From assembly GCA_030765625.1 (NCBI GenBank), contig JAVCCF010000033.1:1-47753 (forward strand): a stretch of DNA of 47,753 nt, given 5' to 3'. Positions 1 through 47,753 of the stretch are shown here, in pieces. The first letter of the stretch is position 1; each line of letters starts with the position of its first letter. The notes under the pieces were generated by a model, which saw only the letters and a list, made by a program, of their open reading frames with translations, ran no database searches and was not told the DNA's origin. This DNA is from Candidatus Tenebribacter burtonii (lineage in GTDB: Bacteria > Cloacimonadota > Cloacimonadia > Cloacimonadales > TCS61). The translations under genes were made by a program, and so were the position numbers.

Positions 1-24
1 CGGAAACTCACAAATAAACAACCC

Positions 25-54
25 TTGACTTTATATTTGTTCGTCTTTTATCAT
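25..54 (+). promoter_or_regulatory. candidate sigma70-type promoter for the GNAT gene
   Basis: TTGACT at 25-30 and TATCAT at 49-54 are separated by 18 bases, a near-consensus -35/-10 pair. It lies about 95 bases before the GNAT start, so the transcript would contain the hairpin at 51-108. This is a pattern match only. Confidence 0.35.
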
Positions 55-108
55 CTTGCTAATCACATCAGGATTTGAAAAACAAATCCAATGCTCATGG
101 CAAGATGA
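51..108. repeat. nested inverted repeat upstream of the GNAT gene
   Basis: TCATCTTGC (51-59) pairs exactly with GCAAGATGA (100-108). Inside it GGATTTG (71-77) pairs with CAAATCC (83-89) across five A residues. The result is a long two-tier hairpin directly left of the GCCGCC/TTAGCT motif at 116-129. It could be part of a folded recombination site or simply a leader structure. Confidence 0.45.
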
Positions 109-111
109 CGT

Positions 112-133
112 GGCACGCCGCCATTAGCTGCAT
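112..133. other. right half of a candidate integron attC-like site
   Basis: GGCACGCCGCC (112-122) is followed by ATTAGCTGCAT (123-133), resembling the L'-R' half of an attC site (R' consensus GTTRRRY, here ATTAGCT). The last ten bases are the exact inverse of 693-702 on the other side of the GNAT gene. The matching left half would lie at or before the window edge and is not seen. Confidence 0.3.
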
Positions 134-149
134 ATGAAGGAATAATTTT

Positions 150-665
150 ATGAACAAAGTAAAATTACGGAGAATGGAAGAAATTGATTGTAAAATCATA
201 TCAAAAGGATTTCAAGCTCAAGGATGGAATAAACCTTATAAACTCTATAAGAAATACTTTATTGAACAGCAAAAAGGAGAACGTGATATTTTTATTGCTG
301 AATTTGAAAATGAATTTGCAGGTTATGTGACAATTCAATGGCAAAGCCCGGATGATTACTTTTATAAGCAAAGTATTCCTGAAATTAAAGATTTAAACAC
401 TCTAATTAAATTTAGAAATAAAGGAATCGCCACTGTCTTAATGGATACTGCTGAAAAGAGGATAAAAGAAAACGGATATTCGATTGTAGGTTTAGGAGTT
501 GGTTTATACGCAGATTATGGAATTGCTCAACGACTATATATCAAAAGGGGTTACAATTTTGACGGTAGAGGATTGATGTATCGAGGTGTAGAAGTAAAGC
601 CTGGTTGTAATGTTTTTGTTGATGATGATTTAAATCTATGTATGTTGAAAAAACTAATTCAGTGA
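150..665 (+). CDS. GNAT family N-acetyltransferase
   Basis: A 171-aa protein of typical single-domain GNAT length. The acetyl-CoA pyrophosphate-binding motif is visible as FRNKGIATVLMD near residues 89-100, followed by the usual C-terminal half with an aromatic-rich segment (GLYADYGIAQRLYIKRGY) that matches the alpha4/beta6 region. The start at 150 has an AAGGA sequence 8 bases upstream. The substrate cannot be told: small-molecule and antibiotic acetyltransferases share this fold. The gene stands alone and is bracketed by short inverted repeats (124-133 and 693-702), so it may be a mobile cassette gene; acetyltransferases are common cassette cargo. The family call is firm and the role is unknown. 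Confidence 0.85.
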   Translation: MNKVKLRRMEEIDCKIISKGFQAQGWNKPYKLYKKYFIEQQKGERDIFIAEFENEFAGYVTIQWQSPDDYFYKQSIPEIKDLNTLIKFRNKGIATVLMDTAEKRIKENGYSIVGLGVGLYADYGIAQRLYIKRGYNFDGRGLMYRGVEVKPGCNVFVDDDLNLCMLKKLIQ

Positions 666-692
666 AACAACAATATTTTTAAATGAGTAAAA

Positions 693-718
693 ATGCAGCT
701 AACAAGCGTGTCGGCGGC
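693..718. other. left half of a candidate integron attC-like site
   Basis: ATGCAGCTAAC at 693-703 is followed by a CGGCGGC block at 712-718. GCTAAC resembles the R'' core and CGGCGGC the L'' arm of an attC site, and it starts 28 bases after the GNAT stop codon, where an attC is expected. The complementary L'-R' half is not visible downstream; instead there are unrelated palindromes (733-750 AT-rich, and GGATCG/CGATCC at 751-765). The site is degenerate or the resemblance is chance. Confidence 0.3.
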
Positions 719-845
719 ATAAAGAAATTAGGAATTAATAAATATTAATTGGATCGTTCCGATCCGGTAGAACACACAGAGCATTAATCAACCTTCCACT
801 TTTTTCTGTTCGTTTTAGTTCGTTGCTAATTTTTCTTTTTATCTC

Positions 846-2066
846 TTACTCCCAATTAAGTAATCTCTTTTCACCTTCTATATTTTTTATCTCAGTAATA
901 TCCTGACTAACTTCCAGAATACCGCGATAATTTCCACTATCATCGTGCATTGCAAAATATTTAATCAGAATAAATTTCCCTTTCATTTGAATCCAGAATT
1001 CAGCTTCCTTCTTGGTTCCGGCTTTAAATTCTTCTATAATTTTTTTCACAATATGCACACTTTCAGGTGGATGGCAGTTCTGAACTTTACGTCCAATAAT
1101 TGCAGGAGATCGTGGGAAGAAGCGATCTTTTGGTTTGGAGAAATACCGCACTTCATCATTCTCATCAACAAAGGTAATATCAAGCGGAAGATTATTCAAT
1201 AACAATTCCAATTGATCCTTTGCAAGTTCACCTGTTTCCACTTTCCAAAATATATCAGAAACAGATTTCATCATATCCGGTTTTTTCTTTTGTTTGGAAA
1301 TTCTTTTGGGTGCTTCTATATAGGAAAAACCTATTTCAAAGCTTTGTTCATGGATCTTACGCCAGTCGATGGATGAAAGAGTTTCTATTGCAACTGGATA
1401 GATCACCAATTCTTCTTTGAAGATCATACCATACATCAAAAAAAATACTTCACCAAATAATTTGAAGATTGCTGCATTAAAATCTTCATTTTCAGTGAGT
1501 ATTTTCTTTAACGATTTAAGCTTTATGCGAATATCATCGTGGATTGACCACATCACAGCCAGTGGTCGGCAATTTTCCCAAGTTTTTTCCAGGAAAGGAA
1601 AAAGGATATTTTCTTTACGCATATAATGATGTTCCATTATAAAAAGTTCTTCAACTTGATTTGTAACCTTTACATAATCTTTATCCTGTAAGCTCTGTTT
1701 TATAGTATTCAGAACCTTTTCCAATTCACGATTTTCCTGCATCAGGTAATAAAGTGCATGACCATCAGCAGGTTTTTCCCATTCGTATTTTTTTAAGTGT
1801 TCATAGATCACATTCATCACTTTTTCAATTTTTTCTTTGATCTGTTGAGGAGAAATGCCACTTTTCAATTGTTTCTCTTCCATTGCTATCATATCGTAGG
1901 GAGTTATGTGCTTAAGAGCATCTCCATATTTTGCCATAAGTTTGTTTCCATCTTCTCCCTTAATAATTCCTTGAGAAAATTGGAAAAGTTGTTCTACACG
2001 TTTTTCACTTTCCTTTTTGTTAGAATTCCCAGCATGTTTATCATTGTTATTTATAAATTCTGACAT
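846..2066 (-). CDS. DUF438 / hemerythrin-like / PAS domain sensor protein
   Basis: A roughly 406-aa soluble protein with three parts. Residues about 20-95 match the DUF438 helical domain; about 100-230 form a hemerythrin-type four-helix bundle with spaced His and Glu residues (HALYYLM, MEHHYMRKENILFPFLE, SIHDD, FKEELVIYP); about 280-390 form a PAS domain (DITFVDENDEVRYFS to ILEVSQDITEI). Proteins of this build occur in anaerobes and probably sense oxygen, NO or redox state through a di-iron site and the PAS pocket. There is no visible output domain, so a partner protein is likely. The second ATG (2066) is chosen because GGAGG lies 5 bases before it; an ATG at 2078 overlaps that ribosome site. 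The family is sure; the sensed signal is inferred. Confidence 0.85.
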   Translation of the reverse strand: MSEFINNNDKHAGNSNKKESEKRVEQLFQFSQGIIKGEDGNKLMAKYGDALKHITPYDMIAMEEKQLKSGISPQQIKEKIEKVMNVIYEHLKKYEWEKPADGHALYYLMQENRELEKVLNTIKQSLQDKDYVKVTNQVEELFIMEHHYMRKENILFPFLEKTWENCRPLAVMWSIHDDIRIKLKSLKKILTENEDFNAAIFKLFGEVFFLMYGMIFKEELVIYPVAIETLSSIDWRKIHEQSFEIGFSYIEAPKRISKQKKKPDMMKSVSDIFWKVETGELAKDQLELLLNNLPLDITFVDENDEVRYFSKPKDRFFPRSPAIIGRKVQNCHPPESVHIVKKIIEEFKAGTKKEAEFWIQMKGKFILIKYFAMHDDSGNYRGILEVSQDITEIKNIEGEKRLLNWE

Positions 2067-2210
2067 CACAACCTCCATGTACTAATCACAAACCTATTTT
2101 TTTAGTAAATGAACCGAACGTCAAGTTAATGAAAGATGTTAGTGAAAACTCCTACATGATACTGTTCAATGTGCTTGAATTAATTACATATTATGAATTA
2201 TTTAAGTGAG

Positions 2211-2286
2211 TAATTTCTTTTCATTAATTTCTTTTCATTATCTCCTCTAAAATATACTTGACTTCCAAAACTCTAGTAAATATGTG
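2211..2286 (+). promoter_or_regulatory. tandem 14-bp repeat and weak promoter before the deacetylase gene
   Basis: TAATTTCTTTTCAT occurs twice head to tail (2211-2224 and 2225-2238). Downstream, TTGACT at 2258-2263 is 17 bases before TATGTG at 2281-2286, giving a good -35 but a poor -10. The tandem repeat could be an operator; no palindrome is seen in it. Confidence 0.3.
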
Positions 2287-2334
2287 GCTGGGTTTTAGAG
2301 GAGTAAAAATCATAAGTTGTTAATGAGGAAAAAG

Positions 2335-3297
2335 ATGAAGCTAATTTATAATCCGATTTTTTTGAAGCATGATACAGGAATGCATCCCGAAAATAAGAAG
2401 AGATTATCATCCTTAGGTGACTTACCAATTACCGTACTTGAGAATGGTGAAGAATATCTTGAACTGATCCACACAACTGAATATATCCAGAAGATCAAAG
2501 AACTCAGTGCTCAAGGTGGTGGTCATATTGATACTGATACCATGGTTTCCAAAGATAGTTATGAAGCAGCTATTTATGCAGTCGGAGCCACGATCATGGC
2601 TTCAAAAACAGGAGATTTTGCTCTCACCCGTCCTCCCGGACATCATGCTCATCGAAATTTTTCCAGCGGATTTTGTATTTTTAACAACATTGCTATTGCT
2701 GCCCAGTATCACGCAAATCAGGGTAAGAAAGTTCTGATTATAGATATTGACGGACACCTAGGCTGCAGTACAGAAAAAATATTTTATGATTCAAAAGATG
2801 TGATGTATTGGTCACTGCACCAGTTTCCGGCTTTCCCGGGTGGTGGTGACGCTCATGAAATTGGTGAAGGTGAAGGTGAAGGTTACACCATAAATGTTCC
2901 ACTTCCTCCCGGAAGCGCTGATGAGATATTCATGGATGCAATTGAAACTTTTCTTCCGGTAGCCAAGGAATTTAAACCTGATATTGTAGGAATTTCTGCT
3001 GGTTTCGATTCACATCAATATGATCTGCTTTTAGATCTGAGATTATCCTTAAACATTTTCCATAAAATCGGCAGGATCTTTGCTGAAAATTTTAATAATA
3101 TTTTTGCCACCTTAGAAGGTGGTTATAACATAGAAATTTTCCCAAGATGTTTGTACAATTTCTTAGATGGTATCAACAACAATGAAATGAAATTCAGTGA
3201 AAGAAATACAGATTCCATGATTCAGACCTTTTATGAATATGAAGGTCGTAAAGCTCTTACAGTACAGCTTTTGAAGAAACATTGGAAATCAATTTAA
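2335..3297 (+). CDS. histone deacetylase family (AcuC-like) zinc-dependent deacetylase
   Basis: A 320-aa arginase-fold deacetylase of the class I/II HDAC superfamily, including bacterial AcuC and acetylpolyamine amidohydrolases. The active-site parts are all present: the paired histidines in RPPGHHAHR (about 101-102), the zinc ligands Asp139 and His141 in DIDGH, the third zinc ligand Asp225 in SAGFDSH, and the EGGY loop containing the transition-state tyrosine. It should therefore be active on acetyl-lysine or an acetylated amine. The start at 2335 (MKLIYNP) has GAGGA upstream; an ATG 18 bases earlier lacks one. It lies 66 bases before an acyl-CoA synthetase/GNAT fusion, reminiscent of the Bacillus acuA/acuC/acsA control of acetyl-CoA synthetase by acetylation. 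Substrate is inferred from context only. Confidence 0.88.
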   Translation: MKLIYNPIFLKHDTGMHPENKKRLSSLGDLPITVLENGEEYLELIHTTEYIQKIKELSAQGGGHIDTDTMVSKDSYEAAIYAVGATIMASKTGDFALTRPPGHHAHRNFSSGFCIFNNIAIAAQYHANQGKKVLIIDIDGHLGCSTEKIFYDSKDVMYWSLHQFPAFPGGGDAHEIGEGEGEGYTINVPLPPGSADEIFMDAIETFLPVAKEFKPDIVGISAGFDSHQYDLLLDLRLSLNIFHKIGRIFAENFNNIFATLEGGYNIEIFPRCLYNFLDGINNNEMKFSERNTDSMIQTFYEYEGRKALTVQLLKKHWKSI

Positions 3298-3363
3298 TTT
3301 ATCAAAAAAAAATAAAAGAAGAGATCGTTTTGCTTAAGCTTAACAGATTCTCAAGAGGAAATT

Positions 3364-6045
3364 ATGAGCATTAAGAATTTAACAAAGATGTTCAACCCCA
3401 AAGTGGTTGCAATTTACGGCGCTTCTGCTCGTGTGGGCAGCGTAGGTCATGCTTTGATGGACAACATAATCGGATCTGGTTTTGATGGAATTGTCTATCC
3501 GGTTAATCCGAAAAGAACAAATGTTTTAGGTGTTAAAGCCTATAATTCAATCCAAGATATTCCAGATCAGGTTGACTTGGCAATTATTGCTACGCCAGCA
3601 AAAACTGTTCCTGCAATTGTGGAGGATTGTGGTATTGCTGGTGTATCCAGTGTTCTGCTTATTTCAGCTGGTTTTGCTGAAGCTGGTGATGAAGGCAAGA
3701 AATTGATGAGTCATATTTCTGAAACTATTCGTAAATACGACATGAGTTTGATCGGTCCCAACTGCCTGGGATTCATCAACCCATCCGTAAAATTCAACGC
3801 AACTTTTGCCAGTAAAATGGCTCTTCCCGGTAAGATTGCTTTTATCTCTCAGAGTGGTGCTCTGTGTACTGCAATCCTCGATTGGTCTATTGCACAAAAC
3901 GTGGGATTCAGCAACTTTGTTTCTATCGGCTCAATGATGGATATCAGCTTCGATGACCTGATAGATTATTTCGGAACTGATCCACAAACCAACAGTATCG
4001 TGATCTACATGGAATCACTCACAGATGCACGCAGTTTCTTGAGCGCAGCCCGTGCTTTTGCCCGTAATAAACCAATCATCGTTTTAAAAGCTGGAAAAAG
4101 TTCTGAAGGCGCAAAAGCAGCATTGTCTCACACAGGCAGCTTAGCAGGTAATGATTTTGTTTTTGATGCAGCCTTTAAACGTGCAGGAATTATTCGCGTT
4201 GATACTATCGAAGAACTTTTCCATATCGCTCAAGCACTTTCAATGCAACCTCGACCAAAAAAGAATCGTTTGGCAATAGTAACTAATGCTGGTGGACCAG
4301 GTGTAATTGCTACCGATACTCTCATTGCCAATGGTGGTAAATTAGCTACACTTTCCAATGAGATCATTGAAGAACTAAACCAGCACCTTTCTCCCCATTG
4401 GAGCAAAGGCAATCCGCTTGATGTATTGGGTGATGCTGGACCTGAACAGTATGCTAAAGCTTTAGAATTGTGTGCAAAAGATAAAAATGTGGATGGAATT
4501 CTGGTGATTCTTACACCTCAATCCATGACAGATCCAACCGCTGTTGCCAGAAAACTCGCAGAAATTGAAAAGAAATGCAATAAGACAGTTCTTGCCTGCT
4601 GGATGGGTGCATCAGATATTTATGAAGGTCAGAAAGTTCTGGAAGCTAATAACATTCCTGTTTATCAAACTCCTGAAGACGCTGTAAAAGCTTTCATGAT
4701 CATGTACGATTATTCCCGAAATTTACAGATTCTTCATGAAACACCAACCCAAATTCCGACTCAGTTCCAGCCGAATAAAAAAGCTAATAAAGAACTCATC
4801 GATATGGTTCTTAATGATAATAGAACTGTGATGACAGAATTTGAAGCTAAGCAATTTCTAGCCAACTATCATATTCCGGTTAGTAAGAACGGACTTGCCA
4901 AGACGGAAGCAGAAGCAATTACAATGTCGGAAAAATTTGGCTATCCGCTTGTGATGAAAATCGCCTCTCCTGATATTCTGCATAAAACAGATGTTGGTGG
5001 TGTAATCCTGAATATTTCAAATAAAGAAGAGGCAAAAGTTGCCTATAATAAAATCATGAAATCTTCTATAGAAAAAGTTCCTGATGCCGACATTAGGGGC
5101 ATATTTGTAGAGCAAATGATGAAGAAAAAATATGAACTGATCATTGGCTGTAAAAAAGATCCGATCTTCGGACCGACCATCGTATTTGGAATGGGTGGAG
5201 TTGCAGTAGAAATTTTCAAAGATACTCGCGTTGGCCTGCCACCGCTAAATATGGCTTTGGCAATGAGAATCATCGAAGACACCAAGATCTATAAATTGAT
5301 CAAAGGTTATCGTGGTATGCCGGGAGCCGATATTCAGGCAATCCAATTCCTGTTATATAAATTCGCCTACCTGTTGATGGACTTCCCGCAGATCAACGAA
5401 ATTGATATTAATCCATTTGGTGTGGATGAACGCGGTGGAGTGGTACTGGATGCTAAAGTATTATTAGATAAAGATGTAAAACAAGAAGATTTGAACAGCA
5501 ATAAACACCTGGTTATCTCACCTTATCCTTCTGAATACACAACTGATTTTACTTTAAATAATGGTAAGAAAGTAATCTTAAGAGCTATTAAGCCTGAAGA
5601 TGAATTAATGGAAAAAGAAATGTTCTCCAATTTCTCGGAACGTACTCAGAGATTCAGGTTTTTCCAACTAATCAAAGATATTTCTCACGACCAGCTTATT
5701 CGCTATACTCAAATCGATTATGATCGCGAAATTGCTATTATTGCAGAAGTGGAAGATGAAGGCAAAAAGAAGATGGCAGGTGTGGTTCGTCTGATTGCAG
5801 ATCAATATAATGAAATTGCTGAATATGCTATCGTTATTGCAGACCCTTGGCAACACCAGGGATTAGGAAATAAATTTACTGACTACATTCATGATATTGC
5901 CAAAACGCGAGGTATTAAGAAAATCTGTGCGAATGTCTTAGTCACAAATCATATTATGCAGCATATGTTCAAATCTCGCGGATATAAAATGGAAAGAATT
6001 GAGGATAGCTACTACGCTGAATTAATTATTAATAAATCTAAATAA
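3364..6045 (+). CDS. ADP-forming acyl-CoA synthetase (alpha-beta fusion) with C-terminal GNAT domain
   Basis: An 893-aa protein with the order CoA-binding Rossmann domain (about 8-135), two succinyl-CoA-ligase-like domains (about 145-460), ATP-grasp beta domain (about 490-705) and GNAT acetyltransferase (about 722-890, acetyl-CoA motif QHQGLGNK near 830). This is the build of the protein acetyltransferase Pat/PatZ and of ADP-forming acetate-CoA ligases. His256 in LSHTGS aligns with the phospho-histidine of ADP-forming synthetases, a residue reported lost in the enterobacterial Pat proteins, so this copy may still make ATP from acyl-CoA, as fermenters do. The GNAT domain could acetylate proteins. 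The deacetylase gene immediately upstream fits an acetylation/deacetylation pair. The start at 3364 follows AGAGGA. Confidence 0.9.
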   Translation: MSIKNLTKMFNPKVVAIYGASARVGSVGHALMDNIIGSGFDGIVYPVNPKRTNVLGVKAYNSIQDIPDQVDLAIIATPAKTVPAIVEDCGIAGVSSVLLISAGFAEAGDEGKKLMSHISETIRKYDMSLIGPNCLGFINPSVKFNATFASKMALPGKIAFISQSGALCTAILDWSIAQNVGFSNFVSIGSMMDISFDDLIDYFGTDPQTNSIVIYMESLTDARSFLSAARAFARNKPIIVLKAGKSSEGAKAALSHTGSLAGNDFVFDAAFKRAGIIRVDTIEELFHIAQALSMQPRPKKNRLAIVTNAGGPGVIATDTLIANGGKLATLSNEIIEELNQHLSPHWSKGNPLDVLGDAGPEQYAKALELCAKDKNVDGILVILTPQSMTDPTAVARKLAEIEKKCNKTVLACWMGASDIYEGQKVLEANNIPVYQTPEDAVKAFMIMYDYSRNLQILHETPTQIPTQFQPNKKANKELIDMVLNDNRTVMTEFEAKQFLANYHIPVSKNGLAKTEAEAITMSEKFGYPLVMKIASPDILHKTDVGGVILNISNKEEAKVAYNKIMKSSIEKVPDADIRGIFVEQMMKKKYELIIGCKKDPIFGPTIVFGMGGVAVEIFKDTRVGLPPLNMALAMRIIEDTKIYKLIKGYRGMPGADIQAIQFLLYKFAYLLMDFPQINEIDINPFGVDERGGVVLDAKVLLDKDVKQEDLNSNKHLVISPYPSEYTTDFTLNNGKKVILRAIKPEDELMEKEMFSNFSERTQRFRFFQLIKDISHDQLIRYTQIDYDREIAIIAEVEDEGKKKMAGVVRLIADQYNEIAEYAIVIADPWQHQGLGNKFTDYIHDIAKTRGIKKICANVLVTNHIMQHMFKSRGYKMERIEDSYYAELIINKSK

Positions 6046-6172
6046 TTAATAAAGTAACGTTCTTGTATCCAAGTGCCAGCTTGGATATAAAATTAGGTTA
6101 TCAAGCTGGGACTTGGTAACCAGAATAACAATGAGAAGTTGACTTGGGAATCAGAATATCAGTAATATCAAC

Positions 6173-6200
6173 AAAAACCGACCCTTATAGGTCGGTTTTT
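6173..6200. terminator. bidirectional intrinsic terminator
   Basis: AAAACCGACC and GGTCGGTTTT form a 10-bp stem with a short loop, with A and T runs on both sides. It sits between the convergent acyl-CoA synthetase gene and the thioredoxin cluster and can serve both. In the stretch before it (6063-6120) an imperfect inverted repeat of a CCAAG/CTTGG type is also visible. Confidence 0.85.
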
Positions 6201-6227
6201 GTTATTCATTATTTATTTAGAAAATAC

Positions 6228-6671
6228 TTATTTTTGGATATTGTTATCAACTTTAAGAATTTCTTTGATCATTTTTTCAAATTCAGCTTTTGGTAATGCA
6301 CCAGTTGACATCTGCGGTTGACCATCTTTGGGAATAAATAATATTGAGGGAATACTGCGAATTCCAAATATACCGGCAAGTTGTTTTTGATCCTCAGTAT
6401 CTATTTTGTAAATTTTCACTTTCCCATCATACTCTATTGCCAATTCTTCCATGATAGGTGCTACTTTTTTGCAAGGTCCACACCAATCTGCATAAAAATC
6501 TATAATTGCCGGAAGCTCACCTTTATAATTCCATTCTGAATTATTTTCAAAATCAAAAACTTTCTCTTTAAAAGTTCCTAAAGTTAAATGTTCCGGTTTT
6601 ATTTTTGTTTCTTCTGCAATTAATGGAATTATCAGTACCAATGCTAAAAGAAGGAGTACTATTTTTTTCAT
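6228..6671 (-). CDS. exported thioredoxin-like protein
   Basis: A 147-aa thioredoxin-fold protein. The N-terminus is a classical signal peptide (KK, then about 15 hydrophobic residues, likely cut after PLIA), so it acts in the periplasm or is membrane-tethered. The active site is the full WCGPCKK motif, and the cis-proline segment RSIPSILF is present. Its body is closely similar to the cytosolic thioredoxin at 6977-7330 (shared FYADWCGPCK, DTEDQ, GALPK), so the two are duplicates with the signal peptide added to this one. It is the last gene of a three-gene leftward cluster. The second of two adjacent ATGs is preferred because AGGAG lies 5 bases before it. Role: probably thiol reduction outside the cytoplasm. 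Confidence 0.88.
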   Translation of the reverse strand: MKKIVLLLLALVLIIPLIAEETKIKPEHLTLGTFKEKVFDFENNSEWNYKGELPAIIDFYADWCGPCKKVAPIMEELAIEYDGKVKIYKIDTEDQKQLAGIFGIRSIPSILFIPKDGQPQMSTGALPKAEFEKMIKEILKVDNNIQK

Positions 6672-6679
6672 CATTTCTC

Positions 6680-6916
6680 CTATTTTATTGCCAACATTCT
6701 ATCGATCTTAGCTTTATCAAAACCTACTATCGATCTGTTATTGATCCACATTTGCGGAACACCCTGCTGACCGGATTTACGAATCATATCTCGTGCTGCT
6801 CTTTGATCTCTGGAAACATCTACATCTTTAAAACGGATGCTATTTTCTCTGAGATAACTCTTTAATCTCCTGCACCATGAGCAGGTTGGTGTACTGAAAA
6901 CCACAACACTCTTCAT
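6680..6916 (-). CDS. glutaredoxin-like thiol oxidoreductase
   Basis: A 78-aa protein of the small glutaredoxin/NrdH-like family, with active site TPTCSWC near residues 9-15 and the cis-proline/glutathione-loop segment GVPQMWINNRSIVGFD. The CSWC pair replaces the usual CPYC or CPWC. A good ribosome site (GAGGT) precedes the ATG. It lies between two thioredoxin genes, 5 bases before the exported one and about 60 bases after the cytosolic one. It is likely reduced by thioredoxin reductase or by its neighbour rather than by glutathione, but no reductase is in this window, so the partner is inferred. Confidence 0.87.
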   Translation of the reverse strand: MKSVVVFSTPTCSWCRRLKSYLRENSIRFKDVDVSRDQRAARDMIRKSGQQGVPQMWINNRSIVGFDKAKIDRMLAIK

Positions 6917-6976
6917 ATATTACCTCATTAATTATATCATGTATCTAATAAATAAATTAAGCATATTTTACTAAAT

Positions 6977-7330
6977 TTATTTTACCATTAATACATCTTC
7001 AATAGCTTTTACTATAGAATCTTTTGGGAGAGCACCTACAGCCATTTGTGGTTTATCATCCTTTGGACAAAATAACATTGAAGGAATACTGCGAATACTA
7101 AATGCAGCAGCAAGTTCTTGTTGATCTTCAGTATCTACTTTATAAATATTTAATTTATTTTCATATTCTTTCGCAAGCTCTTCCAAAACAGGAGCAACCA
7201 TTTTACAAGGTCCACACCAATCTGCATAAAAATCAATAATACAAGGATTCTCTCCTTCAAATTTCCAATCTTTGTTTACTTCATAATTAAAAACTTTCTT
7301 CTGAAAAGTTTCTTTTGTTAAATGTTCCAT
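6977..7330 (-). CDS. trxA: thioredoxin
   Basis: A 117-aa cytosolic thioredoxin of normal length with FYADWCGPCKMVAP as active site and cis-proline in RSIPSMLF. It has no signal peptide. The first residues (EHLTKETFQKKVF) are also found in the mature part of the exported neighbour, showing common origin. It is the first gene of the thioredoxin/glutaredoxin/exported thioredoxin set, with GGAGA 5 bases before the ATG. Role: general protein-disulfide reductase and electron donor. The AT-rich 120 bases upstream should hold the promoter, but no clear -35/-10 pair stands out. Confidence 0.92.
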   Translation of the reverse strand: MEHLTKETFQKKVFNYEVNKDWKFEGENPCIIDFYADWCGPCKMVAPVLEELAKEYENKLNIYKVDTEDQQELAAAFSIRSIPSMLFCPKDDKPQMAVGALPKDSIVKAIEDVLMVK

Positions 7331-7451
7331 TCTTTCTCCTTTTAAAAAATGATTTCCAATATTAATTTGAAAGCCATCTTAATTTAATTTTTTTATTATT
7401 AATATAACTAAATATTACACAATGTCAAATAAATTATTTTAGTTAAAATAT

Positions 7452-8374
7452 TTACTTAACTAAGTCAACCTGGAATAATCCTTTTATGTTATCTTCGGTA
7501 TACTTTTCATTGTTATTTAACACTTGCAAATAATGCACGATTTCATCCAAAATTTCATCTGATTTCACATGCTCAAAATGTGCTCTATTCAAGAAAAGTT
7601 CCACTTCATCTGGTTTATGTTTCATTATATCAAAAGCCATTTCTGCTGCAAATTTCTTGTTTTCTACAACTTATGTTGTAGCTTTTTCCAATTCCTCTAC
7701 AAATACTTTTGCAACATCAGGATGCTCTCTCAAAAATTCACCTTTGAAGATCAATCCAGCATTTGGGATATTACCAATTTTATTCCCATCTTCTTTCCAA
7801 AGTTGACTGTATGATATTGATTCATAGGCATTTTTTACATTATACATGGCATAACTTGCTTCTGGTTCACGCAATAAAACTGTATCATTTTCCCCAGCGA
7901 TAAAATCATTTTTAATCTCTTCCGGACGTCCAAATGGATTTCCAAAATTAAATTCAAAATCATTTATATTATATCCGTTGGCTTCAATAAGATGCTTGGT
8001 CATAACCATTGGTGACGCTTGTTTAAAAAGCGGAACATGAATTTTATGCCCTTTGAGATCAGCAAAACTTTTTGTTTCATAGCCACGCGTAAACAGATGA
8101 AAATTATCCCAAATATTAATGGAATACATTTTTATATCCACACCTGAGAGATACAACTTTGCTGCCGCTGCTACTGTCGAAAATGTTATGTCAGCCTCTT
8201 GTTCATGACCCAAGCCATGTGTTTTTCAGTCTCTTCCCAAACTTTTAATTCCTTAATTTCTATTTTACCCATCAATCGTTTTGACTGTAACATTTTCATG
8301 ATAATTGGATAGGTTATAGGAGTTGCAGATTGAATGACCACGGGAACTTTATCTGTCTGATTTTCTTGATGCAT
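7452..8374 (-). pseudogene. broken ABC transporter solute-binding protein (NMT1/SsuA-TauA type)
   Basis: Three pieces read as one solute-binding protein of the nitrate/sulfonate/thiamine-precursor (NMT1-like) class: 8374-8186 (VPVVIQSATPITYPIIMKM), 8213-7671 (ADITFSTVAAAAKLYLSG to KVFVEELEKATT) and 7640-7452. The first two are joined only by a frameshift near 8190-8215. The second and third are split by an in-frame TAA at 7669-7671, after which VVENKKFAAEMAF continues without a break. The signal peptide and first strand are missing: homology begins near 8362, where an unrelated fragment on the other strand starts. Two separate lesions plus a lost 5' end argue for real decay, not one sequencing error. 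No permease or ATPase gene remains beside it. Confidence 0.8.
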
Positions 8375-8517
8375 ACATCAACGGCAGCAAAAACACCTAT
8401 GATGTTCGTTTGCATATTTTCATCGGTTATTATGAGAAATATGGATTTTGTAATATCGGTTATGGATATCATCCATGGGGAGAAAGATCGAGGATTTATA
8501 AGTCTGAAAAATTATAG
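8338..8517 (+). pseudogene. 3' fragment of an unidentified gene
   Basis: An open frame without a start codon, from about 8338 to the TAG at 8515-8517. From about 8362 it reads like a real protein C-terminus rich in Tyr, Gly and Trp (AYINGSKNTYDVRLHIF, then NIGYGYHPWGERSRIY). It begins where the solute-binding-protein homology on the opposite strand stops, so the junction near 8362 looks like a rearrangement that cut two genes. I do not recognise the family. Confidence 0.4.
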
Positions 8518-8594
8518 TAGCTACTTATCAAACTAAAAAACGAGAAGTGATATAAACTTAAATTGGGATTATACAATAACAATTTAGCAGAAGA

Positions 8595-9110
8595 TTATCT
8601 CCAAACATTACTACAAATTTTTACGATCTTCACCATATGCTCAATATCATTTACAGCATTATCCACATCATAATGTTTATTTATATCTTTGAGTAATGTG
8701 TAATCCCGTTTTGTCATTTGGAATATTTTGAATGGTTCCAAATTTAGAATACATGCTTTGAATTCAGCAGTCATAGTTTTTCGGGCAATCTCAGGAGTTG
8801 CAAATTCGATAACATATTTATCATCAAATTCTTCATCACCAATTTTAATTTCGGAATGCAAATGCACTTTATCCAATAATTTCGTCGCAAAGTTTTCGTG
8901 ATAAATTTTGAGGAAATGTGACGGAACTGTATATACATTTATGAATAATTCGGTTTTATTTTTTATCTCAAATCTCACGTGTTCATCTTGAATTTCCACT
9001 AACAATCTCGGAATTTCAACTTTCCAGCGGTCTGTTCCAGCTGCAGCTACATAATCTAATTCACCTCCTATCTTGTTCTGTAAGAACTTCAATAATTCAA
9101 TCGTTTTCAT
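8595..9110 (-). CDS. hypothetical protein, 171 aa
   Basis: I do not recognise this protein. It has no signal peptide or membrane segment, and is a mixed alpha/beta sequence with several beta-like stretches (VEIPRLLVEIQDEHVRFEI, KYVIEFATPEIA) followed by a helical, charged C-terminal third ending in MVKIVKICSNVW. It may be a small cytosolic ligand-binding domain. The ATG at 9110 is chosen because GAGGA lies 7 bases upstream; a longer frame to 9158 has no such site. Its neighbours are a decayed transporter gene and a truncated cyclic-nucleotide-binding fragment, so context gives no clue to function. Confidence 0.65.
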   Translation of the reverse strand: MKTIELLKFLQNKIGGELDYVAAAGTDRWKVEIPRLLVEIQDEHVRFEIKNKTELFINVYTVPSHFLKIYHENFATKLLDKVHLHSEIKIGDEEFDDKYVIEFATPEIARKTMTAEFKACILNLEPFKIFQMTKRDYTLLKDINKHYDVDNAVNDIEHMVKIVKICSNVWR

Positions 9111-9189
9111 ATTCTTTCCTCTCTTCTCCACAAATTGCCTTAGAAAGTGATTAGTCAAGATTTTACATGATTTTTCTGATCATGATTGG

Positions 9190-9243
9190 AATGCTCCTTT
9201 TTATTGAGTTTTTATACGAAATCAATATTAAAATAGGAGCATT
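9190..9243. repeat. inverted repeat between divergent genes
   Basis: AATGCTCCT (9190-9198) and AGGAGCATT (9235-9243) are exact 9-bp inverse copies 36 bases apart. They lie between the divergent hypothetical gene and the truncated cyclic-nucleotide-binding fragment. They may bound a small insertion or deletion that removed the start of the latter, or be an operator. Confidence 0.4.
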
Positions 9244-9282
9244 TCTTTTCAACACATTTCTGCAGTTATTTTTACGGATTAA

Positions 9283-9600
9283 TTACTTATTTCTAAAGAT
9301 AGTTACGAATCAATAATTACTGCTTTCTCGGGAGATGGGTATGATAATAAGAAAATTGAAGTTCTAGAGAATTGCGATTACTTCGGTCACATGTCCATTC
9401 TTTTAAAAGAGAAACGGACAGCTACTGTAATTGCCAATTCTTACTGTGAAATGTTTGTACTCTCCGAAGAAAGATATAACCATGTATTGCAGAATTATCC
9501 TGAACTTCGAAATGTTATTAAGAAAATGGCATCTGAAGCATCAGAAAAGCTGCAGCTCTTATTTTTGATGGTGTTGTACTTTAAAGAAAAGATGTTCTAA
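9283..9600 (+). pseudogene. 5'-truncated cyclic nucleotide-binding domain protein
   Basis: The frame is open from 9283 without a start codon before internal Met residues. It encodes the second half of a CRP-type cNMP-binding beta roll: KKIEVLENCDYFGHMSILL, then KRTATVIANSYCEMFVLSEE, the phosphate-binding cassette and the following strands. The glutamate that usually follows FG in the cassette is His here. The strands before IEVL are missing or out of frame, and the last 15 residues (FLMVLYFKEKMF) do not look like the normal end, so it is truncated and probably shifted at both ends. A strong hairpin follows directly. It is a remnant of a regulator or channel subunit. Confidence 0.65.
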
Positions 9601-9609
9601 TTATCAATA

Positions 9610-9650
9610 AATATTATTAAAGCCGCTCATAGAGCGGCTTTAATAATATT
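9610..9650. terminator. perfect 19-bp hairpin terminator
   Basis: AATATTATTAAAGCCGCTC (9610-9628) and its exact inverse complement (9632-9650) are separated by three bases. The AAAGCCGCTC core also occurs at 16850-16860, so this is a recurring terminator type of the genome. The stretch 9651-9773 that follows has no gene. Confidence 0.8.
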
Positions 9651-9773
9651 TGGTGGAGTCAAGTGGACACTATTAGAACTCTATTCTTGAATCCTTCAAA
9701 AGATATCTTGATCACATTCAAGTTGTCCGAAGGATTAATATCAAAATAGATTGGATTAAGAGTTATGATATTA

Positions 9774-9842
9774 TTTTTCACCATCAGTTAGAAGAGTTAA
9801 ATTGACATCTTTATTTAGAAATATTTATTTTCCCAACGTGAG
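9774..9842 (+). promoter_or_regulatory. conserved upstream element of TrmB-like gene 1
   Basis: TTTTTCACCATCAGTTA (9774-9790), TTGACA (9802-9807) and CGTGAG (9837-9842) recur in the same order before the second TrmB-like gene (12078-12144), with the same 11-base gap between the first two. TTGACA could be a -35 box, but no good -10 sits 16-18 bases later in either copy. Conservation in otherwise diverged upstream DNA suggests an operator or promoter, perhaps autoregulatory. Confidence 0.5.
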
Positions 9843-9858
9843 AAGATAAGGAGAAGGA

Positions 9859-10692
9859 ATGGAAAAAATTCTAGCCAAATTAAAAAATAGCGGATTGCAG
9901 GAATATGAGTCTAAGGCTTATTATACACTAGTAACTTATGGAAATCTTACTGCCAAAGAAATTTCTAATAAAGCAGAAATACCACTAACAAAGGTTTATG
10001 CCACATTAATCAAATTAATAGATAAAGGTTTCTGTATTAGAATTCCGGGAAATAAAAAAATCTACAAAGCACTTCAACCTACAGTTGCGTTCAGCCCTGT
10101 AGTCAATGAAATTAAGGACAAGCAATCTAATATAGAACAAATGGTTTTGGAATTAGAAGACATATACAAATCAGATAATAAGATAATTGATGACTATATT
10201 GAAGTGTTAACCAACAATGATCAGATTCATGAGAAATATGTGAGTTTAAAAAATGCTGCTGAACATGAATTGATAGCCTTTGTAAAACCTCCATTTGCCC
10301 ATGAGGGTAATAAAAGTAAACTTGAAAGACAAGAAGAAGTTGATTCGGATAAATTGGAAATGGGGATAATATCCAAAGCAATCTATGAAATACCAAAAGG
10401 CGAGAACATCTCATTCTTAATTCCACATATCCAAAGAAGTATCAAAGCAGGCGAAGAAGCCAAGATGTTGGAAGAAGTTCCAATAAAACTACATATTTTT
10501 GATGAAAGGTTCGTTTTAATGGCTTTGAAGAATTCTGATAATTCAAATACAAAACTTACTATGATCTCTATCGAACATCCCGACCTTGCGAAAGCGCATA
10601 AAATATTGTTTGATTATATGTGGCAAAAGGCAATTCCATTCAAAGATTATCAAAATAGTGAAAAAAATAAGAGGAAAGAAAAAGCACTATGA
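9859..10692 (+). CDS. TrmB-like transcriptional regulator, copy 1
   Basis: A 277-aa regulator. Residues about 5-75 form a TrmB-type winged helix-turn-helix (LQEYESKAYYTLVTYGNLTAKEISNKAEIPLTKVYATL in outline), followed by a helical linker (about 85-115) and a C-terminal alpha/beta domain of the kind that senses a ligand in TrmB proteins. It is about 80-85 percent identical by eye to the protein at 12164-13000. The start has AAGGAGA upstream. Its stop codon overlaps the ATG of the propeller-protein gene in ATGA at 10689-10692, so the two are translationally coupled. TrmB regulators mostly control sugar metabolism in archaea; pairing with a secreted protein is unusual, and the ligand is unknown. 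Confidence 0.85.
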   Translation: MEKILAKLKNSGLQEYESKAYYTLVTYGNLTAKEISNKAEIPLTKVYATLIKLIDKGFCIRIPGNKKIYKALQPTVAFSPVVNEIKDKQSNIEQMVLELEDIYKSDNKIIDDYIEVLTNNDQIHEKYVSLKNAAEHELIAFVKPPFAHEGNKSKLERQEEVDSDKLEMGIISKAIYEIPKGENISFLIPHIQRSIKAGEEAKMLEEVPIKLHIFDERFVLMALKNSDNSNTKLTMISIEHPDLAKAHKILFDYMWQKAIPFKDYQNSEKNKRKEKAL

Positions 10693-11810
10693 AGCAATTA
10701 CTAATAATTTGTTTTCTTTTAATGCAGTATTTGGCAATTGGCCAAGAGATTGAGTTTTTAACTAATTCCAGATTTGTTTTAGGAGAAAGTAAGGATAAAT
10801 CAGCCTCTGTAAGTGCTGGAGATATTGATGATGACGGTGATTTAGATATAATAGTAGCCAACGGTAGACATTGGCCTCAAGCTAATAAAATATTCTTCAA
10901 CAATGGGTATGGAATATTTACGGTATCTAAATTACTTGATAATATTGAAGAGACTAGTTATGCTACAGAATTGTGCGATCTTGATGGTGATGGTGATTTG
11001 GATGTAGCTGTTGGTAATGATATGGCTCCTAATGTGATTCACTTAAATGATGGAAAAGGAAATTTTAAAAAGTTTGGGTATTTTGGTAATCTTTATTCTC
11101 CAACAAGAAATTTAAAAACTACAGACATTGATTCGGACGGTGATATAGATATTCTTATCACAAATAGACGAAAGGAAAATGAAATATGTTTGAATAATGG
11201 AAAGGGGCAATTCACAGAGATAGTAAAATTTGGTTCGAACGATGATGCAACAATTGATGTTGAAGTTGCCGATATAGATAATGATAGTAATGTGGATTTA
11301 ATATTAGCAAATAGGGATGGTCAACAAAATTACATATACCTAAATGATGGACAATTAAACTTTACTAAAAAAATTGCTTTTGGAAGCGGTACAGACGAAA
11401 CTAGAGCTGTTGGTGTGGTAGATATAGATAAAGATGGTTACCTTGATATAATAACAGCAAACATTAAAGAACCCAATGTAATCTACTTTGGAGACAATGG
11501 TATAAAATTTACTAGAAAAATAGTATTTGATGGTGCTTCTAATAATTCCTATTCTTTAGATTTTGGAGATATAGATGGGAATGGAAGCATTGATATTGTA
11601 GTAGCTAATGTAGATGCACCGAATAAGGTCTTTCTAAATTTTAAAAGAGGAGTTTCATGGATGGAAGTTAGTTTAAAAAATGAAAGCCTATCAACTTATG
11701 ATATTATTCTAGCAGATATAAATAATGATGGAAGATTAGATGTAATCGAAAGTAATTCAGATAATATAAATTACTACTACCGAAATATATTAATTGATAA
11801 TAAGAATTAA
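10689..11810 (+). CDS. secreted FG-GAP/VCBS-repeat protein, predicted seven-bladed propeller
   Basis: A 373-aa protein with a signal peptide (MKQLLIICFLLMQYLAIGQ, cut after about residue 18). The mature part carries seven calcium-loop motifs of the form DxDxDGxxD: DIDDDGDLDI, DLDGDGDLDV, DIDSDGDIDI, DIDNDSNVDL, DIDKDGYLDI, DIDGNGSIDI and DINNDGRLDV, spaced about 45-50 residues, as in integrin-like FG-GAP propellers. The fourth and sixth loops have one substituted position. Seven repeats fit a closed propeller filling the whole protein. It lacks the YPNPFNP sorting tail of the two giant proteins, so its route to the surface may differ. It overlaps the regulator gene by 4 bases. Likely role: calcium-dependent binding outside the cell; the target is unknown. 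Confidence 0.82.
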   Translation: MKQLLIICFLLMQYLAIGQEIEFLTNSRFVLGESKDKSASVSAGDIDDDGDLDIIVANGRHWPQANKIFFNNGYGIFTVSKLLDNIEETSYATELCDLDGDGDLDVAVGNDMAPNVIHLNDGKGNFKKFGYFGNLYSPTRNLKTTDIDSDGDIDILITNRRKENEICLNNGKGQFTEIVKFGSNDDATIDVEVADIDNDSNVDLILANRDGQQNYIYLNDGQLNFTKKIAFGSGTDETRAVGVVDIDKDGYLDIITANIKEPNVIYFGDNGIKFTRKIVFDGASNNSYSLDFGDIDGNGSIDIVVANVDAPNKVFLNFKRGVSWMEVSLKNESLSTYDIILADINNDGRLDVIESNSDNINYYYRNILIDNKN

Positions 11811-11818
11811 ACTGGTTA

Positions 11819-11908
11819 CTATAACGTGTATAAAACATAGCTAGTAAAGGCATTCCGAAAAGTTAGCGTTTATTTACACGCTACGTTTCATAAACAAGAC
11901 CGTTGTAG
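11819..11908. other. attC-like imperfect palindrome after the propeller gene
   Basis: CTATAACG (11819-11826) faces CGTTGTAG (11901-11908). Inside, TATAAAACATAGC (11830-11842) pairs with GCTACGTTTCATA (11880-11892) at 11 of 13 positions, and TAGCG/CGCTA (11864-11868, 11879-11883) offers an alternative inner stem. A bulged hairpin of about 90 bases starting 8 bases after a stop codon is the form of an integron attC site, but the core triplets do not match GTTRRRY well. The rest of the gap, to 12077, has no gene. Confidence 0.4.
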
Positions 11909-12077
11909 AAGTAATTTATTTTAGTTGGCATGCAATTATAATAAGTCACTCGAAAATATTACTATTTTAGTTTTAAGTTAACTCGACTCAAGTTAGCAAT
12001 AATTTAAAAAAACTTCAGAAATTTCCATCTCCGCTTTAGATCAGTTTTTGTATCATAGATTACTCGATATATTGTAA

Positions 12078-12144
12078 TTTTTCACCACCAGTTAAAAAAT
12101 ATAATTTGACAACTTTTGGCTAAATATAAGTTATTAACCGTGAG
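12078..12144 (+). promoter_or_regulatory. conserved upstream element of TrmB-like gene 2
   Basis: TTTTTCACCACCAGTTA (12078-12094), TTGACA (12106-12111) and CGTGAG (12139-12144) match the element before copy 1, differing at one base in the first block. The 11-base spacing from block one to TTGACA is identical. The remaining upstream DNA is diverged, which points to selection on these blocks. Confidence 0.5.
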
Positions 12145-12163
12145 TTAAAAAAAAGGAAATAAT

Positions 12164-13000
12164 ATGGAAGACTATTTAGCCAAGCTTAAAAATATCGGAT
12201 TACAGGAATATGAGTCTAAGGCTTATTATACGCTGCTGACATATGGAAATCTTACTGCCAAGAAGATTTCCCAGAAAGCAGATATACCTTTAACAAAGGT
12301 TTATGCCACATTAAACAAATTAATTGATAGAAGCTTTTGTATTAGAATTCCGGGAAATAAAAAAATCTATAAAGCTCTTCAGCCTGCAATTGCGTTCTGT
12401 CCAGTAGTAAATGAAATAAATGATAAACAATCCAGTATAGAACAAATGGTTTTGGAATTAGAAGACATATATAAATCAGATAATAAGACAATTGATGGCT
12501 ATGTTGAAGTGTTAACCAATAATGAACAAATTCATGAGAAATATGTAAGCTTAAAAAATGCAACTGAACATGAATTGATAGCTTTTGTAAAACCTCCATT
12601 TGCTCATGAGGGTAATAAAAGTAGAATTGAAAGACAAGACGAAGTTGATTCTCAAAGATTAAGAAATGGAATAATATCAAAAGCCATTTATGAAATACCA
12701 TCGGCTGAAATTGCTTCCTTCCTCATACCACATATCGAAAAGAATATCAGTGAAGGTGGTGAAGGCAGGATGCTGGAAGAAGTTCCCATAAAATTACATA
12801 TTTTTGATGAAAGATTCGTATTAATGGCTTTGAAGAACCCTGATAAATCAAATTCAAAACTTACTATGGTCTGTATCGAACATCCTGATTTGGCAAAAGC
12901 AAATAAAATTCTATTTGAACATCTTTGGGAAAAAGCAATTCCGTTTGAAGAGTATAAAACTAAATATCTAACAAGAGATTATAAATTATCACAAATTTGA
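12164..13000 (+). CDS. TrmB-like transcriptional regulator, copy 2
   Basis: A 278-aa paralog of the regulator at 9859-10692, with the same winged helix-turn-helix at about residues 5-75, the same linker and the same C-terminal ligand domain (shared HELIAFVKPPFAHEGNKS, VPIKLHIFDERFVLMALKN). Differences cluster around residues 165-195 (after FAHEGNKS) and at the last 20 residues. AAAGGAA lies before the ATG. It is followed, after a possible 53-codon frame, by the 1207-aa secreted protein gene. The copy-1 regulator also precedes a secreted-protein gene, so the two loci look like parallel regulator/surface-protein modules. Whether each regulator controls its neighbour is inference. Confidence 0.85.
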   Translation: MEDYLAKLKNIGLQEYESKAYYTLLTYGNLTAKKISQKADIPLTKVYATLNKLIDRSFCIRIPGNKKIYKALQPAIAFCPVVNEINDKQSSIEQMVLELEDIYKSDNKTIDGYVEVLTNNEQIHEKYVSLKNATEHELIAFVKPPFAHEGNKSRIERQDEVDSQRLRNGIISKAIYEIPSAEIASFLIPHIEKNISEGGEGRMLEEVPIKLHIFDERFVLMALKNPDKSNSKLTMVCIEHPDLAKANKILFEHLWEKAIPFEEYKTKYLTRDYKLSQI

Positions 13001-13014
13001 ATGAAGGTATTGAA

Positions 13015-13176
13015 ATGTACTTAATCAAAATAATCCTGACCAAACAGATGCAGATTCCAATTCTCATATCAGGAATGAAATCAACTGTTTTTGAATATGA
13101 TTATATAGGAAATAAACGAAAACCATTACTATCGAAATTAAAATCAATGGATTTTTTAATGTTTAACAAATTTTAA
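13015..13176 (+). CDS. possible small protein, 53 aa
   Basis: A frame from ATG at 13015 (GAAGG 6 bases upstream) to TAA at 13174-13176, encoding a Lys/Ile/Met-rich peptide that begins MYLIKIILTKQMQIPILISG. It lies between the second TrmB-like gene and the secreted giant. There is no recognisable domain. It could be a small protein, a degraded gene or chance. Confidence 0.25.
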   Translation: MYLIKIILTKQMQIPILISGMKSTVFEYDYIGNKRKPLLSKLKSMDFLMFNKF

Positions 13177-13186
13177 AGGAGAAATT

Positions 13187-16100
13187 ATGAAAAAGGGAAT
13201 AATTTTATTAGTAGTTCTTTTGTTCACAATTAGTGCTGTATATGCATTACCGTTTACCGATGACTTTACAGCCGGTCTTGTAGACTGGACTGTAATTAAC
13301 GGTGGTGATGCTAACTGGGGAGTAATGTACAATTCATATGCCGGTGGTACATTACCGGAAGCCTGGTTTAGCTGGAATCCTGCATTCTCTGGAGTTTCAT
13401 ATCTCACAACTCCAGTGTTGGAAACTACAGGACTCACAGTTCTGGATCTTGAATACAAACACTTTATGGATGATTACCTGGGAAGCGGATACTCCATTGG
13501 AGTAGCTACAACCAGTGATGGTGGTGTTACCTGGAATATTGTTAATGAAATATTCCCTACAGGAAATGTAGGACCCGAAACAGTAATCCTTAATGTTACA
13601 ACACCAGATGTTGGATCAGCTACTTTCCAGCTGGGATTTTTCTTTAGTGGAAGTACATCTCAAATAGATAATTATTTCATTGACGATGTAAGTATTATCG
13701 AAGGTCAGCCAACCTCTTTTCCACTGCCCTTTACAGATGACTTTTCCAACGGCCTAGATAACTGGACAGTTCAAGGTGGGGGTGATGCTAACTGGGGAAT
13801 ACTCTACAATTCTAATGCCGGTGGAACATCACCGGAAGTCGATTTCAATTGGAATCCAACATTTAGTGGTACTTCATATCTCACAACACCTGTGCTGGAA
13901 ACTACAGGTCTTACAGTTCTAGATCTTGAGTATAAGCAATACATGTGGGATTATCTTGGAAGCGGGTACTCCATTGGTGTAGCCACTACAAATGATGGAG
14001 GCGTTACCTGGAATATTGTAAATGAAGTATTTCCAACAGGTGATATCGGACCACAAACTGAGATGCTAAGTGTACAGACACCAGATGTTGGTTCAGCTAC
14101 TTTCCAACTAGCTTTCTTTTTTAGTGGAAGTACTACCCAAATCAATCACTGGTTCTTTGATGATGTAAGTCTTATCGAAGGACAACCAATGTTTCTTCCT
14201 CCCACCAACTTGTTTGTTGATAATATGGGGTATGCAACCTGGGATGCACCGGGTGGAACAACTATAGATACCAAAAGAAGCATAAAAGCTGACCCATTGT
14301 CTGATGTATTGACCGGTTATAATATTTATCTTGATGGTGTTTTCGTTACTTATATCACTGACCTGTTCTATCAATTTACAGGTCTAGTAAATGCTACAAC
14401 TTATCTGGCGGAAGTTACAGCTGTTTATGATGATCCGGGTGAATCTGATCCTATTGATTATCAGTTTACCTTCAATCCGGGTCCACTTGATCCACCATCA
14501 AATTTGTTTGTAACAGAATCTGGTTATGCAACCTGGGATGCTGCGAATGGACCGGCACCTGTTGGTCTTCACACTCAATTAGATTTCATATCTAATGAAG
14601 GTGGAATTTCTGCTCAGGCTTTCGGAGATGGTTATGAAGAGTATGATGCTGAAGCTGCAGATGAATTTGTGGTCCCTGCAGGTGAAACCTGGATAATAAA
14701 CCAGGTTGTAATTTTAGGAACAGGTCCATCTAGCCCAATGGAATTAGCTAACATCTGTTTCTACGATGACAATGCTGGAATGCCTGGTACTTTACTGTTC
14801 GAATATCTTGATGTTGCATCAGCTTTTGGTGAAGATGGAAACATAGATTGTTTCATTCCAGATACTCAATTCACCGAAGGAACATATTGGATGGCTGCTC
14901 AGGGAGACATTGAATATGCATCTTACGGACAATGGTTTTGGAGACGGCAAGCAGCTCCAACAATCGGTTATGAATTTTACTGGAGAAATCCGGGTGATGG
15001 ATTCGGTAGCGGATGCATTGACTGGGTAGCTGCTTCTGTTCACTGGCCAGAGCCTGATAATGTAGACCATAATCTGAGCTTTGGATTATATGGATCCCAA
15101 ACAGACGCTGCAGGACGAACTCGTATTGTAACTTATAATAACAATAACAGCAGTGTTGCTATTTCAACAAAAGCAGCAACAGCTCGAGATTTCAATCAAA
15201 TAGGCCTTCCTGTTGATTCATATAAAAATGGAAATGATAATACTGATAATCTTCTCGGGTATAATATCTATCTTGATGGTGCTTACGTTACATGGACTAC
15301 AGGCCTTTACTACCCATTTACAGATCTGGTGCACGGTACTACCTATCTGGCAGAAGTTACAGCATTATATGATGAAGGTGAATCTGTTCCGGTAGAATAT
15401 CAGTTTACATATTTTGAACCTTCTGGTTCACTTCCCTTTACGGATGATTTTTCAAACGGTCTAGATAACTGGACAGTTCAAGGTGGGGGTGATGCTAATT
15501 GGGGAATACTCTACAATAATTATGCCGGTGGAACATCACCGGAAATCGATTTCAATTGGAATCCAATGTTCAATGGTTTGTCATATTTTAAATCACCAAT
15601 TTTTGAAACAACAGGCCTTGTTGTTCTAGATCTTGAGTATAAGCAATATATGTGGGATTATCTGGGAACCGGATATTCAATTGGTATAGCTACTACAAGT
15701 GACGGGGGTGTTACCTGGAATATTGTTGATGAAGTATTTCCATCCGGTGATATCGGACCAGAAACTGCATCACTGAGTGTACAGACGCCAGATGTTGGTT
15801 CTTCTACTTTCCAATTAGCTTTCTTTTTTAGTGGAAGTACTACACAGATTAACCACTGGTTCTTTGATGATGTTTCTATTGCAGTTGATCCATTCAATCC
15901 ACCAAACAACTTCGCAGCAGAAGTTCAAGATTTCAATGATGTGATGGTTACCTGGGAAGCCCCTAATGGTGATGCCATTGCTGTGGGTGATGCTGCTAAA
16001 CATGGTAAGACTAAACAAAATAATCTTAGCAGAAAAGGTGTCAAATTACCGGAAATACCTATCGATAACTCACGTGAACTGCTTGGTTTCTTTGTGTATC

Positions 16101-16810
16101 GAGGTGGAATAGAGGTTTTCTTTGGGTTTGCATCTACTTACTATTTCATTGATTCTGGCCTTGATGCAGGAAATTACGAATACACAATCGTAGCTCACTA
16201 CGATGAAGGTGAATCTGTTCCTGTAGGTCCTGTTGAAGTATCTATCATTCTTCCTGCTCCCACTGGTATTGAAGCAGAGTCTCAAGATGCAGATATCTAT
16301 GTAAGTTGGGATGCTCCAACTGCGGCAAGAGCATTTGATTCTTACATACTATATCGTGATGGTGTGGTGATCGCAAATGAGATCAGTAATGATTTTTACC
16401 TTGATGCAAACGTTCCAGCCGGAACTTACGAATACGAATTAACAGCTCTGTACGATGGGGGTTGGGAAAGTGAAATGAGCGATCCGGTTGAAATTATTCA
16501 CGATCCAACTAATGCTGGAAATATTCTGCCATTAGTTACAGAATTGCATGATAACTATCCGAATCCGTTTAATCCAGAAACAACTATCAAGTTTTCTTTG
16601 AATACAACAGAGAGGACTTTGATCGAAGTTTACAACATCAAAGGTGAGAAAGTGAAAACTCTGGTTGATGAAAATCTTTCTGCCGGTCAACACTCAATTA
16701 TCTGGAATGGAACCGATGATGCAGGAAAATCAGTAAGTTCGGGTGTTTATTTCTATAAAATATATGCTACTGATTATACTTCTGTAAAAAAGATGATATT
16801 GTTGAAATAG
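13187..16810 (+). CDS. secreted multidomain protein with YPNPFNP C-terminal sorting tail
   Basis: A 1207-aa protein. The signal peptide is residues 1-20 (MKKGIILLVVLLFTISAVYA). Three copies of a roughly 150-residue jelly-roll-like domain (LPFTDDFSNGLDNWTV to FFDDVSI) begin near residues 21, 180 and 748; this matches 'choice-of-anchor J'/MAM-like domains. Fibronectin-III-like domains follow near 340-430, 440-740 (interrupted by an unrelated insert of about 200 residues), 900-1025 and 1030-1105. The end, from about 1120, is the FlgD-like tail with YPNPFNPETTIKFSL and SSGVYFYKIY, used as an outer-surface sorting signal in FCB-type bacteria. Copies 2 and 3 of the first domain are nearly identical even in DNA (13727 and 15431 onward), pointing to recent duplication. 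Probably an adhesin or matrix-binding protein. Confidence 0.85.
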   Translation: MKKGIILLVVLLFTISAVYALPFTDDFTAGLVDWTVINGGDANWGVMYNSYAGGTLPEAWFSWNPAFSGVSYLTTPVLETTGLTVLDLEYKHFMDDYLGSGYSIGVATTSDGGVTWNIVNEIFPTGNVGPETVILNVTTPDVGSATFQLGFFFSGSTSQIDNYFIDDVSIIEGQPTSFPLPFTDDFSNGLDNWTVQGGGDANWGILYNSNAGGTSPEVDFNWNPTFSGTSYLTTPVLETTGLTVLDLEYKQYMWDYLGSGYSIGVATTNDGGVTWNIVNEVFPTGDIGPQTEMLSVQTPDVGSATFQLAFFFSGSTTQINHWFFDDVSLIEGQPMFLPPTNLFVDNMGYATWDAPGGTTIDTKRSIKADPLSDVLTGYNIYLDGVFVTYITDLFYQFTGLVNATTYLAEVTAVYDDPGESDPIDYQFTFNPGPLDPPSNLFVTESGYATWDAANGPAPVGLHTQLDFISNEGGISAQAFGDGYEEYDAEAADEFVVPAGETWIINQVVILGTGPSSPMELANICFYDDNAGMPGTLLFEYLDVASAFGEDGNIDCFIPDTQFTEGTYWMAAQGDIEYASYGQWFWRRQAAPTIGYEFYWRNPGDGFGSGCIDWVAASVHWPEPDNVDHNLSFGLYGSQTDAAGRTRIVTYNNNNSSVAISTKAATARDFNQIGLPVDSYKNGNDNTDNLLGYNIYLDGAYVTWTTGLYYPFTDLVHGTTYLAEVTALYDEGESVPVEYQFTYFEPSGSLPFTDDFSNGLDNWTVQGGGDANWGILYNNYAGGTSPEIDFNWNPMFNGLSYFKSPIFETTGLVVLDLEYKQYMWDYLGTGYSIGIATTSDGGVTWNIVDEVFPSGDIGPETASLSVQTPDVGSSTFQLAFFFSGSTTQINHWFFDDVSIAVDPFNPPNNFAAEVQDFNDVMVTWEAPNGDAIAVGDAAKHGKTKQNNLSRKGVKLPEIPIDNSRELLGFFVYRGGIEVFFGFASTYYFIDSGLDAGNYEYTIVAHYDEGESVPVGPVEVSIILPAPTGIEAESQDADIYVSWDAPTAARAFDSYILYRDGVVIANEISNDFYLDANVPAGTYEYELTALYDGGWESEMSDPVEIIHDPTNAGNILPLVTELHDNYPNPFNPETTIKFSLNTTERTLIEVYNIKGEKVKTLVDENLSAGQHSIIWNGTDDAGKSVSSGVYFYKIYATDYTSVKKMILLK

Positions 16811-16846
16811 GAAAGGTAAAAGTAATAAAAGATTGTAAGTTAAATA

Positions 16847-16877
16847 ATAAAAAGCCGCTCGATGAGCGGCTTTTTAT
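16847..16877. terminator. bidirectional intrinsic terminator
   Basis: ATAAAAAGCCGCTC and its exact inverse complement flank a GAT loop, with A/T runs on both sides. It ends the secreted-protein gene on the plus strand and the rpoD/tRNA transcript on the minus strand. Confidence 0.88.
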
Positions 16878-16880
16878 ATC

Positions 16881-16956
16881 TGGTGGGCCCAAGAGGAATC
16901 GAACCTCTGACCGTCCGGTTATGAGCCGGAAGCTCTACCAACTGAGCTATAGGCCC
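16881..16956 (-). tRNA. tRNA with CAU anticodon (Met, or Ile2 with lysidine)
   Basis: The minus strand folds as a full 76-base tRNA: acceptor GGGCCTA/TGGGCCC, D arm GCTC/GAGC, anticodon stem TCCGG/CCGGA with loop CTCATAA, T arm AGAGG/CCTCT with TTCGATT, and an encoded CCA end. The anticodon is CAU. The acceptor stem GGGCCTA resembles that of bacterial tRNA-Ile, so this may be the AUA-reading Ile2 species rather than elongator Met; it is not the initiator, because the first acceptor pair G-C is normal. It lies 70 bases after rpoD on the same strand. Confidence 0.92.
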
Positions 16957-17026
16957 CACTTATTAATTTTAAGATTGTAAAAACAAAATGACCCGATTTT
17001 ATGTCAAGAATTTCCTAGTGTATAAA

Positions 17027-18769
17027 TTACTTTATATTAAAGTTATCTATGAATTTTTCTAACACATGACTTCTGGTGGGATGGCGTAATTTACGCAAAG
17101 CCTTATCTTCGATCTGTCGGATCCTCTCACGTGTAACACTAAAGATGTTTCCAACCTCTTCCAAAGTTCTATGATATCCATCATCAATTCCAAAACGTAA
17201 TCTTATTACCCTTTCCTCACGTGAAGTTAAAGTTTTAAGAACATCATCAACCTGTTTCTTGAGTAGAGTTCTCTCAGCCATTCTTTCAGGTGAGATCGTG
17301 GATTTATCTTCTATAAAATCACCCAGCAAACTATCCTCATCCTCATGACCAATTGGATTATCCAACGATACAGGTTCTTTAGTTATCGCCAAAATATTCT
17401 TTATCTTTTCAACAGGAATATCAAGTTCAACTGCTATTTCTTCAGGATATGGTTCTCTTCCAAGTTTCTGCAGTAATTTCCTGCTTGCTCTTTTAACTTT
17501 ATTTATAGATTCGATCATGTGAACTGGAATTCTGATAGTTCTAGCTTGATCTGCAATTGCACGTGTTATCGCCTGCCTTATCCACCAAGTGGCATAGGTA
17601 CTAAATTTGAAACCTTTACGATAATCATATTTCTCAACCGCACGCATAAGTCCGGTATTGCCTTCCTGGATCAAATCAAGAAAATCCAAGCCACGATTAT
17701 TATAACGCTTTGCAATACTGACAACTAAGCGGACATTGGCTTCGATCATATCATTCTTTGATCGTTCCTTCATTTTCTCGCCACGTTCGATTTCATCCAG
17801 CAAACCGATCATTTCATCAGCTGTCATACGAGTTTCAAGTTCCACACGGCGTATTTTTCTTCTTGCATTTTTGATTTTACGCAACGTCTCAACAAATACG
17901 TCAGGTTCTATTTTGGTTTCTTCAAAAACTAATTTATAATCTTCTTCAGATTTATTGGCTTTTCTACCGTAAGTACAAATTTCATCCAAGGAATATTTTC
18001 TGATCTTAGAAAGATGTGTAATACTTTTTTGACTGTCTTTAATTCTATCTACAAGGCTCCGAATACGGTAAACCATTCTCTTTAAGAGTTTTTCATTGTA
18101 TTTTAAAATACCAAATATTTCGATAAGTTTTATTCTTTGTGTATCTATCAATTCCTGATCTAAAAGGTTTTCGTCTTCATCAATATCACTACTGTCGATC
18201 ATTTCACCAATTTTTTCAAATATTGCTTTTGTTCCTCTGATAACCTGTTCAAATTCATTTACAAGGTTAGCTTCTTGAGATTTATCCATCCAAGTTCCAT
18301 ATTCGATCTTAAATATCTGATCAATCTTAACCCTCTTTTCACGATAACGGTGTATAAAATTTTCCATCTCACGAAGAGTACTTCCACTTTTAAAAATATT
18401 TTTATTAATATGTTGCTGTCCGCTCTCGATCTTTTTGGCAATCCGTACTTCTCCCTCACGATCCAGAAGTGGAACACGTCCCATTTCTCCAAGATACATC
18501 CTCACCGGATCATCATAATATTTCCTATTGTGGAACTTTTTGGTTGCTCTTGTTTTCTTTAGGGATATTTTCTTTTTTGTAACCCGTTTTTGAGTTTCGT
18601 CGATGAGATCAATGCCATCTTCTACAAGATCAGAAATAATTTGTTCGATCTTATCAAGGAAGATTGGGCTATTAGGCAGGACCTGATTGATTTGCTTAAA
18701 AGTAAGCAGATCATTATTTTTCCTACCTATTTGAATTAGTTTTTTAATACACTCATTATAACTAAGCAT
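17027..18769 (-). CDS. rpoD: primary RNA polymerase sigma factor
   Basis: A 580-aa sigma70 group 1 protein. Visible parts are region 1.1 (about 1-60), region 1.2 ([22 protein letters not shown], near 85-110), a non-conserved acidic insert, region 2 (about 340-415: [19 protein letters not shown], then the -10-recognising [13 protein letters not shown]), region 3, and region 4 with the -35-recognising helix ([20 protein letters not shown] near 545-565). It therefore directs housekeeping transcription. It is the last protein gene of the cvpA-mutS2-dnaG-rpoD series: its ribosome site AAGGAG overlaps the dnaG stop, 9 bases away. dnaG-rpoD adjacency is the core of the classical macromolecular-synthesis operon. 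Confidence 0.97.
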
Positions 18770-18778
18770 TTAGTCTCC

Positions 18779-20488
18779 TTAGTACAAAGTTCTTCTAACC
18801 ACTTTTTTATTTATTTTTAATATTTCTCTTTTTAACTCATTCTTCTTTGTAAACAGATCCATATTCGTAGGATCATTTAGTATTTCTGCATTTATTATCT
18901 TAAGATCTATATGAAACTTTCTGGTTTTAAGTGCGATGATAGCATCATCAATAGTTTGCGTGGGAATATCTGACATAGAAAGTTCTGTAAGCATATTTCT
19001 AGTATCTTCTTCATCTATCTTGCTTATTAAAGCAGGAATATTACCCATATCTTCTATATGCTCCAAGATTATTTTATAAATTTTTCTATACTTTTCAGTT
19101 AAAAAATAACTCAAATCTATCTCTTGCGCAACTTTTTTATATAACAGTTCATTATTAATAATTAATAATATAATTGCTCGTTCTTCTGTAAAATGCTCTA
19201 TTTCAGAAATTTCTGTACCTTCGGTTTCTTTTTTAAATGATCTTCTTTTTTTTCTTATCTTGGAAGATACTGCATGCTCGGACAATCCAAACGTCTCTGC
19301 AATATCCTGAATTAACAGTTCTTGAGCAATTTCATCTTCTATTTCATTAAGAATATCAAATAGAACAGAAAGTTTACCTTTTTTATCAACACCAATAACT
19401 TCATCATCCTTTAAAAATTCAGCGAGAGGTTTTGCTTTATCTATCATTTCCTGCATACTGGATGCACCATTATTTCTGATGTAGCTGTCAGGATCATCTG
19501 TCTTGGGTAATCCAATAATTTTTACATTAAGCCCTTTACCTAATATCTTTCCAGCAGCACGAACAGCGGCTTTCCTACCTGAGCTATCCCCATCATACAA
19601 CATATAAATATTTTCAGTGAATCTACTTAAAATACTTATTTGAGAATCGGTTAGAGAGGTGCCCAGAGAGGCAACGGAATTTGTAAAACCACTTTCATAA
19701 AGTCTCAGGAAATCTGTATATCCTTCACAGATCAGAGCATTATCTTTTTTAGAAATCGTATATTTAGTATCAAAAAGTCCATAGAGCTCATTTCCTTTTG
19801 TGTAAATATCAGTTGTTGGCGAATTTACATATTTACCACCTGATTGATTTTCGTACAGTTTTCTTCCACCAAATGCTACTACTTTACCAGATGACGAATG
19901 GATCGGAAACATTATCCTTTCACGGAATAAATCATTGTTCTTGAAAGTGAATAAGCCTGTTGTTGCAAGGATCTTTTCATTAATATCATTCTTAAGAAGA
20001 TAGTTGCGCAATCCGCCGTAAGAATTGAGCGCAAATCCTAGTTTGAATTTTTTTATAGTTTCGTCTTTAATATCTCTTTCAATCAGATATTCTAATGCAT
20101 TGTTTCCATGTTCTATTAAATTTTTATAGAAATATCCAGTAGCAATCTCATATATCTTATAGATCAGATCACGTTTAGAATCTTTGCTCTTACTTCCTAT
20201 CGTCTGCTGTACGGTTATACCTGCGCGTGCAGCAAGTTTTCTTAAAGCTTCGGGAAACGATATCTTCTCGAATTCTTGTACAAAAGTTATTACATTTCCA
20301 CCCTTACCGCAACCGAAGCATTTGTAGATCTGTTTTTTAGGACTTACGACAAAAGATGCTGTTTTCTCATCATGGAACGGGCAACGAGCTTTAAAATTAC
20401 TACCCGTTTTCTTAAGAGGAATGTAGCTACTGATAACATCAACTATATCATTTCTTTCAATAATTTCATCAATAACATGCTGATCCAT
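18779..20488 (-). CDS. dnaG: DNA primase
   Basis: A 569-aa primase of standard length. The CHC2 zinc finger is Cys36, His39, Cys57 and Cys60 (CPFHDEKTASF, YKCFGCGKGG). The catalytic TOPRIM core has the Glu of ALICEGYTDF and the Asp pair of MLYDGDSSGRKA. A helical C-terminal region (about 430-569) should bind the replicative helicase DnaB. It synthesises RNA primers for replication. It starts 10 bases after mutS2 and is followed closely by rpoD. An internal motif LTDSQISILSRFTENIYMLY is as expected of the family. Nothing is missing. Confidence 0.97.
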   Translation of the reverse strand: MDQHVIDEIIERNDIVDVISSYIPLKKTGSNFKARCPFHDEKTASFVVSPKKQIYKCFGCGKGGNVITFVQEFEKISFPEALRKLAARAGITVQQTIGSKSKDSKRDLIYKIYEIATGYFYKNLIEHGNNALEYLIERDIKDETIKKFKLGFALNSYGGLRNYLLKNDINEKILATTGLFTFKNNDLFRERIMFPIHSSSGKVVAFGGRKLYENQSGGKYVNSPTTDIYTKGNELYGLFDTKYTISKKDNALICEGYTDFLRLYESGFTNSVASLGTSLTDSQISILSRFTENIYMLYDGDSSGRKAAVRAAGKILGKGLNVKIIGLPKTDDPDSYIRNNGASSMQEMIDKAKPLAEFLKDDEVIGVDKKGKLSVLFDILNEIEDEIAQELLIQDIAETFGLSEHAVSSKIRKKRRSFKKETEGTEISEIEHFTEERAIILLIINNELLYKKVAQEIDLSYFLTEKYRKIYKIILEHIEDMGNIPALISKIDEEDTRNMLTELSMSDIPTQTIDDAIIALKTRKFHIDLKIINAEILNDPTNMDLFTKKNELKREILKINKKVVRRTLY

Positions 20489-20498
20489 TATTCCTCCC

Positions 20499-22844
20499 CT
20501 ATTCCTTGATCTTCACTACGGTCACACCACTTCCACCAGCTTCTGGAGGAGGTGAGAAAAATTCTTCTGTGTTATTATTTGTTCGCAAATAATTTCTAAC
20601 TTTTGAACGCAGTGCTCCAGTTCCTTTTCCATGCACGATACGTATCATGAGTAGTCCGTTTACAACAGCATTATCAATAAAAGTTTCGATTTCAGGTAAA
20701 GCCTCTTCGAATCGAAGTCCTATAATTTTCAATTCCATTTTTGCATCATTTCTAGGAATATTTATGAATTTATTCTTATTTGTTTTTTTTACTTTTTTCT
20801 CTGTAATCAGATAAAGTCGATCTGAAGTTGTATTAAGAAAAATTCCATCCATATCGACTTTGATTTTCTTTTCTGAGATCTCAACTATTTCACCTTCCAT
20901 TTCCATCTCTTTAAGCCAAACCTTCATTCCGATCTTCGGATTGCTGACTGATTCACGTGAGATTTCGGAAAGCTGTTCTTCTTCCTTACTCAAATCGCGA
21001 TTAAGCTGTGTCACTTTTTTTAAAGATCTTTCAAATTTATCTTTTTTCTCACTTTTATTAGAACGTTTTATATCTTTAATTTCCATGTTCAATTCTTTTT
21101 GCATGGATGTTAAGAATTCACGAGCATCGCGTAAAGACTTCTTCTTGATCTCTTTTTTGTCTTTTTCCAGAGTTTTGATCTGATCTTGGTGTTCGGAAAT
21201 TTTCTGATTCAAAAGTGCGGTTTTCAATTCAAACTGGTATAATTGGCGTGAAAGAGATTTTTTCTCTTCCGACATTTTTTTTATCAATTCAGTTAATTCA
21301 ACATTTTGTTTGCCGGTTAATTTTTTTGCTCTTTCAATAAGATCTTTTTGTAAACCAAGCCGAAATGCAACCTCAATAGCAAAACTATTTCCGGGTAAAC
21401 CAAGTTTGAATTGATAAGTAGGTTTGTGTTTGGCAGGATCAAACTGCATTGCTGCATTTATGCACTTTTCATGTTTCTCTGCAAAAACTTTAAGCGATGT
21501 ATAATGTGTACTGATAACACCTACTGCATTATTTTCTGCCAAGTTCTCAAGAATAGCCTGAGCTAAAGCCGATCCCTGTTCAGGGTCTGTCGCAGCACCT
21601 ATCTCATCGATAAGAACTAGTATTTTAGAATTAATGCTTTCTGTCATTTCTCTGATATTCTTAATATGAGAAGAAAATGTACTTAGGGAATTTTCCAACG
21701 ACTGGCTATCTCCAATATCAGCAAGAATTGAATCAAATGAACCAATTATACTATGAGGATCGGCTGGAATAGGCAAACCAGATCTCGCCATTAAGGTAAG
21801 TATTCCCACAGTTTTTAAGGTAACGGTTTTTCCACCGGTATTCGGACCTGAAACTAAAAGCAAATTATAATCATATCCAAGTTCCAGATCAAAGGGGATC
21901 ACATCTTCAAATTTTTCAAAAGCAAGTATTAGAAGCGGATGTCTGGCATTCTTCAATTTAATTTGAGATTTTTCTGAAAGTACCGGTTTTTCTGCTTTGA
22001 GTCGATTAGCTAAACGAGCAGCCGCAAAGAAGAAATCTAATTCTTGAAGATAGATAATTTCTTCCAATAATACACTTTTATGATCAAGTATCATCTCTGT
22101 ATATTCTTTAAATATTCGGAAGATTTCTTGTTTTTCTTCGCTGGACATAAGTTCAAGATCATTATTTAATCCAACTATCTCATGAGGTTCCATATAAATT
22201 GAAGATTTGCTGGAAGAACGTCCATGCACAATTCCCTGAACAAATGGAAATGCTCCCTCTTTTATGGGAATTACATATCTGCCATTACGCTGAGTGACAA
22301 TGCTATCGTGCAAAAATTTCCTGGCAGAAAGAGCTTCAACTTTTTTATTAAGAGTGGAAACCAGATTTTTTCTTACTTGCTTCTTTTTTCTTCTGATCGA
22401 TGCAAGAGCCGATGATGCATTATCTTTAACTTCACCATCGCTTTCAAATATCTGGTTAAATCTTAACTCGATATCATCAAGTGGAATTATCCTGTTAACG
22501 AATTTCAAATATTGAGGATGATCATTTAATTCTTCAATGTTCTTTGAGATTCTATTTGCGCATGAAACATTAAAATATATTTGTTGGAATTCTTCAAAAT
22601 TATAAGTTTGATGTTTTTGTTCAGAGATTATTTCTTCAATGTCTGAAATATTTTCAAAATTATGTGAGATGCCTTTTTTTAATAAAATTTGGATCTCTGA
22701 GGTTAGCTCAAGTTTATAAGTGATCTCTGCAATCGTGCTTAATGGCCGTAGGTCTAATGCCTTTCTGCTTCCAAGCTGAGAATGACATTCCCGCACTAGA
22801 TATTCTTTTATCTTATCAAACTCGAGTTGCTTATGTGAATTCAT
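20499..22844 (-). CDS. mutS2: endonuclease MutS2
   Basis: A 781-aa MutS2. It lacks the mismatch-recognition domain of MutS and has the core/clamp helices, then an ATPase with Walker A GPNTGGKT (about 331-338) and Walker B LVLIDEIGAATDP, a long coiled-coil Lys/Glu-rich segment (about 510-640), a KOW-like linker and a C-terminal Smr domain (about 705-781, with RIVHGKGTGALR). Members of this family act against recombination or rescue collided ribosomes; the Smr domain provides nuclease activity. The start codon directly follows the cvpA stop (TAAATG), so translation is coupled. All motifs are intact. Confidence 0.95.
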   Translation of the reverse strand: MNSHKQLEFDKIKEYLVRECHSQLGSRKALDLRPLSTIAEITYKLELTSEIQILLKKGISHNFENISDIEEIISEQKHQTYNFEEFQQIYFNVSCANRISKNIEELNDHPQYLKFVNRIIPLDDIELRFNQIFESDGEVKDNASSALASIRRKKKQVRKNLVSTLNKKVEALSARKFLHDSIVTQRNGRYVIPIKEGAFPFVQGIVHGRSSSKSSIYMEPHEIVGLNNDLELMSSEEKQEIFRIFKEYTEMILDHKSVLLEEIIYLQELDFFFAAARLANRLKAEKPVLSEKSQIKLKNARHPLLILAFEKFEDVIPFDLELGYDYNLLLVSGPNTGGKTVTLKTVGILTLMARSGLPIPADPHSIIGSFDSILADIGDSQSLENSLSTFSSHIKNIREMTESINSKILVLIDEIGAATDPEQGSALAQAILENLAENNAVGVISTHYTSLKVFAEKHEKCINAAMQFDPAKHKPTYQFKLGLPGNSFAIEVAFRLGLQKDLIERAKKLTGKQNVELTELIKKMSEEKKSLSRQLYQFELKTALLNQKISEHQDQIKTLEKDKKEIKKKSLRDAREFLTSMQKELNMEIKDIKRSNKSEKKDKFERSLKKVTQLNRDLSKEEEQLSEISRESVSNPKIGMKVWLKEMEMEGEIVEISEKKIKVDMDGIFLNTTSDRLYLITEKKVKKTNKNKFINIPRNDAKMELKIIGLRFEEALPEIETFIDNAVVNGLLMIRIVHGKGTGALRSKVRNYLRTNNNTEEFFSPPPEAGGSGVTVVKIKE

Positions 22845-23405
22845 TTATTTGTCTATATTGTCCTTAATCAGTTTCTCAATCATTTCTGAGGTCTTATCAA
22901 TATCCTTTCCAGTGTTCTGCATTTTTTCTTTTAACCCAGGATATTTTAACTCAATTTTATCCGTAACGTTACGAATATTTGTTGTTATTTTAGAAGAAGA
23001 TGTAAAATCACGGATTTGCTCCTCAAATGGTAACAGGTTTAGCAGAAGAAGGATAATGGCAATAATAAGTGCACCGTTAATAACACCCAAGATTGCACCC
23101 AAAAATCTATCTAACCATTTTAATTTAAGAAATTCTATTATCATTAGTAAGATCTTTATTGCGATTTTAGCTATTAATATAGTTACCAAAATAATCAGAA
23201 TATAAGAACATATAATAGCCAGTGTTTCATTAAATCCCCACTTTATAATAAGCAATCCCTTAATTATATGGCCAGTTTTGGCAATTAGTAAAACGATAAC
23301 AACCAAACTTAAAAGACTAATAATGCTTTTAATAAAACCTCTGCTCAATCCGTAAAAAAATAAAATTAAAAAAAAGACACTGAGAATAATATCAAGAATA
23401 CCCAT
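22845..23405 (-). CDS. cvpA: CvpA family membrane protein
   Basis: A 186-aa protein with four hydrophobic helices in the first 125 residues (from GILDIILSVFFLILFFYGLSRG), then a charged, probably cytosolic or periplasmic tail of about 60 residues. Family: CvpA, originally named for colicin V production and now linked to envelope homeostasis. It is the first gene after the hairpin at 23445-23469, with GGATGG before its ATG, and is joined without a gap to mutS2. cvpA-mutS2 adjacency is common in bacteria, which supports the call. Confidence 0.88.
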   Translation of the reverse strand: MGILDIILSVFFLILFFYGLSRGFIKSIISLLSLVVIVLLIAKTGHIIKGLLIIKWGFNETLAIICSYILIILVTILIAKIAIKILLMIIEFLKLKWLDRFLGAILGVINGALIIAIILLLLNLLPFEEQIRDFTSSSKITTNIRNVTDKIELKYPGLKEKMQNTGKDIDKTSEMIEKLIKDNIDK

Positions 23406-23444
23406 TTTTCCATCCTTTGTTTTTTATAAACAGTTATTTAGAGT

Positions 23445-23469
23445 AAAAAGGGGAGATACCATCTCCCCC
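23445..23469 (-). terminator. intrinsic terminator/attenuator between yqeY and cvpA
   Basis: GGGGAGA and TCTCCCC pair around TACCA. On the minus strand the stem is followed by a T5 run, so rpsU-yqeY transcripts should stop here. cvpA begins only about 40 bases later with no clear promoter between, so partial readthrough is likely and would set the level of the downstream operon. Confidence 0.8.
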
Positions 23470-23499
23470 ACAAATTATTTAAACTCTATTGATTACTGA

Positions 23500-23940
23500 T
23501 CAGCTTAGCAATTCTCTTCTAACAATTGCACTTAAGCTTTTCCCATCTACATTACTACCAAGTTTCTCTTTGAGATACTTCATTACAATTCCCATATCTT
23601 TCATAGAACCAGCATTGAGATGAACAATAGCATCACTGACCTCTTTTTCTAATTCAGCTTCGGAGATTTCTTCCGGTAAATAAACTTTGATGATCTCAAT
23701 CTCTCTATTCTCAATTTCTGCAAGTTCTGGGCGATTACCCTGTATATAAAGTTCAGCTGCCTGCTGGCGTTGTTTAACCTGAATCTTAAATACAGAAATA
23801 ACCTCATCATCAGTAAGCTCTTTTTTTTGTTCAAGCTTCTTATATTGAACTGCAGATTTCAAAGCACGAAGAACTTTAAGCATTTCTTTGTCCTTCTTTT
23901 GCATTGCTTTTTTTAGATCAATATTAATTCGTGTGAGCAT
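23500..23940 (-). CDS. yqeY: GatB/YqeY domain protein
   Basis: A 146-aa protein of the YqeY family, homologous to the helical tail domain of the GatB amidotransferase subunit. The whole length matches: MLTRINIDLKKAMQKKDK at the start, EIIKVYLPEEISEAEL in the middle, and GKSLSAIVRRELL at the end. The exact biochemical role is not settled; a tRNA-binding function is inferred from GatB. It begins 4 bases after rpsU, an adjacency conserved in many bacteria, and ends at the terminator at 23445-23469. Confidence 0.93.
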   Translation of the reverse strand: MLTRINIDLKKAMQKKDKEMLKVLRALKSAVQYKKLEQKKELTDDEVISVFKIQVKQRQQAAELYIQGNRPELAEIENREIEIIKVYLPEEISEAELEKEVSDAIVHLNAGSMKDMGIVMKYLKEKLGSNVDGKSLSAIVRRELLS

Positions 23941-23944
23941 ATCT

Positions 23945-24148
23945 CTAGGAAAAACGTCTTTGTTTTCTAAGACGCTTCATAGCCTTTCTTACTTGTTCGT
24001 TTTTCTCTTTTTTGCGAACTACACTTGGTTTTTCGTAATATTTAATCTTCTTAAGGTCAGATAAAAGACCAGCTCTTTCGCAAGACTTTTTGAATCTTCT
24101 AAGCAGTACTTGAAAAGATTCACCATTTTTAGCAATAACTTTTGGCAA
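23945..24148 (-). CDS. rpsU: ribosomal protein bS21, TTG start
   Basis: A 67-aa bS21: (M)PKVIAKNGESFQVLLRRF, then KKSCERAGLLSDLKK and a basic tail RKAMKRLRKQRRFS. The start is set by homology: family members begin M-P-x-V, and here the codon before PKVIAKNG is TTG (24146-24148), with a strong GGGGGTGA ribosome site 5 bases upstream. The frame stays open further upstream, but that extension is not ribosomal. It is an RNA-binding protein of the small subunit that helps initiation. With yqeY it forms a short unit ahead of cvpA-mutS2-dnaG-rpoD, the extended macromolecular-synthesis locus. Confidence 0.93.
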   Translation of the reverse strand: MPKVIAKNGESFQVLLRRFKKSCERAGLLSDLKKIKYYEKPSVVRKKEKNEQVRKAMKRLRKQRRFS

Positions 24149-24360
24149 AGAAATCACCCCCTTTTTTGTTTGCGTGAATTTCAAAACTCTGAGCATCACT
24201 AATCCTGTCAAGCCTAAATATACCGATATTAATAATTTGTAAATCAAATTCTTATTTATCTTATACAATACTGCTATCCAAGCCTTTTTGAATAATTTCC
24301 GAAACTTTAATTCATTGATTCACAAAAAAAAGCTTGAATAAATATCATAGATTTTAGTTA

Positions 24361-24389
24361 TTGCACAAATTAAATAAAATATATAAAAT
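24361..24389 (+). promoter_or_regulatory. candidate promoter for the PpiD-like gene
   Basis: TTGCAC (24361-24366) and TAAAAT (24384-24389) are 17 bases apart. The predicted start of transcription would fall close to the GGAGG at 24396-24400, so the leader would be very short. A second, leftward promoter for rpsU must also lie in 24149-24407 but is not obvious in this AT-rich DNA. Confidence 0.3.
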
Positions 24390-24407
24390 ATTTTTGGAGG
24401 AAGTATA

Positions 24408-26183
24408 ATGTTACAAGGATTTAGAAAACATGGTTCGTGGATAGTTTTAGTAATTGCTGCTGTTTTTATTATTTCAATGGCAATTGGTGGAATTACCAGT
24501 ATTTTTATTAAAAAACCATTTGTGGGAAGTATCGCAGGAAAAAAGATTTACCCGAATGATTTTAGCGAATATTTACAAAATGCGTATGCTGGTTTTGCTC
24601 AACAAAATCCCGATAAAGAAATTGATGAACAAACTGCAAAACAGCTGAATGATCAAACTTGGAATCAGCTTGTGCAACAAATCTTATTTGATAAAGCTGT
24701 AAAAAAACGTCACATAAAAATTACTGATGACGATATTATAGAGGAATTGAAAAATCCGGCAGAAGATATCATAAGCATTCCACAATTCCAAACTGATGAA
24801 AAATTTGATTATGTAAAATATGAAACACTTCTTATGGAAAATCCTGAATTCGCAAACTGGTTGGAAAGCCGTATCAGAGGAACTCTTCCATATCAGAGAC
24901 TCTATGATAATGTAAAGTCTGAAGTAACAGTTACGGTTGAAGAAGTTAAAGAACAATACATTGACGATAACAATCTTGCTGATGCAGATATAATATTTTT
25001 TAATCCTAATAAGATGAAAGATATAGAAGTAACTGACGAAGATATGCAGACATATTACGAAGAGAATAAGGAAGAATTCAAAAAAGAACCTGCCAGAAAA
25101 CTAAAATATGTAGCTGTTAATCTAAAACCGAGTGAAGCTGATATAAAACTTGTGAAAATAAGAGTTGATTCAATATACAATCTTGCTATTAGCAACAAAG
25201 ATTTTGTTGAACTTGCTAAGAAATATTCCGAAGGACCTTCCGCACCACAAGGTGGAGACTTGGGCTATTTTGCTAAAGGAAAGATGGTCCCCGCTTTTGA
25301 AAAGGTAGCATTCCAGTTAAATATAGGTGATATCAGTGAACCAGTTCATTCTAGATTTGGTTGGCATATTATCAAGCTTTATGATAAACGAACGAAAGAT
25401 GGTGTAGAAGAAATCAAGGCAAGTCATATACTCCTAAAAGAAGAAGCTTCTGAAGCAACAAAAAATAATCTGGAAATTTTAGCAAATGACCTTTATACAA
25501 ATGCACAAGATCTTGGTTTAGATAAAGCAGCTGAAGAACTTGCTTATGAGATCACTGAGACAAAAGAAATTTACGAATCAGCAAAATATATTGGTGGTAT
25601 TGGCAAAAATGATGAACTTGTTAAATTTGCTTTTGAAAACAAAATAGGAAAACTTGCTGAACCTGTTTTCAAAGATGACGGCAATTATCTTCTGTGCGAA
25701 GTATCATTTATTATTGGAGAACATTATCAAGTATTTGAAGATGCTAAACGACAAATCGAAAGTATAGTAAAAAAAGAAAAGCAACAAGAGATATCGCAAA
25801 CAAATGCCATTGAATTTGCAAATAAATTTAATGCGGTAGATTATATGAAAAATGCTGAGTCTGAAGGATTTGAAATTATTGAAGCATTGAATGTGAAAAT
25901 TGACAACACATTTAAACAAATCGGGAATGATGAAGTTCTAAATGAAGCTATCCTGGAAAAAAAAGCCGGAGAATACACTGATGTTATTAATGGCGAAAGA
26001 GCTTCCTATATTGCTTTAGTAAAAGCTCGCACTCATCCTGATATGGATAAATTCGAAAAAGATCAGGACGAACTTATGGAAAAAGCTCAAACAAAAGCAG
26101 AGGATGAGCATTTGAATGAATGGTTTAAGAATTTAAAAGAAAATGCTGAAATTATTGATAATAGAAGTGAATATTATAATTAG
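24408..26183 (+). CDS. membrane-anchored peptidyl-prolyl isomerase (PpiD/SurA-like)
   Basis: A 591-aa foldase. The N-terminus has one membrane helix (about 11-35, IVLVIAAVFIISMAIGGI) with no cleavage site, as in PpiD. A SurA_N-like chaperone region follows (about 40-220), then a parvulin domain (about 225-325: DFVELAKKYSEGP, GGDLGYFAKGKMVPAFEKVAF, HSRFGWHIIKLYD). A second, degenerate parvulin-like domain begins KASHILLKEEA near 343. It should assist folding of exported and outer-membrane proteins at the outer face of the inner membrane. The GGAGG ribosome site fits the start. It stands alone, between a divergent promoter region and a terminator. The PpiD-like rather than SurA-like call rests on the membrane anchor. 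Confidence 0.88.
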   Translation: MLQGFRKHGSWIVLVIAAVFIISMAIGGITSIFIKKPFVGSIAGKKIYPNDFSEYLQNAYAGFAQQNPDKEIDEQTAKQLNDQTWNQLVQQILFDKAVKKRHIKITDDDIIEELKNPAEDIISIPQFQTDEKFDYVKYETLLMENPEFANWLESRIRGTLPYQRLYDNVKSEVTVTVEEVKEQYIDDNNLADADIIFFNPNKMKDIEVTDEDMQTYYEENKEEFKKEPARKLKYVAVNLKPSEADIKLVKIRVDSIYNLAISNKDFVELAKKYSEGPSAPQGGDLGYFAKGKMVPAFEKVAFQLNIGDISEPVHSRFGWHIIKLYDKRTKDGVEEIKASHILLKEEASEATKNNLEILANDLYTNAQDLGLDKAAEELAYEITETKEIYESAKYIGGIGKNDELVKFAFENKIGKLAEPVFKDDGNYLLCEVSFIIGEHYQVFEDAKRQIESIVKKEKQQEISQTNAIEFANKFNAVDYMKNAESEGFEIIEALNVKIDNTFKQIGNDEVLNEAILEKKAGEYTDVINGERASYIALVKARTHPDMDKFEKDQDELMEKAQTKAEDEHLNEWFKNLKENAEIIDNRSEYYN

Positions 26184-26210
26184 AATTTTCTGAAGTTATC
26201 TTAGATATTT

Positions 26211-26239
26211 AAAAGCGGGTTTTACTACCCGCTTTTTTT
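26211..26239 (+). terminator. intrinsic terminator of the PpiD-like gene
   Basis: AAAAGCGGGT and ACCCGCTTTT form a 10-bp stem, followed by T's, 28 bases after the stop codon. Confidence 0.9.
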
Positions 26240-26262
26240 ATCCAAGATTTGATCCTGAGTTC

Positions 26263-26350
26263 GTGTCATCCTGAGCATAGTCGAAGGAGCAACACAAATG
26301 ATTATACACTTATGGTTCGACTAAGCCCTGTCCTGAGCGCGCCGAAGGTC
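26263..26350. repeat. dispersed TCCTGAG/TCGAAGG repeat, two degenerate units
   Basis: GTCATCCTGAGCATAGTC plus GAAGGA (26265-26288) and a diverged unit TGTCCTGAGCGCGCCGAAGG (26329-26348) lie 60 bases apart. A third copy, inverted, is at 33729-33764. Short repeats of this type are scattered in intergenic DNA of many FCB genomes. There is no coding frame here. Confidence 0.6.
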
Positions 26351-26414
26351 TCACCATGACAACATTATAGATATTGATTGTAATTAAATTTTTCAATCTA
26401 AAATTGTGCTTCTT

Positions 26415-26789
26415 CTATAATTTAAAACCGTGTGGTAATAAATCTCTTATACTCGTTTCAAACTCATCAGTTAAGGAAACTATTGTGATCTTAAGATCGG
26501 ATGAAAATTCTGAAATAACCTGCCGACAAGCACCACAGGGATAAAATAATTCTTCTGTATTAGAAAATATGACTAACTCTTTAAAGTTCGTCTCACCTTC
26601 GGATACAGCCTTAAAGATAGCTGTTCTTTCGGCACAATTTGTTAATCCGTAAGATGAGTTTTCAACGTTGCAGCCTGTGAATATTTTACCCGATTCTGTA
26701 AGTAATGCTGCACCAACCTGAAATCCGGAATATGGGACATAAGCATTTTCCGATACCTTCTTTGCAGCTTCTATTAATTTCTGTTTCAT
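26415..26789 (-). CDS. cdd: cytidine deaminase
   Basis: A 124-aa homotetrameric-type cytidine deaminase with the zinc site complete: the Cys and catalytic Glu of NCAERTAIF, and PCGACRQVI supplying the other two cysteines. Substrate-binding FQVGAALLT and CNVENSSYG are present. It turns cytidine and deoxycytidine into uridine and deoxyuridine in pyrimidine salvage. The ATG at 26789 is chosen because AAGGAG lies 6 bases upstream; a longer frame to 26813 contains that site inside it. It is monocistronic; no other nucleotide-salvage gene lies beside it. Confidence 0.94.
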   Translation of the reverse strand: MKQKLIEAAKKVSENAYVPYSGFQVGAALLTESGKIFTGCNVENSSYGLTNCAERTAIFKAVSEGETNFKELVIFSNTEELFYPCGACRQVISEFSSDLKITIVSLTDEFETSIRDLLPHGFKL

Positions 26790-26935
26790 AGTTTTCTCCT
26801 TGCTATGCATCAAAACCAGCTATTTGCTGTAGTATTGTAAAGTGATTTTTCTAAAACAAAATAAAATATAACAAATATTTTGACATTAATGATCGCAATT
26901 TCATTTATCTTTTTGTAGAGCAATGGAGGGAAATC

Positions 26936-27607
26936 GTGAAAAAAGTTTTTGATCCCAGAATCAAAATATGTTGTATAAGCAGTTTAGAAGAAGCAGAAAT
27001 GGCAATAAAAATGGGAGCATCAGCAATTGGGTTAGTTTCAGAAATGCCAAGTGGACCTGGTGTGATTTCAATGGAAACTATCAAGCTGATAGCAGCCTCT
27101 GTACCTCCACCAATTGCAACATTTTTATTAACTTCCAAACAGGATGTTAACGAAATAATTAAACAAAACAAATATTGCCGAACCAATACAATCCAGCTCT
27201 GCGACAGTTTGAAGATTGGTATACACAAAGATTTAAAGAATGCTCTTCCAGGAATTGCAATTGTGCAGGTTATTCACGTAACAGGGGAAGAAAGCATTAC
27301 AGAGGCGCTCGCAATTCAAAACGATGTAGATGCAATTTTACTGGATTCTGGTAATCAATCAAAACAAATTAAAGAGTTAGGTGGAACTGGAAAAACTCAC
27401 AATTGGGAAATTAGTAACACGATTAGAGAAAAATTGGATATTCCAATTTTTCTTGCAGGTGGGATAAAACCGAACAATATCAGTGATGCAATAAACCAGG
27501 TTCATCCTTTTGGAATTGACCTTTGCAGTGGAGTGCGAACTGATGACAAACTTGATGAGATCAAGTTAGATAAATTATTCGAAAATATACAAAGGAGTAA
27601 TAGATGA
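26936..27607 (+). CDS. trpF: phosphoribosylanthranilate isomerase family protein, lone copy
   Basis: A 223-aa TIM barrel of the TrpF family. The catalytic Cys is in KICCI (residues about 9-13) and the catalytic Asp in AILLDSG; phosphate-binding loops [10 protein letters not shown] and DLCSGVRT are present. It would isomerise phosphoribosylanthranilate in tryptophan synthesis. GTG is the start, with GGAGGG 7 bases before it. No other trp gene is in the window. The usual KICGI is KICCI, and the segment after strand 2 ([14 protein letters not shown]) departs from the normal FxxxSPR, so a different sugar-phosphate or a non-tryptophan role is possible. The stop overlaps the nfo start (ATGA, 27604-27607). 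Confidence 0.8.
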
Positions 27608-28443
27608 AATATATTGGAGCACATGTAAGCGCAGCTGGTGGTGTGGAAAATACACCCTTAAATGCAAAAGTGATAGGTGCTAAAGCATTCGCCCTCTTCA
27701 CAAAAAATCAAAGACAGTGGTATTCAAAACCGCTCACAGATGAGAACATAAATTTGTTCAAAGAAAATTGTAAGAAAGAAGGATTTTCACCTGAGTACAT
27801 TTTACCGCATGATAGCTATTTGATAAATCTTGGTCATCCGGAAAGTGAAAAACTTATCAAATCGCAAAAGGCATTTTTAGACGAACTAAAGCGTTGTGAA
27901 CAACTCGGTCTCAAATATTTGAATTTCCATCCTGGTTCTCACTTGGGACAATATTCGGAAACCAAATGTTTGCAAACCATCTCAGATTCTATTAATTGGG
28001 CTCTTTCTGAAACTGATTATGTAACAGCAGTTATAGAAAATACAGCCGGACAAGGGAACAATGTTGGCTATAAATTTGAACACTTAGCGCAGATAATTAA
28101 TAATGTTAAAGATAAATCTAGAATTGGTGTTTGCATCGATACCTGTCATGGCTTCACTGCTGGATATGATATTCGTACTAAAGAGGCTTTTGAAAAAACT
28201 TTTGCAGATTTTGATAGAATAGTAGGCTTCAAGTATTTAAAAGGAATGCATCTGAATGACAGCAAAAAGGAATTTAGATCGCGAAAAGATCGTCATGAAA
28301 GCATCGGTAAAGGATTTATCGGGATAGATGCATTCAGATTCATCATGCAGGATTCCAGGTTTGATGAAATTCCATTAGTTCTAGAAACTCCCAATTCTGA
28401 CATCTGGGCAGAAGAAATTGAACAGTTATACAGTTTTTCTTAA
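27604..28443 (+). CDS. nfo: deoxyribonuclease IV (AP endonuclease)
   Basis: A 279-aa endonuclease IV of standard length. It begins with [18 protein letters not shown], and zinc-site residues are seen in [59 protein letters not shown] and LETPN. It cuts DNA at abasic sites in base-excision repair. Its start overlaps the trpF-like stop by 4 bases, giving translational coupling between two genes with no obvious shared pathway. An ATTTTCTTT/AAAGAAAAAT hairpin shortly after the stop is low in GC and only a weak terminator candidate. Confidence 0.95.
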
Positions 28444-28503
28444 ACTTCTTCCAAATATTTTCTTTAAAAAGAAAAATCTATACGAGTCAAATATCAAAAA
28501 TAA

Positions 28504-28608
28504 TTTATGCTTTGGATCATTAATAAGATTACTGTCGCAAGAGTATCGAAAAAACACGAAACAGCAGGATTAGATAACTCTCAGCATGCAGAAGATTCTT
28601 ATACTTAA
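28504..28608 (+). pseudogene. C-terminal remnant of an ammonium transporter
   Basis: A frame of about 35 codons, closed upstream by a stop at 28501-28503 and ending in TAA. It reads MLWIINKITVARVSKKHE, then TAGLDNSQHAEDSYT. This matches the cytosolic end of Amt proteins, where the last helix is followed by a RVSxEEExxGLDxxxHGE segment. Nothing of the other helices is visible in the 60 bases before it, so the rest was deleted. No GlnK gene is nearby. The match is by eye to a short but characteristic motif. Confidence 0.55.
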
Positions 28609-28725
28609 TGTAACATTCACATTAAAAACATTTATTTAACTCATTTAATATTCGAACTATTAATATAATGCTTTACGAGTAAAAGTTTAAAAATAATATT
28701 ACGCCTTATTAAATAAGGAGAAAAG

Positions 28726-29469
28726 ATGAAAACAGGAATCAAAATTGTTTTGTTACTTTGCATTGTACTCACTTTGTCATGCGCCAAAGAGAATCTGGTA
28801 GTATTGACTGAAGAATTTCCACCTTTTAATTTCACGAAGAATGGAGAAGTAACTGGTTTATCAACAGAGGTTATGAAAGCCATTCTTGCCGAAACAGGTA
28901 TCGCTTATGAGATTCAGGTTAATCCTTGGAAAGAATCTTATGATCAAGCATTAAGCACAAAAAACTGTATGCTGTTTTCTACCAGCAGAATGGAAAGCCG
29001 TGAAGACCTTTTTAATTGGGTTGGAACAATTTCACCTGCAAACTATTCCGTGTTTGCCTTGGCAGATTGTGAAATCGAGATCACTTCCGTAGAAGATCTG
29101 AAAAACTACAAAATCGGGATCACTCAAGGTGATGCACGGGAGGCATATTTTCAATCTAAAGGTTTTGTAATAGGTGAACAACTGATTGTTGCTGAAAACA
29201 ATACAGCAAATTTGGCCAAACTGAAGAACAAAGAAATTGATTTTTGGCCTATGCCAGATGCAGTTGCCAATTATGCAGTTAATGAAGCTGGAACCAAACC
29301 TGAAGAAATCAAAGGAATTTATGTTTTGGAAGACCTAACCAAAGACGGTTATTTTCTGGCTGTTAATAAATCCACTCCGGATTCAATTGTAATGAAATTA
29401 CAAGCTGCTTTGGATAAGATAAAAGCAGATGGAACCTATGATAAGATTTTGAAGAAGTGGGGCGTATAG
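28726..29469 (+). CDS. periplasmic solute-binding lipoprotein (SBP_bac_3 family)
   Basis: A 247-aa type-II solute-binding protein of the amino-acid/PheC-like SBP_bac_3 family. The signal peptide ends in LTLSC, a lipobox, so it is anchored by Cys19. Body motifs: LVVLTEEFPPFNFTKNGEVT (ligand-site aromatic/Pro segment), MLFSTSRMESREDLFNWVG, YKIGITQGDAREAYF, and a C-terminal ALDKIKADGTYDKILKKWG that is typical of the family. The ribosome site AAGGAG lies 6 bases upstream, right after a TTATTAAATAA palindrome. The next gene is a porin-like protein 36 bases on; no permease or ATPase is present. It may serve a distant transporter or a sensor. Confidence 0.88.
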   Translation: MKTGIKIVLLLCIVLTLSCAKENLVVLTEEFPPFNFTKNGEVTGLSTEVMKAILAETGIAYEIQVNPWKESYDQALSTKNCMLFSTSRMESREDLFNWVGTISPANYSVFALADCEIEITSVEDLKNYKIGITQGDAREAYFQSKGFVIGEQLIVAENNTANLAKLKNKEIDFWPMPDAVANYAVNEAGTKPEEIKGIYVLEDLTKDGYFLAVNKSTPDSIVMKLQAALDKIKADGTYDKILKKWGV

Positions 29470-29505
29470 TAATATAACAGTGAAAAAAATGAGGGAAATT
29501 AATTT

Positions 29506-30597
29506 ATGAAAAAAATTGTTTTTGTATTAGCGGTTGTGTTTCTGGCGGGTTCTGTATTATCAGCAGTAGATTTCTTTGGAAATGCCAGAATTGGGTATTG
29601 GTATGATATGCAGGACAAAGATTATAATAGTGGAATTGCAGAGCGAACTGTTCTTCATTATGATCTATTTAGTACCAGCAGGTTTGGAGTTAACTTTGCA
29701 GGAGAAGATTACACTGGTAAGATCGAAGTTTCCATGTGTCGAACTGGAGTAAATCTCAGGCAAGTCTGGGGTGAATACGATTTTGGAATGTTAAATGTTC
29801 TAGTTGGTCAGTATTACACAGGTTTCTTTGATCTTCCCAATCAGGCAACTTCAATTGTTTCTGCCAGCGAAAACCTGATGATCGGTTATGGTCTTACTTA
29901 CGATTCACGTAATCCAATGATAAAACTTTCTATGGATAACGGTGCTTATCTCATCTTGATGCAACCGAAACTGGTTGATCCAATTGGAGCAGCATCTTTA
30001 ATGGGACTAGATAGAGAAGACATCATTGATGCACTATTACCAAAAGTAAATCTTGGAATGAGATTTAACTTTGATAACCTGATGCTTCACCCTACTTTCG
30101 GTGTGAATATGTGCAAGTACAATGAAGATTTACCTGGATTGGATGAATCAGTTCTTGCTTATGTTGCTGCTTTAACTGCCAAGTATTGCATGGGTGATCT
30201 AACAATTCTCGCACAAGGAAGTTTGGGACAGAACGTATCTGACTATGGCATTCTAAGTGGCGCAACTGGTGGATATGCAGCCTGGGATCCTGTGGAAGAA
30301 GAAATATTAAATGCTACAACAACTGCAGGATTTTTAGAATTTATGTACAAGTTGAACGATAAGACTGCTTTCATGGCTGGAGGTGGTTTTTCAGGTACGG
30401 ATCGTGATGACTACGACGATCCGAACACAGCCATGACAGCTTATTTGAACGCCAAAATCAATCTTCACCCGAAAATGTTCATCATGCCGGAAATTGGTAT
30501 GATCGATGAACAAGACAATGAAAATGGTGTTGCAGAAGGATCGCGCATGTATTTTGGTCTTAATCTTCAAGCAGATTTCGATTTAAACATAAAATAG
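29506..30597 (+). CDS. outer-membrane beta-barrel (porin-like) protein
   Basis: A 363-aa protein with a signal peptide (MKKIVFVLAVVFLAGSVLSA). The mature part shows the alternating hydrophobic pattern of a barrel: FFGNARIGYWYDM, RFGVNFAGEDYTGKIEVSM, VRQYY-like and LMIGYGLTYD segments, with a last strand SRMYFGLNLQADFDLNIK ending in an aromatic-containing strand. No family is recognised with certainty; the build resembles porins with 12-16 strands. It follows the solute-binding lipoprotein by 36 bases with a GAGGGA ribosome site, so uptake of the same small solute across the outer membrane is plausible but inferred. A decayed copy of its C-terminal region lies just downstream. Confidence 0.78.
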   Translation: MKKIVFVLAVVFLAGSVLSAVDFFGNARIGYWYDMQDKDYNSGIAERTVLHYDLFSTSRFGVNFAGEDYTGKIEVSMCRTGVNLRQVWGEYDFGMLNVLVGQYYTGFFDLPNQATSIVSASENLMIGYGLTYDSRNPMIKLSMDNGAYLILMQPKLVDPIGAASLMGLDREDIIDALLPKVNLGMRFNFDNLMLHPTFGVNMCKYNEDLPGLDESVLAYVAALTAKYCMGDLTILAQGSLGQNVSDYGILSGATGGYAAWDPVEEEILNATTTAGFLEFMYKLNDKTAFMAGGGFSGTDRDDYDDPNTAMTAYLNAKINLHPKMFIMPEIGMIDEQDNENGVAEGSRMYFGLNLQADFDLNIK

Positions 30598-30627
30598 AAA
30601 TAATTGTATTAGATTGTATTAATTCTT

Positions 30628-30660
30628 AACAGCCCTTGACAATTGTCGAGGGCTGTTTTC
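30628..30660 (+). terminator. intrinsic terminator of the porin-like gene
   Basis: AACAGCCCT (30628-30636) pairs with AGGGCTGTT (30649-30657), and the inner GACAATTGTC is itself palindromic. T's follow. Confidence 0.85.
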
Positions 30661-30661
30661 A

Positions 30662-30826
30662 ATAAGTTCGATTCTAAAAGCAGGTATAGGTTATATTACA
30701 TCAGATTCTGATGAACTGGATGATCCAAATACAGCCATGAGCACATATCTTCAATGTAAATATTCTTTAGCTAAAAATGTCATGATAATTCCTGAAGTAG
30801 GTATGACCGACGATATGGAAAGATGA
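30662..30826 (+). pseudogene. C-terminal remnant of a second porin-like gene
   Basis: A 54-codon frame without a start reads KAGIGYITSDSDELDDPNTA, then MSTYLQCKYSLAKNVMIIPE and VGMTDDMER before TGA. It aligns with GGGFSGTDRDDYDDPNTA, MTAYLNAKINLHPKMFIMPE and IGMIDEQDN in the intact porin-like protein just upstream. The last strand is missing. It is a tandem duplicate of which only this segment survives; the terminator of the intact gene lies between them. Confidence 0.7.
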
Positions 30827-30849
30827 AATTAAGTTACTTTATAGTTTGG

Positions 30850-31016
30850 AAAAGTAGGGACGATTACCTTTAATCGTCTGATTGTTATTCGGTTTATTCG
30901 GAGGCTTGACCCTACTTTTGTGATCCTCTTGTTGATAAGTTGAACTTATCAACACAATTGCATTTGCAAGTTCAACTTGCAAACGAGTTCATACAACCCA
31001 CGATTTCAATCGTGGG
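30850..31016. repeat. cluster of five perfect hairpins, no coding frame
   Basis: AAAAGTAGGG (30850-30859) and CCCTACTTTT (30910-30919) enclose GACGATTA/TAATCGTC (30859-30866, 30871-30878). Then follow GTTGATAAGTT/AACTTATCAAC (30931-30953), TTTGCAAGTT/AACTTGCAAA (30963-30983) and CCCACGATT/AATCGTGGG (30997-31016), with centres of one or two bases. All arms pair without mismatch. This looks like a composite repeat element or a structured RNA between the porin remnant and ftsY. Confidence 0.7.
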
Positions 31017-31067
31017 AATGACATTTTTCGTATTTCTTGCTTTTAGTCAGTATTGGTCAGTGGCTAT

Positions 31068-32099
31068 TTATTCAAATATTGCTTCTACAAATTCATTAAT
31101 ATCAAAATCACGAAGATCGTTGTAGGTTTCACCCACTCCGATAAGTTTAACAGGAATATCAAGCTGATGTTTTATTCCAATTACGATCCCACCTTTTGCT
31201 GTTCCATCCAATTTTGTAAGAACCAGTCCTGAAAGTTTAGTTGCCTTATTGAATAATTCCGCCTGTATAATTGCATTTTGACCCGTAGTTGCATCAACCA
31301 CAAGTAATGTTTCATGTGGGGCTTCAGGAACCACCTTTTTAATAGTTCTTTTTATCTTGGAGAGTTCGTTCATCAAGTTAACTTTTGTGTGCTGTCTACC
31401 GGCTGTATCGATCAGCACTACATCATAATTTTTATTCAATGCTTTCATCATACCGTCATACACAACAGAAGATGGATCACTTCCTTCCTGCTGTCTCATA
31501 ATATCTGCACCTGTTCTTTCTGCCCAAATAGCAAGCTGATCAATAGCAGCAGCTCTGAATGTATCGGCAGCAACCATTAATACGCTCTTTCCGTTTTCAG
31601 TAAAACGCTTCGCTAGTTTCGCTATAGTTGTAGTTTTACCTACTCCATTCACGCCTGTAAAAAGAGCAACGAAAGGTTTTACATTGTTATATTGCAAATG
31701 GTCAGCTTCTCTTCCGTAATCTTTAAGAAGCAATTGGCGAATTATATTTTCCAGATGTTTCTGAATTTCAGTTGCAGATGTAATTTTTTGAAGTCTGATC
31801 TCTTCTTTTAAACTGTTTATTATATCACCGCTTGCCTGCACACCGACATCGGCTTGAAGCAGCATTTCTTCAAGATCATCCATCAAATCATCGTCCACTT
31901 TACCACGCAGGTTAACGATCTCTGCCAACTTACCAAGTAAACCATTTTTTGTTTTAGCAAGTTTGTCTTTTAAACTTTCCTGCTTTTCATCAATTTCATT
32001 GTTTGAAGTTTTCTTTTTCTTTATAACTGTTACAATGATTATTGCACAAACTACAATAAATAATAAAACTGATATATAAATGATTAGGTTTGTATCCAT
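31068..32099 (-). CDS. ftsY: signal recognition particle receptor FtsY
   Basis: A 343-aa SRP receptor. It starts with a membrane helix (about 5-25, IIYISVLLFIVVCAIIIV) and a short basic/acidic linker, then the N domain (about 45-130) and G domain with G1 GVNGVGKTTTIAKLA, the I-box DTFRAAAIDQL, G3 DTAGRQ, G4 TKLDGTAKGG and the closing GVGETYNDL. It docks ribosomes bound to SRP at the membrane. E. coli FtsY has a long acidic A domain instead of a transmembrane helix; the helix form is common in other phyla. It is the leftward neighbour of rpsT with a terminator between. Confidence 0.96.
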   Translation of the reverse strand: MDTNLIIYISVLLFIVVCAIIIVTVIKKKKTSNNEIDEKQESLKDKLAKTKNGLLGKLAEIVNLRGKVDDDLMDDLEEMLLQADVGVQASGDIINSLKEEIRLQKITSATEIQKHLENIIRQLLLKDYGREADHLQYNNVKPFVALFTGVNGVGKTTTIAKLAKRFTENGKSVLMVAADTFRAAAIDQLAIWAERTGADIMRQQEGSDPSSVVYDGMMKALNKNYDVVLIDTAGRQHTKVNLMNELSKIKRTIKKVVPEAPHETLLVVDATTGQNAIIQAELFNKATKLSGLVLTKLDGTAKGGIVIGIKHQLDIPVKLIGVGETYNDLRDFDINEFVEAIFE

Positions 32100-32131
32100 T
32101 AACTACTCCATATCAGAAGGAACTTTATAAT

Positions 32132-32160
32132 AAAAAAGGCAGGCATAAAATATGCCTGCC
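32132..32160 (-). terminator. intrinsic terminator of rpsT
   Basis: GGCAGGCATA and TATGCCTGCC pair around AAA; the minus strand continues with a T6 run. It lies 20 bases after the rpsT stop and 30 bases before ftsY. Confidence 0.9.
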
Positions 32161-32178
32161 AGTTCTTTATATCAGTTA

Positions 32179-32454
32179 TTATTTTTTCTCTTTTTGTTCT
32201 GCTTTTTGAGCATTGAAATATGCAGAGATCCTAGCCTTTCTTCTAGAAGCTGTTCTTTTGTGAATAACGTGATTCTTTGCAGCTTTATCCAGTTGTGAGT
32301 ATACTTCTGTTAAGAGTTTTTCTTTCTCTTCAATAGAAATATCACTCCTCATTTTCTTAGATAACGTGTTAATCGTCATTTTCACATAATGATTACCAGC
32401 TGAACGCTTCTTCTCTTGTCTAAGTCTTTTTTCGCAAGATACGTGATTTGGCAT
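32179..32454 (-). CDS. rpsT: ribosomal protein bS20
   Basis: A 91-aa basic helical protein matching bS20 over its length: MPNHVSCEKRLRQEKKRSAG at the start (family: MPNxxSAxKRxRQxxKR), then KMTINTLSKKMR, the central VYSQLDKAAKNHVIHKRTAS and RKARIS. It binds 16S rRNA early in small-subunit assembly. GGAGG precedes the ATG. The C-terminus is extended by about 12 Lys/Glu-rich residues. It has its own terminator at 32132-32160, so it is probably monocistronic. Confidence 0.94.
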   Translation of the reverse strand: MPNHVSCEKRLRQEKKRSAGNHYVKMTINTLSKKMRSDISIEEKEKLLTEVYSQLDKAAKNHVIHKRTASRRKARISAYFNAQKAEQKEKK

Positions 32455-32543
32455 TTATTCCTCCATATTTATAATTTTCGGAGTCAGAAAAAGTTAGCGG
32501 TATTTTCTGTCAAAATATTTATAATATTTTTTTTAAAATTCTC

Positions 32544-33653
32544 TTATTGCATTTGATCATATTTCATTTTGAAATCTTTAATACCAGTAAATACTGAATC
32601 AATAAGTTTTTCCTGATATGAACTGTTTATCAGCTTTTTCTCTTCTTCTTTATTTGAAAGGAAACCGAATTCAAGTAATACTGATGGCATAAATGCACCA
32701 CGCAACACATAAAAATTAGCTTGCTTTACACCGCGGTTATAAGCTTCTGTAGCACTTACAAGTGCGGATTGAAGATTTGCCCCCAAATTATAACTCTCTT
32801 CCAGATGTTCACTCTGAGCCATATCTGCTAAAATAAAGGCAAGATCATCATATTTTTTAACTGCTTCCTTTCCACCTTCATATTCATAAACAACCTGATT
32901 TTCCATAGCTTCTACAGCTCTGGCTTCATCTGTTTTAGCAGTAGATAAATAATAAACTTCAATACCATTAATCTTGGAATTCCGATGGGCATTACAATGA
33001 AGTGAAATGAATAGATCTGCACTGTTTTCATTAGCAAATTTTGTTCGCTGCTGCAAAGATACAAATTCATCTTTATCGCGTGATAACAGAACAATTACAT
33101 CAAGCTGCTGCTCTAATTTCTTCTTTAATTTCAGGGCAAGTTCCAACACAACTTCTTTTTCAAAATTTTTTTTGGAATATCCCACAGCCCCAGGGTCTTT
33201 ACCGCCATGTCCTGGGTCAAGTACTATCCGCTTAATAGAATTATCTACCGGAGCTCTTGCAATGAGTTTATCCTTCTCCCATGACATTAAATTACTGAAT
33301 ATCTGCGGTAAAAGATCTGTAAGAAATATAACCGGTAGAAAATATTTTCCGTCTTGTTGAATAATATTATGCGTCATATTGAAATAATCTGATCCGTACT
33401 GTAATAATGAGGAATCCATTAAAAAGATCATCTGCTCACCGTAGATATTCACATTCAATCGCTGATCAAGGAGGTCTTCTGAAATATTGGCTTTAAAAGT
33501 TTTATTCAATTCAAAAACATTAAAATATTCCGTGCTGTCGATTTCGGTAGTTTTAATAACTTCCGGTGTTAAAGAAGATTTATATTCCACTATAATATCT
33601 GCACCTAACAAACTAAAAGCAATTAATAAAATAAATAAAAATATTTTTTTCAA
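32544..33653 (-). CDS. N-acetylmuramoyl-L-alanine amidase (Amidase_3), TTG start
   Basis: A 369-aa exported cell-wall amidase. The signal peptide is KKIFLFILLIAFSLLGA. Residues about 20-135 form a copper-amine-oxidase-N/AMIN-like region; about 155-365 form the Amidase_3 catalytic domain with zinc ligands in LDPGHGGKDPG (His), KNFEKEVVLE (Glu) and SLHCNA (His), and the catalytic Glu in LLEFGFLSN. It cuts the peptide from peptidoglycan during cell separation. The start is TTG at 33651-33653: GGAGG lies 4 bases upstream and the signal peptide begins right there. The longer frame to 33692 also begins with TTG and would put 13 polar residues before the signal peptide. Confidence 0.9.
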   Translation of the reverse strand: MKKIFLFILLIAFSLLGADIIVEYKSSLTPEVIKTTEIDSTEYFNVFELNKTFKANISEDLLDQRLNVNIYGEQMIFLMDSSLLQYGSDYFNMTHNIIQQDGKYFLPVIFLTDLLPQIFSNLMSWEKDKLIARAPVDNSIKRIVLDPGHGGKDPGAVGYSKKNFEKEVVLELALKLKKKLEQQLDVIVLLSRDKDEFVSLQQRTKFANENSADLFISLHCNAHRNSKINGIEVYYLSTAKTDEARAVEAMENQVVYEYEGGKEAVKKYDDLAFILADMAQSEHLEESYNLGANLQSALVSATEAYNRGVKQANFYVLRGAFMPSVLLEFGFLSNKEEEKKLINSSYQEKLIDSVFTGIKDFKMKYDQMQ

Positions 33654-33728
33654 TGATCCTCCAGTAATTATCCTCTGTGATAAGCTTATCAAAAGTGTGC
33701 TTTATTGTTCTAACGTTTTGCAATCTTG

Positions 33729-33764
33729 TCCTTCGATGAACTCAGGATGAATTCAGGATGACAC
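33729..33764. repeat. inverted copy of the TCCTGAG/TCGAAGG dispersed repeat
   Basis: TCCTTCGATGAACTCAGGAT continues into a second CAGGATGACAC unit. Read on the minus strand it is GTGTCATCCTGA, then TCATCCTGAGTTCATCGAAG, the same repeat as at 26263-26350. It fills most of the gap between the amidase and the MFS gene; nothing else is seen there. Confidence 0.6.
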
Positions 33765-33867
33765 AAACTTCGGTTGGTATAACCTAAACTGATAACGAGA
33801 TTCTTCGTTGAATACCTATATAAGTTCATTCTCAGAAAGACGCCTTTTCTACAATTTTGCATAATTC

Positions 33868-35160
33868 TTATCCTCTTGGCACAATTCTACGAAAATATTT
33901 TACGACCTTATCAAACTGAGCCGGATATTTAGAACCCGATTTACATATCCTTAAGTAATCTAAATAGCTTAAAATGGAAGCAAGCCAGAACATACTGACC
34001 GAAATAATAAATACAACTTTTACACCAAAATATTTTAAAATTAAATATCCAAGAAATGGAAAGATCAGTGCTCTTAATCCGGTTAGTGTTACATGAACAC
34101 TTTGATACATGGAAACATCATCACCTCCGGCAAAGAAGATGGAACTCATATTCCAGGAAATTACAATGGCAGACATGCCAATTCCAAAAATGAGATAAGC
34201 AAAATAGACAACATAATTCTCAATTCCGGAACCTATCAGGAAACTGGAAATTAATAAAATTACCGGATAACAACCTAAAGTGAAGAAGGCAAGGAATGTG
34301 AAGAATGACGGATTTTTCTTGTCGTGGATCTTACCGGCAATTGGAGCCAGAAACAGAATTCCAAGCTGTGAAATTACTCCCTTTGCCATAAAAGTCTGTG
34401 AATAATCCATTTTAAGATATTCCACCAAAAATTTGGGAATAGCCGGAAGTATGATCATGAAGCCAATTCCGTATATAAAAAAATTTCTTTGAAAAATAGC
34501 GAAATCTTTGTTCTTCTTCAAAATATCCATAGTTCGCTTAATTGGTTTTAAGAATAGTTGTTTAAGTTTCAATCTGCTTGCATCAAATTTCTTATTTTCT
34601 ATCTTTATCATTGCCATCAGCAGAGAGCTTACACATCCCATTAAACCGGCTACGGAGAATATATAACGGAACCAGTTTTCATTTATATCCATTAACTTAC
34701 CGGCAGAATAACTGAATGCAATTGCTATAAGCGTAACTAAACTTGCGGTATATCCAAATAAAACACCTCTGTTCTCTGCAGAAATATTGTTCTGATATAT
34801 TGAATTTTGGGCAGGACTAAGAAGTGAATTGAAAGAAAATACAAATATCATTATAATTAAATAAGAATAATAACTATGAGTCCATAACATAAAAAGCATA
34901 ACAAGCCTGCCGATAAAAGCAGTAAGAACAAAAAATCTGGAAATACTCTTGGAATGCTCAAGTGCTTTTCCCCACCAGATCGAAAATAGATTTGAGAGAG
35001 GCCACAACATTACCAGTATTGTGATCTGCCAGTCTAAAGCAAGTAAAGCCTTTTTAGCGACCACATCATGGATATTGAATGTACCCATCACAAAGCCGTT
35101 AAAAAAAGATGCCAGCATTAAAAGCCAGAACGTTCTTTTCTCAATAAATCCTAATTTCAT
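33868..35160 (-). CDS. major facilitator superfamily transporter
   Basis: A 430-aa integral membrane protein with about 12 hydrophobic helices in two halves, typical of MFS carriers. The first helix is FWLLMLASFFNGFVMGTFN; the loop between helices 2 and 3 (WWGKALEHSKS) is a degenerate form of the MFS motif, and PAQNSIYQNNISAENRGVLFG lies after helix 4. The central loop is basic (MAMIKIENKKFDASRLKLKQ in part). The substrate cannot be read from sequence. ATG at 35160 is used; an upstream TTG in frame has no better ribosome site. It stands alone, divergent from the giant surface-protein locus. Confidence 0.82.
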   Translation of the reverse strand: MKLGFIEKRTFWLLMLASFFNGFVMGTFNIHDVVAKKALLALDWQITILVMLWPLSNLFSIWWGKALEHSKSISRFFVLTAFIGRLVMLFMLWTHSYYSYLIIMIFVFSFNSLLSPAQNSIYQNNISAENRGVLFGYTASLVTLIAIAFSYSAGKLMDINENWFRYIFSVAGLMGCVSSLLMAMIKIENKKFDASRLKLKQLFLKPIKRTMDILKKNKDFAIFQRNFFIYGIGFMIILPAIPKFLVEYLKMDYSQTFMAKGVISQLGILFLAPIAGKIHDKKNPSFFTFLAFFTLGCYPVILLISSFLIGSGIENYVVYFAYLIFGIGMSAIVISWNMSSIFFAGGDDVSMYQSVHVTLTGLRALIFPFLGYLILKYFGVKVVFIISVSMFWLASILSYLDYLRICKSGSKYPAQFDKVVKYFRRIVPRG

Positions 35161-35350
35161 TTCTAATTCCAATTATAATAATTGTTTGCAAATTCATTAA
35201 ACAAAGCATTTTTGTCTACTTATATAAATTTTTTAATTGACAATTATTTCAGAGATTTGTCTACTTGCATTTGATATTAAATAGCTTATTAGTTTAAGAG
35301 AGGAGCTAATTGTAAATGACCTTAATATCAGAACTTAAGTTTATGGATAA

Positions 35351-35594
35351 GAAAAATGAATTTTAAAATCAACCGTTATTATCGCAGTTAAGTTGTCGAA
35401 TTTTGATTGAAAAAACAAATTAAAACAAACAAAAAAAAGAGATTTTTATGAAAAAAGGAAGTTTTATTTTAAATGTGTTAACCATCGAAAAAATGAATTT
35501 TAAACCGTTAATTTTCGCAGATATGAAAAACAAACCAAATAAAAAATAAAAAAAAGGAGATTTTTATGAAAAAAGGAATTTTAGTTTTAATGTC
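35351..35594 (+). repeat. duplicated leader and signal-peptide start of the giant gene
   Basis: Copy A (about 35351-35477) and copy B (about 35487-35594) share the order GAAAAATGAATTTTAAA, an ACCGTTA/CGCAG block, an A-rich run, GAGATTTTTATGAAAAAAGG and a TTTTA-rich signal-peptide start. Copy B leads into the real gene; copy A leads only into a 33-codon frame. A TTGACA (35237-35242) with TCTACT 17 bases later is a weak promoter candidate upstream of both. Confidence 0.6.
35448..35549 (+). pseudogene. 33-codon truncated copy of the giant gene's start
   Basis: ATG at 35448 opens MKKGSFILNVLTIEKMNFKP, then LIFADMKNKPNKK and TAA. The first eight residues mirror MKKGILVL of the real protein at 35566, and GAGA lies before the ATG as in the real leader. 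It is most likely a duplication by-product. Translation could affect the downstream ribosome site, which begins 6 bases after its stop. Confidence 0.4.
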
Positions 35595-36243
35595 CATGTT
35601 TGTAGCTGCTTTTCTTGTAGCACAAACCAATGGTGTAGAAATTCCACAAACGGACTCTACACCTTTTACCACTATCACACTTGATCCTGACGGAGTTGGT
35701 GAGGTAGTTTGTATTGATGTTTATTTAAATTTTAACATTGATGATAGTGCTACTGCCTGGGCAGGAGTCCAGAACGATTTCACAGTTGGTGGTTATACCA
35801 GTGCTGTGACAGTATCAAGTATTGATACAGGTGATTTTGTAGACGATAACATTTTCCGTGCTTACATTAATGCGAGTACACCTATTCCTACAGATATCCT
35901 CAGTCTCTTGATTAGATACGATTATGACGGAGTGAACCAAGTCATAACTGGTGATGGTTATTTGTGGGGATTCCCATGGATGAACGTAGAAGATGGCGCT
36001 GCACCAAGTATTATTTCTTTCACAATTACTTCAAATCATACTAATCCAATTTTAGCAGTTGCTGGCTCAGAAATCGATGTTACATTTGGATCAAATGAAG
36101 AATTACTTGATTTCCCAACGGTACAGCTTCTTGTTGGCACGACAGAGTTATACGTTGCTACTGCTGCTGAAGTAGTGACCACAGGTGATCGCTATAATTG
36201 GGAATTATTAGATATTCCATTACCGGCACTAATCTGGTGTTAA
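35566..36243 (+). CDS. giant surface protein, N-terminal part before a frameshift
   Basis: A 225-codon frame with a signal peptide (MKKGILVLMSMFVAAFLVAQ), then a beta-rich exported domain (FTTITLDPDGVGEVVCIDVY onward), and from about residue 150 an Ig/SwmB-like segment (PSIISFTITSNHTNPI, AGSEIDVTFGSNEELLDFP). It ends at TAA 36241-36243 after PLPALIWC. One base earlier in phase, the frame from 36233 continues with SGVNGLIIVRINGQDINYNA, the natural end of this domain. So one extra base at about 36231 (CTAATCTGG instead of CTATCTGG) splits a single gene. A truncated product would be secreted but would lack the sorting tail. AAGGAGA precedes the ATG. Confidence 0.8.
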   Translation: MKKGILVLMSMFVAAFLVAQTNGVEIPQTDSTPFTTITLDPDGVGEVVCIDVYLNFNIDDSATAWAGVQNDFTVGGYTSAVTVSSIDTGDFVDDNIFRAYINASTPIPTDILSLLIRYDYDGVNQVITGDGYLWGFPWMNVEDGAAPSIISFTITSNHTNPILAVAGSEIDVTFGSNEELLDFPTVQLLVGTTELYVATAAEVVTTGDRYNWELLDIPLPALIWC

Positions 36244-39200
36244 TGGATTAATTATTGTTCGAATTAACGGACAAGACATTAATTATAATGCAGGCACAAA
36301 AGATATAACTAGTGATATTACCTACAAAGGCGATCTTCCTACTTCCACTTATGTCGATCCTTCATTCATAAGCCAAGCGAATGTGGATATTGAAGATGAA
36401 GATTTATTCTGGCTTTGGGATGCCTTTGAAACTATTCAAGAAGGTATCGTTGGTGTGGCAGAAAGCACTCCAGCTGGTGATATTCTAACTTATGTATACG
36501 TAGCTGCTGGAACTTATACCGAGAATGTAAATGTAAATAAATCACTTACTCTGATCGGTGCGAGCAGTGCTGTGGTTACTGTAAACGCAGTGGATGCTAA
36601 GTTATCCGTTTTTAATGTAACCGCAAGTAACGTGACCATCTCCGGATTCACAGCAAGCGGTGCAACCGGGGGAGATGGCAATTTTCTGGATGGCAAAGCA
36701 GGCATATATCTAAATTCCGTAGTAAGTTGTTATATCCATGATAATATTTTAACGGGAAACTTTGATGGGCTTTTCCTATATGAATCGGATAACAACACCA
36801 TCACGGATAATAACTGTTCGAGCAACCAGCAAGGCGTTGGTGTTTATTTGTCTGATACCAACACGTTCACTGGCAATACTTCTAACTTAAATGCAGGTGA
36901 TTACACCGTTGGGTTTGGTTTTAAAATCCAATCTAGTGACAGCAACACATTCGATAACAACACCACTAACTCAAATTATTATGGATACTTTTTGGTGGAA
37001 GGTACTGGAACAGGATGTACCAATACTATGTTAACAGGTAACACAGTTAATAGTAATACGCAGTATGGTATTCGTATGAGTGACGGGATTGCAACCACAT
37101 TAACGGGCAACACCTTCGACTCCAACAGCGAAACTGGTATTTTGGTAAAAGGTGAGCAAACTTCTCTCGTAATTACGAATAACACGATTATCAATAATGG
37201 GGGATCAGGAACTAGGCAAGCCGGCGTCTGGAATCACAGCGCAATTGATGTCTCAACCTGGACAGTACACGATAATAAAATCGTAGGGAACACTTTAGGT
37301 ATCTCCAATGCCGCCCTTGCTGGCGCACTAGACGCAACTAACAACTGGTGGGGAGATGAAAAAGGACCGCTGAATGCTACCTATAACCCTCAAGGTATAG
37401 ATGCCAATGGTGTTAGCGATAATGTTAATTTCTCTCATTGGTGGACAACAGAAGGGAGTGATTTTGGTGCTATAGAAGGTTCTTCCGAGATTGCTATCCA
37501 GCACGCAATTGATAATACTGGATTCATGATTGAAAATGATGTTTATAATACCAACGGGACTATTTCATTGGATGTGAAAACCACTTATCCAACTGCATAT
37601 TTATCATATCTTCCCGAAGAATTGTTGAATGATGCTTTAATAGTATCTGATGCAGCTTTCAATGCAGAAGCAGATATTGTTTTTGAAGGTTTCGGATACA
37701 CAATTCCTTACGATATTGGTGGTCTAGATGAACTCTGGTTAAGCGACATTTTAGGAAGTGCCAATCCTTTGTTCAATCAACCAGCTGGTCCAAATCCTGA
37801 AATTATTACAATCACATTTAATGATTTGGATGATGGAGTGTACAATCTTACAATGAGCAATATTGCTGCCAGAAGCGGCAATTTTGACTCTGCAAATATT
37901 TATAATGAAACTGCTGTTTGTGATTACAATAATGATTACCGCGGCATAACTGATGGCGATGGTTATTTGTTAGGCTACGATACAATAACTCTGCAAGATC
38001 CGATGCAAGTTGCTTTGGGAGGTACTTTTGATATTGTTGATTTAACTCTGGCTTGTAATGTAGCAGATGAAATTACATTCTCTACACAACAAGTTTTTGC
38101 AACCTTCCCGGAAACTCCAGTCCTTTCCAATGACTGGCTGACCGATGCCTGGATTCAAACAGACATAGCTGTACCGGTTGGAACAGAAATCACGATCGAA
38201 GGCTGGGGGCAAACATGGACTAGAATTATGGCTGGGGAGCTTGGTTTCTGGCTTAGTGAAGAAACCTTAGTTCAATATCCATTAGCAGGCCATTCTGGTT
38301 TAACTGTTGATTATGATATCACTGTAACAGGTTTAAATTCTGGACAGTATACTTTAGAAATGTGGTCAGTTACAGCTGCAACTGGTAACTTCAACGAATT
38401 AACACTTCTAGCAGAAATTAGTCAAAATCAATATCAATTGGGTTATGATACAATAGACATTATTGATCCTATCCAGTATGCAATCAATGGTTCAACTCTT
38501 GACATTGTTGATGCTACCCTAGCTAGCAATACTGACGGCACGATAACTTTTGATATTAGTATGGATTATAGTGTTCAAACTCATACTCCAGATTTACCAG
38601 TTCAACTTTTAGTAGATGCGTTCATAGAATCTGATCCTCCCTTAAATTCACAAGCTACTATGGACGTGCAAACACCGTGGGGCGGTGGAGCACTTTTTGA
38701 AAATATCCCTGTTGGCAATTTAACTGATGAATGGTTAAGTGTTTTACTTAATAGTGTTTCTATATATGGTGTAATACCTCGAAATCCACTAATTGGTGAA
38801 ACTGATTATTCTGTAACAGTTACTGTGAAAAACCTTGATGCCCAAGCTCGTACTATCACAATAAGTTCAATAGCATCAGGTTTTGATATGGGTGGTCAAG
38901 AATTTACAGATCCACAATTTACACTGGGAACCGATACAATTACAATTCAGGATCCTATCCAGTATGCTATCGAAAACACCAATCAATACATCAGCGATCC
39001 TATCTGTTATCCAAATGATGTAGTTGAATTTGAGGTTACCGTTAATTATGATGCGGTACCGGTGGATTATACGTTAAATCCTCCACTTCCAAACGATTTA
39101 CTAATGGATGCCAGAATTACATTTGATCCTCCTTTAGTAAATGCTACAATACTGGAATTATATTATGAGGACGGTTCTCTTGGATTTACTACAATTGCTG

Positions 39201-42200
39201 CTGAAACTGCTGAACTCTATCTTAGTGAAGTGATCTATGCTATCAATTCTAATCTTCCTACACGAACTCCACTTATTGACCATACAGGACTTGTACTAGA
39301 TTGGAAAATAAAACTTCAGGGTTTGGATTCATCTCAATACGATATTTACTTTGAAACGATTGCTTCTGATTTTGGAGCAGGCGAAGATGTTTCATGGATA
39401 GAATTTGTATTGGCTGTAAACAATAAGGCATATCAAATTATTGATCCTATTCAATATACAATTGATAATACAACTTTATATGTCGCTACTGTTGATCCAC
39501 TTACCGACGCAGGAATTTTCTTAGATATTGAAACTGATTATGCAGATATCACCGATATTCCTTATATACCAATTGCACCACTAGAGGTGTTATATCTGGA
39601 TGCTCTTATCGAATTGGGCGGAGAACAAAGAGAAACATTCCCTGCCGGTACAGTTGTAACGATAAGAAAATATATCGGTGGAAATTTGGTCTATACTTGG
39701 GAAGAAAAAACATTGCCGGAAGGTGAAAGTTTTGCCTGGCTGAGTGAAATCATGAGCGGGCTATTTGGTGGAGAAGATGAAGATCGTGTTTTCCCGCTGA
39801 GCGCAGCAGATAATACAGTTGAAAGATTTGAAATTGAAATTGATAATATGAATTATAGTAATTATGATTTCACAGTATCGTCAATAGCAGCAACCAATGG
39901 AAACTTTGAACCATACTCAACAGGTGGTAATGTATATGATGATCTTGTTTTTGATACAACTGAAAGGTTTGTAATTGGTTCTGATACTGTACTTGGTGTT
40001 CAAATTCCTTACTTCACAACATTAGAAATCGAAGTGAGTGAAGATCTTACAAGCTGGTATGAGCCAGATTCACAATCTTATGATGATGCCGATCTTATTC
40101 TGGATGCAGCAATCGAACTTGATGTTGATGTAGGCACATTCTACGTGAACCTGAATAGTTACACTGAGACAAATACAGAATTAGCTCTTGGTTATCACGG
40201 GTTCTATATTGATACCGAGAATTATCCTGGACCACATTCATTAATAGGTGGTCCAACAGATGACCCTGGATGTTTTGATTATACCTATCTGGAATACTGG
40301 GCTTCTCGCGGTGTAGACGAAAATGCCTCTGGCGGATGGGAAGAAACCATGTATGATATTATCACAGGTGAACTACCCTTCTTCTACATTGAAGTTACTA
40401 CCGATATTACTGATGTTGGTGCTCAAACTTTTGAACTGATCGATGGTTTACATCATCAGCTTGGCATGGAAGAATATATGCAGTTGGAAGGTGATCATTA
40501 CTTAGGTGATTATGTATTTACAGGCTACGTTTACAGTAAATCACATGATGTCGAGTCCAATGGTGTTGCAGAGCTCAGATCTGACTTGATCACTGTGAAT
40601 ATCACACTTCAAGATCTTGTAGAAACAACTTATCCAGATTTCACTACACTTAATCTGCAAGATCAGGTTCAAGGATCCGATAATTGGATTGATCTGGAAA
40701 TGGGAGAAAATTTTGATATTAATCAATATACAATGTATCTTAATGAAGCTGTAGAATATTACGAATTAGACATCAAAGATGAAACTACCGTAACTAACTA
40801 TGATTTCGCACCACAATATCAGCCGCTATTTTTGATCGATGTTGAATACGGAGATCCGTTCTTTGCTTACTGGAATGCTAAAGGCGTTAATAATGGAGCA
40901 GCTGGTGGATGGGAAGAGATCATGTGGTACATCATCAATGGTGAGCTTCCAATGTTCTATATTGATGTTGCTAACGATCAAACAATGACACTAATCGATG
41001 GTTTGTTATTTGCACTTAACCATTTAATGCCGAGTGACGTAGATGCTGCCTTTAGAATAAATGGTACTTATCCTCTTGGTGGGTATCTGGTAGAAGGTGA
41101 TCTAGTTGGTATCAACGGTACAATGTATGATAACTACGAGATTGTAATGTATATGGAAGAAGCCTACGCAATTCAGTATGATCTCACCATTTATGAACCG
41201 GAAGTAGATGTAATTACTCCGATTTATGAAATGGTAGAAAATGTAGCTTACGATATGTTAGTGGAAGCTCTGGATATGAATGATATATTAGTTGCTTATC
41301 ATCCGAACAGTCTTATTCTGTTTGAAGCTGATCCGTCTGCTTACACATCTCTCGCACCACTCAGGGTCATTTCCAATGGAACTCTTACACTCGAAGATGG
41401 TATTGTTTCCAACCATGTGATTCCTGAACTCATGATCACGATTAATGATGACTTCTCTGATGATGTTCCTCCAATCACTACTGAGCATCCAGGATATTCT
41501 GTAATAGCTGCTGATGTAGTCATTGAAGATCCTTTGTGCTTCGATGTTGATGATTATGTTGTGGATCAGGGTGGATTTGTATATGCTACAATCTGTCTAT
41601 CACCAAATGATCCATTCTATGTACAACTAAATCAAGAAGATCCAGAACCGGCGGAACCATATATCGATCATTATACCATCGAAAGATTCTCAGAGCCAGA
41701 GCAAAATGTATATGATGTAGGTGTCTGGGAATGGTTTGAATCTATCGATTGTTATGATACTGGTGGACAACCGATTGTAACTAGTCCGCTAGCTACAATT
41801 GCATCTGATGACTTTTATGAATACAGAGTTACCGCGGTTTATGTACCTAACAATGATCAAACAGAAAAAGCTGTAAAAACTAAAAAAGAAGTGTCTCCGA
41901 CTGATGAAGGTGCTCAAAGTGAATGGGTTTACAGTGGTGGTGCAGCAGCTATGGACAACATTCCAGCTTATGCTGACTTCACAGTCTTCTTGGAAGGTCC
42001 ATACACAACTGGTGGTTTGATGGTAGATGGCATGACTAAACCGTTAACTTCTCCTTACAATGGAGAAACAATCACTGCACTTCCATTACAAAATGATGAC
42101 ATCATTGATTGGGTTTATATCGAACTTCGTGAGACAGAAACTGGTGAAACTGTTAAAGAATGTAATGCATTCTTGCTTCCTGATGGCTCTGTAGTAGACG

Positions 42201-43777
42201 TAAATGGATACAGTAGTTTACCATTCTTCTACACTACAAGTAAAGAATACTACATTGTTATTAATCATAGAAACCATTTAGCTATTATGAGTGCGGGACC
42301 TAATGTGTTCAGTGACTCTCCAATGGCAGACGACATAGGTGTAATTAACTTATCTGTTGCCGGTTCTGTTTACTTAGATGGTGTCAAAGAAATGGAAACA
42401 GGTGTTTATGCAATGTATTCAGGTGATGCTGATAATAATGGAGAGGTTCAAAACAACGATAAGAACGATTACTGGGCTGTTCAAATAGGACAATCCGGTT
42501 ATCTATCGGCTGACTTTGATCTGAATGGAGAGGTTCAAAACAACGATAAGAATGACTACTGGCAATATAATATTGGTTACGGTTCTGCTGTTCCGGTACA
42601 AGCTGGTGATAACATAACTAAAACTGAACATTCAATTGAAATTGTTGGTAACTCGGGTAATCGTGATATTGTTGGAATTACTTTCACCTTCGATAACTAC
42701 GGCATAATTGGTGATTATTACGAATTTGATGTTATGGTTGCAGCCAGTGATGCAGGAACTAGATTGGGCGATAATCAAATATACATCAACTATAGTACTG
42801 CTGGTTTCGGTTCTAGCATTTGGACTAATAGTAAAGTAACTGTCACAAAAGGAACTCTTACTGCTGGTGATGATTTATATGGATCCCCTCTCTTTGATCC
42901 ACCTATTGTAGTTGATAATACCGCATCTCGAATTAGTATTCAGAACAGCTTTATTTCTGCAGCTCAAGCTGCCATGTATTTACCAACAACACCAACTCAA
43001 TTAGTTCATGTTCAAATAGAAATAGAAAATGCTTTAGCAAGTTCTGGTCTCAGTTTCCAAGGAGACTTAATGACAAATCAACAGTATCAGTCTGACAATT
43101 CAACTCACTACGATCCAGTAATTGCTATTGATACAGTTGATCTACCTCTTCCTGTAATCCTCTCTTCTTTCACTACAGCTTACATCGAAGATACACCGGT
43201 AATCTATTGGACAACCGAAACCGAAACAGGTAACGAGGGCTGGAATGTATACCGTTCCGATTCTCAAAATCTGGGACAGGCTATGCTGCTTAATGAAGAT
43301 GAGTTAATTGGGGGAGCCGGCAATTCTACCGTACCAACTGATTATACTTTTGTAGATATGCATGGTGTAGAAGAAGATTTCACATATTATTACTGGATAG
43401 AGAGTGTAAGCTATAGCGGTGAGACTGAGTTTTATGGTCCGGTCTCTCTAACTATACCTCTTAGTGGCAGTAATCACGGTACACCCGGTACATTAGATAT
43501 TTATGGATTATATAAAAACTATCCAAATCCATTTAACCCAAGTACATTGATAAGTTTTGCACTGGAAGAAGATAGTAATGTAGAGTTGATCATCTACAAT
43601 GTAAAAGGTGAAAAGATCAAATCTATATTTAATGATCATATCTATGCTAATCAAGTTAATAGTGTTGTGTGGTATGGAAAAGATGCAAGTGGTAAACAAG
43701 TTTCAAGTGGTGTTTATCTATATAAACTTATTACTGATACAAAAGAGTATAGTAATAAAATGTTACTGGTGAAATAA
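36233..43777 (+). CDS. giant surface protein, remainder: beta-helix, repeats, dockerin-like, sorting tail
   Basis: Open from 36233, with no start of its own matching a ribosome site (the first internal GTG is 36383); about 2515 codons in the second frame of the gene begun at 35566. Numbered from 36383: right-handed beta-helix with NosD-like turns (about 30-330, NTITDNNCSSNQQGVGVYLS); five units of an unrecognised 155-165-residue repeat starting near 372, 536, 691, 853 and 1018, each opening with a DPIQYAI-type motif; two units of another domain near 1302 and 1492 (GGWEE..YI..GELP.FYI); a fibronectin-like region; two dockerin-like loops 29 residues apart (DADNNGEVQNNDKNDYW, DLNGEVQNNDKNDYW, near 2015-2050); and the C-terminal tail YPNPFNPSTLISFAL to SSGVYLYKLI. 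It is a predicted surface-anchored binding or scaffold protein, if the frameshift is not real or is bypassed. Confidence 0.8.
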   Translation, partial: SGVNGLIIVRINGQDINYNAGTKDITSDITYKGDLPTSTYVDPSFISQANVDIEDEDLFWLWDAFETIQEGIVGVAESTPAGDILTYVYVAAGTYTENVNVNKSLTLIGASSAVVTVNAVDAKLSVFNVTASNVTISGFTASGATGGDGNFLDGKAGIYLNSVVSCYIHDNILTGNFDGLFLYESDNNTITDNNCSSNQQGVGVYLSDTNTFTGNTSNLNAGDYTVGFGFKIQSSDSNTFDNNTTNSNYYGYFLVEGTGTGCTNTMLTGNTVNSNTQYGIRMSDGIATTLTGNTFDSNSETGILVKGEQTSLVITNNTIINNGGSGTRQAGVWNHSAIDVSTWTVHDNKIVGNTLGISNAALAGALDATNNWWGDEKGPLNATYNPQGIDANGVSDNVNFSHWWTTEGSDFGAIEGSSEIAIQHAIDNTGFMIENDVYNTNGTISLDVKTTYPTAYLSYLPEELLNDALIVSDAAFNAEADIVFEGFGYTIPYDIGGLDELWLSDILGSANPLFNQPAGPNPEIITITFNDLDDGVYNLTMSNIAARSGNFDSANIYNETAVCDYNNDYRGITDGDGYLLGYDTITLQDPMQVALGGTFDIVDLTLACNVADEITFSTQQVFATFPETPVLSNDWLTDAWIQTDIAVPVGTEITIEGWGQTWTRIMAGELGFWLSEETLVQYPLAGHSGLTVDYDITVTGLNSGQYTLEMWSVTAATGNFNELTLLAEISQNQYQLGYDTIDIIDPIQYAINGSTLDIVDATLASNTDGTITFDISMDYSVQTHTPDLPVQLLVDAFIESDPPLNSQATMDVQTPWGGGALFENIPVGNLTDEWLSVLLNSVSIYGVIPRNPLIGETDYSVTVTVKNLDAQARTITISSIASGFDMGGQEFTDPQFTLGTDTITIQDPIQYAIENTNQYISDPICYPNDVVEFEVTVNYDAVPVDYTLNPPLPNDLLMDARITFDPPLVNATILELYYEDGSLGFTTIAAETAELYLSEVIYAINSNLPTRTPLIDHTGLVLDWKIKLQGLDSSQYDIYFETIASDFGAGEDVSWIEFVLAVNNKAYQIIDPIQYTIDNTTLYVATVDPLTDAGIFLDIETDYADITDIPYIPIAPLEVLYLDALIELGGEQRETFPAGTVVTIRKYIGGNLVYTWEEKTLPEGESFAWLSEIMSGLFGGEDEDRVFPLSAADNTVERFEIEIDNMNYSNYDFTVSSIAATNGNFEPYSTGGNVYDDLVFDTTERFVIGSDTVLGVQIPYFTTLEIEVSEDLTSWYEPDSQSYDDADLILDAAIELDVDVGTFYVNLNSYTETNTELALGYHGFYIDTENYPGPHSLIGGPTDDPGCFDYTYLEYWASRGVDENASGGWEETMYDIITGELPFFYIEVTTDITDVGAQTFELIDGLHHQLGMEEYMQLEGDHYLGDYVFTGYVYSKSHDVESNGVAELRSDLITVNITLQDLVETTYPDFTTLNLQDQVQGSDNWIDLEMGENFDINQYTMYLNEAVEYYELDIKDETTVTNYDFAPQYQPLFLIDVEYGDPFFAYWNAKGVNNGAAGGWEEIMWYIINGELPMFYIDVANDQTMTLIDGLLFALNHLMPSDVDAAFRINGTYPLGGYLVEGDLVGINGTMYDNYEIVMYMEEAYAIQYDLTIYEPEVDVITPIYEMVENVAYDMLVEALDMNDILVAYHPNSLILFEADPSAYTSLAPLRVISNGTLTLEDGIVSNHVIPELMITINDDFSDDVPPITTEHPGYSVIAADVVIEDPLCFDVDDYVVDQGGFVYATICLSPNDPFYVQLNQEDPEPAEPYIDHYTIERFSEPEQNVYDVGVWEWFESIDCYDTGGQPIVTSPLATIASDDFYEYRVTAVYVPNNDQTEKAVKTKKEVSPTDEGAQSEWVYSGGAAAMDNIPAYADFTVFLEGPYTTGGLMVDGMTKPLTSPYNGETITALPLQNDDIIDWVYIELRETETGETVKECNAFLLPDGSVVDVNGYSSLPFFYTTSKEYYIVINHRNHLAIMSAGPNVFSDSPMADDIGVINLSVAGSVYLDGVKEMETGVYAMYSGDADNNGEVQNNDKNDYWAVQIGQSGYLSADFDLNGEVQNNDKNDYWQYNIGYGSAVPVQAGDNITKTEHSIEIVGNSGNRDIVGITFTFDNYGIIGDYYEFDVMVAASDAGTRLGDNQIYINYSTAGFGSSIWTNSKVTVTKGTLTAGDDLYGSPLFDPPIVVDNTASRISIQNSFISAAQAAMYLPTTPTQLVHVQIEIENALASSGLSFQGDLMTNQQYQSDNSTHYDPVIAIDTVDLPLPVILSSFTTAYIEDTPVIYWTTETETGNEGWNVYRSDSQNLGQAMLLNEDELIGGAGNSTVPTDYTFVDMHGVEEDFTYYYWIESVSYSGETEFYGPVSLTIPLSGSNHGTPGTLDIYGLYKNYPNPFNPSTLISFALEEDSNVELIIYNVKGEKIKSIFNDHIYANQVNSVVWYGKDASGKQVSSGVYLYKLITDTKEYSNKMLLVK

Positions 43778-43796
43778 GAGCTAGTAATTAAAAATT

Positions 43797-43828
43797 AGCC
43801 CTTCAGCAAAAGCTGGGGGGCTTTTTTT
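43797..43828 (+). terminator. intrinsic terminator of the giant gene
   Basis: AGCCCTTCAGC pairs with GCTGGGGGGCT around AAAA (two G-T pairs), followed by a T7 run, 20 bases after the stop. Confidence 0.88.
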
Positions 43829-43836
43829 GTTGCCGG

Positions 43837-43962
43837 TTCATCATTCTTAACTCAATGCTTCGCTGTTAAGGCAAGTCTGATGGTTATTGTTGATCGTTCA
43901 CTCCTGAACGTATTCTTTCATCATTCTTAACTCAACGCTTCGCTGTTAAGTCAAGTCTGATG
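43837..43962. repeat. 46-bp direct repeat, two copies at 80-bp spacing
   Basis: 43837-43882 and 43917-43962 are identical except at two positions. Each contains CTTAAC and GTTAAG, which can pair, and GCTTCGCTGTTAAG. Between them CGTTCA/TGAACG forms another hairpin. With only two copies and inner symmetry this is not a CRISPR. No gene is seen from 43829 to 44017. Confidence 0.75.
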
Positions 43963-44017
43963 TAAGAGATTTCGGAAAGATAACACAAAGTTTCATCTTT
44001 GTGAAATAACATTGTTT

Positions 44018-44052
44018 AACCAGTTCGGGGTAATCCCGGACTGGTTTTTTTT
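44018..44052 (+). terminator. second intrinsic terminator without an upstream gene
   Basis: AACCAGTTCGGG (44018-44029) pairs with CCCGGACTGGTT (44035-44046) and is followed by T's. A smaller CACAAAG/CTTTGTG hairpin lies just before, at 43984-44003. No frame lies between it and the terminator at 43797, so it may end a small non-coding RNA or be what is left of a lost gene. Confidence 0.75.
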
Positions 44053-44299
44053 AGAAGCAATCATTCGCATTTTCTCAACCCTTGGAAGATTGAATTCGTT
44101 GAACAGCAAAACTATGCAACAATGTTCAAATGTTTCTCTGAGAAACCCATAAAACAACTTAATTCAAGAATAGTTAAAATAATATTTAACATACAAAAAC
44201 AATTTATTCAACCTCAAGCTTTAAAATTTTAAGCTTTATTAAACACAAAAAAAATACTTGCTATTAAAATAAAAGTTTAAAATTTGGTATAAAAATTAT

Positions 44300-44305
44300 T
44301 ATAAT
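44300..44305 (+). promoter_or_regulatory. candidate -10 box of the rnf operon
   Basis: A perfect TATAAT sits 29 bases before the rnfC ATG. The -35 position (about 44277) has only TTAAAA, a poor match, so an activator or an alternative promoter is possible. The stretch 44053-44299 is AT-rich without a gene. Confidence 0.35.
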
Positions 44306-44334
44306 TAGTATTCTTCAAAAGAAAGGGAGAAAAT

Positions 44335-45654
44335 ATGGGTTTCAAAACATTTCCAGGTGGAATTCACCCCCGCGATTATAAGGCTTTTTCTAAAGATAAG
44401 AACATAGAAAAAATGCCAGTACCTAAGAAAATTGTAATTTCTCTTTCGCAGCATATTGGAGCTCCGGCAAAACCAGTTGTTAAAGTTGGAGATGAAGTTC
44501 TTGCCGGTCAAAAAATAGCAGAGGCAGGTGGTTTTGTCTCTATTCCAATGCATTCATCAATTTCCGGCAAGGTTACTAAACTTGATAAATTCAGACATCC
44601 TACAGGTACCTTAGTTCAAGGTATAGAGATCACAAGTGATGGCGAGGATAAATGGATAGAGCTTATTGATGATAGTAATTATATGGAACTAACCGCAAAA
44701 GATATGAAGGATCGGATTGCTGCTGCTGGTGTCTGCGGAATGGGTGGTGCCGGTTTTCCTACTCATGTCAAGCTATCACCTCCGGAAGGAAAAACAATCG
44801 ATACGATCATCTTAAACGGTGTGGAATGCGAACCTTATCTCACAGCCGATTACCGAATAATGCTGGAACAAGCCAATGATATTTTGGCTGGGCTTAAAAT
44901 TCTAATGAAGATCGTTGATGCTAAAAACGGTGTTATTGGCATTGAAGCAAATAAACCTGATGCTATCAAATTTTTCAAAAATCTTCTTAAAAATGAGAAA
45001 AACATAAAGGTTGTTAGTTTGCATCTCAAGTATCCGCAAGGTGCAGAGAAACAACTTATTTATGCTACTACAAAACGTAAGGTTCCCAATAAAGGCGGAT
45101 TACCCATGGATGTGAATGTGGTTGTTCAAAATGTGGGAACTGCTATTGCTGTTTACGAAGCTGTGCGTTATAAAAAACCTCTGGTAGATAGAGTTATTAC
45201 GGTTAGTGGTAGAATTGTGAAAAATCCAAAAAATATCAAAGCTCGTATTGGCACTTTTTATTCTGATCTTTTGGAATATTGTAACGGCACTACAGAAGAA
45301 ATTGGTAAAATAATTTCAGGTGGACCAATGATGGGATTTGCAATTCCATCTTTAGAAACTCCTATGACAAAAGGAAGTTCCGGTCTGCTTCTGTTTGATA
45401 AAAAAGAAGCTTATAAAGAAAAAGAGGACGTATGTCTTCGCTGCGGACATTGCGTGGATATTTGCCCAATGAACCTGGTACCCAGCCTTATTGCTCATCA
45501 CGTGCGTAATGATGATTGGGATTCTGCAGAAAAATTTGGTGTAATGGACTGCATAAAATGCGGTAGTTGCGCTTATGTTTGCCCTTCTAACATCAAGCTT
45601 ATCCAATGGATCGATATTGGTAAGATCAAGGTAAGTGAGAATAGGACGAAATAG
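44335..45654 (+). CDS. rnfC: Rnf electron transport complex subunit C
   Basis: A 439-aa RnfC. It starts with the family's GGIHPxxYK motif (FPGGIHPRDYKAFS), then a barrel-sandwich-like domain, an NAD/FMN-binding core similar to NuoF (AAGVCGMGGAGFPTHVKLSP, LNGVECEPYLTADYRIMLE), an SLBB-like domain, and two 4Fe-4S clusters: Cys367, 370, 373, 377 (CLRCGHCVDICP) and Cys406, 409, 412, 416 (CIKCGSCAYVCP). In the complex it passes electrons between reduced ferredoxin and NAD at the cytosolic face while ions are pumped. The start has GGGAG upstream. It is the first gene of rnfCD; the spacer to rnfD is filled by an inserted element starting in its own stop codon. Confidence 0.95.
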   Translation: MGFKTFPGGIHPRDYKAFSKDKNIEKMPVPKKIVISLSQHIGAPAKPVVKVGDEVLAGQKIAEAGGFVSIPMHSSISGKVTKLDKFRHPTGTLVQGIEITSDGEDKWIELIDDSNYMELTAKDMKDRIAAAGVCGMGGAGFPTHVKLSPPEGKTIDTIILNGVECEPYLTADYRIMLEQANDILAGLKILMKIVDAKNGVIGIEANKPDAIKFFKNLLKNEKNIKVVSLHLKYPQGAEKQLIYATTKRKVPNKGGLPMDVNVVVQNVGTAIAVYEAVRYKKPLVDRVITVSGRIVKNPKNIKARIGTFYSDLLEYCNGTTEEIGKIISGGPMMGFAIPSLETPMTKGSSGLLLFDKKEAYKEKEDVCLRCGHCVDICPMNLVPSLIAHHVRNDDWDSAEKFGVMDCIKCGSCAYVCPSNIKLIQWIDIGKIKVSENRTK

Positions 45655-45702
45655 GGATTAGGGATTAGGGATTAGGAATTAGGGATTAGGAATTCGGGAA
45701 TT
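45654..45702 (+). repeat. heptamer array, left flank of the four-helix-bundle insertion
   Basis: Seven consecutive 7-base units of the type GGGATTA (GGGATTA three times, GGAATTA, GGGATTA, GGAATTC, GGGAATT). The first G is the last base of the rnfC TAG stop. A degenerate array of the same heptamer lies in the opposite orientation at 46091-46118. Confidence 0.85.
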
Positions 45703-45705
45703 ATT

Positions 45706-46075
45706 ATGAAAAATTATAAAGAATTGATTGTCTGGCAAAAAGGGATAGAGCTTGCGATTGAAATTTATCGAATCATTGATTTATTTCCTTCAAAGGAAAA
45801 ATATACCCTTACTAATCAGATGCAGCGAACTGTCATCTCTATCTCTTCTAATATTGCTGAAGGATGGGGACGCGGATTAACAAAAGAATATATTTATTTT
45901 TCTACGTGTTGCAAAAGGTTCTTTATTGGAATTAGAAACACAAGTTATCATTGCTTTCAAACTTAAATATATTGATCAAAATAATTTTGATAAAGTATCA
46001 GATTTAATTAAAAGCATTGCGATGATGCTAAATAAATTAATCTCAAAATTAAAAATAAAATTGAACAAGGGATAA
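45706..46075 (+). pseudogene. four-helix-bundle protein (23S rRNA intervening-sequence type), frameshifted
   Basis: The first 65 codons read MKNYKELIVWQKGIELAIEI, then NQMQRTVISISSNIAEGWGR, the hallmark of the four-helix-bundle family first seen in 23S rRNA intervening sequences. A T5 run (45897-45901) has one T too many: skipping one base continues YFLRVAKGSLLELETQVIIA, then the fourth helix to TAA at 46073-46075, giving the usual length of about 122 residues. As it stands the product ends after 86 codons (45966). It is either a true single-base lesion or a homopolymer error. Such proteins are often encoded by small elements placed in rRNA or between genes; here it separates rnfC from rnfD and is framed by opposed heptamer arrays. 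Confidence 0.85.
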
Positions 46076-46090
46076 TGGAACCGGAAACAC

Positions 46091-46118
46091 TAACCCCGAA
46101 TTCCGAGCCCCAAATCCC
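46091..46118 (-). repeat. inverted heptamer array, right flank of the insertion
   Basis: Read on the minus strand: GGGATTT, GGGGCTC, GGAATTC, GGGGTTA. It is the inverse counterpart of the array at 45654-45702, with GGAATTCGGG shared exactly. In RNA the two arrays could pair and close a stem around the four-helix-bundle gene. Confidence 0.7.
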
Positions 46119-46135
46119 GAAATAATGGAGGATAT

Positions 46136-47209
46136 ATGAACGATGTTTATGCTGTTTCTGCAGCACCGCATATAAAGCAGGGAACATCAGTAAGCTCTAC
46201 TATGTGGCAAGTCGTTTTAGCTCTTACGCCAGCACTGCTGGCAGGAATATTCTTTTTTGGAATTCAATCTTTGCTTCTTACCCTTTATGCAATTGCAGCA
46301 GCCATAACTACAGAAGCATTGATCCAGAAATTCAGGAAAGTTCCCATCACCGTTAGTGATGGTAGCGCAGTTGTAACCGGCATTCTTATTGCCTTTAATA
46401 TTAATTCTTCCTCACCTTGGTGGTTACCGGTTACTGGAGCAATCTTTGCAATTGCTCTCGGAAAACAGATATTTGGTGGATTAGGTTTTAATATTTTTAA
46501 TCCTGCCTTGTTAGGACGTGCTTTTATGATGGCTTCCTGGCCAACCTTAATGACAGCTGGCTGGAAATTCACAGCTCCAATGAACAATCTGTTCCAAAGC
46601 TCAATAAACGGACTTAGAAATTTACCCTCAAATGTTCCAGATGTTGTAACTTCGGCTACTCCGCTGGGAGTTATAAAAGCTTTACGAGATACCACTCAAA
46701 TTAGTAGTGATATGGCAAATACTGTAATGGATAATCTCACCAATATGAACACACTTCAAGATTTTTTCTGGGGAAATATTGGTGGTGTTATTGGCGAAGT
46801 TTCTGCTGCTGCACTACTTATCGGCGCTGCCTATCTTGCCTGGAAACATATCATAGAATGGCGAATTCCTGTAAGCTATATTGGAACTGTATTTGTGCTT
46901 ATTTATATGTTTGGTGGAATCAATGGCATGTTCTCAGCTTCCATAATGCTTCCTATATTCCATATTCTTGCCGGAGGTCTTATCCTCGGTGCATTCTTCA
47001 TGGCAACTGATATGGTAACCTCTCCAGTTACAAAAAAAGGAAGACTCATCTTTGGTATGGGTTGTGGAATTTTTACTGTTGTTATACGTCTGATCGGAGG
47101 ATATCCGGAGGGAGTATCATATTCAATTCTTCTGATGAATATTACAGTTCCTCTAATTGATAGATATACCATTCCTAAACCTTTTGGGCAAAGAAAAACG
47201 GCTAATTAA
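46136..47209 (+). CDS. rnfD: Rnf electron transport complex subunit D
   Basis: A 357-aa NqrB/RnfD family membrane protein with about nine hydrophobic helices (first two: VVLALTPALLAGIFFFGI, LLLTLYAIAAAITTEALI). Family motifs are DGSAVVTGILIAFN, FGGLGFNIFNPALLGRAF and TSATPLG, in which Thr175 is the expected site of covalently bound FMN. The end has the SPVTKKGRLIFGMGCG segment. It forms part of the ion-translocating core. AGGAGG-like sequence (GGAGGA) lies 6 bases before the ATG. It follows rnfC across the inserted element; rnfG, usually next, is replaced at this position by a GxxExxY gene. Confidence 0.95.
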   Translation: MNDVYAVSAAPHIKQGTSVSSTMWQVVLALTPALLAGIFFFGIQSLLLTLYAIAAAITTEALIQKFRKVPITVSDGSAVVTGILIAFNINSSSPWWLPVTGAIFAIALGKQIFGGLGFNIFNPALLGRAFMMASWPTLMTAGWKFTAPMNNLFQSSINGLRNLPSNVPDVVTSATPLGVIKALRDTTQISSDMANTVMDNLTNMNTLQDFFWGNIGGVIGEVSAAALLIGAAYLAWKHIIEWRIPVSYIGTVFVLIYMFGGINGMFSASIMLPIFHILAGGLILGAFFMATDMVTSPVTKKGRLIFGMGCGIFTVVIRLIGGYPEGVSYSILLMNITVPLIDRYTIPKPFGQRKTAN

Positions 47210-47216
47210 ATGCTGA

Positions 47217-47326
47217 TCAACGCTGAAAAGTATGAAGAAACATGAAGGGAAAAATGGAGAAAATGAAAAGAAGGATTAATCTGAATATCATACGTTTTCA
47301 TAATTTTATTATAGAATCTGCGTTGA
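47217..47326. repeat. short inverted repeat before the GxxExxY gene
   Basis: TCAACGC (47217-47223) and GCGTTGA (47320-47326) bracket a non-coding stretch after rnfD. The first is in TGATCAACGCTGAA and the second in AATCTGCGTTGAGTG. They may mark the left part of an inserted element whose right end is beyond the window. 47210-47357 holds no convincing gene. Confidence 0.4.
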
Positions 47327-47357
47327 GTGAAAAAAAGTTTAGAGAGCGTTAAATAGT

Positions 47358-47753
47358 ATGAGAGATCCTAAGAACTATAAATATTCAGATTTAACTGAAA
47401 AAATTATAAAAGAAGTTTATTATGTTTTCAATAAATTAGGGAGTGGTTTTTTAGAGAAAGTATATGAGAAAGCTTTAATTCATAGATTAAATTTAATTGG
47501 ATTAAATGCTGAATCTCAAAAACCAATTCATGTTAGAATGGATGGAATTCTTGTAGGTGGATATTATGCTGATATAGTTGTAGATGATAAAATAATTATC
47601 GAACTCAAAGCTAAAAATTTGTTGGTAAAGATAGACGAAGTTCAATTAGTAAACTATTTAAAAGCTACAAAAATTGAAGTAGGGTTACTAATAAATTTTG
47701 GAGAGAAAATCGAGATTCGTAGAAAAGTAAATACTATGGATTACAATAAGGAG
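47358..47753 (+). CDS. GxxExxY family protein (PD-(D/E)XK-like), cut by window end
   Basis: 132 codons, open at the window edge. The family signature is GSGFLEKVYEKAL (about residues 28-40), and the nuclease-like core is ADIVVDDKIIIELKA (Asp, then Glu-x-Lys), which matches the PDDEXK_3 group. The middle QKPIHVRMDGILVGGYYADI is also typical, as is VQLVNYLKAT. The full family length is about 125-135 residues, so only a few are missing. Function is unproven; a nucleic-acid role is inferred from the fold. It stands where rnfG is expected in an rnf operon, so it is probably inserted. There is only a weak ribosome site before the ATG. Confidence 0.85.
   Translation, partial: MRDPKNYKYSDLTEKIIKEVYYVFNKLGSGFLEKVYEKALIHRLNLIGLNAESQKPIHVRMDGILVGGYYADIVVDDKIIIELKAKNLLVKIDEVQLVNYLKATKIEVGLLINFGEKIEIRRKVNTMDYNKE

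Follow-up and report, generated by a model that had tools for sequence, protein, structure and literature searches.

Intervening sequences (IVSs) of ribosomal RNA lie inside the 23S (or 16S) gene, usually in helix 9, 25 or 45, and are removed by RNase III without religation; some of them contain an open reading frame (ORF) of the S23/IVP family. Such 23S rRNA IVSs with an S23/IVP ORF are described in Coxiella, Leptospira and other bacteria (PMC4990558). In Coxiella, three GACAGAT heptamers precede the S23 ORF, the ends of the IVS are complementary, RNase III cleaves the stem where the first repeat begins, and the ORF has decayed in some strains (PMC4990558).

Tandem heptamers have also been described in their own right. 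As far as the available parts of the reports go, no other type of intergenic tandem repeat is as abundant across prokaryotes, and nothing clearly points to what these heptamers do (PMC6344855). Published examples include the G-rich GGGNATC heptamers of Xanthomonas and Nostoc, some of which form inverted pairs (PMC4692102), and TAACTGA heptamers in Beggiatoaceae (PMC4679880). The same parts of these three reports present the repeats without an S23 or four-helix-bundle (4HB) gene. In the share of the literature that we covered, we found no description of S23/4HB genes with opposed heptamer arrays outside rRNA.

The element between rnfC and rnfD

The window analysed here is a 47.8-kb stretch (47,753 nt) of the Candidatus Tenebribacter burtonii genome. 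On its forward strand, rnfC (44335–45654; Pfam RnfC_N and Complex1_51K) ends with a TAG stop codon at 45652–45654, the G of which is the first base of the first of seven GGGATTA-type heptamers (45654–45702; GGGATTA three times, then GGAATTA, GGGATTA, GGAATTC and GGGAATT). Tandem Repeats Finder (TRF) gives this array a score of 75–83 (75 for 45652–45699, period 7), and the remaining period-7 arrays of the window are short AT runs only, scoring 33–34. A 4HB gene follows on the same strand (45706–46075), and the Pfam match to PF05635 (23S rRNA IVP/S23 family) bears out its assignment to the rRNA-IVS protein family in the original prediction. The downstream arm consists of four degenerate heptamers in the opposite orientation (about 46090 to 46121/46122 by a 32-nt ungapped local alignment; TRF 46094–46120; reverse complement TTCGGGATTTGGGGCTCGGAATTCGGGGTTAG), and stops just short of the rnfD ribosome-binding site, a GGAGG at 46127–46131. 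The downstream host gene rnfD (46136–47209, ATG at 46136; PF03116, E 6.8e-116) is again on the forward strand. The predicted arrangement of seven heptamers from the rnfC stop codon, the gene, and four opposed degenerate heptamers could thus be confirmed in the sequence.

By local alignment, the two arms are inverted repeats of each other over 32 nt without a gap (45658–45689 with 46090–46121), and the score of this alignment is matched by 0.12% of 4,833 segment pairs of the same spacing in the window. As an RNA duplex the arms are less extreme, being equalled by 3.3% of random pairs, and they are paired in the MFE fold of the locus (z −1.99). As the inverted repeat of this single locus is uncommon but not extreme, our case rests on the class of 4HB loci. 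A genome-wide search found GGGATTAGGGATTA nowhere else in the 2.8-Mb genome, and the GGGATTA arrays that were expected at other 4HB genes of this genome were not found there, because the repeat word is locus-specific.

The 4HB reading frame is broken in this copy, which the original prediction overlooked. The frame that opens with the ATG at 45706 ends at 45966, and a different frame then runs to the TAA at 46073–46075; accordingly, PF05635 positions 1–63 (6.7e-20) and 54–106 (1.4e-9) fall in two different frames. The break is due to one extra T in the run at 45897–45901, which has five T here and four in the orthologues L078, L081 and L096. The extra T may be either a real mutation or an assembly error, and the copy at this locus is probably inactivated. 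Intact orthologues occupy the same rnfC–rnfD site in related genomes.

The locus shares with rRNA IVSs the protein family (here as a frameshifted S23/IVP ORF), complementary, stem-forming ends around the ORF (here 32-nt arms paired in the MFE fold) and an ORF in sense to the host transcript; tandem heptamers ahead of the ORF are shared with the Coxiella IVS, and in both systems some copies have a decayed ORF and a retained stem. It is nevertheless no rRNA IVS, as it lies between rnfC and rnfD and not in rRNA. The host of an IVS is rRNA, whereas that of the 4HB element is the mRNA of a protein operon, and a cut in an mRNA cannot be equated with the fragmentation of a folded rRNA. With the published heptamer repeats, in the available parts of those reports, the locus has in common degenerate tandem 7-mers in intergenic DNA (STRR or GGGNATC type) and, with the GGGNATC repeats, a sense array after a stop codon, an antisense array before the next ORF and, for some, inverted pairs (PMC4692102). 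At 4HB loci, unlike in those parts of the reports, each pair encloses a 4HB gene and the word varies by locus.

Opposed arms across 4HB genes

Approximately 100–130 nt on each side of the 4HB genes of the phylum and of a many-phyla sample were compared for complementarity, and opposed complementary flanks were counted at a score of at least 12. Such flanks were found at 153/223 4HB genes (69%), compared to 3.4% of mismatched flank pairs and 8/230 control ORFs (3.5%), while flanks in direct orientation were found at 38 of the same 223 genes. The many-phyla sample by itself gave 55/79, and an independent collection of viral contigs gave 33/44 against 4.3% of mismatched pairs. These counts are approximate, since the loci are partly non-independent and start codons were guessed, but the contrast is still large. 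About 30% of 4HB genes are without clear arms.

In MFE folds of 83 loci with clear arms, the arms paired with each other by a mean of 30 bp, which dropped to 12 bp when the 3′ flank was swapped for one from another locus. The original suggestion that the arrays pair as a stem around the gene agrees with this pairing across many 4HB loci. At orthologous sites, own arms paired better than cross-paired arms in 16 cases against 4, counted over pairs that are not independent. At the rnf site, cross-species pairing was as good as own pairing, and covariation in the form of an own-versus-cross difference was rejected there. No rRNA match was found in 60 related 4HB loci, so the link to rRNA rests on the literature.

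The arms are mostly periodic at seven nucleotides. In the many-phyla set, identity at lag 7 was 0.60 compared to 0.30 in shuffles, and lag 7 was the best lag in 40/52 arms; words of 8 and 9 nt also occur in 4HB arms. The word itself changes from locus to locus, with 113 different dominant heptamers in 136 loci. The upstream arm is poor in C (G exceeds C in 136/153 arms, and C exceeds G in 10). This composition leaves the arm little scope for pairing with itself and so favours a partner on the other side of the gene. Only 6/153 arms contain at least four G-triplets, and a G-quadruplex was rejected as the general basis of the arms. Heptamer arms were also found at 4HB genes of Nostoc, Anabaena and Calothrix, and are of a type reported as repetitive in cyanobacteria.

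The neighbours of 4HB genes are predominantly co-directional, in 62/63 and 61/65 cases in the phylum and in 65/75 and 70/74 in the many-phyla set, with 19/29 adjacent gene pairs of the window as a small baseline. The upstream arm mostly begins no more than about 15 nt from the stop codon of the preceding gene, and the arms finish shortly before the next start. Antisense insertions exist, as at L228 (between nrd genes) and L231. On cyanobacterial plasmids, two 4HB genes (L232 and L237) lie between cas genes, at cas6|cas4 (type I-D) and cas10|cmr3 (type III-B). Several 4HB genes or fragments are clustered within 10–12 kb, with arrays interspersed, at L286 (G036:C5) and L287 (G030:C9).

The AF2 model of a relative's 4HB protein (pLDDT 95.6) has the four-helix fold of the S23/IVP family, in line with the PF05635 profile match. 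Its best matches among solved structures are 2gsc and 2rld; S23/4HB structures, these two included, have been solved since 2006, and to our knowledge none has a known function. The next matches are Avd (4dwl) and the ribonucleoprotein of a diversity-generating retroelement (DGR), at TM-scores of 0.71–0.86 and E-values of about 0.1. The four-helix-bundle fold is thus common to Avd (4dwl, 8ube) and the 4HB protein, although their sequence identity is 12–13%. The modelled fold suggests that the 4HB protein may bind RNA.

Opposed arrays also cap genes of a second family. GxxExxY genes (PF13366) carry opposed flanking arrays in 16/28 cases in the phylum, compared to 5.4% of mismatched pairs. They share this capping with 4HB genes but encode an unrelated PD-(D/E)XK protein and have other words, often of 9 nt (CGCAGATTA, CACAGAG). 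One GxxExxY/PDDEXK_3 gene lies directly after rnfD (47358–47753, running off the window); its flanks begin at about 47210, with the words TCTGCGTTGA and ATCAACGCTGA nearby.

Heptamer arrays are not confined to 4HB genes, and a 4HB-only reading of them was rejected by a survey of one near-complete genome (G040, 2.16 Mb), in which a 4HB gene lay beside only 4/58 period-7/8 arrays. This shows that such arrays also arise without a 4HB gene and that the element accounts for part of them at most. The same genome holds long opposed arrays (L354–L462) with inverted-repeat scores of 50–64 and words like GGTTGAGAG, for example at 592381–593762, 946409–947440 and 1605324–1606518; the spans of 0.9–1.1 kb inside these opposed arrays contained neither a long ORF nor a 4HB remnant. 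A different repeat occurs in the window at 43860–43960, where two copies of AACTCAA(T/C)GCTTCGCTGTTAAG(G/T)CAAGTCTGATG lie about 60 nt apart, and a related string, CTTAACAGCGAAGCGTTGAGTTAAG, is found on the opposite strand near hisS (L005, about 2255–2285).

Movement, site occupancy and decay

The number of 4HB copies per genome ranges from 0 to 30. Between 4HB pairs at unrelated sites, background word sharing is 1.2%, compared to 45%, 40% and 67% for protein identities of 65–70%, 70–80% and >80%, respectively, in small numbers of pairs. Close relatives at unrelated sites thus share both gene and word, indicating that the two move as a unit. In alignments of four such pairs (L241/L245, L253/L249, L278/L275 and L062/L063) the similarity stops at the arms and the flanking genes are unrelated. 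The joint movement of gene and arms is in line with the original suggestion that the insert could be a mobile unit. The moved pairs that were inspected had neither a target-site duplication nor a fixed terminus. MITEs and other transposon derivatives have fixed terminal inverted repeats and a target-site duplication, whereas the words here differ per locus and the inspected pairs show no duplication, so the element does not fit that class. One of the aligned copies, in G119, lies upstream of prs; two related genomes, G121 and G115, gave no 4HB match at their prs genes, an absence that we infer from match coordinates.

The rnf site itself is variably occupied. The 4HB gene is present in this genome (G000) and in G002, G003 and G005, and the contig of G007 starts inside the gene. 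Decayed remnants with retained arm sequence were found in G006, G008, G009 and G001, and G004 has no 4HB gene at this site. In several other genera of the family, rnfC and rnfD are separated by a short gap only, and these are the uninserted loci that the original prediction proposed to look for. The pattern that it named as speaking against a mobile unit, in which all relatives have the same gene and arrays are absent elsewhere, is not what we observe, since several members of the genus lack the gene or carry a decayed one and arrays flank 4HB genes elsewhere. Gene-less array fragments were found at the same rnfC stop codon in G016, G018 and G023, so the site may have been occupied earlier or more than once. 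The decayed remnant in the rnfC–rnfD gap of G006 (L082) holds another type of repeat block (CAATCTTAAATCCCTGATCTCCAATCATAAATC), which may be a nested insertion. Intact 4HB genes are under purifying selection, with dN/dS of 0.05–0.13 at the rnf site and 0.06–0.17 elsewhere.

A probable mobile element in operon mRNA and its alternatives

We consider it probable that this locus is one copy of a widespread mobile element, in which a 4HB (S23/IVP) gene inside opposed arrays of short words forms a stem-loop in operon mRNA. The element would be placed in sense after the stop codon of an operon gene and ahead of the ribosome-binding site of the following one, and would be transcribed within the host mRNA; there its arms, made of words of mostly 7 nt, are predicted to form an extended RNA stem that has the 4HB gene in its loop. 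The arms are complementary, the word is locus-specific, the gene travels with its arms, placement is in sense, purifying selection acts on the gene, and old copies decay. By analogy with rRNA IVSs, RNase III may cut the stem and so excise the element from the mRNA, which would then be left in pieces instead of being spliced. Given the likeness of its fold to that of the RNA-binding protein Avd, the 4HB protein might bind its own stem-loop RNA and thereby promote the persistence or spread of the element.

The 4HB gene could instead be a regular member of the operon that is inherited mainly by vertical descent. Its opposed arrays would then form a stem that shields the ends of the mRNA or uncouples the expression of upstream and downstream genes, and the gene would not be excised and would move only rarely. 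The strong purifying selection on the protein, the retention of the rnf site across the genus, and the sense orientation with its fit between stop codon and Shine–Dalgarno sequence are consistent with this explanation. We regard it as unlikely, given the copy numbers of 0–30 per genome, the combination of word and gene common to unrelated sites, and the orthologous sites with a short gap or decayed remnants. It is far less probable that the arrays are independent repeats, either slippage products or G-quadruplexes such as the GGGNATC repeats of Xanthomonas and Nostoc, with no functional tie to the 4HB gene. The five GGG runs of the array in the window could make a quadruplex, most arrays of the surveyed genome G040 are not near 4HB genes, and the available parts of the literature describe heptamer arrays as common and report no S23 link (PMC4692102, PMC6344855). 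For the class, however, independent repeats are strongly disfavoured by the excess of opposed pairs around 4HB genes over controls (69% against 3.5%), by the scarcity of G-triplets in the arms and by words that move with the gene.

About as improbable, or marginally more so, is a non-autonomous retroelement, in which an Avd-like 4HB protein together with a reverse transcriptase (RT) in trans would copy the stem-loop RNA into transcribed sense sites. The ranking of Avd and the DGR ribonucleoprotein directly after the S23 proteins in the fold comparison, as well as the strong sense bias of the insertions, would fit such a route. DGRs combine an RT with template and variable repeats, whereas no RVT_1 match was found in this genome (98% complete), so that the locus was not classed as a DGR, nor in G116 and G121, which carry 30 and 22 4HB copies; past or plasmid-borne RTs could still have acted. 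Copy number and RT count are uncorrelated (rho 0.14, p 0.12), and an RT acting in trans was rejected for want of co-occurrence with 4HB copies.

Returning to a mobile element in operon mRNA, the ligand of the 4HB protein is likely to be its own stem, and the arrays beside 4HB genes are likely the arms of that stem. This reading also suggests that rRNA IVSs represent one particular form of elements that invade transcribed gaps in general, including those of metabolic and CRISPR-cas operons. More tentatively, and with somewhat less than even confidence, we propose a pan-bacterial class of mobile elements in operon mRNA, each with the gene of an RNA-binding 4HB protein in the loop of a stem made of heptamer arrays, of which the rRNA IVS is one target-site variant. 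If so, the class would explain a share of the heptamer arrays of prokaryotes, and array-only copies would be remnants or non-coding derivatives. The 4HB element may account for some of the puzzling 7-letter repeats of many genomes, and joining S23 proteins with heptamer arrays gives both a testable context.
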